Source: Metridium senile | Lineage: Eukaryota; Cnidaria; Anthozoa; Actiniaria; Metridiidae | Reading direction: 5' to 3' | Assembly: GCA_949775045.1 (NCBI GenBank) | Contig: OX459100.1 | Span: forward strand, 12,704,447 to 12,768,446 | Length of the DNA: 64,000 bases | Part shown: piece by piece, positions 1-64,000 of the stretch | Numbering within the stretch: the stretch's first letter is position 1 | Layout: every line of letters begins with the position of its first letter | The notes under the pieces: model-generated | Seen by the model: only the letters and a program-made list of their open reading frames with translations | Database searches by the model: none | Told to the model about the DNA's origin: nothing | Position numbers and translations under genes: made by a program

Positions 1-3000
1 CAACAGTCATAATTGTTAAAAGAGAACAATTTTATTTTATCGAATTTATCAAAAAAATCAAAAATTTAAAAATTTATCAAAAAATTTAATCTTCGGGTAG
101 TGTTCGGCTAACGTCCGTACAATCTTCGTAACAAATCGTCAATATTTACTTTCATTTGAAGAGCATCCTTCAGCATGTAGGCATTCTGTCTGCGCACGCT
201 CAGAAAAATCCAATTTTGATTTTATTAACCGCTGACATGCGCCTGCACTTCGCAAAAACATAAACAAGCTATCGGCAATGGCGAAATATAACAAGCGTTT
301 TATTTACTTTCCTCTTGTTTATCAGCATTTTTAGTGTGAGCCATAGGTCTCGAACTGGTTGTGTAGTGTGTGGAAAAAAAACCAGTGTGATGTTTTCCAA
401 AATTAGGAGTTTTAGGCAGATTTTCGGACGTGTTTTGGGACAGAAATTACGAAAATAAATTGAATCATGAAGATCACAGAAACCTGCAAACATGTCTCGG
501 AAAAACCTTTCACCACGTTAATACTATTTAAAATGAATTACAAAATTCATGGATTTATTCATTTGCGAAATTTTTGCGAAAATGTTTTTTTTTTTTTAAA
601 TTTATTAGTTGGCAATTATGCAAACAAATAATTATATCTACATCCAGAATGGGTTGGTAACTCAGCACATGCATTGTACTTGACAACACTTGTTCAAGGA
701 AAACTGCACACAAAATCCTTACAGACCTTTCGAATAACCTGCAACATAGCTCTTTTGATTCCTTTATTGGCAATGAAATTTAAAGAAATCAATGGCTGTT
801 ATTGTTAATCAAAACAAAAGACCAGAAAAAATGAATTCACACAAGTTAAGACATTGTACACAATTGTAGTGAGCAGTATTCAAAAATATACAAGCCATAC
901 CAATCAAGTAGACGTATAAAATGCAAGAGCATAATGGGCTAAACATAAATGAATGTCAAAATATAGTCACTTCTTCTTCTTCACATCTAAGCATGCATAC
1001 TCTTAGTGAAACATGCTATGAGCATGCTCAATTGGTTGACTTGTGCCTTTTCCAACCAAGAACATGACCGACAAATAATAAATATTCTTCAGTTTAGTCA
1101 AAATGACAAGTGAGAACAATGATATTTTAACTTGCTTGATTTTATTGAGTTAAAACTAAAGTCAAGAGAAGATTTCAATGCCACATATGACATTGTCTAC
1201 TTGAATACATGACAAACTGTGTTGTTATACAGCCTGGTGATTAGCCATAACAATTTGGTTGTAGAAAAAATGCTTATGAATCTAAAGATTATTTGATAGC
1301 AATAACCCTGGCATTATGTGTGACCTCCACAACCTAAGTACAGTCAATAATTCCTATGATCACTCGACGTATACATATCCACTGACAACAAATTATATAA
1401 TTGAGAATTCCAGCAAAGCCTTGGTGCCACAACCATCCCTCTTGTCTGTTGTTCTAGTAATTGGTCCATTGCATATTTCCCTGAATAGTAGAGAACATAT
1501 AATCAGTTTCTTTCATCCTTTTTATAAATTTATTAATTTCTCTAAAAGCAAATTTGCTGCACTCCCTAAGCCTTGCAGGGCAAGTTTACTTTTAGAGGTT
1601 TTGTATCGAGGCTAGACACAGCTATTGCTAAGTTTGTGAAAGATGTAGTGATATGGCACATTTTTTAATTTACTGGATGACTATAAATGCATGACTATAA
1701 TTGCTTATAGTGTCACTGGAAGAGTCAGTAATTTTAACATAACCTTCAGATCATGGTCATGCAGGATTGCTTGGCTATCCTATAACTGAAATAATTGAAT
1801 TATGGTTATGGTATTAGGTATTATACAGTGTTATATGGGACACAAGTTAGTTTATTACAGCAATTTAGAGCACAATAGTCTATTTGAAACATATAGGTGT
1901 TATATTAAATAGTGTAATTTTTATACTTATATAATTTCATACCAAAACTATATTTTGCATGAACATTACTCTGGTTGAGAGCCATGGTAAATAGAAAAAA
2001 TATATATATACAGTGAAAGAGAATGATTTGTGGTTGCATGGAACAAGAATGTGCAAAAATTAATCTATAAACATTTATGTACAAAAATGATTAAGTGTGA
2101 AAAAACAGTAATTTTGGAAACATAAAACGTCGTCTTCAATCATAAACATTCAACAATGAGTTCGAATGCTCACGTGATCACAAATACATATCGAGACGTT
2201 TTCAAAGTGGTCAATTTGGATTGCCCGTACAAGAGCTGTGCAATTTTTTATGACCAATAAATAACACAAGTTATTCTTTGATTTATTAGCATCAAAATGA
2301 TGACAAAAAGAAAGCTGGGGGACGGTAAAAATTTCAACTTATTTCATGTTTTTTGATTCGAGGTAGTACTGAGTGAATGCAATTTTCAGCGTATAAATGT
2401 CTTCGAGCTAAAAATATGACTGCGTGAATTTAGAAGAGGTGACTAAAAATCAGAAAATAGACAACAATATTTAAACACTTAAGTTACCTTGTGCAATGCA
2501 ATTTGACGATCAATAACTTGACGATCTTCGTAAACCATGGCAGAGAAAAATACTCCTTGTCTGACAAATATGCAAGATAGTTTGGGTGGTCTTCAGTATT
2601 CCTTTAAAACCACATAGCTATGCACTTTTAAGAAGCAAAAAAGCTATACCCCTGCAAAGATAAAGTAAAAAGGTTTGTTATAAAGGCCATTTCCAACGTG
2701 GGGGACGGTAAAAATTTTGAGTAAATTGGTATTGCAAATGAGTGAAAATTGGCCAATCCTCAAATTTCTCGTTTAAACAACAATATATTTTAGATCATCG
2801 GCTTCAAGACAAGACTAGTGTTTGGGCAATTTTAAAACACCATTACATAATTACTCACCTCTAATTGAGATTTCTTCAAAATAATAGCTGGATGTAGGAA
2901 AACGACAACAGCAAAGAAAGTCCTCTCTCGAGGTTTTTGCTTTTTGAGCACATTTTGACGACTTATTTCTATCCAAATAAATACATGATCGCATTGTTGA

Positions 3001-3459
3001 TATCCTGAAGCGCTTGCTCTATGTAAGTAGATTGGATTTCCAATCAAACTCTTCCATCGAAAGCCCTATGGTTCTTAGATCGTTCCATAGAAAACCCAAA
3101 GAACGCTTTCTGCAAACAAAATGGCGACCGCATTCCTTTTCGTTCCATTTACACGAGCATGCGCAGACAAAATGCCCATATGCTGCATCCTTCAACATTC
3201 CATTAAAAAAACGTTTTTTTTTCCGGTTTGAAAATACTTTAAAGCAGGAAAACTTTGATTTAACTATTCATTATTCACAAATTGACAAGATTAATTTATT
3301 CTGCTGTCATTTCTTTGTATTGGATACACGGTCTTTGGATACATTTTTCTGAACCGCACTCGGATGATGAAGTAAGAAATTCTACAAGGAAGTTGTGTGA
3401 AGGTCTTCGTTTCGACGGCCCTTTTCGACTTGATTTTGGCTTGCTTTTAAATATCCACA
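1..3459. other. Non-coding stretch upstream of CYBA
   Basis: I see no convincing gene here. Open frames are short, AT-rich and unlike any protein I recognise. A short direct repeat, gggggacggtaaaaattt, occurs at about 2316 and 2699. The last few hundred bases should contain the CYBA promoter and 5' UTR, but no TATA box or clear initiator can be assigned. Confidence 0.5.
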
Positions 3460-6400
3460 ATGGGGCAGATAGAATGGGCAATGTGGGGAAACGAACAAGG
3501 AGTTATTTCAAGCGTAGGTAAGTCTTATTAAAGCGAACTGAAATCCATTGGAAAATTGTTAAAATCATGAGAACAATGTCATGATTTCCGTTTCACTATA
3601 CAGATTATGTGTTAAGTATTGTAAAGTTTTTTAATGGATTACGTTGCTTATTTTTAGTTATACTTATTGGAGGAATAATTGGAGTATCAGGGATGTTTCA
3701 ATGGTGGGAAATTGGCGCATATGCTCTGTATCCTTGCTTCAATATTAAATTTATTGGTGGTAAAATGATGAAGATGATGATGGTTGTAAATATGGTAATG
3801 GCGATGATCGTTGTTATAATGGTGGCTAGAAATTATTATAAAGCTATTATTTACAATAGTGAAACTGTTGATCATTTGGATAGAAGGAATTTATAAATTA
3901 AGTGATGAAAATATAGCTCTTGCAAATTCTTCTATACAAACTTCATAAACTCTTTTGTATCAAATAGAAAAGTCTCTAAATGAAACCCCTTTCAGAAAAA
4001 AAAATACTTACAGAAACCTACTTTAATACTTATGCAAATCAGATTTTATTTTTAATTGTTAACAGGATTAGATGTAAAGACAGCTATTGTCATTTTATCA
4101 AGTTTGATTAAAGATTAGTAGCATAATCTTAGTTTGATTAAAAACTTAGTGTCATTTTGAATAGCATTTTTTTAAATTAAGTAGCCCCCAGCTGAGCAAA
4201 AACATCCAAACATATCAATGATTATTCCTTGAAATAATCTAAGGTTTCAACTGAAAAAAAAATTAAACTTATAGAATATGTATACGAAATATTGTGGAGA
4301 GCTAGGTGCAGAAAGTACATAAAATTCCTGCCTTGTATTCAGAATTGTTAATCACTATATATTTTCAAAGAAATAACTTGATTTATTTTGTGGGGGTAAG
4401 GTACATAATTTATGTACTATATACAAGATGAGTGGCCAATCTGTATGGGATATACAGTGGCGAGTCGAAGACAAGCCACTGTATATCTCATACAGATCGG
4501 ACACGAATATTGTATAATAATTATGAAACTCCAACATAAGTTCTTTGATATTTTCCTAAAATTGTCAAAATAAAAGTAAATCTGGCCGACAAAATTCAAG
4601 TTAAAACTTATGCAAATCAGGACGAATCTGTATCAGATATACAACATCCGTCACAAACGTGAATTCTTTTGTCAATTGCTCATTAATTATTCATGAATTT
4701 TATAATACTGTTTATTACTTGGTAGTTTACATAATAGCCAGTTGGCTTTTTACAAGTATATGGTCTTGAAACTGAATTTGGATTAATCAGAATCTGAACT
4801 ACCCTTATTTGACCAAACATACATCAATTTATACAAAATCTGATAATCTAATAAATCAGCTTCAACTACAATCTTTGTCAAAAGTAGTTGGCACAAATTT
4901 AGTATTTTATCTCAGAGTGACTACTTCATTTATTTTAGGTATAAGAATTGATAGGTCAACCACATCAGCACCAAACAATAATATCCTTCTCAACATTGCC
5001 AAGGGTTGGTGGAGGAGTAGGAGAATCTCAGCAGTGAAAAAATGACTATTACATTCGTGTTAACCCTTTTGTCAAAGACTGTAGTCACAACAGCATAACT
5101 TGAATCTTGCAGTACTGGGGCCAGTTGTACAAAGCCTGAATAATATGCTATCCAGTGGATAAATAGTCCCTATCCAATGGATAAAACCTATACAAATGCT
5201 ATACACTGGATAATTCTTATCCCTATCCAATGGATAAAACCTATACAAATTCTATACACTGGATAACTCTTATCCCTATCCAATGGATAAAACCTATACA
5301 AATTCTATATACTGGATAACTCTTATCCCTATCCAACGGATAAAACCTATACAAATTCTATATACTGGATAACTCTTATCCCTATCCAATGGATAAAACC
5401 TATACAAATTCTATATACTGGATAACTCTTATCCCTATCCAATGGATAAAACCTATACAAATTCTATATACTGGATAACTCTTATCCCTATCCAATGGAT
5501 AAAACCTATACAAATTCTATACACTGGATAACTCTTATCCCTATCCAATGGATAAAACCTATACAAATTCTATACACTGGATAACTCTTATCCCTATCCA
5601 ATGGATAAAACCTATACAAATTCTATACACTGGATAACTCTTATCCCTATCCAATAGATAAAACCTATACAAATTCTATACACTGGATAACTCTTATCCC
5701 TATCCAATGGATAAAACCTATACAAATTCTATACACTGGATAACTCTTATCCCTATCCAATGGATAAAACCTATACAAATTCTATACACTGGATAACTCT
5801 TATCCCTATCCAATGGATAAAACCTATACAAATTCTATACACTGGATAACTCTTATCCCTATCCAATGGATAAAACCTATACAAATTCTATACACTGGAT
5901 AACTCTTATCCCTATCCAATAGATAAAACCTATACAAATTCTATACACTGGATAACTCTTATCCCTATCCAATGGATAAAACCTATACAAATTCTATACA
6001 CTGGATAACTCTTATCCCTATCCAATGGATAAAACCTATACAAATTCTATATACTGGATAACTCTTATCCCTATCCAATGGATAAAACCTATACAAATTC
6101 TATACACTGGATAATTCTTATCCAGTGGATAACTTTATCCAGGCTTTGACAACTTGCCCCAGATAAATCCCTATCTAACAGATAAAATCTATACAAACTC
6201 TATACACTGGATAACTCTTATCCAATGGATAACTTTTACCCAGTGGATAACTTTATCCAGGCTTCATACAACTGGCCCTGGATTGTAAGACCATCATGGT
6301 TACTCCACCATTCTGCCTTCTCAAGAAAATCAAGTTGTACTTGTTGTGTATATATATGCATGTATGTATATTGAATAAAATAGCAACCTGAGATTAAAGA

Positions 6401-9400
6401 TGAATTTGTTTTTATAAAGTTTTTCCTTGACAATGATTTCAATCAGACCTCTAGGTGCTCTAATATTTCTAATTGAATATCCCAGAGGTAAACGGAAACA
6501 AGGCAAGAAAACTGTAGAAAGAATGTAAGTTATCAATTTATGACATGTTATAGATAGATATGAGTGGAAGACCTTTATGGGCATTTAAAAAGGCAAGCGG
6601 CGAATTCGGACGCAAATATTTTATGTGGCTTATCAAATCCCAACATTCATTTAAAACTCATTTACTATTAATAGTACCTGCACATTTCTAGTAATGACAT
6701 GATCATTTCATTATGATCATGCGCACTGTGTCACTCTTGACATCCCACATTTGAAAGAGGTCTTTCAAGGTACAGTAGGAGGCTGCTAGGAAAGTGAGAT
6801 TGTTTGAAAAACCGGCAAAGGTCGATGATACCATGAGACCTATGCTGGTGTTTGTGCAATCAGCACTATTAACTTTGATACAGATTGGATGTTTTATTCA
6901 TCAGATCTTTATCAAAGTTAATGAAACCGATGTATAAAACATCAATCCTTTATTGGGATTTAAAGGTCTGTACATGTGACCACAATGGACAACCATGATT
7001 AGACAAATAGGTCATGAATTATTCATGAATTTGATAAATATTATTTAAGCAATAGAAGCCAGTTCCTATGACTCTACCGGTGAAATAGAGCAAGCGGGAT
7101 GTTGGGAGAAACACGAGAAAAGTTATAAAATCACGAGCTGAAAGCGAGTGATTTTATAACTTTTTCGAGTGTTTCTAACAACATCCCAAGTGCTCTATTT
7201 CACTGGTAGAGTCATAGGAACTGGCTTCTATTGCTTTTATAATATAGCAATGCAGGTTTTCCCGTAAAAACTTAGTTATATTTGCTGATTAAAATTGTAA
7301 TTCTCAAAACTAACACCAGTGCCCAATGAACCAATCACAATCAGTGTACTATTGAGCAATCTTGACCAAAAGGGACCAAGGCCGACCAAGGTGCTGTTCA
7401 GTTTCTTCCCGGGTTTTTTTTGCTAGCTAAAAAGAAGGAATTTTACTCAAAAAACCGTTAAAATATAGCTTTGGATGACTTCTGTGCCTAAAAACAAAAA
7501 CCTTTAGCTGAACTCTTGCATGAGACTGACATATATACAGCAATTCAAGCGAATTTGAACTTTATTTGAGTGGTGAAAGCCGAGCCGACTGACAGCAATT
7601 TATTCACTGAGAGTACTAAGAAAAAAAAACAGTTTGAACAAGACAAGCTTGTTGTGTACAACGTTTTCAAGTTAAAAAGAGCAAAGACCACATCTACAAG
7701 ATTGCTTAGGCTGCTGAAAGTATGTATTTATTTACTTTTAATCAAACGTTTGCAGGTTTAAAGTTGATCACTTTCTGTTTTCATTTTGACGAGACAATTG
7801 AAAAATAATTGTAAATCTGCCTTTTTGTCTTTGTTCACATATTTGCGTGTTTTCAAACGTGGTTTATTTATAATAATAAAAAAAACAAGAAAACACATTT
7901 ATCATTCTGTACTTGATTGTGTGTTTGTTTGTTTTTATAGAACAAAATATAATATTTTGCCGTCGATAAATTCAACATGTATTTGTTCAAGATTAATCAA
8001 GTTCAGTTGCAAAAAAATCTCACTTCTTCACTATGAAATTATCTTAAAAATTATCTTCATATTTCAAGGATAAACTGAAGTAAAAATTATTGCCACTTTG
8101 AAACGCTGTTTTTGTTTTTGTTTGCTTTGATCAAATTCAACGTTTGACTTCCAACTTTACAGTTTGTCAAAAGGCGGCGTATTTTCAAAACCATGTCTAT
8201 GATTTTTGTCGCGTTTGCATGTCATTGCACCGTAGGCTTTAGGGTTTTATAGGTTAACAGAAAGGTCATAAGATGGAAAGTCTTTTTACATTTTAATAAC
8301 CGTTTTTAGTAAATGTAGTAGCTTACAGAAAGAGTCTAGCTTATTAAAATTGTGAGCTGTCAATCAAAAACCATGTCTCTACCGGTGAAATAGAGCATAG
8401 CTTTTTTGAGTGAATCCACCAATCAGAGCTTACGTACTATCTAAGCTATATTATAATAAGTAATAGAATGAAATTTGTAACATCGTCAAAAAATGTTAAC
8501 ATTACTTTACTGACATTTCAAGCTTTAGCCATTTGTCAGAGTATCAATTTATGGATAGTATCAATTTATGGATGTCCAAATATAACCAAAATTCTGAAAG
8601 TGAGATCAAGGCCTGGCTTCAACATTTGCAATGTTGAAACTGTTTGCCACCCCATTTCAACACGGTTGAAACCATTTGCCTCCCTACATTCAACATCATT
8701 CAATACCCACTCTACAACATTCAACAAAATTGAACTCGTGTTGAAGCAAATGTTGAAACTATTTGCCTGGACCTTCAGCCACACTGCTGAAACCTCCTGC
8801 TTTGTTTGAGGTGTGATCAGTTTCAATGACAGAGTGGAAAAGCATTCTTATGTTTTTTGATACATGTAATAGATTTTTGATCTGACTTCTCAGTTTCACT
8901 ATGATTTATATATTTTTGAATCTCCTGATGTCCAAACATAACAAATTTATACAGTGTCTTGATCAGTGTGTGATCAAGTATCAAGACCATCCTATGCATG
9001 TGACTATAAAAAAAAGACAAGTTGCTATTGGTCCCTGAGATAATGAATTATTATTAATGAGTTTGTTTTCTGCAGGTATCAAAGAGGTTTGACTCATTTT
9101 GTAAAGGCTCTTGGTGTTGTTGGAAGAAATTATTACATACGCTTCGTCTTTTATCTATTGTAAGTATTTTTAACAGCAATGGTTGTTTATTATGTATATT
9201 TATTTGTGTGGTTGTAGTATGATGATTATGATGGTAATGGATGATGATAGAGCAGTTTTCGTACGAGTGGGAAACTGACCGTACCGTAGCCGTAACCGTA
9301 CCGTAAGTTCTATAAAAACATTGGAAAATTCTACAGTAACAGTAACGTAACTGTGCGGTAAATATTACGGCCAGTTTCCCACTCATACGAAAACCGCTCT

Positions 9401-10045
9401 AATGATGATGCTGATGAAGTTGTTTATGATGGCGATGAAGATGATAAAAATGATTATGATTATGATAGTGATGATTATGATGTTGATGTATGATGATGAT
9501 AAAGATGATGACGATGATAAAGATGATGATGCATGATATGGTGATGATCATGATGATGAGCCATAGTGATGGTGATGATAGTTGAAGATAAATGTGATGA
9601 TGTTAATGGTGTGGTGATAATAATGATAGATGATTATGAATAAAGTGATAAAGATGATGATAATTACAATGATAATAATTATAGTTATGATGATATCAAA
9701 TAAATATTAATAAAAAATAAAAATAAAATGAATAAATAAATAATATTAATAATAAAATTATAAAATAAAGTATTATTATTATATTGCCCATTCCATAGGT
9801 CATGTGTACCCTGCGCCTTCTTTCTTCCCACAATCCTTGGCGCCTTCAGTCTATTCTTTACAAGTATTATCTACCTCCGTGCTGCCATCTCCGGTGAAAC
9901 CTGGAAGCCTTGTCTTGAACCAAGAGGCAACAATCAAGCTAGTAACAATAACCCTAGCCAACCCCCCACAGTACCACCCCCCAGGAACCCACGTAGTCAA
10001 AGCATTGATAACTTAGCTTTCAGAGATTCTACTAATCAGATATAG
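3460..10045 (+). CDS. CYBA: Cytochrome b-245 light chain (p22phox)
   Basis: p22phox is the membrane partner that stabilises NADPH-oxidase (NOX) catalytic subunits and docks cytosolic activators, supporting superoxide production. Five exons join in frame: 3460-3517, 3658-3727, 6447-6524, 9076-9159 and 9799-10045, giving 178 aa against about 195 in human. The start MGQIEWAMWGNEQ is nearly identical to the human N-terminus and fixes the initiator. Hydrophobic segments lie at about residues 14-31 and 39-53, followed by the family signature EYPRGKRKQG (53-62). RNYYIR (86-91) precedes two more hydrophobic stretches. The tail carries a proline-rich SH3-binding motif, PSQPPTVPPPRNP (149-161), matching the site bound by organiser subunits in vertebrates. 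Donors are GTAAGT except intron 2 (GTATCC). The exon 2-3 junction was chosen because it restores the exact human spacing between GAY and EYPRG. Intron 2 (2.7 kb) and intron 3 (2.5 kb) are repeat-rich. Identification is by recognition, not database search. Confidence 0.93.
4412..4705. mobile_element. Diverged foldback element, copy 1 (CYBA intron 2)
   Basis: A palindromic head (ctgtatgggatatacagtgg paired with ccactgtatatctcatacag) is followed by gttaaaacttatgcaaatca and ends in tcattaattattcatgaatt. The same order of modules, more intact, occurs at 17707-18006 and inverted at 53270-53545. This is the oldest-looking copy. Confidence 0.55.
5145..6130. repeat. 53-bp satellite array (CYBA intron 2)
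   Basis: About 18 head-to-tail copies of a 53-bp unit containing ccaatggataaaacctatac and actggataactcttatccct. Copies differ mainly at caca/tata in the middle and at single sites such as aatggat/aatagat, so homogenisation looks recent. Partial diverged units continue to about 6260. Each unit pairs TATCC with GGATA, so it is internally palindromic. It lies wholly in intron 2. Confidence 0.95.
7049..7234. mobile_element. Hairpin MITE (CYBA intron 3)
   Basis: Near-complete inverted repeat of 186 bp: the left end gcaatagaagccagttccta pairs with taggaactggcttctattgc, and the arms continue through the 'gtgaaatagagc' block to a loop near 7140. A half copy with the same 'accggtgaaatagagc' block occurs at about 8380. 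It has no coding capacity. Confidence 0.85.
9249..9400. mobile_element. Short TIR element (CYBA intron 4)
   Basis: The terminal inverted repeat starts agagcagttttcgtacgagt and ends actcatacgaaaaccgctct, extending inward through gggaaactg/cagtttccc. It sits in GAT-rich DNA, which makes the target duplication ambiguous. The interior is rich in ccgtaaccgtaccgta permutations. Confidence 0.8.
9401..9780. repeat. Imperfect (GAT)n / (AAT)n simple repeat
   Basis: Low-complexity GATGAT and AATAAT tracts fill most of CYBA intron 4 up to the polypyrimidine-poor acceptor of the last exon. Confidence 0.85.
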
Positions 10046-10130
10046 TTGCTATAAGTCCTAAACCAAAGTAGCTTAGCCAATAAGATTGCAGGATTTGTGA
10101 TATAAAACAAGTTGGTGAACACTAATGCTA

Positions 10131-10364
10131 CAATCATGTGCAAAATTGTTGGGACATTGTCACATTTTTATGAGCGTTTTGTTTGAGTTTAAAAAAATAT
10201 ACAAAATGTATCAATTTGATTTGCAAACCCCCTTCCTCCCTGAGCAATGTTGATTGGTCTTTCAAATGACAACCGTTTCACATTCCCAAAACTCAACATT
10301 GATATGGGAGAGGGGGAAACTTGTAAAAACCAGATAATATCCCAAGGTATTTTGTACATGATAG
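10131..10364. mobile_element. TA-flanked MITE, copy A
   Basis: A 234-bp element that begins caatcatgtgcaaaattgtt and ends with a slightly decayed inverted copy, flanked by TA on both sides. Its interior matches the element at 14468-14731 over most of its length, including gcaatgttgattggtctttc and ccagataatatcccaaggta. It lies in the CYBA 3' region. TA duplication suggests a Tc1/mariner-type transposase acted in trans. Confidence 0.85.
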
Positions 10365-11109
10365 TAGCTACCTGTATTTACTTTAATAACTAAGAACTTT
10401 TTCATGCTTCTATAATTGCTTTAATTGATTACTATTCATGACGATCATCATCATACACACTTTCATAACCACAGATTAGATGAATATATATCTATATATT
10501 TTGAATTTAATATTCTTGACATTGTATATTCTTCTGTGCAGTGCCGAGAAAATGAAAATCACTCTACCAGAAAGTAAAACTTTCATCGGTAAATTATCTC
10601 CCTCCTTTCCTTGTTTTCTGTGTGTCTTACTCATCCATTACATCACATTACTCTTGTGTTTTCCTGTAAAAGTGAAGTTATTTCTTTCTTTTAAGAATAA
10701 TGAGTAATGGAGGCTTGCATTTACTGGGGCATTTGTGATCTGAATAGAATGGAAGTGAAATTCCGAGGAAAAATTAACATTGCTTAAATCACAATATGTG
10801 ATTTGACTAGCTACTAGCTAGAGAAATACGCTGTATATTTTTGATAAAATAAATGAGTAAAAGTGCATAAAATGCACAACTTTATTTTTGTACATCAAAC
10901 AAGATATTGTTTGCTTCGAGACTTGCATTTTTGTACTTAACTGGAGCTATAAATACATAAATGTAAATCATTTTATAAAATCAATAAATAAAATCATTTT
11001 CTGTGCTTTTTTCGTTTTGTGTTTTTGTCTATCTCTTAGGGGCTAAAAATCTTTTTAAAGGACTTGATACCTGATACTTTTACCTAGAGTACCCCCTCCC
11101 CCTGGAAAA
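10365..11109. other. CYBA downstream region
   Basis: AT-rich DNA after the CYBA stop and MITE copy A. Candidate poly(A) signals (aataaa) occur near 10853 and 10983. I see no exon or other feature. Confidence 0.4.
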
Positions 11110-11119
11110 TTATCTTAAT

Positions 11120-12411
11120 TTATGATCAGTATCAATATAATTATTATTATCATCATTAATATTATTATTATCATCATTAATATTATTATTATCATCATTA
11201 ATATTATTATTATCATCATTAATATTATTATTATCATCATTAATATTATTATTATTATCATTAATATTATTATTATTATCATTAATATTATTATTATCAT
11301 CATTAATATTATTATTATCATCATTAATATTATTATTATCATCATTAATATTATTATTATCATCATCAATATTATTATTATCATCATTAATATTATTATT
11401 ATCATCATTAATATTATTATTATCATCATTAATATTATTATTATCATCATTAATATTATTATTATCATCATTAATATTATTATTATCATCATTAATATTA
11501 TTATTATCATCATTAATATTATTATTATCATCATTAATATTATTATTATCATCATTAATATTATTATTATCATCATTAATATTATTATTATCATCATTAA
11601 TATTATTATTATCATCATTAATATTATTATTATTATCATTAATATTATTATTATCATCATTAATATTATTATTATCATCATTAATATTATTATTATCATC
11701 ATTAATATTATTATAATCATCATTAATAATATTATTATTATCATCATTAATATTATTATAATCATCATTAATAATATTATTATTATCATCATTAATATTA
11801 TTATTATCATCATTAATATTATTATTATCATCATTAATATTATTATTATCATCATTAATATTATTATTATCATCATTAATATTATTATTATCATCATTAA
11901 TATTATTATTATCATCATTAATATTATTATTATCATCATTAATATTATTATTATCATCATTAATATTATTATTATCATCATTAATATTATTATTATCATC
12001 ATTAATATTATTATTATCATCATTAATATTATTATTATCATCATTAATATTATTATTATCATCATTAATATTATTATTATCATCATTAATATTATTATTA
12101 TCATCATTAATATTATTATTATCATCATTAATATTATTATTATCATCATTAATATTATTATTATCATCATTAATATTATTATTATCATCATTAATATTAT
12201 TATTATCATCATTAATATTATTATTATCATCATTAATATTATTATTATCATCATTAATATTATTATTATTATCATTAATATTATTATTATCATCATTAAT
12301 ATTATTATTATCATCATTAATATTATTATAATCATCATTAATATTATTATAATCATCATTAATATTATTATTATCATCATCAATATTATTATTATTATCA
12401 TCATCAATAGT
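11120..12411. repeat. 21-bp minisatellite, ~60 copies
   Basis: Head-to-tail array of attattattatcatcattaa-type 21-bp units, with rare single-base variants (tcatta/ttatta, attataatc). The unit is a multiple of three and lacks stops in several frames, so long open frames run on both strands: an Asn/Asp/Ile seven-residue repeat on the minus strand, and Ile- or Met/Ile-rich repeats in other frames. These are a by-product of the repeat, not genes. Confidence 0.95.
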
Positions 12412-12638
12412 GATGGTATTCAAAATATGGTTGTGCGTTGGTTTCATTTCACTTTGTCAACACAGTGAGCAGGGGCGGATTTAGGAGGGTGTCCCCCCAC
12501 TGGGCACCTACTAACACTTTAAGGCCCTTCCATTCGGACACCCCCCTGACAAATTTCTGGATCCACCCCTGATGAGAAATATTTTAATTTCGAGCTTTTG
12601 ATTAACTGACCCATCTTCAGCTAGGTAAACATGGTAAA

Positions 12639-13055
12639 GGATGTCAACAATGACACAAATGATATTTAGATCTGCTTATATAACTACCACAAACTAATGA
12701 ATTAAATTTGTCAAGATAACCGTGTTAACCCATCGTCAGGGAAAGGATGTCAACAATGACACAATTGATATTTAGATCTGCCTATATAACTACCACAAAC
12801 TAATGAATTAAATTTGTCAAGATAACCGTCTTAACCCATCGTCAGGGAAAGGATGTCAACAATGACACAATTGATATTTGAATATGCTTATATAACTACA
12901 ACAAACTAATAAATCAAATTTGTCAAGATAACTGTGTTTTGGTCCATCGTCAGGGAAACGGATGTCAACAATGACACAATTGATATTTAGATCTGCTTAT
13001 ATAACTAAGACAAACTAATGAATTAAATTTGTCAAGATAACCGTGTTAACGAAGC
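12639..13055. repeat. 106-bp tandem repeat, 4 copies
   Basis: Four units of about 106 bp start at about 12639, 12745, 12851 and 12960, each with ggatgtcaacaatgacacaa and ending gataaccgtgttaacccatc. Confidence 0.9.
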
Positions 13056-13084
13056 GTATTTCATTCTGAAGAGTATTAGTATGA

Positions 13085-13460
13085 TGATCATTGATTGCTC
13101 GTTATCATCATCATCTTTATCATCATCATTGCCTTTAAATTGATGCAAGGGCTCAAATCAGTTTCCTATCATGCGTTCTTTGATAAGTGCAGGCACCCAT
13201 GTATAGATATTGCTTTAATATTATCAGCTTTAATATTATCATTCATTGCTCATTATCAAAATCATCATCTTTATCATCATCATTGCCTTTAAGTTAATGC
13301 AAGGGCTCAAATCAGTTTCCCATCATGCGTTCTTTGATAAGTGGCACCCATGTATAGATATTGCTTTAATATAAACAGCTGATCAGCTTTAATATTATCA
13401 TTGATTGCTCATTATCATCATCATCTTTATCATCATCATCATTGCTTTTAAAATAATGCA
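13085..13460. repeat. ~155-bp tandem repeat, 2.4 copies
   Basis: Units contain a TCATCATC stretch followed by aagggctcaaatcagtttcc and cacccatgtatagatattgc. Copies start near 13085, 13240 and 13398; the third is truncated. The array directly abuts the 106-bp array. Confidence 0.85.
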
Positions 13461-13662
13461 AGGGCTCTGTTTTTAATGCTTTTTTCGATAAAATGATCTT
13501 TATCAGATATAAAGGTCCATGCATGTGACCAAATAGGCTAATCTAATTGGTCTAATAGCTCATTAATTATGTATGAGTTTTTGAAAGTTCGTTTTTAAAA
13601 CCTCCGCCGATCACCCCTACCACTAAAGGGAGTACCCCACCGCGGGGGGTACTATTGCTTTC

Positions 13663-16600
13663 TTAGACATACAATCCATAGATATCAATGTTACAAGTCC
13701 CGTCATTCGATTCTTCAAAAGCGTCATCCCTGTCTTGTGAGAACCATACCCTTAATTGCTGCCCAGCACTGACCCGGTAGGGGGTGGTGAAGTTTTTGTA
13801 GATGATGTACGGTGACATACTGTTGTAGCCAGATAGATAAAACTCGTTTGTGTAAAGAATGACGTCCTTGTTTAAAGGAATGATTCGCTTTCTTGCACTT
13901 GTTGCATCTAGAATGGTAAAGAAGATTTTTAAGAAACCAACAACAAAATGATATTTCATTACCAATAGAGTACAAATATTATACCCGTGAAACAAATAGT
14001 ACTAAATAGTGCTATAATTAAACAATAGAAAACAATTGAATTAGCACAAAATATCACTATTTAGTACTGTTTATGTTTCACGCTTTTGATGTTTGTACTA
14101 GCTAGTCCTTTTCACAGTTCCGTTCAGTGACCACGAATGATAGTTCCAAATCGACGGTTTCGCGTTGTTGCGATAAATTATAGTTTTCCAGTACACAAAG
14201 GAGGTACCATGGAAACCATAGGGCTTCTTGTTCCGAGTATTTGTATTTATCATTTGTACGCCTGTGTTCTTTAGTAAAGAGATACCCTGGAGACCAGAGG
14301 GCTTCTTGATCTAGTATTTGTATTTATCATTTGTACGCCTGTGTTCGTTAGTAAAGAGCTACCCTGGAGACCAGAGGGCTTCTTGATCTAGTATTTGTAT
14401 TTATCATTTGTACGCCTGTGTTCGTTAGTAGAGAGATACCCTGGAGACCAGAGGGTTTCTTGATCTACAATCATGTGCAAAATTGTTGGGACACTTTTTC
14501 ATGGGCGTTTTTGTTTGCGTTTAAAAATATATGCAAAATCTATCAATTTGATGTGCAAACCCCCTCCCCACTAAGCAATGTTGATTGGTCTTTCAAATGA
14601 CAACCGTTTCACATTCCCACAATTCAACATTGATACGGGGGAGAGGGGGAGAGGGGGAAACAGAAAAATGATGTTGAAATATTTTTCATGTTAAAACCAG
14701 ATAATATCCCAAGGTATTTTGCACATGATTGTAGTATTTGTATTTATCATTTGTACGCCTGTGTTCGTTAGTAAAGAGCTACCCTGGAGACCAGAGGGTT
14801 TCTTGATCTAGTATTTGTATTTATCATTTGTACGTCTGGGTTCGTTTATTTCTCGTTGCTTCACAAACCGTCAGATTTACAAACGCCAAAGCAAGTAGAA
14901 CATAATCTTGTGTAGTAATGATGAGTATAAGGTGAGCTATCGTAGTGATGATGGTGGTACTGCATGGGGAGGATGCAGGTAATGTGTTGCCTTAGAACCT
15001 ATAGGACGCCTGAGGCCCTCCCAGGGTTTTTAGGGAGCAAGGGAACAAGCGCATTTATTTTAAAGGAACACTGCCAAATTATTTTCAGGGAACAAGGGAG
15101 CAAAATATGATAAAACAATAGTTTTTTGGGATCATGGGATCATAAGGTAAAATATTTCAGGAAAACAGTAACGTTATTTTGCTATTATGAGGAACAAGGG
15201 AAAAAATGCAAAAAGATGAAGGGAACATGTGAACACTGATGCACCCCCTTTTGAGGGGGGGCTGGGAGGATGATGAAGGTTAAGGCTTCTAATATTAAAC
15301 ATGAGATGGAAGATAAAAGGATGAGAGGAGATGGAAAAAAATAATGAATTTGATTGAATTAACGATAATTGTTCCATAAATGCTAAGAACAGGTAATTAT
15401 GGGTGTTTTAGGGGTAAATTGGAACGAGAAATTAAATGCTTGCTAAACTAGAAATCAAAGTTGTCTCGCAGTGCGTCCGGCCCATACATGACAACTTGCA
15501 CGACTTCTGTATTGTTGTCACGTACGCCAGTACAGGGTATGATGTCACTCAATATGGAAAGACCTGTTTGCATGGTTTTCATGAGGAAAAGTAGTGAATT
15601 TTTCACGGGTACCCACTAGTAAATATATATTACTGATTCGTACTAACCTGTAATAATGACACCCAGCCTAGTGCTCGGTACTCCAGTAGTTCGTATATTA
15701 CTCCACCAATGACTGCGTGTTTCTGGGTAGTTTTTGTCGATAGTGACATACCCTGACTTCCATACCAGCTTCACCGTGAAAACCTCTCCTGGTTCAGTAA
15801 TGTTGAATGAACCGAACTTGTTGTCTTTTGCGCCAAAGGTTACTTCTTTGTTATTGAATTTGATCCATTTGACTGAGAAGAGATTTAGAAAGGATATCTA
15901 TCAGAGTATGACTGACTGACTGTCTGACTGTCTGTCTGACAGCATTACTCACTGATTGTCTGACTGTCTGTCTGACAGCATTACTCACTGATTGTCTGAC
16001 TGTCTGTCTGACAGCATTACTCACTGATTGTCTGACTGTCTGTCTGACAGCATTACTCACTGATTGTCTGACTGTCTGTCTGACAGCATTACTCACTGAT
16101 TGTCTGACTGTCTGTCTAACAGCATTACTCACTGATTGTCTGACTGTCTGACTGACTGCATTACTGACTGCCAGTCTGTCTGAAAGCATAACTGACATAA
16201 TTTGACTGTCTTTCTGATCGGACTGACTGTCTGACAACTGACTAACTGCATGACTGATCACATTTATCTCAAGACTGAATGATGGGTGGCATGATTGGGT
16301 GGCATGGTTGGCCGAGTGGTGAGGGCACCGGCCTTTCACCGCTGTGATCTGGGTTCGATTCCCAGCTCGGGCACCGGATCATATGTGAATTGAGTTTGTT
16401 TGATGTGTTGTTCTCTACCATTCCACGAGGGTTTTTCTCCGGGTTATCCGGTTTTCCTCCCTCAGCAAAAAATGTAGAGGTAGTGAGTGTGAGTGCCAGC
16501 AGAAGAATAACCACTATGTGGATCTGCTGTCGAAAATATTATTATTATTATTATTAATGATCTATCTGTCTGAATGACGAACGACTGACTGACTGCATGT

Positions 16601-18690
16601 CTGATCTAGACATGACTGTCTGCAAGACTGAGCGTTTAACGACTGACTCAGTACACGTCTGAAGTCTGACTTACTGATTGTCTGGACGCGTACGACTTTC
16701 CAACTGACTGACTGAATTTCTGATCTTGGCATGTCTGTATGACTGAACTTCTAGCAACTGACTGCCTGACGTCTGACTTAATTACTGACTGTCTGATCTG
16801 ACTGATTGTCCGAACAACTGACTTACTTACTTACTGACTAACTTTCTGATCTTATTGACTGAATGACTTTCTAATGACTCGCTGACTAACGTACTTATCT
16901 GTACTGGTCGCTCATTCACTTAGACCTACTCAATTACTCATGTACTTATACGTACGTACTTACATACCTGTTTCGCAATGCATTCCCATAAATCCTGGCT
17001 GGCATTGACATTTGTACCCAGTACCCAGAGAATTAACAATGCACTGAGCACCGTTGAGACATCGAGGCTTTTCACAAGGGCCCTGGAACGATGATAAATT
17101 GAGAAACATGAATGTAGTTTGCCATTTTTTGATGGCCTCCCCTCCCCTCGTCTTTGCCTGCTTTCTCCCATTACAAATATACAATTAAACAGACAAACCA
17201 GTGCAAACATGCAATGACAACAGACAAACAAAATAGTGGTGCCAGCCATTTTAAAAATCACTGGAAACTAGCCAGTAAACTAGTTTAGGCTGCGTCGGTG
17301 TTTGATATAAACGATATGTAATAGAATGAAATTTGTAACACCGTAAAAAATGTACGTTAACTTGATTTTACCTAAATGGAAACTAGCGAGTAAACTAGTA
17401 TAGGCTGCGTCGGTGTTTGATATAAACGATAGGTAATATAATGAAATTTGTAACACCGTAAAATATGTTAACTTAATTTAATTAACGTTAACTTTACCTA
17501 AATGGGAACTAGCGAGTAAACAAGTATAGGCTGCGTCGGTGTTTGATATAAACGATAGGTAATATAATATATGAAATTTGTAATTTGACTTAACCGTTTA
17601 CTGACGTTTCGAGCTTTAGCCCTCGTCGGAGTAAAAGAGTTAGACTGAGAGAGATACTGAGTATAAATCAGTTCAATTATCGTAAATTTTGAAATATCGT
17701 ATTGTAAGTAGTGTTTACAACATGAGCGGCCGTGTTGTATCGGCAGATACAATCGCAAGCCGAAGGCGCGCGATTGTATCGCCGATACAACACGGACGCG
17801 AATGTTGTAAACTACTTAAAAAATGTCTAGGTTAGCTCTTTCATATTTTACCAAAATTTTTAGGGTTAAAATAAATTTTGCCGTAAAATTACCAGTTAAA
17901 ACTTATGCAAATCAGGATATACAACACTAGTGTTGTATCAGATTTACAACACTCGTCATGGTCATGATTTCTTTTGAAAATGTCTCATTAATTATTCATG
18001 AATTTTTTAAGAGTTTATACACATAACGGTACGTACTGATAACCTCACACAAGAGAATATTAACTACTGAATTGTGAATTCTTTTAGAACTGAAAAGGTC
18101 ACCGTACATTACCATGAGGACACTGGAACCGTGAACACTTTGAGTTTTTTGTTACTTTTTTTAACAAACAGTCCATAAGCGAATAGATTGGAAATAAGAT
18201 TTATCATAGACACAGTGTATTTGAGCTCACTGTTTCATTATAAGAGGTTTTGAAGCATTAGAAGGTTCATAAATTATTAAAATGAAATAAGTCGAGTGTT
18301 CATGGTTCGAGTATCCTCACTGTAATACTTTAGTCTTTCAACTAACATGAAAACTCCCCTAACTTCATTTGACTTACTTACCCAAACACGGGCATAATGA
18401 TGAAAGCGCGCGCTGTTTGCAAACATCTGCGGCGAAGTTTCCTTATCCACATTTAAAAGCTGGCATTCTTGTAAACCAGCATCTGAATTGGCAACGTTTA
18501 TCGAGAGACAGTTCTCGGTTCTTGTGCAAAGAATCGCGCAATCCATGGAGGAAAAGACACTCGTTTGCAGGAACGGAGATACGTTTAAAGTGTGGAGAGG
18601 ATACTTGGAGAATGATCCGGTTCGTGTTTCTGTGGATGCGGAGGTAATGACGCTTAAAAAGACAATGAAACGGGCGGAAAATCCTTTCAT
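13663..18690 (-). CDS. Secreted PAN/apple-EGF protein
   Basis: Four minus-strand exons join in frame: 18690-18382, 17082-16968, 15872-15648 and 13907-13663, giving 297 aa. Exon 1 encodes a likely signal peptide (residues 1-20) and a PAN/apple-type module with Cys spacing DCAILCTRTENC and a later QECQLL. Exon 2 is one EGF domain with six cysteines (PCEKPRC to HCE). Exons 3 and 4 encode about 155 residues I cannot assign to a named domain. That part is rich in beta-strand-like and aromatic segments (VFTVKLVWKSGYV, RSHWWSNIRTT, QQLRVWFSQD), has one Cys near its end (TCNID) and stops at YGLYV. All donors match GT and all acceptors AG with consistent phase. The architecture implies an extracellular adhesion or matrix role (inference). 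Introns carry minisatellites, a SINE and a MITE. Confidence 0.85.
14218..14832. repeat. ~76-bp tandem repeat split by a MITE
   Basis: Units contain gtatttgtatttatcatttg, tacgcctgtgttcgttagta and accctggagaccagagggct. Copies begin near 14238, 14313 and 14390. The array is interrupted at 14468-14731 by a MITE and resumes afterwards. It lies in the last intron of the PAN-EGF gene. Confidence 0.9.
14468..14731. mobile_element. TA-flanked MITE, copy B
   Basis: A 264-bp element with 23-bp terminal inverted repeats: caatcatgtgcaaaattgtt at the left, pairing with attttgcacatgattg at the right. It interrupts a tandem repeat whose intact units read gatctagtatttg. Here the sequence reads gatcta-element-tagtatttg, so TA was duplicated on insertion. 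The family is shared with 10131-10364. Confidence 0.93.
15905..16265. repeat. 36-bp minisatellite in GACT-rich DNA
   Basis: About seven copies of a 36-bp unit (tgactgtctgtctgacagca then ttactcactgattgtc), decaying into GACT/CTGA permutations. Similar degenerate GACT sequence continues at 16560-16900 beyond the SINE, so the SINE landed inside it. Confidence 0.9.
16301..16555 (+). mobile_element. tRNA-derived SINE
   Basis: The 5' head resembles a tRNA, with an A box (tggccgagtgg) and B box (ggttcgattcc) about 40 bases apart, as in RNA polymerase III promoters. The body includes tttttctccgggttatccgg and ttttcctccctcagcaaaa, a segment resembling SINE core sequences seen across invertebrates. The 3' end is (ATT)n. 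No protein is encoded; retroposition would depend on a LINE. Confidence 0.85.
17262..17580. repeat. ~120-bp tandem repeat, ~2.7 copies
   Basis: Units contain gcgagtaaactagtataggc, tgcgtcggtgtttgatataa and gaatgaaatttgtaacaccg. Part of the unit also occurs alone near 8461. It continues into tgacgtttcgagctttagcc at about 17600, a motif common at the ends of cnidarian repeats. Confidence 0.85.
17707..18006 (+). mobile_element. Foldback element, copy 2
   Basis: The palindromic head (gtttacaacatgagcggccg paired with cgcgaatgttgtaaac) encloses the loop cgcaagccgaaggcgcgcga. It is followed by ttgccgtaaaattaccagtt, acaacactagtgttgt and a tattcatgaatt end. An inverted copy with high identity lies at 53270-53545, and a diverged one at 4412-4705. 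It sits in intron 1 of the PAN-EGF gene. Confidence 0.8.
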
Positions 18691-20440
18691 TTTAAATAAG
18701 ATGGAACGGATAGCAGTTCGCGTGTTTAGTTTTTTCTCTTTCGTTGTCTGTTCTGTTCGTGCTTGAAGAAAAAACAGGTTTGAGTTTCTGTATTTGCTGA
18801 TGCAACGAAGTCAACGATGTTCAAAAGGACAACAAAACGAAGTGAAAAACTATCATTTAGTGTACGTAGCCTTTGTGTCTTCTTTTATCTGCATCCTTTC
18901 TGCTTTTTGTACTTCTCTGATACGAATTAGTTGGGAAGTGACATGTGTAAACGTGCACGCTATAACCGGGGATTCTCATACTTCTGTTATATTAGTTTGC
19001 CGTTTATTGGCTGATTTTTCTAAGAGGATATTTACTTTTTGAACCAGTTGTTTTGCCTTAAGCCTCAATTAAGCTTCATCCCAGGATATCATTACAACTT
19101 TTATCGCAATTTGGAAGATAACATACTTGTAATAAAAAACATTTGTTTAACAAATGTTAAACAAAATTGAATTCAAATTTAGAATCAATATCAGAAGCAT
19201 TATAAGAACTCTCAAAAACAAGATGGCGGTACTGAACTCACCAAACACGAAGAAATGTTCAATTTTAAAGGTTATTTTTAGGTTGTTTTAATTACACTTA
19301 GATATAAAATGATTAGAATGTTTAAACTAGTAATTATGATCTAGTTTATTAAGGATAAGGTACCGGAATGGGATTTGTCGTACGTGAATGAAAATCCCAT
19401 GAAGACAAAAATTAAAGCCAGCGCTTGACAGTTCAAATGACAGTTGTTGAAAAGGATGAAAAAAACTTGGTCCACTTTCAAAGATTAAAATGTCTTCAAC
19501 CAATCTATTTTAATTAGAGAGTATATAGATATGTTTAATATTTAGATATGTCGTTTTTTAGTAAATTAAAACTTTATCAAGATAATACGATAATGACAAA
19601 GCGTTTGGTTCAAAATGTTTGCTAAATGATTGAACGAATAAATGGATCCATGCACTAGAAAACGAATAATTGAAAAAAAGTTACAAATTAATGAACTAGT
19701 GGATGGACGAATGAATTAAAAAGAATATTTCAATAAATGGATGGATGAATGAATGAACAAAATGAGTTTATAATGAATGAATGAATGAATGAATGAATGA
19801 ATAAATGAATGAATGGACAGATGAACAAACAAATAAAAGAATGAATGGATGTATATACGTATAAATGAATTAGCATACAAGCTAATGAAATATTGAACAA
19901 AAGAACCGAATAAATAAATAAACTGATGAAAAAAACAGACGAATGAAACAATGAACGAACGGAATAAATAGATGAATAAAGAGATGGAAAAAAGCCAATA
20001 TGAATGTATTCTGAATGAATAGATAAATGAAATGTAGATAAACAAATGAATATTCAACAAACGAATGTATGCAAATAGCTTATATGATTCTGTACAATAT
20101 TTTGCATAAGTGCACATTCATACACATTTTATGAAGCAATGAAAATCCAAAGAAATACTATATAATTAGAGCGCTTTCAGAACAACTGCAAGTGGCGATA
20201 ATTAGCGTTTTATTACTGAAACTAGTAGACGATAATTAGCGTTTTATTAGTATGTACTGAAACTAGTACTACTGCTACTCGGTACTACTCGGTATTTCAA
20301 TTCCAAGGAAACAATTAAAGTAAAACTATACCGCAATATTAAAATTAGCGGTTTATACTTGTGTGTGGGATGAGTCGGTATTTCTAAGGAAACTATTAGA
20401 GGAAAGAGTTAAAGATAACTAGCAGATAAACGCAAACTAA
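18691..20440. other. Intergenic DNA with (GAAT)n repeat
   Basis: This is upstream of the PAN-EGF gene and should hold its promoter; no motif is assignable. A degenerate (GAAT)n tract runs at about 19700-20060. I see no gene. Confidence 0.5.
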
Positions 20441-20529
20441 TTGCAACTAAGACGTTGTTTGGTTGTATGTAACATATACTATATATACATATATAATTAC
20501 CCCGGGGTAATGAAGCTTCTAAAGAAATT

Positions 20530-20562
<33 letters not shown>

Positions 20563-20589
20563 ATCTACGTCCAATCAACGTCCAATAAT

Positions 20590-20860
20590 CAGCGTCTTCT
20601 TCTCTTTCTCTCTCTTCTCTTCTCTTCTCTTCTCTTCTCTTCTCTTCTCTTCTCTTCTCTTCTCTTCTCTTCTCTTCTCTTCTCTTCTCTTCTCTTCTCT
20701 TCTCTTCTCTTCTCTTCTCTTCTCTTCTCTTCTCTTCTCTTCTCTTCTCTTCTCTCTCTTCTCTCTCTTCTCTTCTCTTTCTCTTCTCTTTCTCTTCTCT
20801 CTCTTCTCTTCTCTTCTCTTCTCTACTCTTCTCCTCTCCTCTTCTCCTCTTCTCTTCAAT
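20590..20860. repeat. (TTCTC)n pentanucleotide array
   Basis: Long near-perfect TTCTC/TCTCT array followed by degenerate variants. The minus-strand reading gives an Arg/Glu/Lys-rich frame that is a repeat artefact. Confidence 0.95.
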
Positions 20861-20874
20861 TATTTTTTCTTTCC

Positions 20875-21292
20875 CAGGCGATGTACTTGGGGGGGTGGGG
20901 GGGGGGGGGGGGGGGGGGGGGGCGTATTTTTTTGGGTTGACAAATTTCGTTCTTGAAATTTTTTGGGGTCAAGAGACCTGCCACGTATTCAAGTTTGGGT
21001 CTTAAAAAGAAACCGGTATTTTTTTGGGTTTTCATATCTCCGAGTTCAATTTTTGTTTCGATCCGTGTATCAGAAAATTATTCGTTTTAAAAACATTTTC
21101 AGCGAGGCGTGAGTTCCGTAAAGGAACATACTGACAATTGAGTTAATTGAATAAATCAGTTTTGAGGTATTTTTAAAGTCTTGTATTTTTGGGGGTTCGA
21201 AATTTGCATGCCATGTATTTTTTTGGGTGTAAAATATCAGGTTTGAGTATTTTTGGGGGGTTGCTCAAGCTCCCCGAGTACATCGACTGGGT
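20875..21292. mobile_element. TIR element with poly-G tract, copy 1
   Basis: It starts cccaggcgatgtactt and ends gagtacatcgactggg, forming an inverted repeat. A ~37-base run that is nearly all G (about 20888-20922) lies just inside the left end. The interior has repeated 'tatttttttgggt' blocks. A reverse-orientation relative is at about 42300-42640. Confidence 0.75.
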
Positions 21293-22640
21293 TCTCTTCT
21301 CTTCTCTAAGTTGGTCACAATGGGCTTCCTGTGGTGATTTGTCATGCGCAATGTACGTGGTGCATCACACACTGAGTTGGCGAGTTCTGGCTGTGTCTTT
21401 GGCAATTTTCTCTTCTTTTCACACAATATTCTGCTCGAAACTGCATCCAAAACACCAGAAAATGGACCAAGATACATTATCAAGTTAGTAACAAACGTTC
21501 TAGAATCTAAATATGCATTTTAGATCCGTTTTTACGGTTTAACTTCGTCAAAATAGAAGACCCCCAAATCAAAATGACTTTTGAATGGGTTTGACCATCC
21601 CGGCAAAGTTGTTTTCCTCGGGAAAGACATCTTTTACATCGCAAATTTGATAAAAATATACCATTAAAGGGTATAAATTTAAAGTATACTGATGTATTTT
21701 CGATAAAATATTGTATTTCGGCTTTAACGACATTCACTACTTTGCGGGGAGGGGTGGGCAAGCGATAGGAAGAGCTTTTGGTTATTAAGTTTTACTTTTT
21801 TTTCACAGGATTTTCAGTAAATAATTATGTAAAAGATACATCGAGAGTTAAAGGAGAAGAAACATGACGATAAGCAAGGAAGAGCAACAAGAAAATTAAA
21901 GATATTGCTGAACTCATGCACAAGATTCTATATAGTTCCATCCATGTTCAACAAAAAAGTTTTCTATTAAAACCAGGAAGAGGTGAAGCATGATGGCAAA
22001 TGTTTCATAATTTGTGCATACAGTTCTAAAGTAACAAAGGCTCATCAATGATGCAACAACAAAGTTGATACATGTACATTAAAAGAAAGCAAGTCATTGG
22101 TACGTCCAACATGGGCCAAAAACAACAAAACCTGGTGAGCTTATTATTAATGAAAGTTACATTTATTCTTTAAAAAATATGAAAGTTATATTAAAAATAT
22201 AAAAAAAATCATAAAAGCTGCTTATCTAGCTGCTTTTTGAAAGCATGTGAATGGGATTTTCATTAATATGTTTTCTGTCACTAAAACTAGAACATTTTAG
22301 TGGTTTAGCTGGATTTGTGAAGATTTGACAGCCTTCTTGACCATACTAAGGTCAACACTTACATTTCTCAAGGAATTTGTAAATATTTTTTACAGATATG
22401 TTTTGTGACAGCTAGGAATCCTGATCGACATAGATCGGACGCTTGTTATTTGACTCGTTAACTTTATTCAAATCACCAGTACAGTAAAGCAAAAGGTCAA
22501 TTGAAATGAATCAGCGACCAGTTTACATTAGCAATATTATCTAACTACAATTCTCAAGGCAATTAATTACATGTATAAATCACATAATATGCTATAACAA
22601 ATCAATGATACCCTTTGCATCTAGGAATGGGTCGAGGCGA
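21293..22640. other. No recognisable feature
   Basis: AT-rich sequence with only short open frames. Nothing supports a gene or a defined repeat. Confidence 0.4.
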
Positions 22641-22865
22641 TAGAGTTGGCTGGTATTCTTCATCTCTTGATTTCTTTGCCTTGCCTGTTCACTACATTGA
22701 TGTCAAGACTTCGTAGTGTTGCATTCTCATCGCTGAATTGTTTTGTTGAACTTCAGCGATGATCTTTCTTTCGGCAACTTTAGCTCTTTGACGTTGACAG
22801 TCAGGTGAGGGGTACTATGTGGGACATTGCTTTTTGTTCTGCTAGAGTTTCTGAAACGTACCTTG

Positions 22866-23560
22866 TCAGCTAGGATCTGTACATATTGAAGGCAAATCGC
22901 AAATCGTCAAGTTTGGAGGATATAAATGCATGGACGATAGTTTTAGTTGTTTCCAGAGAGATGTATTTTCGTATTTTTGCAATGTTACGAAAATGGTAAA
23001 AAGAAGACTTGCAAATATTATTTTCATGACGAACCATAGTGAGATGTGTATCAAATATGACACCAATGTTCCTAGCATGGGTTGAGGGCGCTATCACATC
23101 AGAGCCAAATTTCAGGGTTCGTACGGGTTTTGGAAAGTTTTGGAAAAGTTTTGGAAATCGATAATTTTTTTCCAGGACCTGGAAAAGTTTTGGAAATTTT
23201 CCTTTTTGACCAGTGGGCTATGGAAAAGTTATGATTTTTTTGTTGGTTGTAATCAGCTCCTACCTTGAAGATATTCGTTTTTGTTATATATTCCAAATTT
23301 ATTAAAATGCGGATTTTTTGTAACAAATCTACCACTAGTAAATGCACTTTTTGCTAATATCTATTGTTTTGGAAAATTAGAGTAGGGGCTGTGGAAAAGT
23401 TTTGGAAAAGTTTTGGAAAAGTTTGTTGAGAATTCTGTACGAACCCTGAAATTTATTTAAAGAGAAGGAAGAGTTACCTGTGGACTGTGCTTTGAAGAAA
23501 ATAGCCGGAATTCAGTTTTGTCTTTGTTTAATTTAAATTTAATGAAAGCTTTTCATTGCT
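22866..23560 (-). pseudogene. Non-LTR (LINE) reverse transcriptase fragment
   Basis: The minus-strand frame at 23097-22866 reads as the late reverse-transcriptase region of a jockey/CR1-like LINE: ARNIGVIFDTHLTMVRH, then CKSSFYHFRNIAKIRKYIS and TIVHAFISSKLD. The upstream part (KDKTEFRLFSSKHSPQVT) is on the far side of a MITE at 23113-23448, which splits the ORF. The downstream end degenerates after LDDLRFAFN, where an intact LINE would read a Tyr-Cys-Asn motif. No endonuclease domain is present. Confidence 0.75.
23113..23448. mobile_element. MITE inserted in the LINE fragment
   Basis: It begins cagggttcgtacgggttttg and ends attctgtacgaaccctg, with aaattt directly repeated on both sides (23107-23112 and 23449-23454). 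The interior consists largely of 'ttttggaaaag' iterations and encodes nothing. Confidence 0.85.
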
Positions 23561-23859
23561 CTAAGGTAATTCTTGAGAGATGAGACTTCATCCAATAAGG
23601 GCTCCAATTATTTGTCCAGTATACTCATAAAATCTTCCTTAATAAGTGCCACAATACAGAAAAAAACACATTTACAACATGAATTTCGATAAAGAAATAA
23701 GGTTAATAATGACCTCCATCCAGGAGACAATATCGTCGATGTGATGGCTTGGCCTTTTGGTGGCAGTTGAAAGCACTAATCTACCATCCAGTAGATTCAA
23801 GCACAATATATTATAGAAGCACAAAGCAACAGCAGCAAGCAATCGCATGTGTTATAAAT

Positions 23860-24350
23860 TTATCACAATAGAAAATAATTGTACCTTTACTGGTTGTTGT
23901 TTTTTACATCTTTTTTTGATGGCTTCTCGCCAGAAGATCGGGCTTTGATAAAATCGACTGGTTTCTTTTGCTTCTTTGAACAAGTTGAAGAAGATGTCGA
24001 CGATACTGTTGTAGTAGGAGTGGTGGTAGAGCCTGAACCAGTGGGATTTTGTTTTAAAAAGGTTAAACTGGCACCACATGAGGCACAGAACGTCCAAGAA
24101 GGATAGCTTGACCTTCCACAAACGGGACGTGTGCATAGAATCAGCAGTTTCTAAGCAGAAATATCTCTCCAGCGATGTGGAAAGGAAGAACATAATACCA
24201 GAGCATAAATAGAAAATGCCCCCATCCAGGAGACAATATCTTCGATGGGATGGTGTGTCTTTTTAGTGGCGTTTGAAAGCACTAATCTACTATCCAGGAG
24301 CCGTTGTGGTTCGGCTTCAGACTGGAGTAGATTAGCGGACATCAAGGAGC
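23860..24350 (-). pseudogene. Decayed retroelement-like ORF
   Basis: In successive minus-strand frames I read LVLSNATKKTHHPIEDIVSW, GAFSIYALVLCSSFPHRW and then, after a frame change, SYPSWTFCASCGASLTFLK. It resembles uncharacterised ORFs of cnidarian retroelements that combine an 'AFSIY...PHRW' block with a short Cys-containing tail; that comparison is from memory. A 90-bp part of the region is duplicated at about 23711 (caggagacaatatcgtcgat). At least one frameshift is needed. Confidence 0.45.
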
Positions 24351-24359
24351 GAGGACCTT

Positions 24360-25812
24360 AGCAATACTGTGTTGCACACATTATGTCGTCACGCCTCAAA
24401 GGATGTTTTGGAATTTTTATCTTTTCAAAGACCAAACCTCCCAAATTTTCTGATAACATAGGAATTATGTCCAGCAATTTGACAGCAGCAAATGTGCTGA
24501 CTTTATACTCTTCATCTATCGAGAATTAACAACATTGTTACTAGTAGTTTACAACTGAAAGTTACTAATTTTGCATACTTAGTGAAATTATAATATACTT
24601 AGACTGACTTGTTAAGATGTATATTTTTCGATAATGGGCTGGTAGACCGAAATAGTCAACAGCCATTCCAGGAACAACCTGCCCAGTCCCAACAACGCTG
24701 CTTCTAATTTTTATACTGATTATACTCCAGAAACGGATATCATTATATAAATAATGTTAAGATTTAACTTGACACCATGTCACCATTAAAGACGTCTTGC
24801 ACCTCCCCAAGTGTTTTCGTCCTTCTTTATCATCTCCACACATTACAACTGCACCACTCTCCTCAAAGCCTTCTGGCGACACTCCCTCCTCGCCACCTCC
24901 ACGCATTACAGATAGAAAGAGGCAACAGCCATTCCAGGAACAACCTGGCCATTATGTAAAAGGAAAACAAAGAATTTGCATAGTTTATTTGTGTATAAAA
25001 TTTAGTCTTTTTTTAAGATATCAGAAACATTTGAAAATAAGTGTGTACAACCTCAGTTTTCATTATTGCTTGTAATATAAGTTTGATGTTAGATATTTAA
25101 AGAGCCACCTAGTGGGCATTCAAACTTCAATCTTATAGATTGTCTCATTTGTTGTTTTTTTGGTTGTGGTAATTGAACGTGGCCATTATTCTCTCTTCTT
25201 AGCCTGTTTTTGGAAATTGGCATACAATTGCTTTTATCACCTCTGTTTTTCCTCTTCCTTCTTGTTTGAAGAATCTTGGTTCATTATTTATACTTTTTTC
25301 GTCTTCAATTGAACCTTAGAGTAATTTGTCTGTTGGCGTTGACATTGTGATATGTGGACTTTTAAACTCAGGTCAGGAGATCTTGCATTTTTTCAATAAA
25401 CAATTAAAAAAACAATAATAACTTGGGCCCACGAACGGTTGGTCAGAATTGGAGCCGCTGGCATGCTCGATGCATTCGAACCCTGTACTGATGTTGTGAG
25501 GCACAGAGCCGACGAAATTGTTGATGACAGCGAGCCAGGCAATGTAAACATGTTCACAAAAGGAGAAACAGCCAACTTACCTTCTGCCTCCATAAAACCC
25601 TGTGCTTGTCCCTTTCTGGACCTTTTTTTCGACACTCATTCCTAAAAAATTAGCTCTGCTAAAACAAATCATTGGCATTTTCAGAATGAGCACATTAAAG
25701 TTAGTACTGTTGCTGATTTTTAGCATTTCTTGATGAAATTGGAAATGTTTATGATTTTTTTCGTGACCAGATCCTGCAAAAGGCCTACTGAGATTTAAAC
25801 TCAGCACGGCAG
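24360..25812. other. Intergenic DNA, no gene recognised
   Basis: The short phrase agccattccaggaacaacct occurs twice (about 24662 and 24926). A lone unit related to the 26925-27365 tandem repeat (ttagcctgtttttggaaatt) lies near 25200. No exon can be supported. Confidence 0.4.
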
Positions 25813-25821
25813 CATTCTTAG

Positions 25822-26915
25822 TACCCTGGTTATCTAATTTTTTAACTCTTTTTAAAAGCCGCTAAGCGACAAACGAGCTACGAAGCAGCGAGTCGTCGTC
25901 TAAGCCTCTGGTAGGAAGCGCCGTGAATCACATTTCCAAGCTTAATTGAATTGTCGATCAAAGCAAAATGTTCCAATTAACTTTAACCAATCACAGATCC
26001 CCGTGGTGATTTTTTACTTAAGGGAGGGGACGTTAGTAGATAGTGTGCTTTACAATATCTGGGGGAGATACTCAAATAATTTTTTTGCATGCATACACGT
26101 GCCCAATGTAAATAAACATTCAGCCGCCCGAATGACAACCAGTAGTAAAAGTAATTTAAACTCGAAAGCTGGGGCTGGCAAACACAAACGAATATTCTCC
26201 TCGTTTGATGGCGCTTTGGTCAAGGTCATCTGCACTCAAACTTGTCGCTCGTAGGCCGTATCTTTCAAGTTCAAGTATGTGGGAGTCCACAAGCGATCGT
26301 AGTGGGCAAATCACAATGACGATTGCATTCCTTGGATATGGATAGCCTCGTAGAAACAACTGTCTGCAAAGATCTGGTAAAAGTTGAAAAATCAACGATT
26401 TTCCTTGGCCTGTAGGCAATATGGTGAACACGTCCTTCTTGTTTAACAAAGCAATAAGGGATGTCATTTGCTCTTCACATAAAGTCTCGATGTCTTTAAA
26501 TCGTTCTTCTAGAGCAACTGATAAAATACTATTAAAAACCTCTTCGATTATACAATGGGTCATTGAGAAATTTTTGCTGTAAGAACTAAAATTATCGATA
26601 ACTACTATGTGAAGATACGAAAACACTAACAACAGAGATTGTGCAATTCATACTTACCCCCCTACCCTTATTACAATAGAGTTTGACAAATCAAAAACAG
26701 GACTTAAAATCAGCCAATTGGTGCGCCAAAACAATTTTGCTCAATCTTTAATTCTATTGGCGCGGCCCGATCAATCAACTGCCACTTCCTACCAGAGGCC
26801 TAGACGACGACTCGCTGCTCCGCAGCTCGCTCTCCGCTCTGCGGTTCGAAATCGCCGCTTCGCGGCTCAAGAAAAGATAAGATAAGAGTTAGTCAAGCCT
26901 CTGGTGACCAGGGTA
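25822..26915. mobile_element. TIR element with captured helicase fragment
   Basis: The ends are taccctggt and accagggta, flanked by a perfect 9-bp direct repeat cattcttag (25813-25821 and 26916-26924). Subterminal inverted blocks follow (gcagcgagtcgtcgtctaag with tagacgacgactcgctgctc; ctctggtaggaag with cttcctaccagag). A 9-bp target duplication is typical of Mutator-like elements. It has no transposase, and its only coding-like content is a RecQ-type helicase piece. Confidence 0.8.
26156..26632 (-). pseudogene. RecQ-like helicase N-terminal fragment
   Basis: The 158-codon frame carries a Walker A motif (ILPTGQGKSLIFQLLP), a preceding Gln-containing motif (LCEEQMTSLIALLNKKDVF) and motif Ia (VICPLRSLVDSHI). 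It stops just after YSFVFASP, where a RecQ protein would enter the DEAH-proximal region. It therefore lacks the DEAH box, motifs III-VI and the RQC domain, and cannot be an active helicase. It lies entirely inside the 25822-26915 TIR element. RecQ-like fragments of this kind are numerous in coral and anemone genomes (general knowledge). Confidence 0.8.
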
Positions 26916-26924
26916 CATTCTTAG

Positions 26925-27365
26925 CCCATCTTTGGAAATGGGCATACTTGAACGATCTCTTATTTTATTACTTCTTGATGTCAAAGGAGAACTCAATCTT
27001 TAAGACATTCAATAGTGAGTTACAACTCAGTTGCCAAATTTTTTAGCCCATTTTTTGGAAATGGGCATATTAGTAATTGTGCCACTTCGTTATTTCCTCT
27101 TCATGTTGTATGAAGAACTCCATCTTTAAAACATTCAACTGTGATGTATCTGAACGCAAGTTGCCAAATCTCTTAGCCCATTTTTTGGAAATGGGCATAT
27201 TAGTAATTTTGCCACCTCGTTATTTCCTCTTCATGTTTTATGGAGAACTACATCTTAAGACATTCAATAGGTCGTAACTCAGTTGCCATATCTTTGAGCC
27301 CATTTTGGAAATGGGCATATTAGTAATTGTGCCACTTCGTTATTTCCACTACATGTTGTATATTT
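26925..27365. repeat. ~125-bp tandem repeat, ~3.6 copies
   Basis: Units contain ttagcccattttttggaaat, gggcatattagtaattgtgc and acttcgttatttcctcttca. They start near 26923, 27050, 27174 and 27296. Confidence 0.9.
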
Positions 27366-27380
27366 ATGAGCACTTCACAC

Positions 27381-28661
27381 TTAGGGACTGTCACTCCCTT
27401 CCACTGTTATGTCCAGCTCCAGATACCCGAGGTAAGGGATCTCAAGTCCATTGGCCCCCGTGAGGTTCAGCATCTTCCCGCTGCTTTGTACTTGACCACA
27501 TGTGGACTTGAGCTTCTGCTTATAGAAGTATTCCGTTACCAGGGTTACTGCAGAGCAGGTGTCTATCAGGCATTCTACCTCGATGCCTGCCATCTTTGCT
27601 TTTGTTGTGGGTGTTGCTCCTACAACACTAGTTGGAAGAGGTGAGCCACTGTCCTCCACCACTTGGCTCATGGTGAAGGGCGATAGTTTGACGCCGAACG
27701 GCCAGGTTTGTTTTGGTCCTGTGGCAGGCCCGAGTCCCCTTTGGCATCTTCATACAAAAGCGTGTAATGTGCCCCTCTTGTCCACAGTTGAAACACTCAG
27801 GCCGCCATGGTTTTGACTCCATGGCAGCCAAGAGCTTGTTGAGGGTCTCCTGCTGTTGGCCGAGCACTTTCTTCTGCTGCTCAACATGGCTGACGAGGGA
27901 CTGTTGCTGCTTTTTTAGCTCTTCCGCCAACACCCTCTGTCTGTGGACCAGGTCCTCGATCATCTTCTGGTTCTTGACGGGCCTGATCTCGCTACACACT
28001 GGGTCTTCTTCAGCAACCTCCACCTCGTGCACTCCCACTCTTCTCTGGGTCGGGCCGTCCTCCTCCAGGTAACAATGCACCTTCAAACGTACATCCTGGA
28101 AGTTTGAGTATGGGTGATCACGCTCCCATCGCTTGATGTCCTGACGCAGAGTAGGCTCTCATAGAGTCTCGGCAACGTGTAGTCTCTCTACCCGGGCAAA
28201 GAGGACCATCAGTGCATGGGAGAAGTCTTGTGCAGGTTCTGGGTCACCCTGAGGGCATGCGAAGAACTTCCGCATTGCCTGGGTTGGCGTGAGCTGCTCG
28301 CTAAACGTTTCTCTCAGGATCTTGAAAACTCCCTTGGGTTTGTTCCATTGGAGGGTCAGACGCAGTTTTACTTCGGCTTTTGCTACTCCCTCGAGGTGGG
28401 AAACCAAGGTGTCCACGGCCTATGGTGCTGCTAAACACGGATGGTTACACGGATGGCAGGAGACTGGGCACTGCTTGTGGATGGTGCTGTGCTGTCAGCT
28501 GCAGATGCAGAGTGCTGCTGTTCTTGCTGCTGCTGTAAGAGGGCCTCCATCTCTTTCAGTTTGTTTGTCAGGGCAGCAATTTGTTCCTCCACTTCGTGTT
28601 CCACCATCCTTGTTAGCCCATTCCTGTTTATACTTAATAAAGGTATCTTAGAATTTAACAC
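27381..28661 (-). pseudogene. LTR retrotransposon gag-protease, broken
   Basis: The minus strand reads through a coiled-coil N-terminus (EEQIAALTNKLKEMEALLQQ), a capsid-like part (LTLQWNKPKGVFKILRETF), a Gln-rich linker and a CCHC zinc knuckle (CFNCGQEGHITRFC). A retropepsin-like segment follows (VECLIDTCSAVTLV). The protease active-site triplet is DTC where DTG is expected. There is a stop/frame change at about 28420-28431 and an in-frame TGA at 28159. No reverse transcriptase or integrase follows: the element is cut off near 27370 by tandem repeats. The order of zinc knuckle then aspartic protease fits a Gypsy-type element. Confidence 0.85.
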
Positions 28662-28666
28662 TCAGA

Positions 28667-28683
28667 TCCCACTTCTGATACCA
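28667..28683 (-). other. Primer-binding site (initiator tRNA-Met type)
   Basis: The minus strand reads tggtatcagaagtggga three bases after the LTR end. The first ten bases match the 3' end complement of initiator tRNA-Met, the usual primer for many Gypsy elements. Confidence 0.75.
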
Positions 28684-28686
28684 AAA

Positions 28687-29148
28687 TGTAACAAGGCGAC
28701 TCGTGTGAGAACGAATGAGATTTGAGGATTCTTAGGCAATTTTATAAAAGAATAAAATCACAATTGATTACACATCAATAAACGGGAACGTCTAACATGT
28801 TACTCTTGATTATCCTTGAGAGTCCTTATTGAGTCCCAACTTGTCTTGTTGCTCGCTCTTACTATACTGAAAGCTCTACGTTCTGACTGGTATTTATATG
28901 GAAAAGTATGCTAAAAATAAGGTGATTCACTCCCTACAATGATGTAAAAGGAAAGGTGTGTTTGTAGTCAAATTGGATTAAGATCTGTGACTTAGATCCT
29001 GTGGCATTTAGGAAGGATGTTAACTCCCATGCAATACCTTACATTACTAAAATATTACTAGTAAAATATATAGTTTCTACTTCTACTAATGTTCAATAAT
29101 TAATAATATAAAAGTAACTCTAAAATGGGCCCTAGTGACCCTGTCACA
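28687..29148 (-). repeat. 5' LTR of the broken retrotransposon
   Basis: On the minus strand it starts TGTGACAGGGTCACTAGGG and ends gccttgttaca, immediately before the primer-binding site. It contains a TATA-like ccatataaatacc near 28890-28905. The matching 3' LTR is not in the window. The upstream target-duplication base set would begin with caagg at 29149, but cannot be confirmed without the other end. Confidence 0.75.
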
Positions 29149-29175
29149 CAAGGTTAAACTCCTTGGTATTTTTCG

Positions 29176-30350
29176 TCAATGGGATGAATTGTTTTGTTTC
29201 TGAGACGCAAAATCAAATTCCTCGGCAAACATATCAAGTTTTCTAGCTAGGCCAACAGTCTTACATTGATTCTCTTGGCTGATAGGGAATGGGAAAATTG
29301 GTGTTTTTGCATCAGCCAACTTAGGGAACTCAAGAGGAACTTTGGGAACAACAAGTACATACTTCTGTTGTGTCTTGGCCTTCATACCTCTGCCTTCATA
29401 ACTATCAATCTCTGTTTTGAGTTCCTCGGTTGTTGCAGTAACGAGTTCATCAGCAGGCATTGCGACATTTAAATATGCATCAAATCTAGTAGATCTCTGT
29501 CTTTGAAGGCCTCCAACTTTTGTTTGTGTCCTTGATTGCTTCCTGAAAGAAACAGTGTTAACAAAAAAGAAAATACATGTCACTAAGTACAACACATAAT
29601 AAAATAACAACATATTTAAAAACACAGTCTCTTTTCAAGCATGTCATAAATGCTGTATAGCTATATATTTTGATGTCCTTGTATTCCAGTGAGGACACAT
29701 CCATTTGTGGCTTTGAGGCTGTTTTGGCGTCCTGGAACAGATCTTCAAGGCCACTTATGTCTGCTATCCTGTAGCCTCTCACAGTAAAATCACACATCTT
29801 TTGTTGGGCTACCTCTTCTTGCTTTAGCTTGGACAGTCGGAGATGGTGCGACATTTGAAGTACAGACGACGTGTTCCTTGATGTATTATATGATAATACT
29901 AGCTGTTCCAAAATGTTCATTATTGTTGGGCAATAACTCTTGAGGCCTTGCAGCAGTTTCTTAAAAATCCCTGGATCAAGAATTTCAATCATATCAACAA
30001 CTTTACCACGTTCTCTTATACCAAGGTTGAACAAACTCTTTGTTTTACTGACTTCTTCCTTGATAGCAGACCTCTCTGAAATGGTCAGACGTCCTCCAAG
30101 TAACTTTCCTGTCTTAACAATGTGTTTGTATAGTTCAATAGTTTCATTTTGATTCTGCACAATTTTAGAAGTCACATCCATTTAATTCATTAAAAGACTC
30201 TCCATCCTGGTTATGTATTCCTCAAATTATTTGGTTGTGGCTTCAAGTTCACTGTGGGCATCTTCTTCACAGCTCTCAAGAGTTGTTGCGATTGATTGCT
30301 GCAGGCTGGAGTATATTGTTTGTAATTGGCAGGGATCATTGATGTCTAGA
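29176..30350 (-). pseudogene. Unrecognised two-exon gene with stops
   Basis: The upstream exon opens after a good acceptor (ttctttctag) near 30350 and reads DINDPCQLQTIYSSLQQSIA, then hits TAA after EATTK and again after MESLLMN. It then stays open from 30181 (MDVTSKIVQNQNETIELYKH). The last exon starts after tttctttcag at about 29541 and reads KQSRTQTKVGGLQRQRSTRF to a stop at 29176. I do not recognise the family. Two in-frame stops in otherwise well-kept coding sequence suggest a recent pseudogene or a wrong exon model. The LTR retrotransposon lies 28 bp downstream of its stop. Confidence 0.5.
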
Positions 30351-31129
30351 AAGAAAAAATATACATAATTACTATTACATTATTACTAAATTTCCATACA
30401 ATTTGTTTTTACTATGAGTTTCAAATTAGGTACAATCAATTTTACAATTAAACAAATGATAAAATAATAAAATATTTAACTCTATATCAAAATAAAGTAT
30501 GAATGATAATTTCACTTGTATAAACAAGGTAGATGTTTTCTGTGCAACAGTACTGAGTGGGGTCAAATATAAATTGAAATGATAGAAGAAAATTCTACAC
30601 AGGACAATCAAAATAATGCATTGTAAGAACTTTTTTGATATTGTGAAATGGAATTTATAACAGTAAAACACTTTATTTTTATTTGTGTTTTGCTCTTTGG
30701 AACCAGTCAATAAATATTAAGTATGAGACTGGGGTTTACATGTTGTTTTATTTTGTACCTGTATATGACAGCCTTGCTTTGCATGATTGATTACTGGAAT
30801 CTACTGGTTCATTGGTCGCTGGGAAATCAAAACATAATATTAAATTATTTATCCATTATCTATGATTTTAGTATTTACATGTACCTACATACAAGTCGTC
30901 GTGCGTGTTGAACATACATGCATTCATATACATACATACTTTATTAGGCTTTCCAAAACCTATTACATTAATAATAATCAATAATGAACTAAAATACAAG
31001 ATCTATAGAATATGAAAATCTAATTATAAAGTTTGTCTAATAATTTACACTTTGAAGTGCTTTTAAACTTCCTTAGCGAAGTTTAAAAACACTTTAAAGT
31101 GTAAATTATGGAACCACCAGCTTACATTG
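30351..31129. other. AT-rich spacer with small hairpin
   Basis: No gene is seen. A 70-bp hairpin at 31040-31109 pairs ataatttacactttgaagtg with cactttaaagtgtaaattat. Confidence 0.5.
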
Positions 31130-31866
31130 ATTAAGTGATTTAGTAATTTCAGCGACTTCGGACTTAAGCATCTTATTCTCGTTCACTTCCTTGCCTTGGA
31201 AGTTCAAAGATTGTCATCATGATCTTTGACAAGTTGTACAGTGTTTTTTTTCTGTATGTCCATAAGTATTAAATAGATTGTTTCAATTGAAGGCTCTTTA
31301 GGCCTTTCATCGTCCGTTCTCTAGTAGTTTTGCTCTGGTGAAGCTTCGGTAGAGGATGTTGACGACAGTTCCTCTCTTTGTCTTACTACTCCTTGGGTAT
31401 TACAACTCATTTGATATATTTGTATCTGTTTTGTGTTAGTATTTAAAACGTTTTCTGGCAAGGAAATGGGACATCTCGCAGGAGCTCTTGCAGCTACGTC
31501 TTATTGCTGCATGTCAACAAACTTCCTGATAGCTAACTGTCATGTTATAAACAGCAAATAATGTTCCAGTTGCCTTTCTATCCTCTGCATTTTTTTTTCT
31601 TAAAGTCTCTCTCAAGTATTTTAAGTTTGTCCCTGACAGACTCTTGACTTATGTTGAAGTGCAGATTTAACTTTAAGGCTTTCTGTAATGCTGTCGAAGC
31701 CCTCTTTCTCTGCTCCCATTTTTAAATTTCCACAATTTAAAAAGAATAATTTTTTTCCGAGCATTACATCTTTTTCTGAAGTCCATTTCATCTCATCAAT
31801 GGCGGCGAGAAACGTATCAAAGGCGGACTTCCATATTATGAGACTCGAATGTTTTATTATGTCCAA
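31130..31866 (-). pseudogene. SANT/Myb-like DNA-binding gene, degenerate
   Basis: The minus strand reads a SANT/Myb-like domain: WTSEKDVMLGKKLFFLNC, GAEKEGFDSITESL, then after a frameshift near 31655 SQESVRDKLKILERDFKKK. A further frame change gives NAEDRKATGTLFAVYNMTV. The layout (trihelix-like domain, 'VRDK' helix, charged tail) matches a cnidarian multicopy family often found near transposons (from memory). Several frame breaks make it non-functional. Confidence 0.6.
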
Positions 31867-32039
31867 TCAACAATCAAACTATTCTTGTTGTGAATAATGA
31901 AATCTTCGTTTTCAATATTCCAAGTTCAAATCGATTAATGGAAACAAATTTTGAAAACTAAACTCAATAATGAGTTCTACATGTTCACGATTCAGGTGTT
32001 TTGACTGTATGTACCATTTATATAAGAACCTCTAGCCTG

Positions 32040-32714
32040 CGTAGCGGCTCTCTAGGGGACTGGGGGAGAGAGAAAGGAAGGGAGAGCCTGCAATGATGAC
32101 CCCACATTCCGTGTATTTTACGTTCACCATATGAACGTAAAATTCCCATTGGCTTAGAGCCTGTTAATCAAATGGCGGTAAAATTCCCATTGGCTTAGAG
32201 CCTGTCAATCAAAGGATTTCATTGTTTAAGTAGAATTCCGATCATGCCTATTATAACTAGATAACGCCTTCGCGTTTCACACGATCGTGAGATTATTGTT
32301 GTTATTATTTGCATCGATCGTTTTAGTAGTTTATATACATATTTATTTCGATAGACATACTTCATTTCTTTCGATGGAGTTATTTCAGAAGTTTGTGAGA
32401 AGCTAGGAGGAGTAGTGCTTTAGAGAGAGCAGAAATTGGCGGCTGAGTCGTTGCTGGATCGAAGAGATATCCTGCTGTGGCCGTATTGCCCAATGGTTTT
32501 GGCAAAAGTCTCATTTTCCGTGTGTTTGAAGAAGCCATGGAAATATTACTTTAACATAATGTGTCCGTTTACACCGAATCTAAATATGGCGGACAGTCGC
32601 GAACGGCCTGGGTCGGGTTCATGGAGTCGAGGCTGCGAAGTCGTTGCGTTGCGAAGTTTCCCTGGCGGCTTTGTTATTACTATCGACAAATGTCAAAAAC
32701 TACTATGGAAATCG
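32040..32714. other. Upstream region of the SAP exon
   Basis: It contains a 36-bp direct duplication (aaaattcccattggcttaga) at about 32138 and 32183. An open frame from 32436 leads towards the SAP exon, but its protein is unconvincing and no start codon can be fixed. Confidence 0.4.
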
Positions 32715-32855
32715 ATCTTACAGAAGAAGACATCCCAGGAGTTAGTCTCAATGGAAGACAGCCTTGTTACTTAAGAATGAAGAGCTTCGTTTTTGGCTGA
32801 ATTGCCGTGGCGATTCATTAAAAGGCCTCAAATCGAAGGCACAGTTAGTAAAAAT
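32715..32855 (+). pseudogene. SAP-domain first exon of a SAP/SWIM gene
   Basis: The exon reads EIDLTEEDIPGVSLNGRQP and then, after a one-base frame change near 32763, NEELRFWLNCRGDSLKGLKS and KAQLVKM. This is a SAP (DNA-binding helix-extension-helix) motif at the start of a cnidarian SWIM-domain family. It ends at a consensus donor, GTGAGA, leaving two bases of a codon. The matching next exon lies on the opposite strand at 33556. Confidence 0.7.
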
Positions 32856-33000
32856 GTGAGAGATTTTCCTTCGTACACATAATGCTACACGTTCTGAACA
32901 GTCTGAAGCTTTTACTGATAAACTGAATTAAACTGAATCAAAAATCTATCATTTTAGATGTGAAGTTTATCATTTTACGAGTATAAGAAACATTAAGTGA

Positions 33001-33715
33001 AATAATCGTACTTCGATCGCTTCAAACGACGATCAAAAATGTGTGAACTCGCGCCGTTCGCTCGGAATGGAATGGTTACAGAAACCAACTCTCCCAGCAA
33101 CACAAGTGCAATTAGCATGAATCACCTCTCCTGATATGATAGAAAGAGCAAGTTTTATGCGGTGAGGTGGGTCGTTTTTTCTAAAGCTATGATGGCATTG
33201 TGCTTTAAAATAAAATCTATTCGTGTCACTGGCAGCTTGAATGTCTTTTAAGTACTCGTCATTCAAGAACGTTCTTGCTTTCCTGATACAAGTTGGCACT
33301 GAATGGCTTTTGTTTGGGTCAAGATGTTTCCCTGTCCTAAAAATGTGGCTGTTCATTTCAGCTCTCGTAAACAAAGGCATTCTTTGAAGGTCTTTAGCCC
33401 CATCCGTCTTTAGGATAGCATGGCGAAGCAGATGAGCCTGAACTGTCGTGAGGGCTGCTGTCTGATTGTTTTCGCTCTTTGCGCTTAGTGTAGATTTTAC
33501 TGGAGTCAGGATCAACAACTTCCTTATCTCTACCGGACTGGATATATTCCTCGACCCTGAAACAAAAATATATTCCTTATTCAAATATAATAGCACAAAT
33601 TATAATATTATAAGTTATCCGTTCTTTTCTAAGAATAAAACGTAAAAGTCGAGCGAACGGCGCGAGTTCACACATTTTTGATCGTCGTTTGAAGCGAACG
33701 ATAAGTACGATTATT
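33001..33715. repeat. Inverted segment bounded by 65-bp inverted repeats
   Basis: The left arm 33001-33063 (aataatcgtacttcgatcgc... ending gccgttcgctc) is inverted at 33651-33715 (gagcgaacggc... ending cgattatt). The enclosed ~590 bp contains the SWIM exon on the minus strand, whereas its partner exon is on the plus strand just to the left. Confidence 0.85.
33065..33556 (-). pseudogene. SWIM zinc-finger exon (inverted)
   Basis: After a consensus acceptor (tttgtttcag) the exon reads, in the phase needed by the SAP exon, VEEYIQSGRDKEVVDPDSSK and YTKRKERK. A frame change near 33420 then leads to QRMPLFTRAEMNSHI, FYFKAQCHHSFRKNDPPH and the SWIM motif CTCVAGRVGFCNH (CxC...CxH). SWIM fingers bind DNA or protein and occur in transposase-related families. 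The remaining C-terminal domains of the family are missing: the exon runs straight into the left inverted repeat. Confidence 0.7.
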
Positions 33716-33781
33716 CACCGATCTAACGTAGTCTAAATGGGCCAATCCCGCTTGTCTAAATTTAGACTGACGAGCACAGCC

Positions 33782-35610
33782 CTATCTGGATGGTCTTCCC
33801 TGCCTTTTCTCTAACTCTATTGCTCTTTTGCCTCTTTTGCCTTCTGTAAAAAAGTGCTGGCACATGTGCAGCTTGAAATTCATATCAGGAGGTAATGTAA
33901 GGTTCATGACCTCAACTTCTGTTTCTTCAAGAAGGTCACCTCCATCAACTGTACGAGCAGCAGCATCCCTCCCCACAATTTCTGATAAAACTATTTGGGC
34001 TTCTTTAGCATCAATATCATTTTGGTCAGGTATCCCCTCAAATGCATTAACAGGTTGTTCAGAGGTATTGATTTCTGGTGTACATAACTCTTTAAACAAA
34101 AACTTAATGTTGTCTGCATGTTTCATGATGCTTTGTATTTGTTTTGCACCATAAAAACATGCCTTTTAGTGCCATCCCTTCTGGCATCCCTTCTGCATAA
34201 AAATTATCTCTTTTCCATGGCACTTCAGCACACGGATGCCCCACAAGTTCACCTGGAAATTAATTCAAATTATATATAAATTATACTTTTTTTTAAATTA
34301 CAAAACAACTACATAATAATAAATACAAAACCTACAAATATAACATGAAATAAAATACTTATAATAAATTATTAATAGTTTTTTAAGTAATGTTATTTAG
34401 TATGTGTTGCACACAAATAACTGTTTATTTGTTTTATTGAAATATTTTTCAAGGGGTTTTTGTTAGGAAAGAGGGACAGTTTTATCTCAAACTATATATA
34501 TTCCAGTAGATATGTTTTTGCTTATTTTTGTTTATATTAATGTGCTTTATTAAGCTGAGTAGTTAATGGATAAAGGGTTACATTAGAATAAAGAAAAGGT
34601 GCTGTTATCCAAGAGGAATAAAATTAACAAAAGAATGATATAGATATCCACTAGTAAAAAAAAAACCTCACACTTTCTTAATCCCTGAAGAATTCCAATT
34701 TCCATGGACAAATAATAGATAAACCAGAATTATTAAATTAAACACACAAATTTTAACCATTTACACAAGGGAATTTATAAGAACATGAGTTATTTAATTT
34801 GTTATAAAGTTATTTGTTATAAAAAGTTTTTGTTAGAAAACTGAATATTAATAATGATCCTTCATATTTCTATACAATTCTAATTTGATTGGCTGCATGC
34901 CTCATTTCCATAGAATTAAATTAATTAACACAGTTTAAGATGTTTGCAGTCTTATAAATGTCTGATATTTTGCAATGTGCATAAATAATAATGTGCATTT
35001 ATTAACAAGTCTAAACAAGAACATACTGTATTTCTTTTTGAAGAGCTGTGTCAGATCCTTTTCTCTGTACTTTGTAAATCTTGGACATGCTAAAAAAGGT
35101 TAAGAACATATTTTTAAATACTTTAAAATTAATTGCTTATTGGTATATATGTAGCCAGCAATTAACTGTACATGTAGACTGAGATAAATGTCTCTGCATG
35201 CAAATTTTTAAATACAATAAACATGATTCAATATGTGGCAGCTGGGTGCTTTTATATTTTATATATTCCCATTAATATTTTGGATATTTTACCAAAGCAG
35301 GTGCAGATTTTAAATTTTCTTGGCATGCATGGATACCAGCAATATGTCCCACCCCTATATGGTTGAAACAGTTGCCTCGATGTCCAATCTTTCATTCCAG
35401 AATTATTGAATTAATATACTCCATGCGATTATTATGTCATTGTATATAAAATATTGCATAGTTACCAAAGTATTCTCTAAACTTCAGCTCAACATCAGAA
35501 TTTTCTTCCAAAAATCCCTGACCTTGGTTTGATCCCAATTGGCAAATCTCTTTGGAGGGCAGAAGTAGTAAACCAACAATATCACAGCCCATTTGCTCTA
35601 GAAACTTTAC
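33782..35610 (-). CDS. Unrecognised multi-exon gene (partial)
   Basis: Three exons with good splice signals: 35610-35466 (VKFLEQMGCDIVGLLLLPSK to KFREYFG), 35089-35027 (CPRFTKYREKDLTQLFKKKY) and 34252-33782 (ELVGHPCAEVPWKRDNFYAE to a stop). Phases agree across both introns. The last exon needs a one-base frame change near 34165 to continue into the open frame that ends KRQGRPSR, so the copy is probably broken. I do not recognise the family. The first acceptor seen lies only 12-16 bp from the end of the 5.8-kb transposon at 35626, which therefore sits in its upstream intron. Any 5' exon would lie beyond 41410; an ATG-started frame at 42096-41902 is a weak candidate. Confidence 0.45.
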
Positions 35611-35625
35611 CTAGTGATATATTTA

Positions 35626-35958
35626 CGGAAGCCCAGTAGGCTCAACACAAATAAAATTATATTGAAGCAAATAAAAAAAGGAACACATACAACAAAAAAA
35701 CTAACTGCAAAAAAAACCCACACACACGCAAACTAAAAAAAATTGCAACAAATAAAAAAATGATATAAGCCCAGAAGGCTCAACACAAATAAAAATAAAT
35801 GTATTGCACCGTAAAAATATTTTACAAAAATAAAGATAAATCCAGCAATCAAAAAAGAAACCTTGCTACACAAATGTAGTTACTCGCAATAAAAAAAAAA
35901 AATAATAATAAAACATAGTCCACAAAGAAAAAAACATTACACGCAAACAAACAAAAAT
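35626..35958. repeat. Left terminal inverted repeat
   Basis: It pairs with 41074-41408 with scattered mismatches. Within each arm the block agcccag(a/t)aggctcaacac followed by aaataaa occurs twice, about 140 bp apart, so the arms carry a subterminal duplication that may be transposase-binding sites (inference). Confidence 0.9.
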
Positions 35959-36028
35959 TGCTCGCAACGACAAAGAAGTCTGGGTACAAGACACAAAGAC
36001 CGCTGACTCCGTGCAGTTTGAGCTCAAA

Positions 36029-37262
36029 ATGGCGGACAGTGCTTTGCGTACGATAATTGAATATTATTTTCACCTTGGGTATGAAAACAGGGTTATTATT
36101 GATTTTTTACGTGAGCAACATGGCACAGTAATAAGTTTGGCAACTTTAAAACGAAGGCTAAGGGAATATGGTCTGCAAAGAGGGGGAAATTCCATTTACA
36201 ATAATCAACTGAAGAATTTGATTCAACGTATCAGTTCAGGTCCTGGGGAGCTTCTAGGATATAGAGCTGTTTGGCATTCATTTCGAGTGCAATACCATGT
36301 ACATGTTCCAAGACAGCGTGTTGCCGAAATTTTGCGCGAGTTGAATCCTCAAGCCACTCAGCAAAGAGCAAGCAGGAGGCTAATAAGGCGAAGATATTCA
36401 ATTTCTGGACCAAATTTTTGCTGGCATATCGATGGTAAGCTTATTTATTATTATAAATTAAAAAATTATTAATTATTATTTTAATGTATGTTATGTGTTT
36501 TTATTTGAAGGTTATGATAAGCTTAAACCGTTCGGATTCCCAATACACGGGGCAATTGATGGGTACAGCCGGAAAATCCTTTGGCTTAAACTGGCCAGGT
36601 CTAACAACAAACCAGAAGTCATTGGTAATTATTTTCTTGGCTATGTTAGAGAATGTTCTGGATGTCCTATTCTTGTACGAACAGACTGTGGCACAGAAAA
36701 TGGAATTGTGGCTGCTATGCAATCATATTTCAGACAAGAGAGTACTGATGAATTTGCTGGTGAAAAATCACATAGATATGGGACATCACCAGCAAATCAA
36801 AGGATTGAATGTTGGTGGTCATCTCTAAGACGAGGAAGGACATCATGGTGGATAAATCATTTTAATAGCATGACAAATAGTGGAGTATTGAATAAGGGCA
36901 ATGAACAACATATGGAATGCCTGTGGTTTTGTTATCAACACTTACTTGAAGAAGAACTGAGCAATGTGAAACATCACTGGAACAGCCACCGAATACGTCC
37001 ATCAAGGTATGGTACTGTACCTGGGATACCAAATGTTCTTTATCACTTACCTCATCGTTCTCGTGGCATTGATTGCAAGGTAGCCATCCAAGCTGACAAG
37101 ATAAATGCAATGGAGAGATATGTACAAGATGATGATGGTGGTGCATCTTTGTATCAAGAGTATTTTGATTATGTTATGCAAAATGAGATGCTTCAATATC
37201 CAAGCACACCTGATGAAGCATTCAATCTCTTCAAAACCTTAATAGTTGTTGCAGAAAGGTGA
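36029..37262 (+). CDS. Integrase-core (DDE) transposase
   Basis: Two exons, 36029-36434 and 36511-37262, join in phase (GAT G|GT) to give 385 aa. The start is the ATG of MADSALRTIIEYYF; an upstream GTG is not used in eukaryotes. The N-terminus looks like a helix-turn-helix (FLREQHGTVISLATLKRRLR, about residues 26-45). The catalytic core is retroviral-integrase-like with an Asp in CWHIDGYDKL, an Asp in RTDCGTENG and a Glu in NQRIECWWSSLRR, a complete DDE set. The C-terminus (WNSHRIRPSRYGTVPGIPNV) is conserved in a family annotated as 'integrase core domain' in fish and cnidarians, perhaps the IS3EU group (uncertain). No frame break is seen, so it may still be active. Confidence 0.88.
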
Positions 37263-38309
37263 ATTTGACTGAGTTGACAATAGATATGACTTAATAATTA
37301 AATACATATAGTAATCCAATTAAAAAAAAAAGTCAAGCTTTTTTTTATAACACCTTGTAAACATAATTATATCCAAATTGACTTTATTTCTGAATCAACA
37401 TATAACTTGATTTGATGACAATGCAACTGAATTTTAAGCAAGAACCTATTGATCAATGGGTTATTGTAGTAAAGACATGCTTTGTTTTGAACAGTATTAT
37501 TTTGGTCTCTAACTGTTAGTGTGTAATTAAGGAACATTACACATCTATTGATATGGTTAGAACAGTTGAATATTGTATTATAACTGTATGTAATATTTTG
37601 TTTTATCACATAAAAAGAGTGATTAGGTTTAACTTGTTGAACCTGAAAATAGTTCAAAAGTACAGCTGTCTTTACTACTATAAAGATATTGTCAGTGATT
37701 ACAGTTCACAGGTTTTAAAGAAAGATCACAAATGTACTACCCAAATGGTCATGTTGTCATACTATGACCAAGTATAAGGGAGTAGTTAATCATATTATCA
37801 ATAACATGGATGACAGAATAATTAAAAAAGATAAAAGGTGTGTGTTAAAGCCTCATCTTCACCCAAGATCCTCTGAATTATTTTTGTGTACTGTTACACA
37901 AAAATATATTATTGTGTACAAAAAGCCTGGTAATTTATTAGTCTTATTTTAATCCTTGATGTAGTACTTAAAAAAAGAATTCTTATTTCAGAACAAAAAA
38001 AATTGACAAAAAAGATTCTGGGTGAACAGAGGCATTTAATAGCACAATTGGTTCAACTACATACACTTTTCATTTAACAATATTAAGTTCAAGAATGAAA
38101 TGACTTAATTGTTATTGTGGATCATAACGTAATCATTAGCAAACAGCAACTAGAAGTAACGCAAAGACATATGCTGTATTTAACAACATAATAATATGAA
38201 TCTTGGTCACCAAAGTGTGCAACTACAAGTCATATTTAACCTTATCTCATTTGGTAACTTGTGAGTAACAGTGCCCATTTCAGGGTGTGTTAAAACTATA
38301 TGGGTTCAC
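37263..38309. other. Spacer between convergent transposon genes
   Basis: AT-rich DNA between the stop of the transposase and the stop of the ligase. It presumably contains both 3' UTRs. No other feature is seen. Confidence 0.5.
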
Positions 38310-40951
38310 CTAAACTTTCCCAAACCCAGGGGAATTCAACATACAGAACAGAAATTCTTCTTTGAATGACCCAAAACTTAATAATTTTTCAGTAACTGGA
38401 AAATACAACACATTTGAGCAAGTGCTAACATACAACTTCCGGTCTCCTTCGTGCATGAAGACAATAGAAGGCCTGGGGTGCAAACCCAAGGGTGGGATAT
38501 TTTTGCTTCCAGTAATGAAAGCTAATACAGCTTCAAGTGAAATGTGTACTGTACTGTAAGAAAGAGTATTGCCATCATAAATTTGAGTTTTTACCAGACC
38601 TTGCTCTACATCCTCTAAAAATTGATTCCAGTAAAATAGAATGGTCTTTTCATTTGTGTTTTTGTTACTTCCCTCGGGAGATAAATGAACAGAAAATAGG
38701 CTATCTATTAAGTCAGCCTTTAAAGCACTAGTAGTAAATTGTAAAATCTCTCTAGCCTCATGAGGGTGATCCCTTACGAGTTGTAAAACCCCAACATTAT
38801 CTAACCCATTAACAAATTGGTCAATTTCACAAAGGCAATGTGCTAATGTATAGTGTATTGTTGCTGCTCTTAAAATCTCAGTTTACTGGTTTTGTATACC
38901 CCATCTCAGGCAGTAATTCAGCAAAATTAGATGCAACTCTTTCTCCAAAAAGGTGTGGTTGTTCTATGCCATTTAGCTCTTTTAGTTTTTCCTTCACAGA
39001 TTTATTGGGAATGCTATCAAGAGAACACTTGACATACTTCACATTTCCATATAATATATAGTCAACAACAGGGGGACACAAGAACTGAGGGCCCACACTA
39101 CCATTAACTATTGCTAAAGCACAACACAAACCGTATTTAAAATAGTCGTTTTGCTGGAGCGCAACTAAATTATGAGCAAACACTTTACCCTTTCCCTCTT
39201 CTCCAAGGAATAATGATGAAGAATAAACTTCATTATGGAGAAGGGAAAAAAATTCCCTTTTGGGACCCCCATGGTCTACCCCTGCCTCACCCACAAACTC
39301 AATTTTGACATAACTGTTTTCTTGCAAATGTTCTTTCTGTATTCTGTTGCACTTTAGTTTTACGTCTTGCCACATCGAATTCCTTCTCACTTTAAACCTT
39401 ATATAGGACCTCTCCTCCATTTCTTTTGCTTTTGTTTCACATAAGGCTTCAAGATCATCTGAAAAAGTGTGACTTGTGGTTGTAGTTTCAGTTTCGACTT
39501 GACTGGCTGACCAACCCAAAGGTTCTACATCTTGATCTGTTTCATCAGAATCATAAAGGATATCCCCATACTGACGATGGAGATACATATAGTCGAGGTT
39601 GCTTGCAGATGGCTGAGAAAGAGTGGATGAGCTTGATGCTAACACAGATGAGCCTCCTGAATCACTTGATGGTTTCCCAGCCTTGAGAACAAATTCAGAT
39701 ATATAATATGATTGTGTGTTTTTTTTTTAGCTTAAAGGGGCACTGTCGCGAGCTGTGCATGTGCGGGAACTCGCTTGTCATCTTGAAAACGTTGACCTTT
39801 AGAGCGAGCCAGTTTGTTTTGAAATTTCCATCGATCGTATCTCAGCCATCCTTAATGGTATGCACTTCAAATTTGTTTTATAAACTAACAATTTATAGAA
39901 AAGTACTTTAGAACTTCTATTTTGACTTTTCAAACTTATTTGTGCGAAATATTTTCGATGGATTTGTGAGTTGGTCGAATGTAATATAAAGCCAGCGGAG
40001 AAGAAGCTAATTTTGCAAAAGAAGCATTTGATTTCACAAGAAAAGGCTTTTGAACACAACAAAAATACATTGTTCATTTAAACCGATCAATAATTATGGT
40101 TGCAAGATATTTCTGACTTTCTCAAGCAAAAACAAACTAAAATCTACAATCAAAACAAATCATTCGGGCATCTCTAGTTTGCACATGCGCATCTCATGAC
40201 AGTGTCCCTTTAAAAGTACTGCATATAACTACTTTCAGGGATTGACAATTTATCCTAGTCAAAAGTCAACGCAACCTGTAATTAGGCTCTAACCTGGGAA
40301 ATCATCACATTTGAGGTTCTTGCCAGGGAAGTACTCACAACTGTAGAGAACACTTTATTACAGGTGGGACATTTCGCTTCTGAGTCGCAAGTAGCCAGCC
40401 ATTCCTTTAGACAGACATCATGAAAAATGTCTGAACACGTGTTAGGTGTAGCAGCAATTTCTTCTGTTGTTATTTTCTCCAAACAGATTGTACAGGAGTG
40501 TGTAGGCACCACGGCCTGTTTATTTTCACTTGAAGCACAACCCTACAAATATTATTGCAAAAACTTAATGGAATATTATTCCAATATAATGGAAAAAGAT
40601 TATTCATTGTGGTGAATAATATAAAAAGGTATGTATATATTCTATTCGTTTTTCTCACAAAAACCGCGACGTTTTTATCTGCTCATCGACTATCGCATGA
40701 TGAAGACTTGTAGTTTGCAGTCAAAACGTCGAGCAATAACTCATTAATAATTCCATCAATTACACATCAATTTCCTCTGCTTTGTAAAAGGACAGCAATA
40801 GTAAACAAAGCCTTAAAAGCCTAAAACATTGGTCATTTGCTGCTCTTTCCTTGTTTTAGCAGTAGCTTACCTGATCTTCAAATGGACTTTTCATTAAATC
40901 CTCGTCTTCACTACTTTCCGTCACGTCGATAACTGGCATTTCAGAGAACAT
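38310..40951 (-). CDS. RING-HECT E3 ubiquitin ligase (transposon-borne)
   Basis: Exons 40951-40871 (MFSEMPVIDVTESSEDED), 40542-40294 and 39681-38310. Exon 2 is a RING-H2-like finger (CTICLEK, then CSDIFHDVCLKEWL and KCPTC); the usual first His of the central pair is Asp. Exon 3 holds a Ser-rich stretch, an acidic linker and a full HECT domain: N-lobe IEFVGEAGVDHGGPKREFF and LPEMGYTKP, C-lobe HISLEAVLAFITGSKNIPPL, and the catalytic Cys in YVSTCSNVLYFP (codon 38418-38420), ending NSPGFGKV. HECT enzymes carry ubiquitin on that Cys before transfer. The layout resembles G2E3-like ligases, which are highly multicopy in fish and cnidarians. One surplus base at about 38881-38886 throws the frame, so a naive reading stops at 38878 and loses the C-lobe. 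This is either a pseudogene lesion or a sequence error. Confidence 0.85.
39736..40209. mobile_element. TTAA-flanked MITE in the ligase intron
   Basis: Ends aggggcactgtc and gacagtgtccct are flanked by TTAA on both sides (39732-39735, 40210-40213). Subterminal gtgcatgtgcg/gcacatgcgca are also inverted. TTAA duplication suggests piggyBac- or Kolobok-type mobilisation. It inserted into the transposon after that had arrived. Confidence 0.8.
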
Positions 40952-41073
40952 CAAGTCCGTTTTTGTGCAAATATAAAGAGTGATTCTTGTTATACGGGCG
41001 TCCAACCTCCTCCTTGTATTTTTTCTAACACAAAGGCATCGTTGGTGCCTGGCAAGTACTTGACCTCACTGCC

Positions 41074-41408
41074 ATTTTTGTTTGTTTGCGTGTAATGTTT
41101 TTTTGTTTGTGGACTATGTTTTATTATGTTTTATTTATTTTTTATTGCGAGTAACTACATTTGTGTAGCGAGGTTTCTTTTTTGATTGCTGGATTTATCT
41201 TTATTTTTGTAAAATATTTTTACGGTGCAATACATATATTTTTATTTGTGTTGAGCCTTCTGGGCTTCTATCATTTTTTGATTTGTTGCAATTTTTTTTT
41301 GTTTGCGTGCGTGTGTTTTTTTTGCAGTTAGTTTTTGTTGTTGTATGTGTTCCTTTTTTTATTTGCTTCAATATATTTTTTATTTGTGTTGAGCCTTCTG
41401 GGCTTCCG
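41074..41408. repeat. Right terminal inverted repeat
   Basis: Inverted partner of 35626-35958; the outer end is ctgggcttccg followed by TA. The ligase ATG lies about 120 bp inside it. Confidence 0.9.
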
Positions 41409-41410
41409 TA

Positions 41411-42295
41411 CCATCTTCTTTCGAGCTCTCTGTTCTTTTTCTTTTGGCGGTCCAATTACCAATCCACTTCACCATCCACATGACCAATATTTATTGTAGT
41501 ATAATAATTAAATCCTGTAATTATAGGACTAATCAATTTAAATGGTGCAAAGCCCTCATTTGATAACATGCACCACCAACATCTAACAATTGTAAAACCT
41601 CGTTCAGCTAATCTAGTAATACCACAGTGGGAATTCTTGGAGCAGTTTCCACAATATTATCTAGAGTTAGGATTTAATTCAATGTCACGTGAAACCCGCG
41701 TGAAATAAGTAATTTTCGTGGAGAAATACAATAGCTCTCATTTTGAGTACAACATTTTATTGAATAAATGCATTTGGTATCATTACAATTTAACTTCGTC
41801 CTTGTTTTACTATAATAAGATTTACTTTTGAATAGATTATTAAGACTTACTCATGTTCTTGATTTGTGAATTAAACCATATTATCCATGGTTAAACCAAT
41901 GTTAACTGTTTTTCATTGCATTGGTATTTATAAATTTGTTTTGCCGGTTTTTCGACCATAGCTGTAGTTTCTTCGTTTGCCGCTGTAGGACAGTTTCCTC
42001 GCGATAAGAAGAAGAGGCGACCATATACTTGCTGATTTCTTCGTTTCTTGGAGCTAGGACAGCTTTCTTACGAATGGAATGCGCGTTGATATCCATTTTG
42101 TTTATGACTTGTGTGTCGCAAAGAATGCTGGGTGTTATGGCCTCGTTTTCAAAATCTTCGACGTCGTCAGAAAGCCAGTCTACTAGTAGTGAGTCTCAAC
42201 ACAGCAGCCCCAATATTGATTTGAAGACAAAACGCAAAAACATCGTTAGTACGTAGTTGTATTTGCTTTTTAAGTCATTGGTACCAAGAATTAAT
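41411..42295. other. Spacer, possible 5' exon on minus strand
   Basis: Mostly featureless. The minus strand holds an ATG-started 64-codon frame at 42096-41902 (MDINAHSIRKKAVLAPRNEE) with protein-like composition. It could be a first exon of the gene cut by the 5.8-kb transposon, but no donor can be fixed. Confidence 0.3.
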
Positions 42296-42299
42296 TATC

Positions 42300-42641
42300 A
42301 ACAGTCCTGTACCTGTAATTATCAACCCCCCCCCCCCCCCCAAAAAAAATATTCAACCTGAAATTTTACACCCCCGAAAAATACATGACATGCAAATTTC
42401 GAACACAAAAATCAAAATTAAATACCTCAAAACTGATTTATTGAATTAAACAGGCTCTTCTAATGCATGAGTTTGAATGAAACTTGTCCGTTAATGCCTT
42501 TTCGGAGATGTGAAAACCGAAAAAATACGAGTCTCTTTTTAACACCTAAAACAATACGTGGCAGGTCTGTCAAATAAATATGTCAGACCCCCCCCCCCCC
42601 CCCCCCCCGTCACTTAACCTCCTGAGTACATCGCCTGGGAT
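42300..42641. mobile_element. Poly-C element, copy 2 (reverse of 20875-21292)
   Basis: In the opposite orientation it shares the series caacctgaaattttacaccc, atgcaaatttcgaacac and ctcaaaactgatttattgaa with copy 1. It ends gagtacatcgcctggg, the same terminus. C-runs of about 18 and 23 bases lie near 42328 and 42587. The left terminus is missing. Confidence 0.7.
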
Positions 42642-43253
42642 AAATATATTCTTTGAAGCCCTTATTAAAAGAAGACCAGCCAAACATGATTGATGATTGA
42701 TGTTTGAATATTTAGAAATGCGTAGAGATCGCGTAACGCAATGTGTGCAGCGCCATTTTATTATATACTTTTATATAAAATACACATGCCAAACTCTCAT
42801 TATCTTTGTAAGTTGCTTATTTACACGTGCACTTTGTACTAATTAAGCTTCTGTAATTTTTGTAGTTTATAAGCACTGGTGATGGCGTTACTGCGCAGAA
42901 AAATGTATGTACAAATAAACCTTTCAGGTTGAAAACTCTTGTCTTTATTATAAAATTATCAGTTCTCTTTCACCATACTCCACATTATGACCTCATTATG
43001 CGTATCTCCTTTGCGCATGCGCAATACCACGTTTCAAAGTACCATTGTTATGCAAATTAACATGGTATAAAAAGACAGTGACCAGCAAGGCTCGTCCTCT
43101 TCTTCTTTCGTGCTGGCGCACTCAGGTAAGACCACGTTTCCTTTGGTTTTAAATTTTTATAAAGCCATTAGGTTATCGTCTTCTCAGATTTTGTACTGAG
43201 ACCTTTTTCTTTCTGTGTTGTATATTTCACACAGTTCCTGACGATAGATCAGC

Positions 43254-44126
43254 ATGCCGTCCTCACCCACGTGCGATAATGGCCGTCGTGATGAAGAAGA
43301 AAGGCTGTTGGACGAGGAGCCAACTGCCGAGTCTCAGCGTGACAACTCAGAGTACCTGAATAACCTGAAGGAACAACTCGGAATTGATACAATCCAAACA
43401 GCAATACAAAGTTTGACTTCTGCTCTTGCTAAGAGTAACGATAAAAGAAGTTCGCAACGGCACGAAGCTGGTCCAGCTCGTAAACGAAGCCGTACAGCTA
43501 ACGGTGAGGGTTTCGATCCCACCGAGCCTCTAGATACATCGTCTAACAGAGAGATTAACTCTGAATCGGACGGCGAGGAAGATGATTTGCCTCCCTCTAT
43601 CTTCAACGCGAACGAATCTAAGGGCCCAGAAGTTTCTGCGGCTTTAGCCAAACGAGTAAACGAAGCTTTCACGGTAAAACCTTTAGAAGGCAAAATGAAA
43701 TCTTTGATGGAGAAATACCAAACACCTTCTAACTGCGAATACATGTGTGTTCCCAGAGTAAACTCCACGTTGTGGAACGAGTTAGCCAAAAAGGCCCATC
43801 ATACTGATCTTGGGCTACAAGAAGCTCAAAAGGCAATCGTGAAGACGGGACAGATTATCGTCCAAATCACTGATGAGATGCTAAAAGCTAAGAAAAACAA
43901 AGAACAGATAAAGCCATCGAAGTATATTGGGCCTTTATCGGACGCCATCAATTTCCTTGGACACGCTGGTTATCAAACGTCGTTAAAGCGAAGAGAGTTG
44001 TTGAAACCGGAATTAAGCAAGAATTTTCAATCCTTGTGTTCCGCAACAGTCCCTATAACAAGCCAATTGTTTGGAGACGACCTCTCAAAGTTTGTGGATG
44101 ACATTGCAAAGGCTAATAGGTCCTAA
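43254..44126 (+). CDS. DIRS gag-like ORF1
   Basis: 290 codons starting MPSSPTCDNGRRDEEERLLD just after a 5' intron-like gtaagac/acacag pair (43126-43237), so a spliced leader is possible. The middle is acidic then basic (RKRSRTANGEGFD). The C-terminus is helical and Leu-rich, ending DDIAKANRS. An RG-rich tail (RRGRNRGFSRRPRNSSG) continues in another frame at 44150-44361, so the original protein was longer and has been cut by a frame break near 44125. It probably packages the element RNA. Confidence 0.8.
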   Translation: MPSSPTCDNGRRDEEERLLDEEPTAESQRDNSEYLNNLKEQLGIDTIQTAIQSLTSALAKSNDKRSSQRHEAGPARKRSRTANGEGFDPTEPLDTSSNREINSESDGEEDDLPPSIFNANESKGPEVSAALAKRVNEAFTVKPLEGKMKSLMEKYQTPSNCEYMCVPRVNSTLWNELAKKAHHTDLGLQEAQKAIVKTGQIIVQITDEMLKAKKNKEQIKPSKYIGPLSDAINFLGHAGYQTSLKRRELLKPELSKNFQSLCSATVPITSQLFGDDLSKFVDDIAKANRS

Positions 44127-44394
44127 TAAAGTGGCTACAAGGATCACTCAATCAACTGAGCCTCGCCGAGGCCGCAACCGTGGCTTTAGCCGTCGTCCGA
44201 GAAATTCTAGTGGCTATAATAACTATGATTATAACTCGGGTGGTAATTTTTTACGGCAAAGAGCCCCGTCGACTTGGTCGCGGGGACAACAACGAGATTC
44301 TCAACCAAAGTACAACCGGAACAGAAGTGCGTCGAAATCGCAATTCAACCGAGACAAGTAAACAATGTGAGTTTTCTTGGTAATGTTGGTAATT

Positions 44395-46200
44395 TAGCCA
44401 ACAAATTCAATGAGTGGTCTAAAATCACCTCGGACCCGTGGATTCTTGAAACTATCCAGGGTTACCGGCTGGAATTTGAGTCGACTCCATGGCAAAATGG
44501 TCCGCCTAAGACTCCCAATTATTCGGAGTCTGATTGCAGAAGTTGGCAAACTTCTGTCAAAAGGCGCCATTGAGCAAGTGATCTCACGGGCCAGGTGAAT
44601 TTGTCTCCACATTGTTTTTGGTCCCTAAAAAATCGGGTGATTTTAGACCAGTCATTAACTTGAAGCCGTTCAATAAATTTGTGCAACGCGCTCATTTTAA
44701 AATGGAGAGCATTGATCTTCTTAGCAGTTTGCTACAACCAGGGGATTATTTAGCCTCAGTTGATCTCAAAGATGCATATTTTAGTGTGAATATGGACCCT
44801 CGAGACCGAAAATATTTGAGGTTTTGTTGGAACTCTATTGTTTACGAGTTCACCCGCTTATAGCAATTCAAGTGATCAATGCTCTCAACATGCACGGGAA
44901 GTATGCGAGTTGTTGACGCGGGTTGGTTTTACCGTTAACAATATTAAATCGCAGCTTGTTCCATCACAACAAATTCAATTTCTTGGGTTTGTGGTGGATT
45001 CTGTTTCAATGACTTTGTCACTTCCAGCCGAGAAGGTTGAAACTATTATAAATTCTTGTCAAGGTCTTTTAAAGAACCGTTGTCCGTCGATTCGAGATAT
45101 CGCTCACGTGACTGGTTTATTAGTTTCAGCCTTCCGTGCCGTGAAATATTTACGCTTATTTTATCGCTCCATCGAATTCTGCAAATCGAATCTTATTTCT
45201 ATGGGTGCGAGTTATGAGGATCAAGCTAGTTTGAGCGCTACTGCTTGCGCCGATTTAAGTTGGGTAATTCATAATATTAAACATTTGAACGGTTTACCCA
45301 TCGTTCCTCCTGCTGTAGACTTGTATATTGAAAGTGATGCCAGCCTATCGGGCTGGGGGGCTTGTTGCAATAGCAGTGAGACCGGCGGTCTTTGGTCTCG
45401 TGTAGAAGCTAGTTATCACATAAACTATCTAGAAACCCTGGCTGCGTTTTTTTCTCTGAAATGCTTCGCAAGTAATGCTAGAGGCAAGCATGTCCAACTA
45501 AAGCTCGATAATACTACAGCGGTATTTTATATGAATAACATGGGTGGCATACGATCGCCCTCGTTAAATCGTCTGGCTAGGGAGATTTGGACATGGTGCA
45601 TATCCAAGGACATTTGGGTGTCGGCTGTTCACGTGCCTGGCGTGGATAACGACATAGCGGATTTTAGGTCACGCCATTTCAGTATTAATACTGAGTGGAG
45701 TTTGCACCCAAGTGTCTTTGAGTGGCTATGTCAGCGGACTTTTGAGCCTGACATTGATTTATTTGCGTCCAGGCTGAACGCGAAAGTGACTAGGTTCGTG
45801 TCCTGGTCACCAGATCCGTTTGCTTTTGCATGCGATGCATTTTCATTAGATTGGAGTAATTTTGAACCGTATGCTTTTCCTCCTTTCAGCCTGATCCCAA
45901 GAGTGCTGACTTATTTACGATTACACAGTGTTCAGAAGTTCCTCCTTGTAACTCCAGTGTGGCCATCGCAGGCGTGGTACCCAGCTGTGCTTCGGATGTT
46001 AATAGATCGTCCAATTCTCCTGCCAAGGTGGCCGAACCTTCTGCAGCTGCCCCATTCGTGTCAACTGCACCCGCTACGAGATCAAATTCAACTTGCCGCT
46101 TGGACGCTGTCAGGAACAGACTGTGCACCCAGGGAGTTTGTCGAAGGGCAACCGAGGTCATCTGTGAATCTTGGACCAAGGGAACGAGGAAACAGTACGA
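44395..46200 (+). pseudogene. DIRS reverse transcriptase-RNase H, RT core deleted
   Basis: RT motifs are present up to VPKKSGDFRPVINLKPFNKF and YLASVDLKDAYFSVNMDPRD, then YEFTRL runs directly into YSNSSDQCSQHAREVCELL. The segment that should hold the template-grip and the Y-x-D-D active site is absent, about 35-45 codons, with a frame change at 44861. Two further frame changes occur between 44500 and 44620. The DIRS-type RNase H is intact, with acidic residues in YIESDASLSGWG, INYLETLAAF, KLDNTTAVFY and DNDIADFRSR. It is non-functional as an RT. Confidence 0.88.
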
Positions 46201-47068
46201 GCCTGCGTGGTCCAAATGGGAGAGCTGGTGTATTGAACGGTCGGTTGATCCTTTTCAAGCAGCTGTGAACATTTTTCTGAATTTCCTGAACCATCTGTAT
46301 GAAGACGGAAAGGCTTATAGCACGATAAATACTTACCGTTCTGCAGTATCTAGTACTATAGAAGCAGTCACAGGAAAGCAGGTTGGATGTCATCATCTGG
46401 TGTCAAGATTTATGAAAGGGGTGTTTGTTGGGCGACCCCCTCAATCTAAGTACTCTACAGCATGGGACGTAAGCCAAGTAACAGAGTACTTACAGACTCT
46501 GTGCCCATTATCAGGCTTATCATTAAAGGAACTGACATTGAAAGTAGTTACACTGTTAGCGTTAGTGTCAGCTCAGAGATGCCAATCTCTTCATTTTCTG
46601 AACTTAAATAATATGTCTGTTATGGAAAAGCAAATTGTTTTTGTTATTAAGGATCGCGTGAAAACATCACGCCCAGGAAAGGACCACCAAAGGATTGTTA
46701 TTAGTAGTTTTTCTGACGATATACGTCTGTGTCCTTTCACTCATTTAAAAGAATACCTTAAAAGAACTGAGTCTTTAAGGTCTAATAATGATTATTTATT
46801 CATTTCATATTGTAAACCTTACAAAGAGGTGTGTTCTAGTTCTATTGCCAGATGGCTAAAAACTGTTTTATCGCTTTCGAATATAGACACTACAATATTC
46901 AAGGCGCATAGTTATCGAAGCGCAGTAGCCTCTAAAGCGCTACTTAAGGGAGCTTCTGTCTCAGATATAATGAAACTGGCAGACTGGTCGAGAGTTTCGA
47001 CATTTAATAAATATTATCGAAAACCTATTATTGGTTGTAATACGACAAGTAACGTTGTTTTGTTATAG
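45959..47068 (+). CDS. DIRS tyrosine recombinase
   Basis: It overlaps the end of the RT-RNase H frame, as is usual in DIRS elements. The first in-frame codon shown is a GTG, so the true start is unclear; good coding starts by about residue 30. An N-terminal core-binding domain (WTKGTRKQYEPAWSKWESWC) is followed by the catalytic domain with Arg in LVSAQRCQSL, HxxR in KAHSYRSAVA, a Trp in LADWSRVSTF at the second His position, and the nucleophile Tyr in FNKYYRKP. The frame is open to its stop. This enzyme integrates the circular DNA copy without staggered cuts. It is the best-preserved gene of this copy and may still be active in trans. Confidence 0.9.
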   Translation: MAIAGVVPSCASDVNRSSNSPAKVAEPSAAAPFVSTAPATRSNSTCRLDAVRNRLCTQGVCRRATEVICESWTKGTRKQYEPAWSKWESWCIERSVDPFQAAVNIFLNFLNHLYEDGKAYSTINTYRSAVSSTIEAVTGKQVGCHHLVSRFMKGVFVGRPPQSKYSTAWDVSQVTEYLQTLCPLSGLSLKELTLKVVTLLALVSAQRCQSLHFLNLNNMSVMEKQIVFVIKDRVKTSRPGKDHQRIVISSFSDDIRLCPFTHLKEYLKRTESLRSNNDYLFISYCKPYKEVCSSSIARWLKTVLSLSNIDTTIFKAHSYRSAVASKALLKGASVSDIMKLADWSRVSTFNKYYRKPIIGCNTTSNVVLL

Positions 47069-47946
47069 TTAGTCACCAAATAAAAAGTGTCGTTGCTGCG
47101 AGCCTTGGTGTCATTGCATCTATTTTGATGTTAATTTATTTGACATCGAGCTTTGAACACGCATAATGAGGTCATAATGTGGAGTATGGTGAAAGAGAAT
47201 TTTAAATTAGACAAGAGGTACACTTACCTTGCAGGATAATTGTAATTCTCTGAGCCATACGGAACATTATGACATATTTTCCCTCCCATTTATTTTTCAT
47301 TTCACGCGTCTGTTACCCTCCCTTTGTTCTTCGATGTCAAATATGATATGCGGTCTTGCACGAAAGAAGAAGAGGACGAGCCTTGCTGGTCACTGTCTTT
47401 TTATACCATGTTAATTTGCATAACAATGGTACTTTGAAACGTGGTATTGCGCATGCGCAAAGGAGATACGCATAATGAGGTCATAATGTTCCGTATGGCT
47501 CAGAGAATTACAATTATCCTGCAAGGTAAGTGTACCTCTTGTCTAATTTAAAATTTTCATTGCTCTATATCTTTAGAGGCACTTTACAGCCGTTCTCAGT
47601 CACACTTAAACATTGCTGTCTAGTCTAGACTTGATCTTCGTGCATGGACGTCAATCAACGATATTTCCAAATAATTACTATTCACCACCCTACCCCATTG
47701 TTCTCTCTCTGCACTAAATCACCGATTGCAGGGTACCCGCATCTGAAAGCAAAGACATCTAGTTATGTTGCAGTCCCCACTCAGCATTATTAGAAATATT
47801 GCAGTCCGCACTCTGCATTATTAGAAATATTGCAGTCCACATGTTCTATTTAGTGTGTATAACAAATAATGTTCATTCTAGTAAAGATCAGACTTAGAAT
47901 TAATTTACTAGAAAGCGGTTTTTGGCGAAAAAAGTCTTTGAGTACT

Positions 47947-48020
47947 AACGCCAGGATTCGAACCGAGATCTTCTGCTTTGCTGTATCCGCGCCTTAAGCC
48001 ATTTTACTACTGAGGCAACC
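47947..48020 (-). tRNA. tRNA-like sequence (pseudogene or SINE head)
   Basis: The minus strand has a B box, ggttcgaatcc, and an A-box-like gcctcagtagt about 40 bases upstream. Acceptor and anticodon stems pair poorly and no anticodon can be assigned. It is better read as a tRNA-derived relic than a working gene. Confidence 0.35.
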
Positions 48021-48079
48021 GTTGGAAAACTTGCAACAAAAACAAGTCTTAATGTCATCAATTGAATGAAATTATTACT

Positions 48080-48305
48080 AATTAGAGTTTGGTAAGCCTA
48101 TTGTTATTATATTCAAAGAGACAAGAAACCGCCGATGATTATGCAACAAAGAGAACAATAATGGGGCAGGCTACTGAATGGTAAATACATTTTCATTGGC
48201 TGATAACTAATTAAAGTTTGGTAAGCCTATTGTGATTATATTCAAAAACACAAGAAACCGCCGATTACTGTGCAAAAGATAGAATAATGGGGCAGGGTAT
48301 TGAAT
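48080..48305. repeat. ~115-bp tandem duplication
   Basis: Two copies share gtttggtaagcctattgt, ttatattcaaa and acaagaaaccgccgat, and end aataatggggcagg. Confidence 0.85.
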
Positions 48306-48317
48306 AGTAATTATACT

Positions 48318-48428
48318 AGATAATCACTTCGGCAATCAGCATTCGTGGGTATATTGCAGGCAGCTGAGGGCGTAGCCCGAAGCTGCCTGCAATATACCCA
48401 CGAATGCTGCGTGCCTCAGTGATTATCT
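48318..48428. repeat. Hairpin, 48-bp arms
   Basis: agcattcgtgggtatattgc pairs with gcaatatacccacgaatgct around the loop gagggcgtagcccga; the outer arms pair ataatcact with agtgattat. Confidence 0.9.
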
Positions 48429-48914
48429 ATTAACGAAACTCAGCCAAAATAGTCCGTTGCGAACGGCGATAAATTAGGATTACGAATAAATTGTTTAAAT
48501 TCGATCTTATTTTGATAGAATTGAATCTTCTATTTGTCTTTTTATCAAAACTTTTTGTCCTAGAATACTCGGAAATCAATATTGGAGAGATTTAAATCGA
48601 TTTTTCCCATTTTACCGGCAGAAACTCTACTTAACGAGATTATTGCTGATCTGCAATGGACATTTTCAGGTACGTGTTGCCTTGGAAATACAGTTGATTG
48701 ACGTCCACCAAAATCAAGTTTAGTCGTCAAAGTTTTATATTGGACAGGCACGTGTGACTGAGAACGGCTGTAATTATAATCCGATGGTCAAAGTGAATAG
48801 TGAGCGTTACTTTATGATGAATAATAAACAAGGAATTTTAATCAATTTTATTTGTTTTATTTCATCTCATGAGCTTATTAACACTGAAAAATCAGCAATA
48901 TCAATTATAGGACA

Positions 48915-51900
48915 CTACTTGGTACACACTGCACAAGTCAACTCTCTCCCAGTAACATACGGATGGCAAGGCAAGGACCCACACACCCCTTCCACGGGAT
49001 AAAGAAGAGCACCGTTCAAATTGGCACTGGTGCCTTTGACAGCTTCAGCATCCTGGTCCACGCAAAGAAACTTCGTAGGGTGGTTGTGACCATGATAGGC
49101 TGACATCATGTACCCTTGGAACTCTCGGGTCCATCCCGCTGGACACTCGTATGTTGCCGGAATCATGAGCTCTGAGTTGCGGGTCGTCACGTGACACACA
49201 GCACATGGGGCCTCATGTTCGTGAAGGTTTGAAGTACTAAATGGGTTGAAACCTGACACTTCATACTCGGTACCGTACATGTATGCCGCTGATTGGTGAC
49301 CGGGCTTATAGTTTCCAAATTTAGGGGACTCGGTCAAGCACACGTATTCAGCTGCTCCTCCTATGTTTAAGTAACTCTCTCCTCCAACACGACCTATAAT
49401 ACAATAATCGAATTGAATACAATAATGAAGGGTTTGATGGGGGCCCACCCATTCAAATGCTAGCCCAGCGCCCGACTCCTTTGTGAGCCCCTCCCAGGGG
49501 ACCTAGAACCTAAAAATACTTCTGAAACGACGAGGGATATGTCTTCTTTCAAAATGGCTAATAAAATTTTGGGGCCACTCGAAAATACGATTCAGAGAAT
49601 CGATGTTTGAAAGGTCATTATCTCAAAAATCCACGCGTCACGCTTGTTGTTGTTGTCACGCAAGTTCACAACATAACTGAGGTGAAAATTTATTTCTGCT
49701 CGAAAAATGACTTTCATTACCACAAATGCCTAGCATAATCATTTTTATATACCTTTCCTACATTTAAATCGAGTTTTGTTGGAAATTCAAGGAATATATT
49801 TTTTTTTGAAGCAATTTAATGACTCTTATCAGACGAGGTCAGACAGACTTTTAATAATTAAAAATTTAAATAATAAAAAAAATTACATAAACAATGTTCA
49901 ATCGCTCCACAAAACTTCAAATAATACACAGTCTTTAATTTAGAAATCACGCATGAATTTGAGATAACATAGTTAAATCACAGAACTTACCAATTTCATA
50001 GGATATTTTCCACTTTTTTGAACGACGATTGTAGATTTTCACATATCTAGAGAGCCGACTGCCGACAATACTCCAGTTTCACGTTATCTATCACCGCTGT
50101 ACTATTTGACAAAAGGCGCATTTGCACAGGCTAAGCCTCGATTTGTTGTCAAAATATTCACAAATCCCAAGCAAAGCACGAAAAAATGTTACCGCTTAAC
50201 AAAAGAAAACACATTTGCATTTACTCTGAATTGAGGCTAAGCCTGTGCAAATGCGCCTTTTGTCAAATAGTACAGCGGTGCTAAATAACACGAAACTGGT
50301 CTATTATGGCGTACCATCGGGGCCAAAATTCAACATTGTACTTTTTGTGTTCGTGCTGTTTTCGCCATGCAACATTGTAGTTTTTAAATCGATTGTGTAA
50401 TTTCGTAATCCAACATTGTAGTCTTTTACTCGATTGTGTAATTTCGTAATCCAACATTGTAGTTTTAGCAATGCAACATTCAACTTCTCGGCATCCAACC
50501 GCAAACCATAAAAATGAACGCGGGCTCAACTAACCCCGTCGTGCGCCTGAAATCTGAGTATGTTTCCACGCGTATTTACGAGTCTTCGTGACCGGGGTTT
50601 GTAAACTGAACAATAACAATTTATTTAGCACTGTTTACTATGTAAAATAACCGTAATACTATTTTAACTTATGTTTTTCTTTACGAATAGCCATGTGTCA
50701 TACATCAAAATGTCTGAAATGTCTGAAATGTGTTTTCGAATCCACTGCATCTTTTTGATAGGGTCTGTTTAATTTCAAAATCATTTAATGATGTCAGCCC
50801 ATACAAACAATCAGAAATATAACCTCAAATCGTGGTTTGTCGATCTTTTCTCCAAATAATTGCAGAAAAGTAGTAGTGGCGACAGCTAATTCAAACTTTT
50901 ATAGATCTTATTAAATGATTTTGATCTATTTTCCGTGCAAAAAGTATACTTTCTGAGTTTAAAGCGAACGGTTTGATCACTTTTACAAGAGAGAATTGTG
51001 CGACTATTCTCATGTCAAGTTACAAAAGGGGATATATTTGAAATTAATTGTTCTAAATAAATTGTTATTAATTGTTGTTTACAAATCAACCCCGGTCACA
51101 AAGACTCGTAAATACACGAAGAAACGTACTCAGATTTCAGGCGCACGTGATCGGGGTTAGTTGAGCCCGCGTTCATTTTTATGGTTTGAGGTTGGATGCC
51201 GAGAAGTTGAATGTTGCATTGCTAAAACTACAATGTTGGATTACGAAATTCCACAATCGAGTAAAAAACTACAATGTTGGATTACGAAATTCCACAATCG
51301 AGTAAAAAACTACAATGTTGGATTACGAAATTAAACAATCGAGTAAAAAACTACAATGTTGCATGGCGAAAATAGCACGAACACAAAAAGTACAATTTTG
51401 GCCCCGATGGTACGCCATAGACAATCGGTCTAGACACACGAACCCTAAAGTTCACTCTCTTTCCTAATTAGGCCGGGTGTGTACCATTTAACTTTTGAGG
51501 GGGAGGGGGGTGGGAGGGGTGGTGGTGATGATTTCGTGATGATTTCGAAAAAAAATTTCCTACAAGACAAAATCGCCACTCAAATCTTTGCATTTCGATT
51601 CTATCAAATAAATAAATTGCGCATGCCAGCGGGGTAAAAAAAACTTCCTGCGCGGACCAAATCACCCACCCCCATAACCAACCCCTCAAAAGTCAAATGG
51701 TCCACCCCTTAGTCAATCCAACACATATATAAAAATATATACATATATCCTATGGAGCAACAGTAACATGTTATAACAAGTGTCTATATTCCATATCTTA
51801 TTTCATCTTTTTACATAATGTACAGTATTTACACTTGTCAATGACAAATTATTTGGACTGCGCACAAGGACATGAAAGCAAGAATGCTCGTAAAAGAGCG

Positions 51901-54900
51901 ATGTATGGGCGTCTGAGCCCAGGGGCTGAAATGGAACTTGTGTCAATTTCAAAAAAGTCACAGATGGCGGTGAATGTTTTGATTGTAAGGCACTTGAAGC
52001 CATTTTCTTTCTCGTTCATTAATTAGACAAAGATTGTATGTCTGAAATGTGATGGGATGTTGAAGACCACAGTTGGCGATGATGTCATTGCGCGTTAATT
52101 GGTATAACTCTTCTTCTGTGGCTGCCTCAAAAATTTCATCAGCGGCGTCAGATGCTATGGGTTGCCCCTTAAACTTGGAGGCTGTCCTACTGAAGTATGA
52201 CTGGATTTGCTTTGTGAGGTGTAGTACAATAATGAGATGAAACATAGTATAAAGCCAATCTTTAAAAAAATATGCGTATTCTTGTGTAAAATTATCCAAG
52301 TATATTAAATAGAAGGCCGCGTAATTGAGGTCTGGCTAGATCGGACTTTCATACGGACCGACCAACCGTGAATAGGAGATACTAGGTGAGATATGCTGTT
52401 CTAATTAGAGACGGACCATTTGATTTTTGTAGGGGGGATGGGTAGATCTTCAGTGTACTCGAATTTTTTTTTTCGCCCTCCAGTGTTGCAGGATATTTTT
52501 TTTGCTATACCAAGCTATATTTGTTTTGCCATATTGATGTTGAACGATTTTTTTGAGATTGGGGTGCTTGCTCGATATTTTTTTAGGGGAATTAACCCTC
52601 CTCCCCTCCTACAAATATTAAATGGTCCGTCGTCCACAGCTCGTCGTCCATTACTGTGTGTGTGTTTTTACCTAATTATCATGTCAGACGTTATGCGCGT
52701 TATGAAATTAATCGTACATTAATTGGCTATATACCCTTGTCACAAAGCGTAAACAACATCATATCTTACCTCTCTTGCAAGAAGTAGCTGTGACTCAGTT
52801 GATAACAGCGAATCTCTTAAATTAAGAGACTTCAAATGGGATTGAATGGGTCTTTTACAATGTGCAATAGAGACGCACAATACATTCTCTTTTTTGTCTC
52901 GACTTGCGCCACAGCCATCCACTGCTCGAGTACTATAAAAGCTCTTATAAGTGATGCTGTCTAAACGTACACACGAGTGACCTCGAGTGACCACGAGTGA
53001 CCACGAATGAAAAAATAAAATTATGAAAAAAAGAACAAAATTGAAAAAAGGAAAAACAACCAAATAACGTAACAGTATAAAATAACAAATATGGAAGGAA
53101 GTAATAGAAAAGAAAAATGAATTACATTTAAAAATTAACAGAAAATTAAACATGAAATGATATAACAACAAACAATTCAAATGATAAACAAAAGGACGCG
53201 AAAACAAATGGCTTGTAATAAACGTAAAAGTATCGGGCAAAAATCTCCTTAGTTTGACGACAATTATATATATTTAAAAAATTCATGAATAATTAATGAG
53301 ACATATTCAAAAGAAATCATGACCATGACGAGTGTTGTAAATCTGATACAACACTAGTGTTGTATATCCTAATTTGCATAAGTTTTAACTGGTAATTTTA
53401 CGGCAAAATTTATTTTAATCTTGAAAATTTTGGTAAAATATGAAAGAGCTAACCTAGACATTTTTTAAGTAGTTTACAACATTCGCGTCCGTGTTGTATC
53501 GGCGATACAACACGGCCGCTCATGTTGTAAACACTACATAAAACTTAGCAGAGCATAAGAAATGATACATTTCTACAATTAATGAAGAGTAAAAGAAATG
53601 AAAATTGGATGAAAAATGAAAAAAATTATGAAAACGTGAAAGAAAAACAATTTTTTTACAAGAAGTATTTTAAAAGCTTTATTCCCTCATTTCAGTTGCT
53701 ATCGATCGGACCCCATTTAATTAATAAATAATTATTTACACAGAGTAAAAACTAGTTTACCGGTGAAACATACACTAACTAAAATAGAAACAATAGAATA
53801 GACAATCGAAAAACAAAGGATTTTGCTATTATTTAACAATATTTAGTTAAGTTGCTTCACGGCTGTAGTGTTAGTACTCTATTAAAACAGCAACAATGTC
53901 TACATTATCTAATAGTAACAATAAAACTGTAACAGTCTTAGTTGAGCGTTTTTTTTTTCTTTCAAAAAATGAATTATATAGCAAAATGATCATTTCATGT
54001 TTAATTTTCTGTTAATTTTTAAATTTAATTCATATTTCTTTTCTATTGCTTCCATATTTGTTATTTTATACTGTTTTGTTATTTGGTTGTTTTTCCTTTT
54101 TTCAATTTTTTACTTTTTTTCAATTTTTTTCATTTTTTTCATATTTTCATTTTTTTCACTCGTGGTCACTCGTGTGTACTTTTAGCCAGCATCCTCGGCT
54201 AATAAGTTGTCTTGAAACGAAATGACCAAGTGAGTTCAAACACATCCTCGGTAACCCAGGGGTATTCTTCTGTCACTCGTTTCTCGCTTCCACAACATAT
54301 ACCCCTGGGAACGTAGTCTGTTGGAGCTTGTTCCGGAAGTCAAAATTCAAACTTATTTAACGACTTTCTTTGAATGGTTATCTTGATTTTCATTGGTCGA
54401 CCTAATAAGGTCGACCAATCAGGAAAGAGCTGAAATTTGACTTCCGGAACAAGCTCCAACAGACTACGTTCCCAGGGGTATACACCTATTTCAATTAACG
54501 TTGTCCATCTGTAATGGTCGATCTGAGACCGATAGGAATTGTGGGAGCTCGTTAAACTGCAAATACACTACATTTTGTATTATAATCACGCTTGAATATT
54601 TATGTTTACTTCTGAAATACTATTATCCATAATTCAGCACCATTCAAGTGCGATTAAAACAACACATTTGGAATTTATTGAACTCCCACAATTCCTATCG
54701 GTCTCAGATCAACCATTCCAGATGGACAACGTTAATTGAAATAGGTGTGATGTTGTGGAAGCGAGAAACGAGCGACAGAAGAATACCCCTGGGTTCCCGA
54801 GGATGGTTCAAACAGCACAAACACTGAACGTTGTTTACTTTGAGTTTGTTTTGCAAGATGTATTAAATCAAAGACAGGTGGCGTCGGCCCAGTCCTAACC

Positions 54901-57900
54901 AGTCCTACTTAGTAATTACGCTTTGGACCAATTAGTCTACTTACATTAAATTAAAATGTTTTGACAAAAAAAGTTTATATGTTTAGAACTAAATGGACAT
55001 TAAGAAATTATACATCAAATAAGAGGTAATTATCGGGAGGGAGAGAAAATTCTAAAAACCTAGCACAGTTCCTGTGACATGCGTAACACAATATTGACAG
55101 GCAACTGGCATTTTCGGTATAGTTTGATGAAAGGACATACACTCTCGTGACATATTATACACCAAGTCCAAAAAAAAGAAAATATCCTATGAAATTGGTA
55201 AGTTCTGTAATTTAACTATGTTATCTCAAAATTTAAGCGCGATTTCTAGACTTTGTATTATTTTTAGAATAAGTTTTGTGGCGCGCTAATTGACGGCAAA
55301 CAAGTCAGATAAGAGACGTCATTAATTGCTTCAAACAAAAACATATCCCTTGAATTTCCCACAAAACTCGATTCAAATGTAGGAAAGATATAAAAATGAT
55401 TATGCTAGGCATTTGTGGTAATGAAAGTCATTTTTCGAGCAGAAATAAATTTTCACCTCAGTTATGTTGTGAACTTGCGTGACAACAACAACAAGCGTGA
55501 CGCGTGGATTTTTGAGATTATGACCTTTCAAACATCGATTCTCTGAATCGTATTTTCGAGTGGCCCCAAAATTTTATTAGCCATTTCGAAAGAAGACATA
55601 TCCCTCGTCGTTTCAGAAGTATTTTTAGGTTCTAGATCGTCGTACCAGTGGAGATATTTTGATGCGAATTTTGCTATTTTTTTGTGTCGCCGAAGTTGCT
55701 TCAAAATTGAACAAAGTCAAAAATCTGTAAAATATTCCACTTTTTACTATTTCGATCAAGAAGCACTAAAAACGCCCCTCATTCTATGTTCTTTTGAAGT
55801 ATTAACACAAAAGTTGTATTACTTTTGATATTCCTGAAGAAACGGACTTCGTTTGAGAGGTGGTATTCATAGCTAAAAATAGGCCCAAAAACGGCAAAAA
55901 TCAAAATTGGCTTCGTTCTTAAAAAATAATCGCCCAATTTCTTATTGAGTTATATTGTGATAACTAGTACACCTAAGGCTATGATCTGACAAAGTTTGAA
56001 GATTTTTGATTTTCCAAAGTCTGCCGACGATGTTCGGTTATTACAGACCAGCTCTCTTAAATGTTTTGCATTTTCTCCCTTGTTCACCATAAGTAAAAGT
56101 AGTGTTTCCCTGAAATGATTTACATTTATGTTTCCATGACCCCCCAAAAATATTGTTTTATAATATTTTGTTTCCAGAAAATAATTTTTGAATGATCTCT
56201 GTTCCCTGAAAATAAATGTTTCTGTTCCCTTGTTCCCTAGAATCCTTGGTATAGATAGGGAATCTATCAGCAAAATACAACCATCATTCATTTTCTTTAT
56301 ATTGAAGACATATACCATATGCTTCAATGCAAAGGCCCGGATACCTTTCAAGATGGCGCAGGGAACTGTGAAGGGGAATATTTAACAGTTCATGTACCTT
56401 TATAGACCAAGTCAGCACCAGAAGGACAAGAAGTCCTTCCCCAGCGTACGTATTTAACCCCGCCACTTTTAGGACCTTGAGGACCCTTTGGGCCATGTTT
56501 ACCCGCAGAGCCTTGCGCGCCTGGAGTTCCTGGAGTGAAGAGTAAACATAATTAAAAGAATCATCGAAGCTACCACATATAGCACCTTGTACCAGAGACA
56601 AATTTCTTAATTAATACAATTGTAGATAAATCCTTAGTTTTCGTTCAAAAGATATATATTTTATACACGTGTACTTTGTGGCTACCCAACAAAGTGTCCA
56701 GATAGTCACACATGTTGGTTGATATTTTAGTAGTCTATTTACCAATTTAATTTGAGATACATGCTAATTAAGATATTTATGTTTCTATGCCTAATTCGAT
56801 ATAATTGTAATAATTATAGTTTTTATTCAGGGCTGCGTTGAGTGAGCTCGTTTACTGGTACCAGACTCGTACCCAGTCGTTACTCTTCTTTTTTTCCGGG
56901 CGCGCGCAAAGCGCTTTCCGGATTCCGTCTTCCCTTGATGCACCGCGATCGGTAAAAAAAAGAGAGAGAAGCGACTGGGTACGAGTCTGTACTGGTCCGG
57001 GTAGAATGAAACACACGTGTTGGAGTAAATGGCTATGAGGAAAACCCCCAAAGCCGCTTTTAATATAAAAATACATGATGGATAATTAACCTTAGGTTTA
57101 AGAGTAGAAATCGTAATTGGACCAGTAACCTGGAAAGATGAGGGCAAACAAAACGCCACACAATACTTATATAATAATATAATGTGTCAAATATTTTATA
57201 TACTGTAAATAGTATAACTATTACTCGGTCGTTTCTGTAGTAAGCAACTGTGGATGCATCTATTTACTTGAATATCCACTACTGAGCGGATTTTGTGAGT
57301 AATTGTGAATGCAACGATTTACTCAGCAATTTTACAAACCTCTACTCTTGCAGTTAGTAACGTTAAATGAATGTTGCTTTATTTATTTATACAGCTTTTC
57401 CAATGCTATTCAAAGGCGAAAAATAAACTAACAGGAAAAGGCATGGTATGGCTCACACAACAGAGCTTGGCTCCAAATAAAGTGTGGTCCTTAAGAAACA
57501 CAATTTATATAACAAATACAAATACATAGTAAAATAACGAAATGTCTATGTGCAATAATTCACACTAATAGCATAAATTAATAGCTTTAAATTAATTAAT
57601 TTAATAGCAATAAAATTAATTAATAGCATTAATTGATAGCACTAATACCATAATTTAATTCGATCAGTAGCTTGGATGTATTTTTTTTATAGAACTGAAA
57701 TCAAACGCGTTTCTGATGTTTGGTTGACATGCTGTTACATTACCTTGTGGACCAGCAGCGCCATCTTTGCCATTGGTTCCATCCTTGCCTGATAAAATAA
57801 TTATAAAATAATATTTTCTTTTAGACATCGCTTGTAAAATTATTATAACTAGACGCACTTAATGCGTTTACTCAGGCTACGTCATAGAGTAGTTGTGGTT

Positions 57901-60900
57901 TACCTGTGGCATAACGTCATGTGTAATCTCGACACAACAATATACCCATAGATAGAAAAGGTTAACCTAGACTCAGGCTTCCCTGCGGGATAGCCTGAGT
58001 AAATAGCATTGTGCCAAGATAAAAACATGCTCCACGCCACTCTTTAACCTGATGCACATGCGTGATTATATAGCATTACATCGAGGCTATTGAAAGCGAA
58101 AAGGTAACGCCGGACATGATTGCCTCAATCAATATACAGATACTCAGTCAGAAAAAAACTTCAGTCTCTCTTGTATATTGTAAAGTCGATGATTGAGTCT
58201 AAAATATTTTGTATCTGGTGCCTACCTGGTCTGCCTGGAATACCATCGCGGCCATCTCTACCTGGAAAATGCAAGCGAATGACGTTATTACAGCTGTGTT
58301 TTTCTTGTGCTCCGTATCGGCTGGAAAACATGTTACATCATTTTTCATTTATTTAAGTTTGTTTTTAATCTTTAACTTTTATTAAAATCATTTTTAAAAA
58401 ATTTTACAAACTTCTCAAATATTAATTTTCAAAAAAATGTATTTAAACCTATATTTTTTTGCACGTGAATATTCGAAACATTTATAAAACTATCACACTT
58501 ACATACCTCGAAGAACGTTCATTCGCTTGGAATTATATTCACTCAATCTGCAAAGTCAATAGTAAAAACATAAATTTCATTGTTTGTCCTGTTATCGACC
58601 ATAGATGACGTCAAAACATATTAAGACTCAAGTAGACTCCAACAATGCTCAAGTTTCAAAGTGTGCCTGTGTTTCTTTGTATCCTTAATTCACTTTCATT
58701 AAATACGCGCGGTATTTTTCATTAATTCTTCTCGAACGGTGTAATTTCCTATACAAATACCCCTGTAATCTACGATTACGTAGGTAGCAGAAAATAGAGA
58801 TCGGCACGATTCGAACGCACGAATTAAGTTTATTGTGTCAATCAGATATGGTTGTAGCGGTAGCGTATTTCAACCTATGTATATTGTGTGACACAATAAA
58901 CTTAATTCGTGCGTTCGAATCGTGCCGATCTCTATTTTCTGCTACCTACGTAATCGTAGATTACATTAGTTCGAATTTGGTGTGCCTTTTTAGCTAAATA
59001 GACGGTTAAATTTGTTTGAATTGGTAGACAAGTAGCAATAGTAGCAGATTCACACGTGTGTAAAAACATAGAGAAGAGAATCGAATTACAGTACGTGACA
59101 GTAGTACTCTAACTAGTTAAACATTAATCATAAATCAACAAAAAACAATCAAATCATATCTTGTGAATAACAACCCCATCAGACATGATGATGACTCAGA
59201 AGAAGTACAGTCAAACTTCAAATTCAAGCTTGTATAGTCACAGGAAGCCCAATCTCATAGATCGAGGCGCTTTAAAATAAGGCTTTCTATGTAGAATTAT
59301 TCTCAAATTTATAACTCATCGAAAAATAAAGGAAATAAACTCTAACCTTCGTGGATTGTTTCGTGTGTCTTTCTTGCTATCTGGTAGCGATTTCAGGCTG
59401 TTCGGGCGGTTTTTAGCTATGTTTTAGCTATGTTCTCCCCCTACTACTAAGAACAAGGCAAGGAAGGAGACCTTGGGTCGGCCAACGGACCGAGTTGCTC
59501 TCGAAAATCGCTCAAATTCTCACACTAAATCGCATTCCCTTTCCTTGATACTCCGCAACACGAAAGCCAGATAGTTACCCTCTACGATTACCAAAAAATG
59601 TCTCATAAAAGTTATCCCCTCGAGGAATAAATCCGGCGAGAATTTCAAATTACCGGCCATTTTGAATGGCTTCGTATGCGCGGCAGGGATTTCTTGTGCA
59701 GCTCGACGAGCGTGACAGCGCGGACGGCCTGGACTCTAGTCAAATCTCTCCCAGCTACCCCTCCCCCTACTCTACGAAATCCCAGACTCAGTCACCCCGG
59801 GGAGGGCGACATTGGTAACTATCCTTTATCACTGGTCGGCGAATGACAAAGGATACTTACCAATGTCGCACTCCCCGGGGTGACTGAGTCTTGGATTTCG
59901 TAGAAATAGTAGAGGGGTAGCTGGGAGAGATTTGACTAGAGTCCAGGCCGTCCGCGCTGTCACGCTCGTCGAGCTGCACAAGAAATCCCTGCCGCGCATA
60001 CGAAGCCATTCAAAATGGCCGGTAATTTGAAATTCTCGCCGGATTTATTCCTCGAGGGGATAACTTTTATGAGACATTTTTTGGTAATCGTAGAGGGTAA
60101 CTATCTGGCTTTCGTGTTGCGGAGTATCAAGGAAAGGGAATGCGATTTAGTGTGAGAATTTGAGCGATTTTCGAGAGCAACTCGGTCCGTTGGCCGACCC
60201 AAGGTCTCCTTCCTTGCCTTGTTCTTAGTAGTAGGGGGAGAACATAGCTAAAACATAGCTAAAAACCGCCCGAACAGCCTGAAATCGCTACCAGATAGCA
60301 AGAAAGACACACGAAACAATCCACGAAGGTTAGAGTTTATTTCCTTTATTTTTCGACGAGTTATAGATTTGAGAATAATTCTACATAGAAAGCCTTATTA
60401 TAAAGCGCCTCGATCTATGAGATTGGGCTTCCTGTGGTATAGTAAGTCTCGCTAAAATTCCAAACTTTCAAATTGTTTGACCATTTCAGTAAGAGTAAAA
60501 CTAAAAATCGTTGGACGTTTTTTGCTTAACTAATAAACACATCAATTGTCGGTCAGTTTCTTGGTTGAAAATAGACTTTGTTCTTTGAAGAATAGAATAG
60601 AATAGAATCTTTATTTGCTCTTATATACTAATTACAATATATATTAAACATTATATTATACATTTTTACATTTTTCTTTCTATATTCGTTTGTATGTTTG
60701 TATGAGTGTTTCTATTATGTATGTTTTATAGAATATAGAAATTGAGCATGGAGGCTAAGTAAACTGGGAAGTTATCGAGTTAGCCTCCATAATGTATATC
60801 TTACTGAATTTGGTTATTTTGTCAATATGTTTTTGTCATGATTTGCAGTAGCTTGAAAGTGGATGCATAAAATTTTCGTCATATAAGAAATAATTATATT

Positions 60901-62122
60901 TTAAGATTAATTTCTTTTTTTGTTTTTTTGTCAGTTATATAAAAATGCGCACAAACTAATTGCCCTATTTCATTATGACGTCACGATGTGTATTAGTGGG
61001 GGATAGAATCGCCGAAAACAATGGTAATTTCAACTAAATCTTCTTTCTCTTTGAAAATTGAGCTTCAAATTATGTAACAGCAGAATGTTTTGATGTGACG
61101 TCATAGTGAAATAGGACAATTAAATTTGAAAATAGATGAGAAACCAGGATACATGGAAGTAAAGTAAACGTTCTCTGGTTTTATGAGTTTAATGGATGAG
61201 CTTTCGGCTCCCAGGCTGAAGCCTTTGACTATTAATAATAATTAGTCATACAGGGTTTTTGAATCGATGGTTGAATAAATTAAAATATTAAAGTTCATTC
61301 AAAAGAATGGAGTATTGTCCAGGGAGCGGTTTGGAGTTGTTATCCGCTCCATGAATTAAACAAAGCTTTTTACATGTAGCTGGTAGACGACTTAAAATAA
61401 AGCCGCTGTCATATGATAGGCATTTACCGTAACAATAACTTGTGAAAGTTTGAGAAAAATAGAATACATTTGCTAGAAGCTATAAGAATTTGAAAAATCA
61501 GAAAAACACCAAAACAAGGCATCAAAATTACATACAAATCTCTACATTTTTCATTGAGCTTAACTTAATTGGTATTTTAGCCAGCGTATCAAAACCTTCC
61601 AAACATGCCTATTTCAGGTGGTTCTTTCTTATGACTAAATCTGTTTACTTGAAAAAATCATTTTCTGCTATTTATGAAAGTGGTCTATATACAAATTATT
61701 TTCAAATCAAACACAATTTACTTGACGTCTTTCATGTTATTGAACATAGATCAAGTCAAAAATTGTTTAATACTAGATTAGAGTAAGTTCAACGCAGCAT
61801 AGATCAGAGTAAAAGCAAATGAAATGTTAACATAGTGAAACAGTTGTCATTTCAATCAATTTGCCAAGTCCAAGATAACTTTCTCTTTTGAATTGAAAGG
61901 GCCAAATATACATAAAAAGAGGTAAAACTTTGGGATTTTAATATGGAATTTAACTCTAGTTTATTTTTGTATTCACCTTTGTTCGAGCTCTGCAATCTTC
62001 TTGAAGGCATCTGCTAACGTCGATAGACCTTGAGACTGTAACCTCTTTTCAACGCTCTTCTCATTAGACTCGACCACCACCACCACTGCTAAAAGAACAC
62101 ACGCAAAACCAGCAACGAACAT
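48915..62122 (-). CDS. Short-chain collagen C4-like protein
   Basis: Six exons join in frame: 62122-61977, 58547-58507, 58261-58226, 57788-57744, 56529-56398 and 49393-48915, giving 292 aa. Exon 1 encodes a signal peptide (MFVAGFACVLLAVVVVVES) and the start of a short coiled segment (FKKIAELEQRLSEYNSKR) completed by exon 2. Exons 3, 4 and the start of 5 encode a brief Gly-X-Y collagen helix (GRDGRDGIPGRPG, GKDGTNGKDGAAGPQG, GTPGAQGSAGKHGPKGPQGP). Exons 5-6 encode a Cys-rich C-terminal domain (VKYVRWGRTSCPSGADLVY, HEHEAPCAVCHV, VCGSLPCHPYVTGRELTC) ending AVCTK. Collagen exons are 36 and 45 bp, whole Gly-X-Y repeats bounded by split Gly codons. This is the sponge/cnidarian spongin-short-chain/C4-like family, an extracellular matrix component. 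The last intron is 7 kb and filled with foldback elements. Confidence 0.92.
49501..50017. repeat. Left arm of a 6.1-kb inverted repeat pair
   Basis: It begins ctagaacctaaaaatacttc and is inverted at 55170-55637 with moderate divergence (shared blocks: gacgagggatatgtcttctt, aatttatttctgctcgaaaa, tttcataggatattttc). Both arms lie in the last collagen intron. Confidence 0.85.
50092..50280. mobile_element. Hairpin MITE, 189 bp
   Basis: caccgctgtactatttgaca pairs with tgtcaaatagtacagcggtg, continuing through aggcgcatttgcacaggcta. The flanks (ccagtttcacgttat and ataacacgaaactgg) are themselves inverted, so it inserted inside an older palindrome. Confidence 0.9.
50295..51425. mobile_element. Foldback element with tandem subrepeats in its arms
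   Basis: Arms of ~330 bp (about 50295-50640 and 51060-51425) are inverted: ggcgtaccatcggggccaaa pairs with the cccgatggtacgcc end. Each arm holds a short array of ~40-bp units containing cgtaatccaacattgtagtt (complement aactacaatgttggattacg), with more copies on the right than the left. The core of ~400 bp has no gene. Subrepeat-bearing arms define Foldback-type elements. Confidence 0.85.
51474..51712. mobile_element. Short TIR element of the 'ACCATTT' family
   Basis: gtaccatttaacttttgagg at the left and cctcaaaagtcaaatggtcc at the right are inverted, with G/C-runs just inside. No gene. Confidence 0.65.
51840..52300 (-). pseudogene. Possible coding relic, unrecognised
   Basis: The minus strand reads KFKGQPIASDAADEIFEAAT and EEELYQLTRNDIIANCGLQH with normal protein composition, then changes frame to TFTAICDFFEIDTSSISA. 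It lies inside the collagen intron on the same strand. It may be a transposon-derived fragment; I cannot assign a family. Confidence 0.3.
52408..52633. mobile_element. Short TIR element, related to 51474-51712
   Basis: acggaccatttgatttttgt pairs with acaaatattaaatggtccgt. G/C-runs sit inside each end and the interior is T-rich. No gene. Confidence 0.75.
52968..54185. repeat. Inverted repeat enclosing another foldback element
   Basis: Arms 52968-53165 and 53993-54185 pair: gtacacacgagtgacc... with ...gtggtcactcgtgtgtac, and ggaaaaacaaccaaataac with gttatttggttgtttttcc. Between them lie the foldback copy at 53270-53545 and AT-rich DNA. Confidence 0.8.
53270..53545 (-). mobile_element. Foldback element, copy 3
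   Basis: Reverse-orientation copy of 17707-18006, sharing atttgcataagttttaactg, tggtaattttacggcaaaat and gtagtttacaacattcgcgt. The central palindrome is shorter here: cgcgtccgtgttgtatcgg meets its complement directly, without the loop seen in copy 2. Confidence 0.8.
54242..54806. repeat. Nested palindromes (three in one)
   Basis: The outer pair (54242-54298 with 54751-54806) contains gtcactcgtttctcgcttcc and its complement. It encloses two further hairpins side by side: 54299-54483 (cccctgggaacgtagtctgt paired with acagactacgttcccagggg) and 54482-54750 (caattaacgttgtccatctg paired with cagatggacaacgttaattg). No coding sequence. Confidence 0.9.
55170..55637. repeat. Right arm of the 6.1-kb inverted repeat pair
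   Basis: Inverted partner of 49501-50017, ending gaagtatttttaggttctag. Confidence 0.85.
56858..56998. mobile_element. Hairpin MITE (collagen intron 4)
   Basis: accagactcgtacccagtcg pairs with cgactgggtacgagtctgta/ctggt around a GC-rich middle (gggcgcgcgcaaagcgc). No gene. Confidence 0.75.
58765..58964. mobile_element. Hairpin MITE, 200 bp (collagen intron 1)
   Basis: gtaatctacgattacgtagg pairs with cctacgtaatcgtagattac; the ~76-bp arms are almost perfect. Each arm carries a tRNA B-box-like gttcgaatc, so a tRNA-like origin for the arm is possible. Confidence 0.9.
59239..60436. mobile_element. 1.2-kb near-perfect palindromic foldback element
   Basis: The left arm from cacaggaagcccaatctcat is mirrored to atgagattgggcttcctgtg with very few mismatches over arms of ~580 bp around a short centre near 59837. 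A 7-bp direct repeat, gtatagt, flanks it (59232-59238 and 60437-60443), so it arrived as a unit. Each arm holds a 47-codon frame starting at atggccggtaatttg, with no recognised homology. It lies in collagen intron 1. Confidence 0.95.
60958..61121. mobile_element. Short TIR element (collagen intron 1)
   Basis: ccctatttcattatgacgtc and gacgtcatagtgaaatagg are inverted near the ends; outer aattg/caatt continue the pairing. No gene. Confidence 0.75.
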
Positions 62123-62833
62123 GGCTTGAAAAATTAATCAGAGTAGAAAGTAAAGTCTTCCTTGAAATACAAGCTCTAGACTAAAAAGATTTGTGTGTTT
62201 GAACGCCTTTTATTGTCAATAGTACTAGTGAAACAGAAAAAATCGTATCAGAACAGGAATTATCTTGTATTACCTTTTAATTCTATTTGTTTTATTAAAA
62301 ACCTTTTCTACATTGTTTAATATCTTTATTTATAAATACTTAGCGAGACCTCGACATTTCAAGGTCACTTTTATTTTGAAAATCCCTTTTAAAGCAAATT
62401 AAATCAAAGCTTCAATTGAAAGTGAATTTATCTCAGTTCTGAAGTTGTCCTTTAGTAGCATAATTGAAAGTGAATTTGTTTGTCGATTTAATTGTTAATT
62501 CATTTCTTGTTTGACTCTGAATGATCCTTTTTTGTTAACAACATATAATAAATAAATATGAAATGATAATGACCAACGCGGTAATTCAAGCAATTGCTAT
62601 AGAATATAAAATGATTTGGTCCGTGCAGGAAATTTGTTTTAGCTCGCTGGCACGCTGATAGAAAGGAGTAAGAACTGGAAGTCGAGCTAAAATAGATCGT
62701 GTTTTACAATTTGCTTCAAATAATGGATTACTGATCAATCTTCTTCTTAATGCACTCATTTTGCCCTCAACGTTTTTGATAAGTGGTGCTTTTAAAACAT
62801 GAATTTTCTTGTGTGGGTTTATAGGTTGGAATC
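62123..62833. other. Collagen gene upstream region
   Basis: The promoter and 5' UTR of the minus-strand collagen gene should lie here. No TATA box or other site can be assigned with confidence. No other gene is seen. Confidence 0.4.
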
Positions 62834-63030
62834 ATTGTATTATGAAGTAAGAGTCATCAACCTTTTATAGATGATTTAATCCGACGTTTCGGGCTAAGCG
62901 CCCATCTTCAGGGGATTGGGGATTTTTTGTCAAACATTCTGTAACAACCCTGAAGATGGGCGCTTAGCCCGAAACCTCGGATTAAATAATCTAAAAAAGG
63001 TAATTGATGACTCTTACTTCATTATACAAT
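62834..63030. mobile_element. Hairpin MITE with hammerhead-like arms
   Basis: attgtattatgaagtaagag pairs with ctcttacttcattatacaat, and the arms continue through ccgacgtttcgggctaagcg and its complement. Each arm contains ctgaaga, a gggc/gccc stem and gaaac, the order found in hammerhead ribozyme cores. Confidence 0.85.
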
Positions 63031-64000
63031 GAATTTTCTTGTTTCATTGAGAAAGCTGTGATTTTAGTTTCTGATGGAAGTCAATACATCTCAAAACGAA
63101 TCTACTGATACAACTGAAAATAACGAGGACGAATAATCGCACAGAGAACGCAGAGTAGAAACAACACAAAATGTTGTAGTGGGGGCACTCCAGCAGTGAA
63201 CACAGTTTTTTTTTGTTTCTAATCTATTCTATATCTATTGAATATTTTTATAGAAAATGCGCAATACATTTAATATCTTTTTTTAAATGAAAGATACCAA
63301 AAAAATATATCATATCAATGTTTCCTCTAAGCAAAGTTGTCATTTTTCAACATTTGACGTTGTATTGACCTGTTTCTAAAATGCTTACAGGTTTATGTAG
63401 ACAATCTGATTTTAGGATTTATTTCAACGGGCTTAAAAGAGTGGAAATACTCATTTTCCCATCAATCTTTGTTCTAGAAAAAGACGCTCGTGGGATAGAG
63501 TTATCGCCTATATTAAGCTCTATTGTGTTTACCGTTTGACTGAAAAAACAAAACCGTCAACAAAATATTGATATGCTTAAAGTTGCACGGTTTGAGTGTC
63601 GTTTGGTTAACACTTCCAAGAAAGTGAAGCTTTTAACTTAATTATACACACATTATTTTCTAATCAAGTAGAACCAGGAACAAAGGTTACTAAAATCTCT
63701 TATTCAGACATACGTACTAACACTGACTATCACTACATTCAGTATATGTATGTACGTAGTTTTTCATTCATTCATTTATTTATTATTTATCTATTTATGT
63801 ACATCACACAACCTCAACTCACATGTTGATAAAAGCCCCGGGGGGGTACTCCCTTAGAAAATGGATAGGGGTGCTCGACGGACGGTTTTGAAAATGACCC
63901 TAAAAGGTACGCATAAATTAACTCAGATAGTAATTTCAGACCCTAAAAGGTATGACCACATTAAAAATGTTTTCGATATGTATAATATTTCGTTTCAACT
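63031..64000. other. Window end; partial repeat from 63837
   Basis: No gene is seen. From 63837 a ccccgggggggtactccctt sequence begins, a repeat end also glimpsed in reverse at 13620-13650 (gggagtaccccaccgcgggg). The rest lies outside the window. Confidence 0.5.

What the first reader, a model, noticed from the sequence alone, without database searches (positions are those of the whole stretch)
35626..41408. A DNA transposon that carries its own RING-HECT ubiquitin ligase
Two genes, a DDE integrase-type transposase and a RING-HECT E3 ligase, lie convergently between one pair of ~333-bp inverted repeats, each starting close to an end. A transposon-borne E3 could ubiquitinate the transposase, silencing factors or repair proteins, and would explain why G2E3-like ligases are so multicopy in fish and cnidarian genomes. 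I do not know of a description of this pairing, but cannot rule one out.
Basis: partly seen in the sequence, partly recalled or inferred. Interest (0 to 1): 0.9.

Follow-up and report, generated by a model that had tools for sequence, protein, structure and literature searches.

The report
Transposons carrying their own ubiquitin ligase
This stretch is an old, damaged copy of a jumping DNA element that carries a ubiquitin-ligase gene beside its transposase gene; nine related elements in the same genome hold both genes between matching ends with exact insertion footprints, so the ligase travels with the element and likely helps or protects its jumping.

Summary
Window 35624-41410 is one DNA transposon: 338/340-bp inverted repeats (94% identical, TACGG..CCGTA), an open 385-aa DDE transposase and, convergent to it, a RING-HECT E3 ligase. 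This copy has no target duplication and its ligase is decayed. The pairing is not a one-off: in the same 389-Mb genome, 60 of 103 HECT-type loci found lie within 12 kb of such a transposase (0.9 expected) and 59 of the 60 are convergent. Families A and B give ten two-gene elements; nine have exact 6-bp target duplications. Ends, duplications and transposase fit the known IS3EU superfamily; fungal IS3EU elements are published with a convergent alpha-kinase plus TET/JBP gene, but I found no paper joining IS3EU with HECT. In a family B element the 421-bp repeats contain both start codons, so transposase and ligase share their first 20 residues, half a zinc ribbon. Likely function (untested): ubiquitination at the transposon ends, of the transposase complex or of host proteins bound there. 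Against an essential role: five related elements without a detected ligase also have exact duplications, and gene trees are not congruent between families.

The parts
35624..35961 (+). Left terminal inverted repeat, starts TACGG
   Evidence: 324 of 336 aligned columns identical to the right repeat, 6 gap positions
41071..41410 (-). Right terminal inverted repeat, ends CCGTA
35628..35662 (+). 35-bp motif (GAAGCCCAG.AGGCTC...) at the left tip, repeated about 138 bp further in (35766-35800) and at both matching places of the right repeat (41234-41268, 41371-41406); possible transposase binding sites (inferred)
36029..36434 (+). Transposase exon 1: HTH region (HTH_21; weak Clr5 match below cut-off) up to the first catalytic Asp
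36511..37262 (+). Transposase exon 2: rva_4 integrase core with the second Asp and the Glu; open reading frame
40871..40951 (-). Ligase, remnant of the first exon; about 480 bp of upstream sequence, mostly coding (zinc ribbon and N-terminal domain in the C8 copy), are missing here
40294..40542 (-). Ligase RING exon (C..C / C.D.FH..C / C..C)
38884..39681 (-). Ligase HECT N-lobe exon, ends in a frame break; identified by its relatives, no Pfam match on its own
38310..38882 (-). Ligase HECT C-lobe with STCSN motif and C-terminal GFGKV
39732..40213 (.). 482-bp MITE-like insert (TTAAAGGG.CACTGTC ends) nested in a ligase intron; not part of the system

Best explanation
It is a DNA transposon of the IS3EU type whose second gene, convergent to the transposase, encodes a RING-HECT ubiquitin ligase that is copied with the element, and the ligase is predicted to act at the transposon ends, most likely by ubiquitinating the transposase complex or host proteins bound there. 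Shown: one pair of repeats encloses both genes; the same pairing recurs, convergent, at 59 HECT-type loci near transposases of many divergent families; two families have two-gene copies with exact 6-bp target duplications. Shown in one family (B): both reading frames begin inside the inverted repeat, so the two proteins share 20 identical N-terminal residues. Inferred: the repeat serves both genes as promoter, both proteins are made together and share a docking module, and the ligase then clears the transposase complex after insertion or removes host silencing or repair proteins there. The window copy itself is probably inactive as a source of ligase.
For: Anatomy. Census: 103 HECT-type loci, 60 within 12 kb of a transposase of this family (0.9 expected), 59 convergent, at 58 transposase loci. 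Family B: four elements with paired repeats (listed as 100% over 388 bp at all 8 ends), both genes, matching 6-bp flanks in 4 of 4 (in B2 they are TTTTTT inside a T run, so that one is weak). Family A: six elements with both genes, 5 of 6 with exact 6-bp duplications. Shared N-terminus encoded by the 421-bp repeat of B3. Catalytic-type Cys in 20 of 21 ligases that cover the C-lobe (one has Ser). A family that the searches left unpaired also carries a divergent convergent HECT gene. Ligase model matches HECT domains (HUWE1, Foldseek E 3.7e-14); transposase model matches MuA, IstA, TnsB. In other public assemblies, perhaps of the same species, near-identical transposase (P0001) and ligase (P0121) both have a longest contig of 5124 bases.
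Against: No activity, expression or substrate was tested. 17 of 59 near-full-length transposase loci had no convergent HECT within 12 kb in the searches (16 unpaired, 1 tandem; one of the 16 was inspected and did have one). Five related 3-5-kb elements without a detected ligase have exact duplications (5 of 5), so the ligase is not strictly needed in cis. Substitutions between close copies give no clear purifying selection on the ligase (dN/dS 0.43 for C6/C1, 0.98 for B/C7b; window against C4 13 nonsynonymous and 1 synonymous, against C1 4 and 2). Gene distances are not congruent between families. The shared N-terminus was seen in family B only; family A lacks it. This copy has no target duplication.
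Confidence: 0.72

Rival explanations
1. The ligase counters host silencing or innate immunity in the cell at large (degrading repressors), without acting on the transposase or the element ends.
For: Fungal IS3EU elements carry TET/JBP genes that are proposed to help transposons escape methylation (PMC12730594, abstract and passages). In family A no common N-terminus of the two proteins was seen.
Against: Repeat-encoded zinc-ribbon start shared by both proteins in family B suggests action at the same place as the transposase.
Confidence: 0.35
2. The ligase is a passenger host gene captured once and carried without a role.
For: Elements without a detected ligase have exact target duplications (5 of 5 tested); weak or no purifying selection between close copies; this copy's ligase is broken.
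Against: 59 convergent pairs with transposases 29-100% identical to the window's; no stops in the matched ligase parts of all ten family A and B elements; catalytic-type Cys kept in 20 of 21 ligases.
Confidence: 0.12
3. The convergent pair is a chance neighbour or a nested insertion of a separate ligase element.
For: The window copy has no target duplication.
Against: 0.9 pairs expected, 60 seen, 59 convergent; two-gene copies with outer duplications; no long inner repeats around the ligase.
Confidence: 0.01

Closest known systems
[quoted passage not shown] PMC12730594, passages)
   Same: TA..TA termini (window TACGG..CCGTA), repeats longer than 30 bp, 6-bp target duplications (in families A and B), integrase-like DDE transposase; no HHCC-type zinc domain was matched
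   Different: No ligase is described: the words HECT and ubiquitin do not occur in the main text of either paper
Rust-fungus IS3EU with TET/JBP and alpha-kinase genes (PMC12730594, passages)
   Same: A second enzyme gene in opposite orientation to the transposase
   Different: Kinase and dioxygenase instead of a RING-HECT ligase
RAG-like (RAGL) transposons (PMC7204232, passages)
   Same: Two convergent genes between inverted repeats; the RAG1 ring zinc dimerisation domain has E3 activity
   Different: E3 domain is inside the transposase; no HECT; 5-bp duplications; another transposase family
G2E3-like and other HECT E3 ligases
   Same: RING-type finger plus C-terminal HECT, catalytic-type Cys, C-terminal GFG
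   Different: Transposon-borne; N-terminal zinc ribbon and an unnamed N-terminal domain (family B), a different N-terminus in family A, CUE in some relatives (P0127, P0129)

Membership tests
IS3EU | TA..TA termini (TAYGG..CCRTA in the fungal families) | tested here: met
   Window TACGG..CCGTA; other families start TACGG, TATGG or, in family B, TACGA, which departs from TAYGG
IS3EU | 6-bp target site duplication: families A and B and B-type relatives | tested here: met
   10 of 10 B-type elements (9 by script, 1 read by eye; B2 lies in a T run) and 5 of 6 family A elements
IS3EU | 6-bp target site duplication: window copy | tested here: not met
   TATATT against CCATCT, and no other register. 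It is the only copy of its family with both ends in hand, so loss and absence cannot be told apart; I file the group, and this copy only as IS3EU-type by its ends and transposase
IS3EU | Integrase-like DDE transposase, no HHCC, HTH-like N-terminus | tested here: met
   HTH_21 and rva_4 matched, no HHCC-type zinc domain among the matches, DDE residues; model of relative P0006 matches MuA/IstA/TnsB/integrases
IS3EU | Transposase falls in the IS3EU/GingerRoot clade | not testable with these tools
   No Repbase sequences at hand
IS481EU | Target duplications of about 4, 15 or 25 bp | tested here: not met
   6 bp in the related families; definition from PMC10045372 passages
HECT E3 ligase | HECT fold with catalytic Cys near the C-terminus | tested here: met
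   Profile, fold and TC motif for relatives; the window copy has the motif but is frame-broken and its C-lobe is 2 bits under Pfam's cut-off
HECT E3 ligase | Ubiquitin transfer activity | not testable with these tools
   No assay
G2E3 proper | N-terminal PHD-type fingers (recalled) | tested here: inconclusive
   Best match of the finger is zf-RING_2; a PHD match in B3 is weaker and under its cut-off
RAG-like transposon | RAG1-type transposase, 5-bp duplications | tested here: not met
   rva_4 core and 6-bp duplications in related families

The most novel reading that the evidence does not exclude
A whole lineage of animal IS3EU transposons is a two-protein machine: transposase plus RING-HECT ligase. 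In its family B form the inverted repeats themselves encode the promoter, start codon and zinc-ribbon tip of both proteins, so every change at the ends retunes binding sites and both proteins together, and the ligase is aimed at the transposase complex on the ends, acting as a built-in disassembly and host-clearing enzyme. These elements, not host gene duplication, are the source of most HECT-type loci in this genome.
Probability: 0.33. Interest if true: 0.9.

Novelty: new variant of a known kind. Interest (0 to 1): 0.8.

Why it matters
It would give a direct way to ask how eukaryotic transposons use the ubiquitin system: a compact two-gene element with near-identical copies and exact duplications could be tested in cells. 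It also explains why many HECT-type loci of this genome are multicopy (59 of 103 found sit in such pairs), warns that genes annotated as G2/M phase-specific E3 ligase-like may be transposon genes, and offers a pool from which ligases could be domesticated.

Tried and rejected
Viral contigs gave no relatives. Prokaryote genome contigs gave one 30%-identical transposase in a contig labelled a Myxococcales MAG; its frames were listed and it was not followed further. Contig-length matching of transposases (120 listed of 1517) and ligases (24 contigs) gave two shared lengths, 5124 and 8092 (0.13 expected); only the first, backed by 96-98% identity to the window's genes, is used as evidence. Selection tests on close copies had too few substitutions to decide. 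Congruence failed across families: over all 16 rows, close copies included, Mantel r is 0.78 (p 2e-4), but with one row per family (11) r is 0.10 (p 0.18), and with 8 families 0.07 (p 0.32), so I claim co-inheritance within families only. One clade of four families (C2_265, C10_134, C1_585, C12_77) appears in both trees. Seven further pairs were left out of the matrix because too little ligase was matched. The search for the window's left flank elsewhere did not complete, so why this copy has no duplication is open. Ten paper searches: none of the listings joins IS3EU with HECT (0 papers); lists were cut at 15-20 titles. Repbase itself could not be searched.
Full report
What is in the window. 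The element runs from 35624 to 41410 (5787 bp). Its ends are TACGG and CCGTA. The inverted repeats are 338 and 340 bp, 324 of 336 aligned columns identical, and each holds two copies of a roughly 35-bp motif about 138 bp apart. The transposase starts 68 bp inside the left repeat and is open over its two exons (385 aa, D-58-D-40-E). Pfam gives HTH_21 and the rva_4 integrase core. On the other strand lies a gene with a RING finger and HECT lobes, the two genes tail to tail with 1.05 kb between their stop codons (37262 and 38310).

State of this copy. The flanks TATATT and CCATCT do not match, and no exact match of 4-30 bp was found with either end shifted by up to 6 bp. The ligase frame breaks near 38883 where P0121 and the C4 copy read on. 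In copy C8, about 480 bp between the ligase and the right repeat encode a zinc ribbon and an N-terminal domain (frame-broken in C8 itself). In C4 part of that domain is present and no right repeat was found in the stretch fetched. In the window this stretch is gone. So the window copy is a relic as far as the ligase is concerned.

Copies of this family. A search of the same genome (G000, 389,276,800 bases, 169 contigs) with the left repeat gave 7 matches. Two are the window's own repeats; three other loci match at 91-96%; two match weakly (74% over 133 bp, 80% over 69 query bases). C4 has transposase and ligase at 98% with a 1187-bp insert in the ligase; C1 has the left 3.4 kb (transposase and ligase 3' part); C8 has only the right part (ligase 5' exons). 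All 4 good loci, window included, hold ligase sequence. The weak locus L012 gave no match to either gene; the other weak locus was not inspected.

The pairing genome-wide. The transposase core gave 150 scored matches of 243 candidates (139 loci after clustering). P0122, a RING-HECT relative, gave 69 matches (77 of 105 candidates scored), and the Pfam HECT profile 121 (129 of 141 scored). Clustered, these are 103 HECT-type loci, host HECT genes included. 60 lie within 12 kb of a transposase locus (0.9 expected if placed at random). 59 of these are convergent, at 58 transposase loci. The one tandem case is the strongest Pfam HECT match of the genome and looks like a multi-exon host gene (inferred). 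43 loci are alone, among them the C8 relic and probably the host HECT genes. Of 59 near-full-length transposase loci the script counts 43 as paired, which includes the tandem case, so 42 are convergent and 17 are not. One of the 17, C9:137890, was fetched and does have a convergent, more divergent HECT gene (PF00632 E 9e-4, below cut-off; profile of my ligase alignment 5.7e-9). Counts are lower bounds because the tool scores only the best candidates.

Mobility with both genes. Family B: four elements, C2:10995984-11005113, C2:13051439-13058918, C2:39841627-39850690 and C7:11535876-11544969, 7.5-9.1 kb, with repeats listed as 100% identical over 388 bp at all 8 ends, 3.3 kb of the transposase side at 99.55-99.94%, both genes without stops in the matched parts, and equal 6-bp flanks in 4 of 4. 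One of these, B2, is TTTTTT within a run of T and is weak evidence by itself. Family A: six two-gene elements of about 9-10 kb, no stops in the matched parts; five have exact duplications, the C13 copy does not at either of two candidate left ends. So nine of ten family A and B two-gene elements have exact 6-bp duplications. Ten B-type elements were tested in all, and all ten have the duplication, one of them (C7b) read by eye because the script's pattern missed it. Five of these ten are B1-B4 and C7b, whose transposase is in pieces; the other five (3-5 kb) have no ligase that the searches detected. Family A also has shorter paired repeats, about 2.8-6.9 kb apart, at places where neither gene was listed.

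A shared start. In the B3 element the two ends are identical for exactly 421 bp, and an ATG stands at position 361 of both. The transposase and the ligase therefore begin with the same 20 residues, MPFCAYCGTEILSNTGRFCH, and then part: KC in the transposase and SC in the ligase close the zinc ribbon. The 388-bp query, which covers the first nine codons, matches at all 8 ends of the four elements; the ligase side was read in B3 only. In family A, with repeats matching at 96% over 563 bp, no zinc ribbon was seen and the proteins start differently. That the repeat holds one promoter serving both genes is inferred.

The ligase. B3 gives the fullest gene: zinc ribbon (weak Pfam match, 0.008) and N-terminal domain, RING (zf-RING_2 E 3.4e-9), HECT (E 2.7e-7). 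Among 21 ligases covering the C-lobe, counted by eye from the sequences after the script, whose pattern missed three that have Cys, 20 have Cys at the catalytic place and P0141 has Ser. P0125, P0126, P0143, P0144 and P0145 do not reach it and were dropped from this count. Not all of these ligases are known to lie in transposons. The AlphaFold model of P0122 (mean pLDDT 72.8; the first 170 residues, RING included, mostly under 50) matches HECT domains of HUWE1, SMURF2, UBR5 and E6AP. The transposase model of P0006 (74.4) matches MuA, IstA, TnsB and retroviral integrases.

Mechanism. Shown: joint carriage and joint insertion. Inferred: a HECT ligase made together with the transposase, in family B with the same zinc-ribbon tip, would be placed at the element ends. 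There it could ubiquitinate the transposase complex, so that it is cleared after strand transfer, or host proteins that block the ends. I give the end-directed model about 0.5, a host-wide anti-silencing role about 0.35, and a passenger without role about 0.12; that the ligase is a regular gene of these transposons I hold at 0.97. The 0.72 of the best explanation weighs the firm part and the inferred part together.

Comparison with the literature. IS3EU has been in Repbase since 2013 with TA..TA ends and usually 6-bp duplications (PMC10045372, section 3.3 read). TET-positive IS3EU families of rust fungi end TAYGG..CCRTA and have an alpha-kinase gene opposite to the transposase with TET/JBP between (PMC12730594, passages). 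RAG-like transposons are convergent two-gene elements (PMC7204232, passages). No paper in the held library has both IS3EU and HECT. Hence: known superfamily, new kind of second gene as far as I could search.

Limits. No expression data. Distances between families disagree for the two genes, which may reflect saturation (many protein differences of 0.5-0.8) or exchange of ligases between families, as described for TET/JBP in fungi.

Noticed in passing
L110 (G000 C2:39841600-39850720): Both genes of a family B element start inside the 421-bp inverted repeat, giving transposase and ligase the same first 20 residues (half a zinc ribbon).
   Followed up: partly
window 44820-47068: A tyrosine-recombinase frame (PF00589, E 9.3e-12) preceded by an open frame that looks by eye like a DIRS-type reverse transcriptase/RNase H; probably a DIRS-like retrotransposon downstream.
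   Followed up: no
window 39732-40213: 482-bp MITE-like element with TTAAAGGG.CACTGTC ends nested in the ligase intron.
   Followed up: no
window 11110-12468: About 1.3 kb of short tandem repeats, open in several frames on both strands.
   Followed up: no
L114 3536-7349: A family missed by the HECT searches has a divergent HECT gene and a 461-aa upstream frame with no Pfam match, convergent to an open transposase.
   Followed up: partly
G000 C13:10439389-10442258, C2:45402966-45405731, C16:2006397-2009558 and others: Paired family A repeats 2.8-3.2 kb apart with neither gene listed: likely non-autonomous derivatives.
   Followed up: no
P0127, P0129: Related ligases with a CUE domain before HECT.
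   Followed up: no
L001 2016-2474: A 30%-identical transposase in a contig labelled Myxococcales MAG; possibly eukaryotic contamination.
   Followed up: no
window 26156-26647: DEAD-type helicase fragment (E 4.8e-8) left of the transposon.
   Followed up: no
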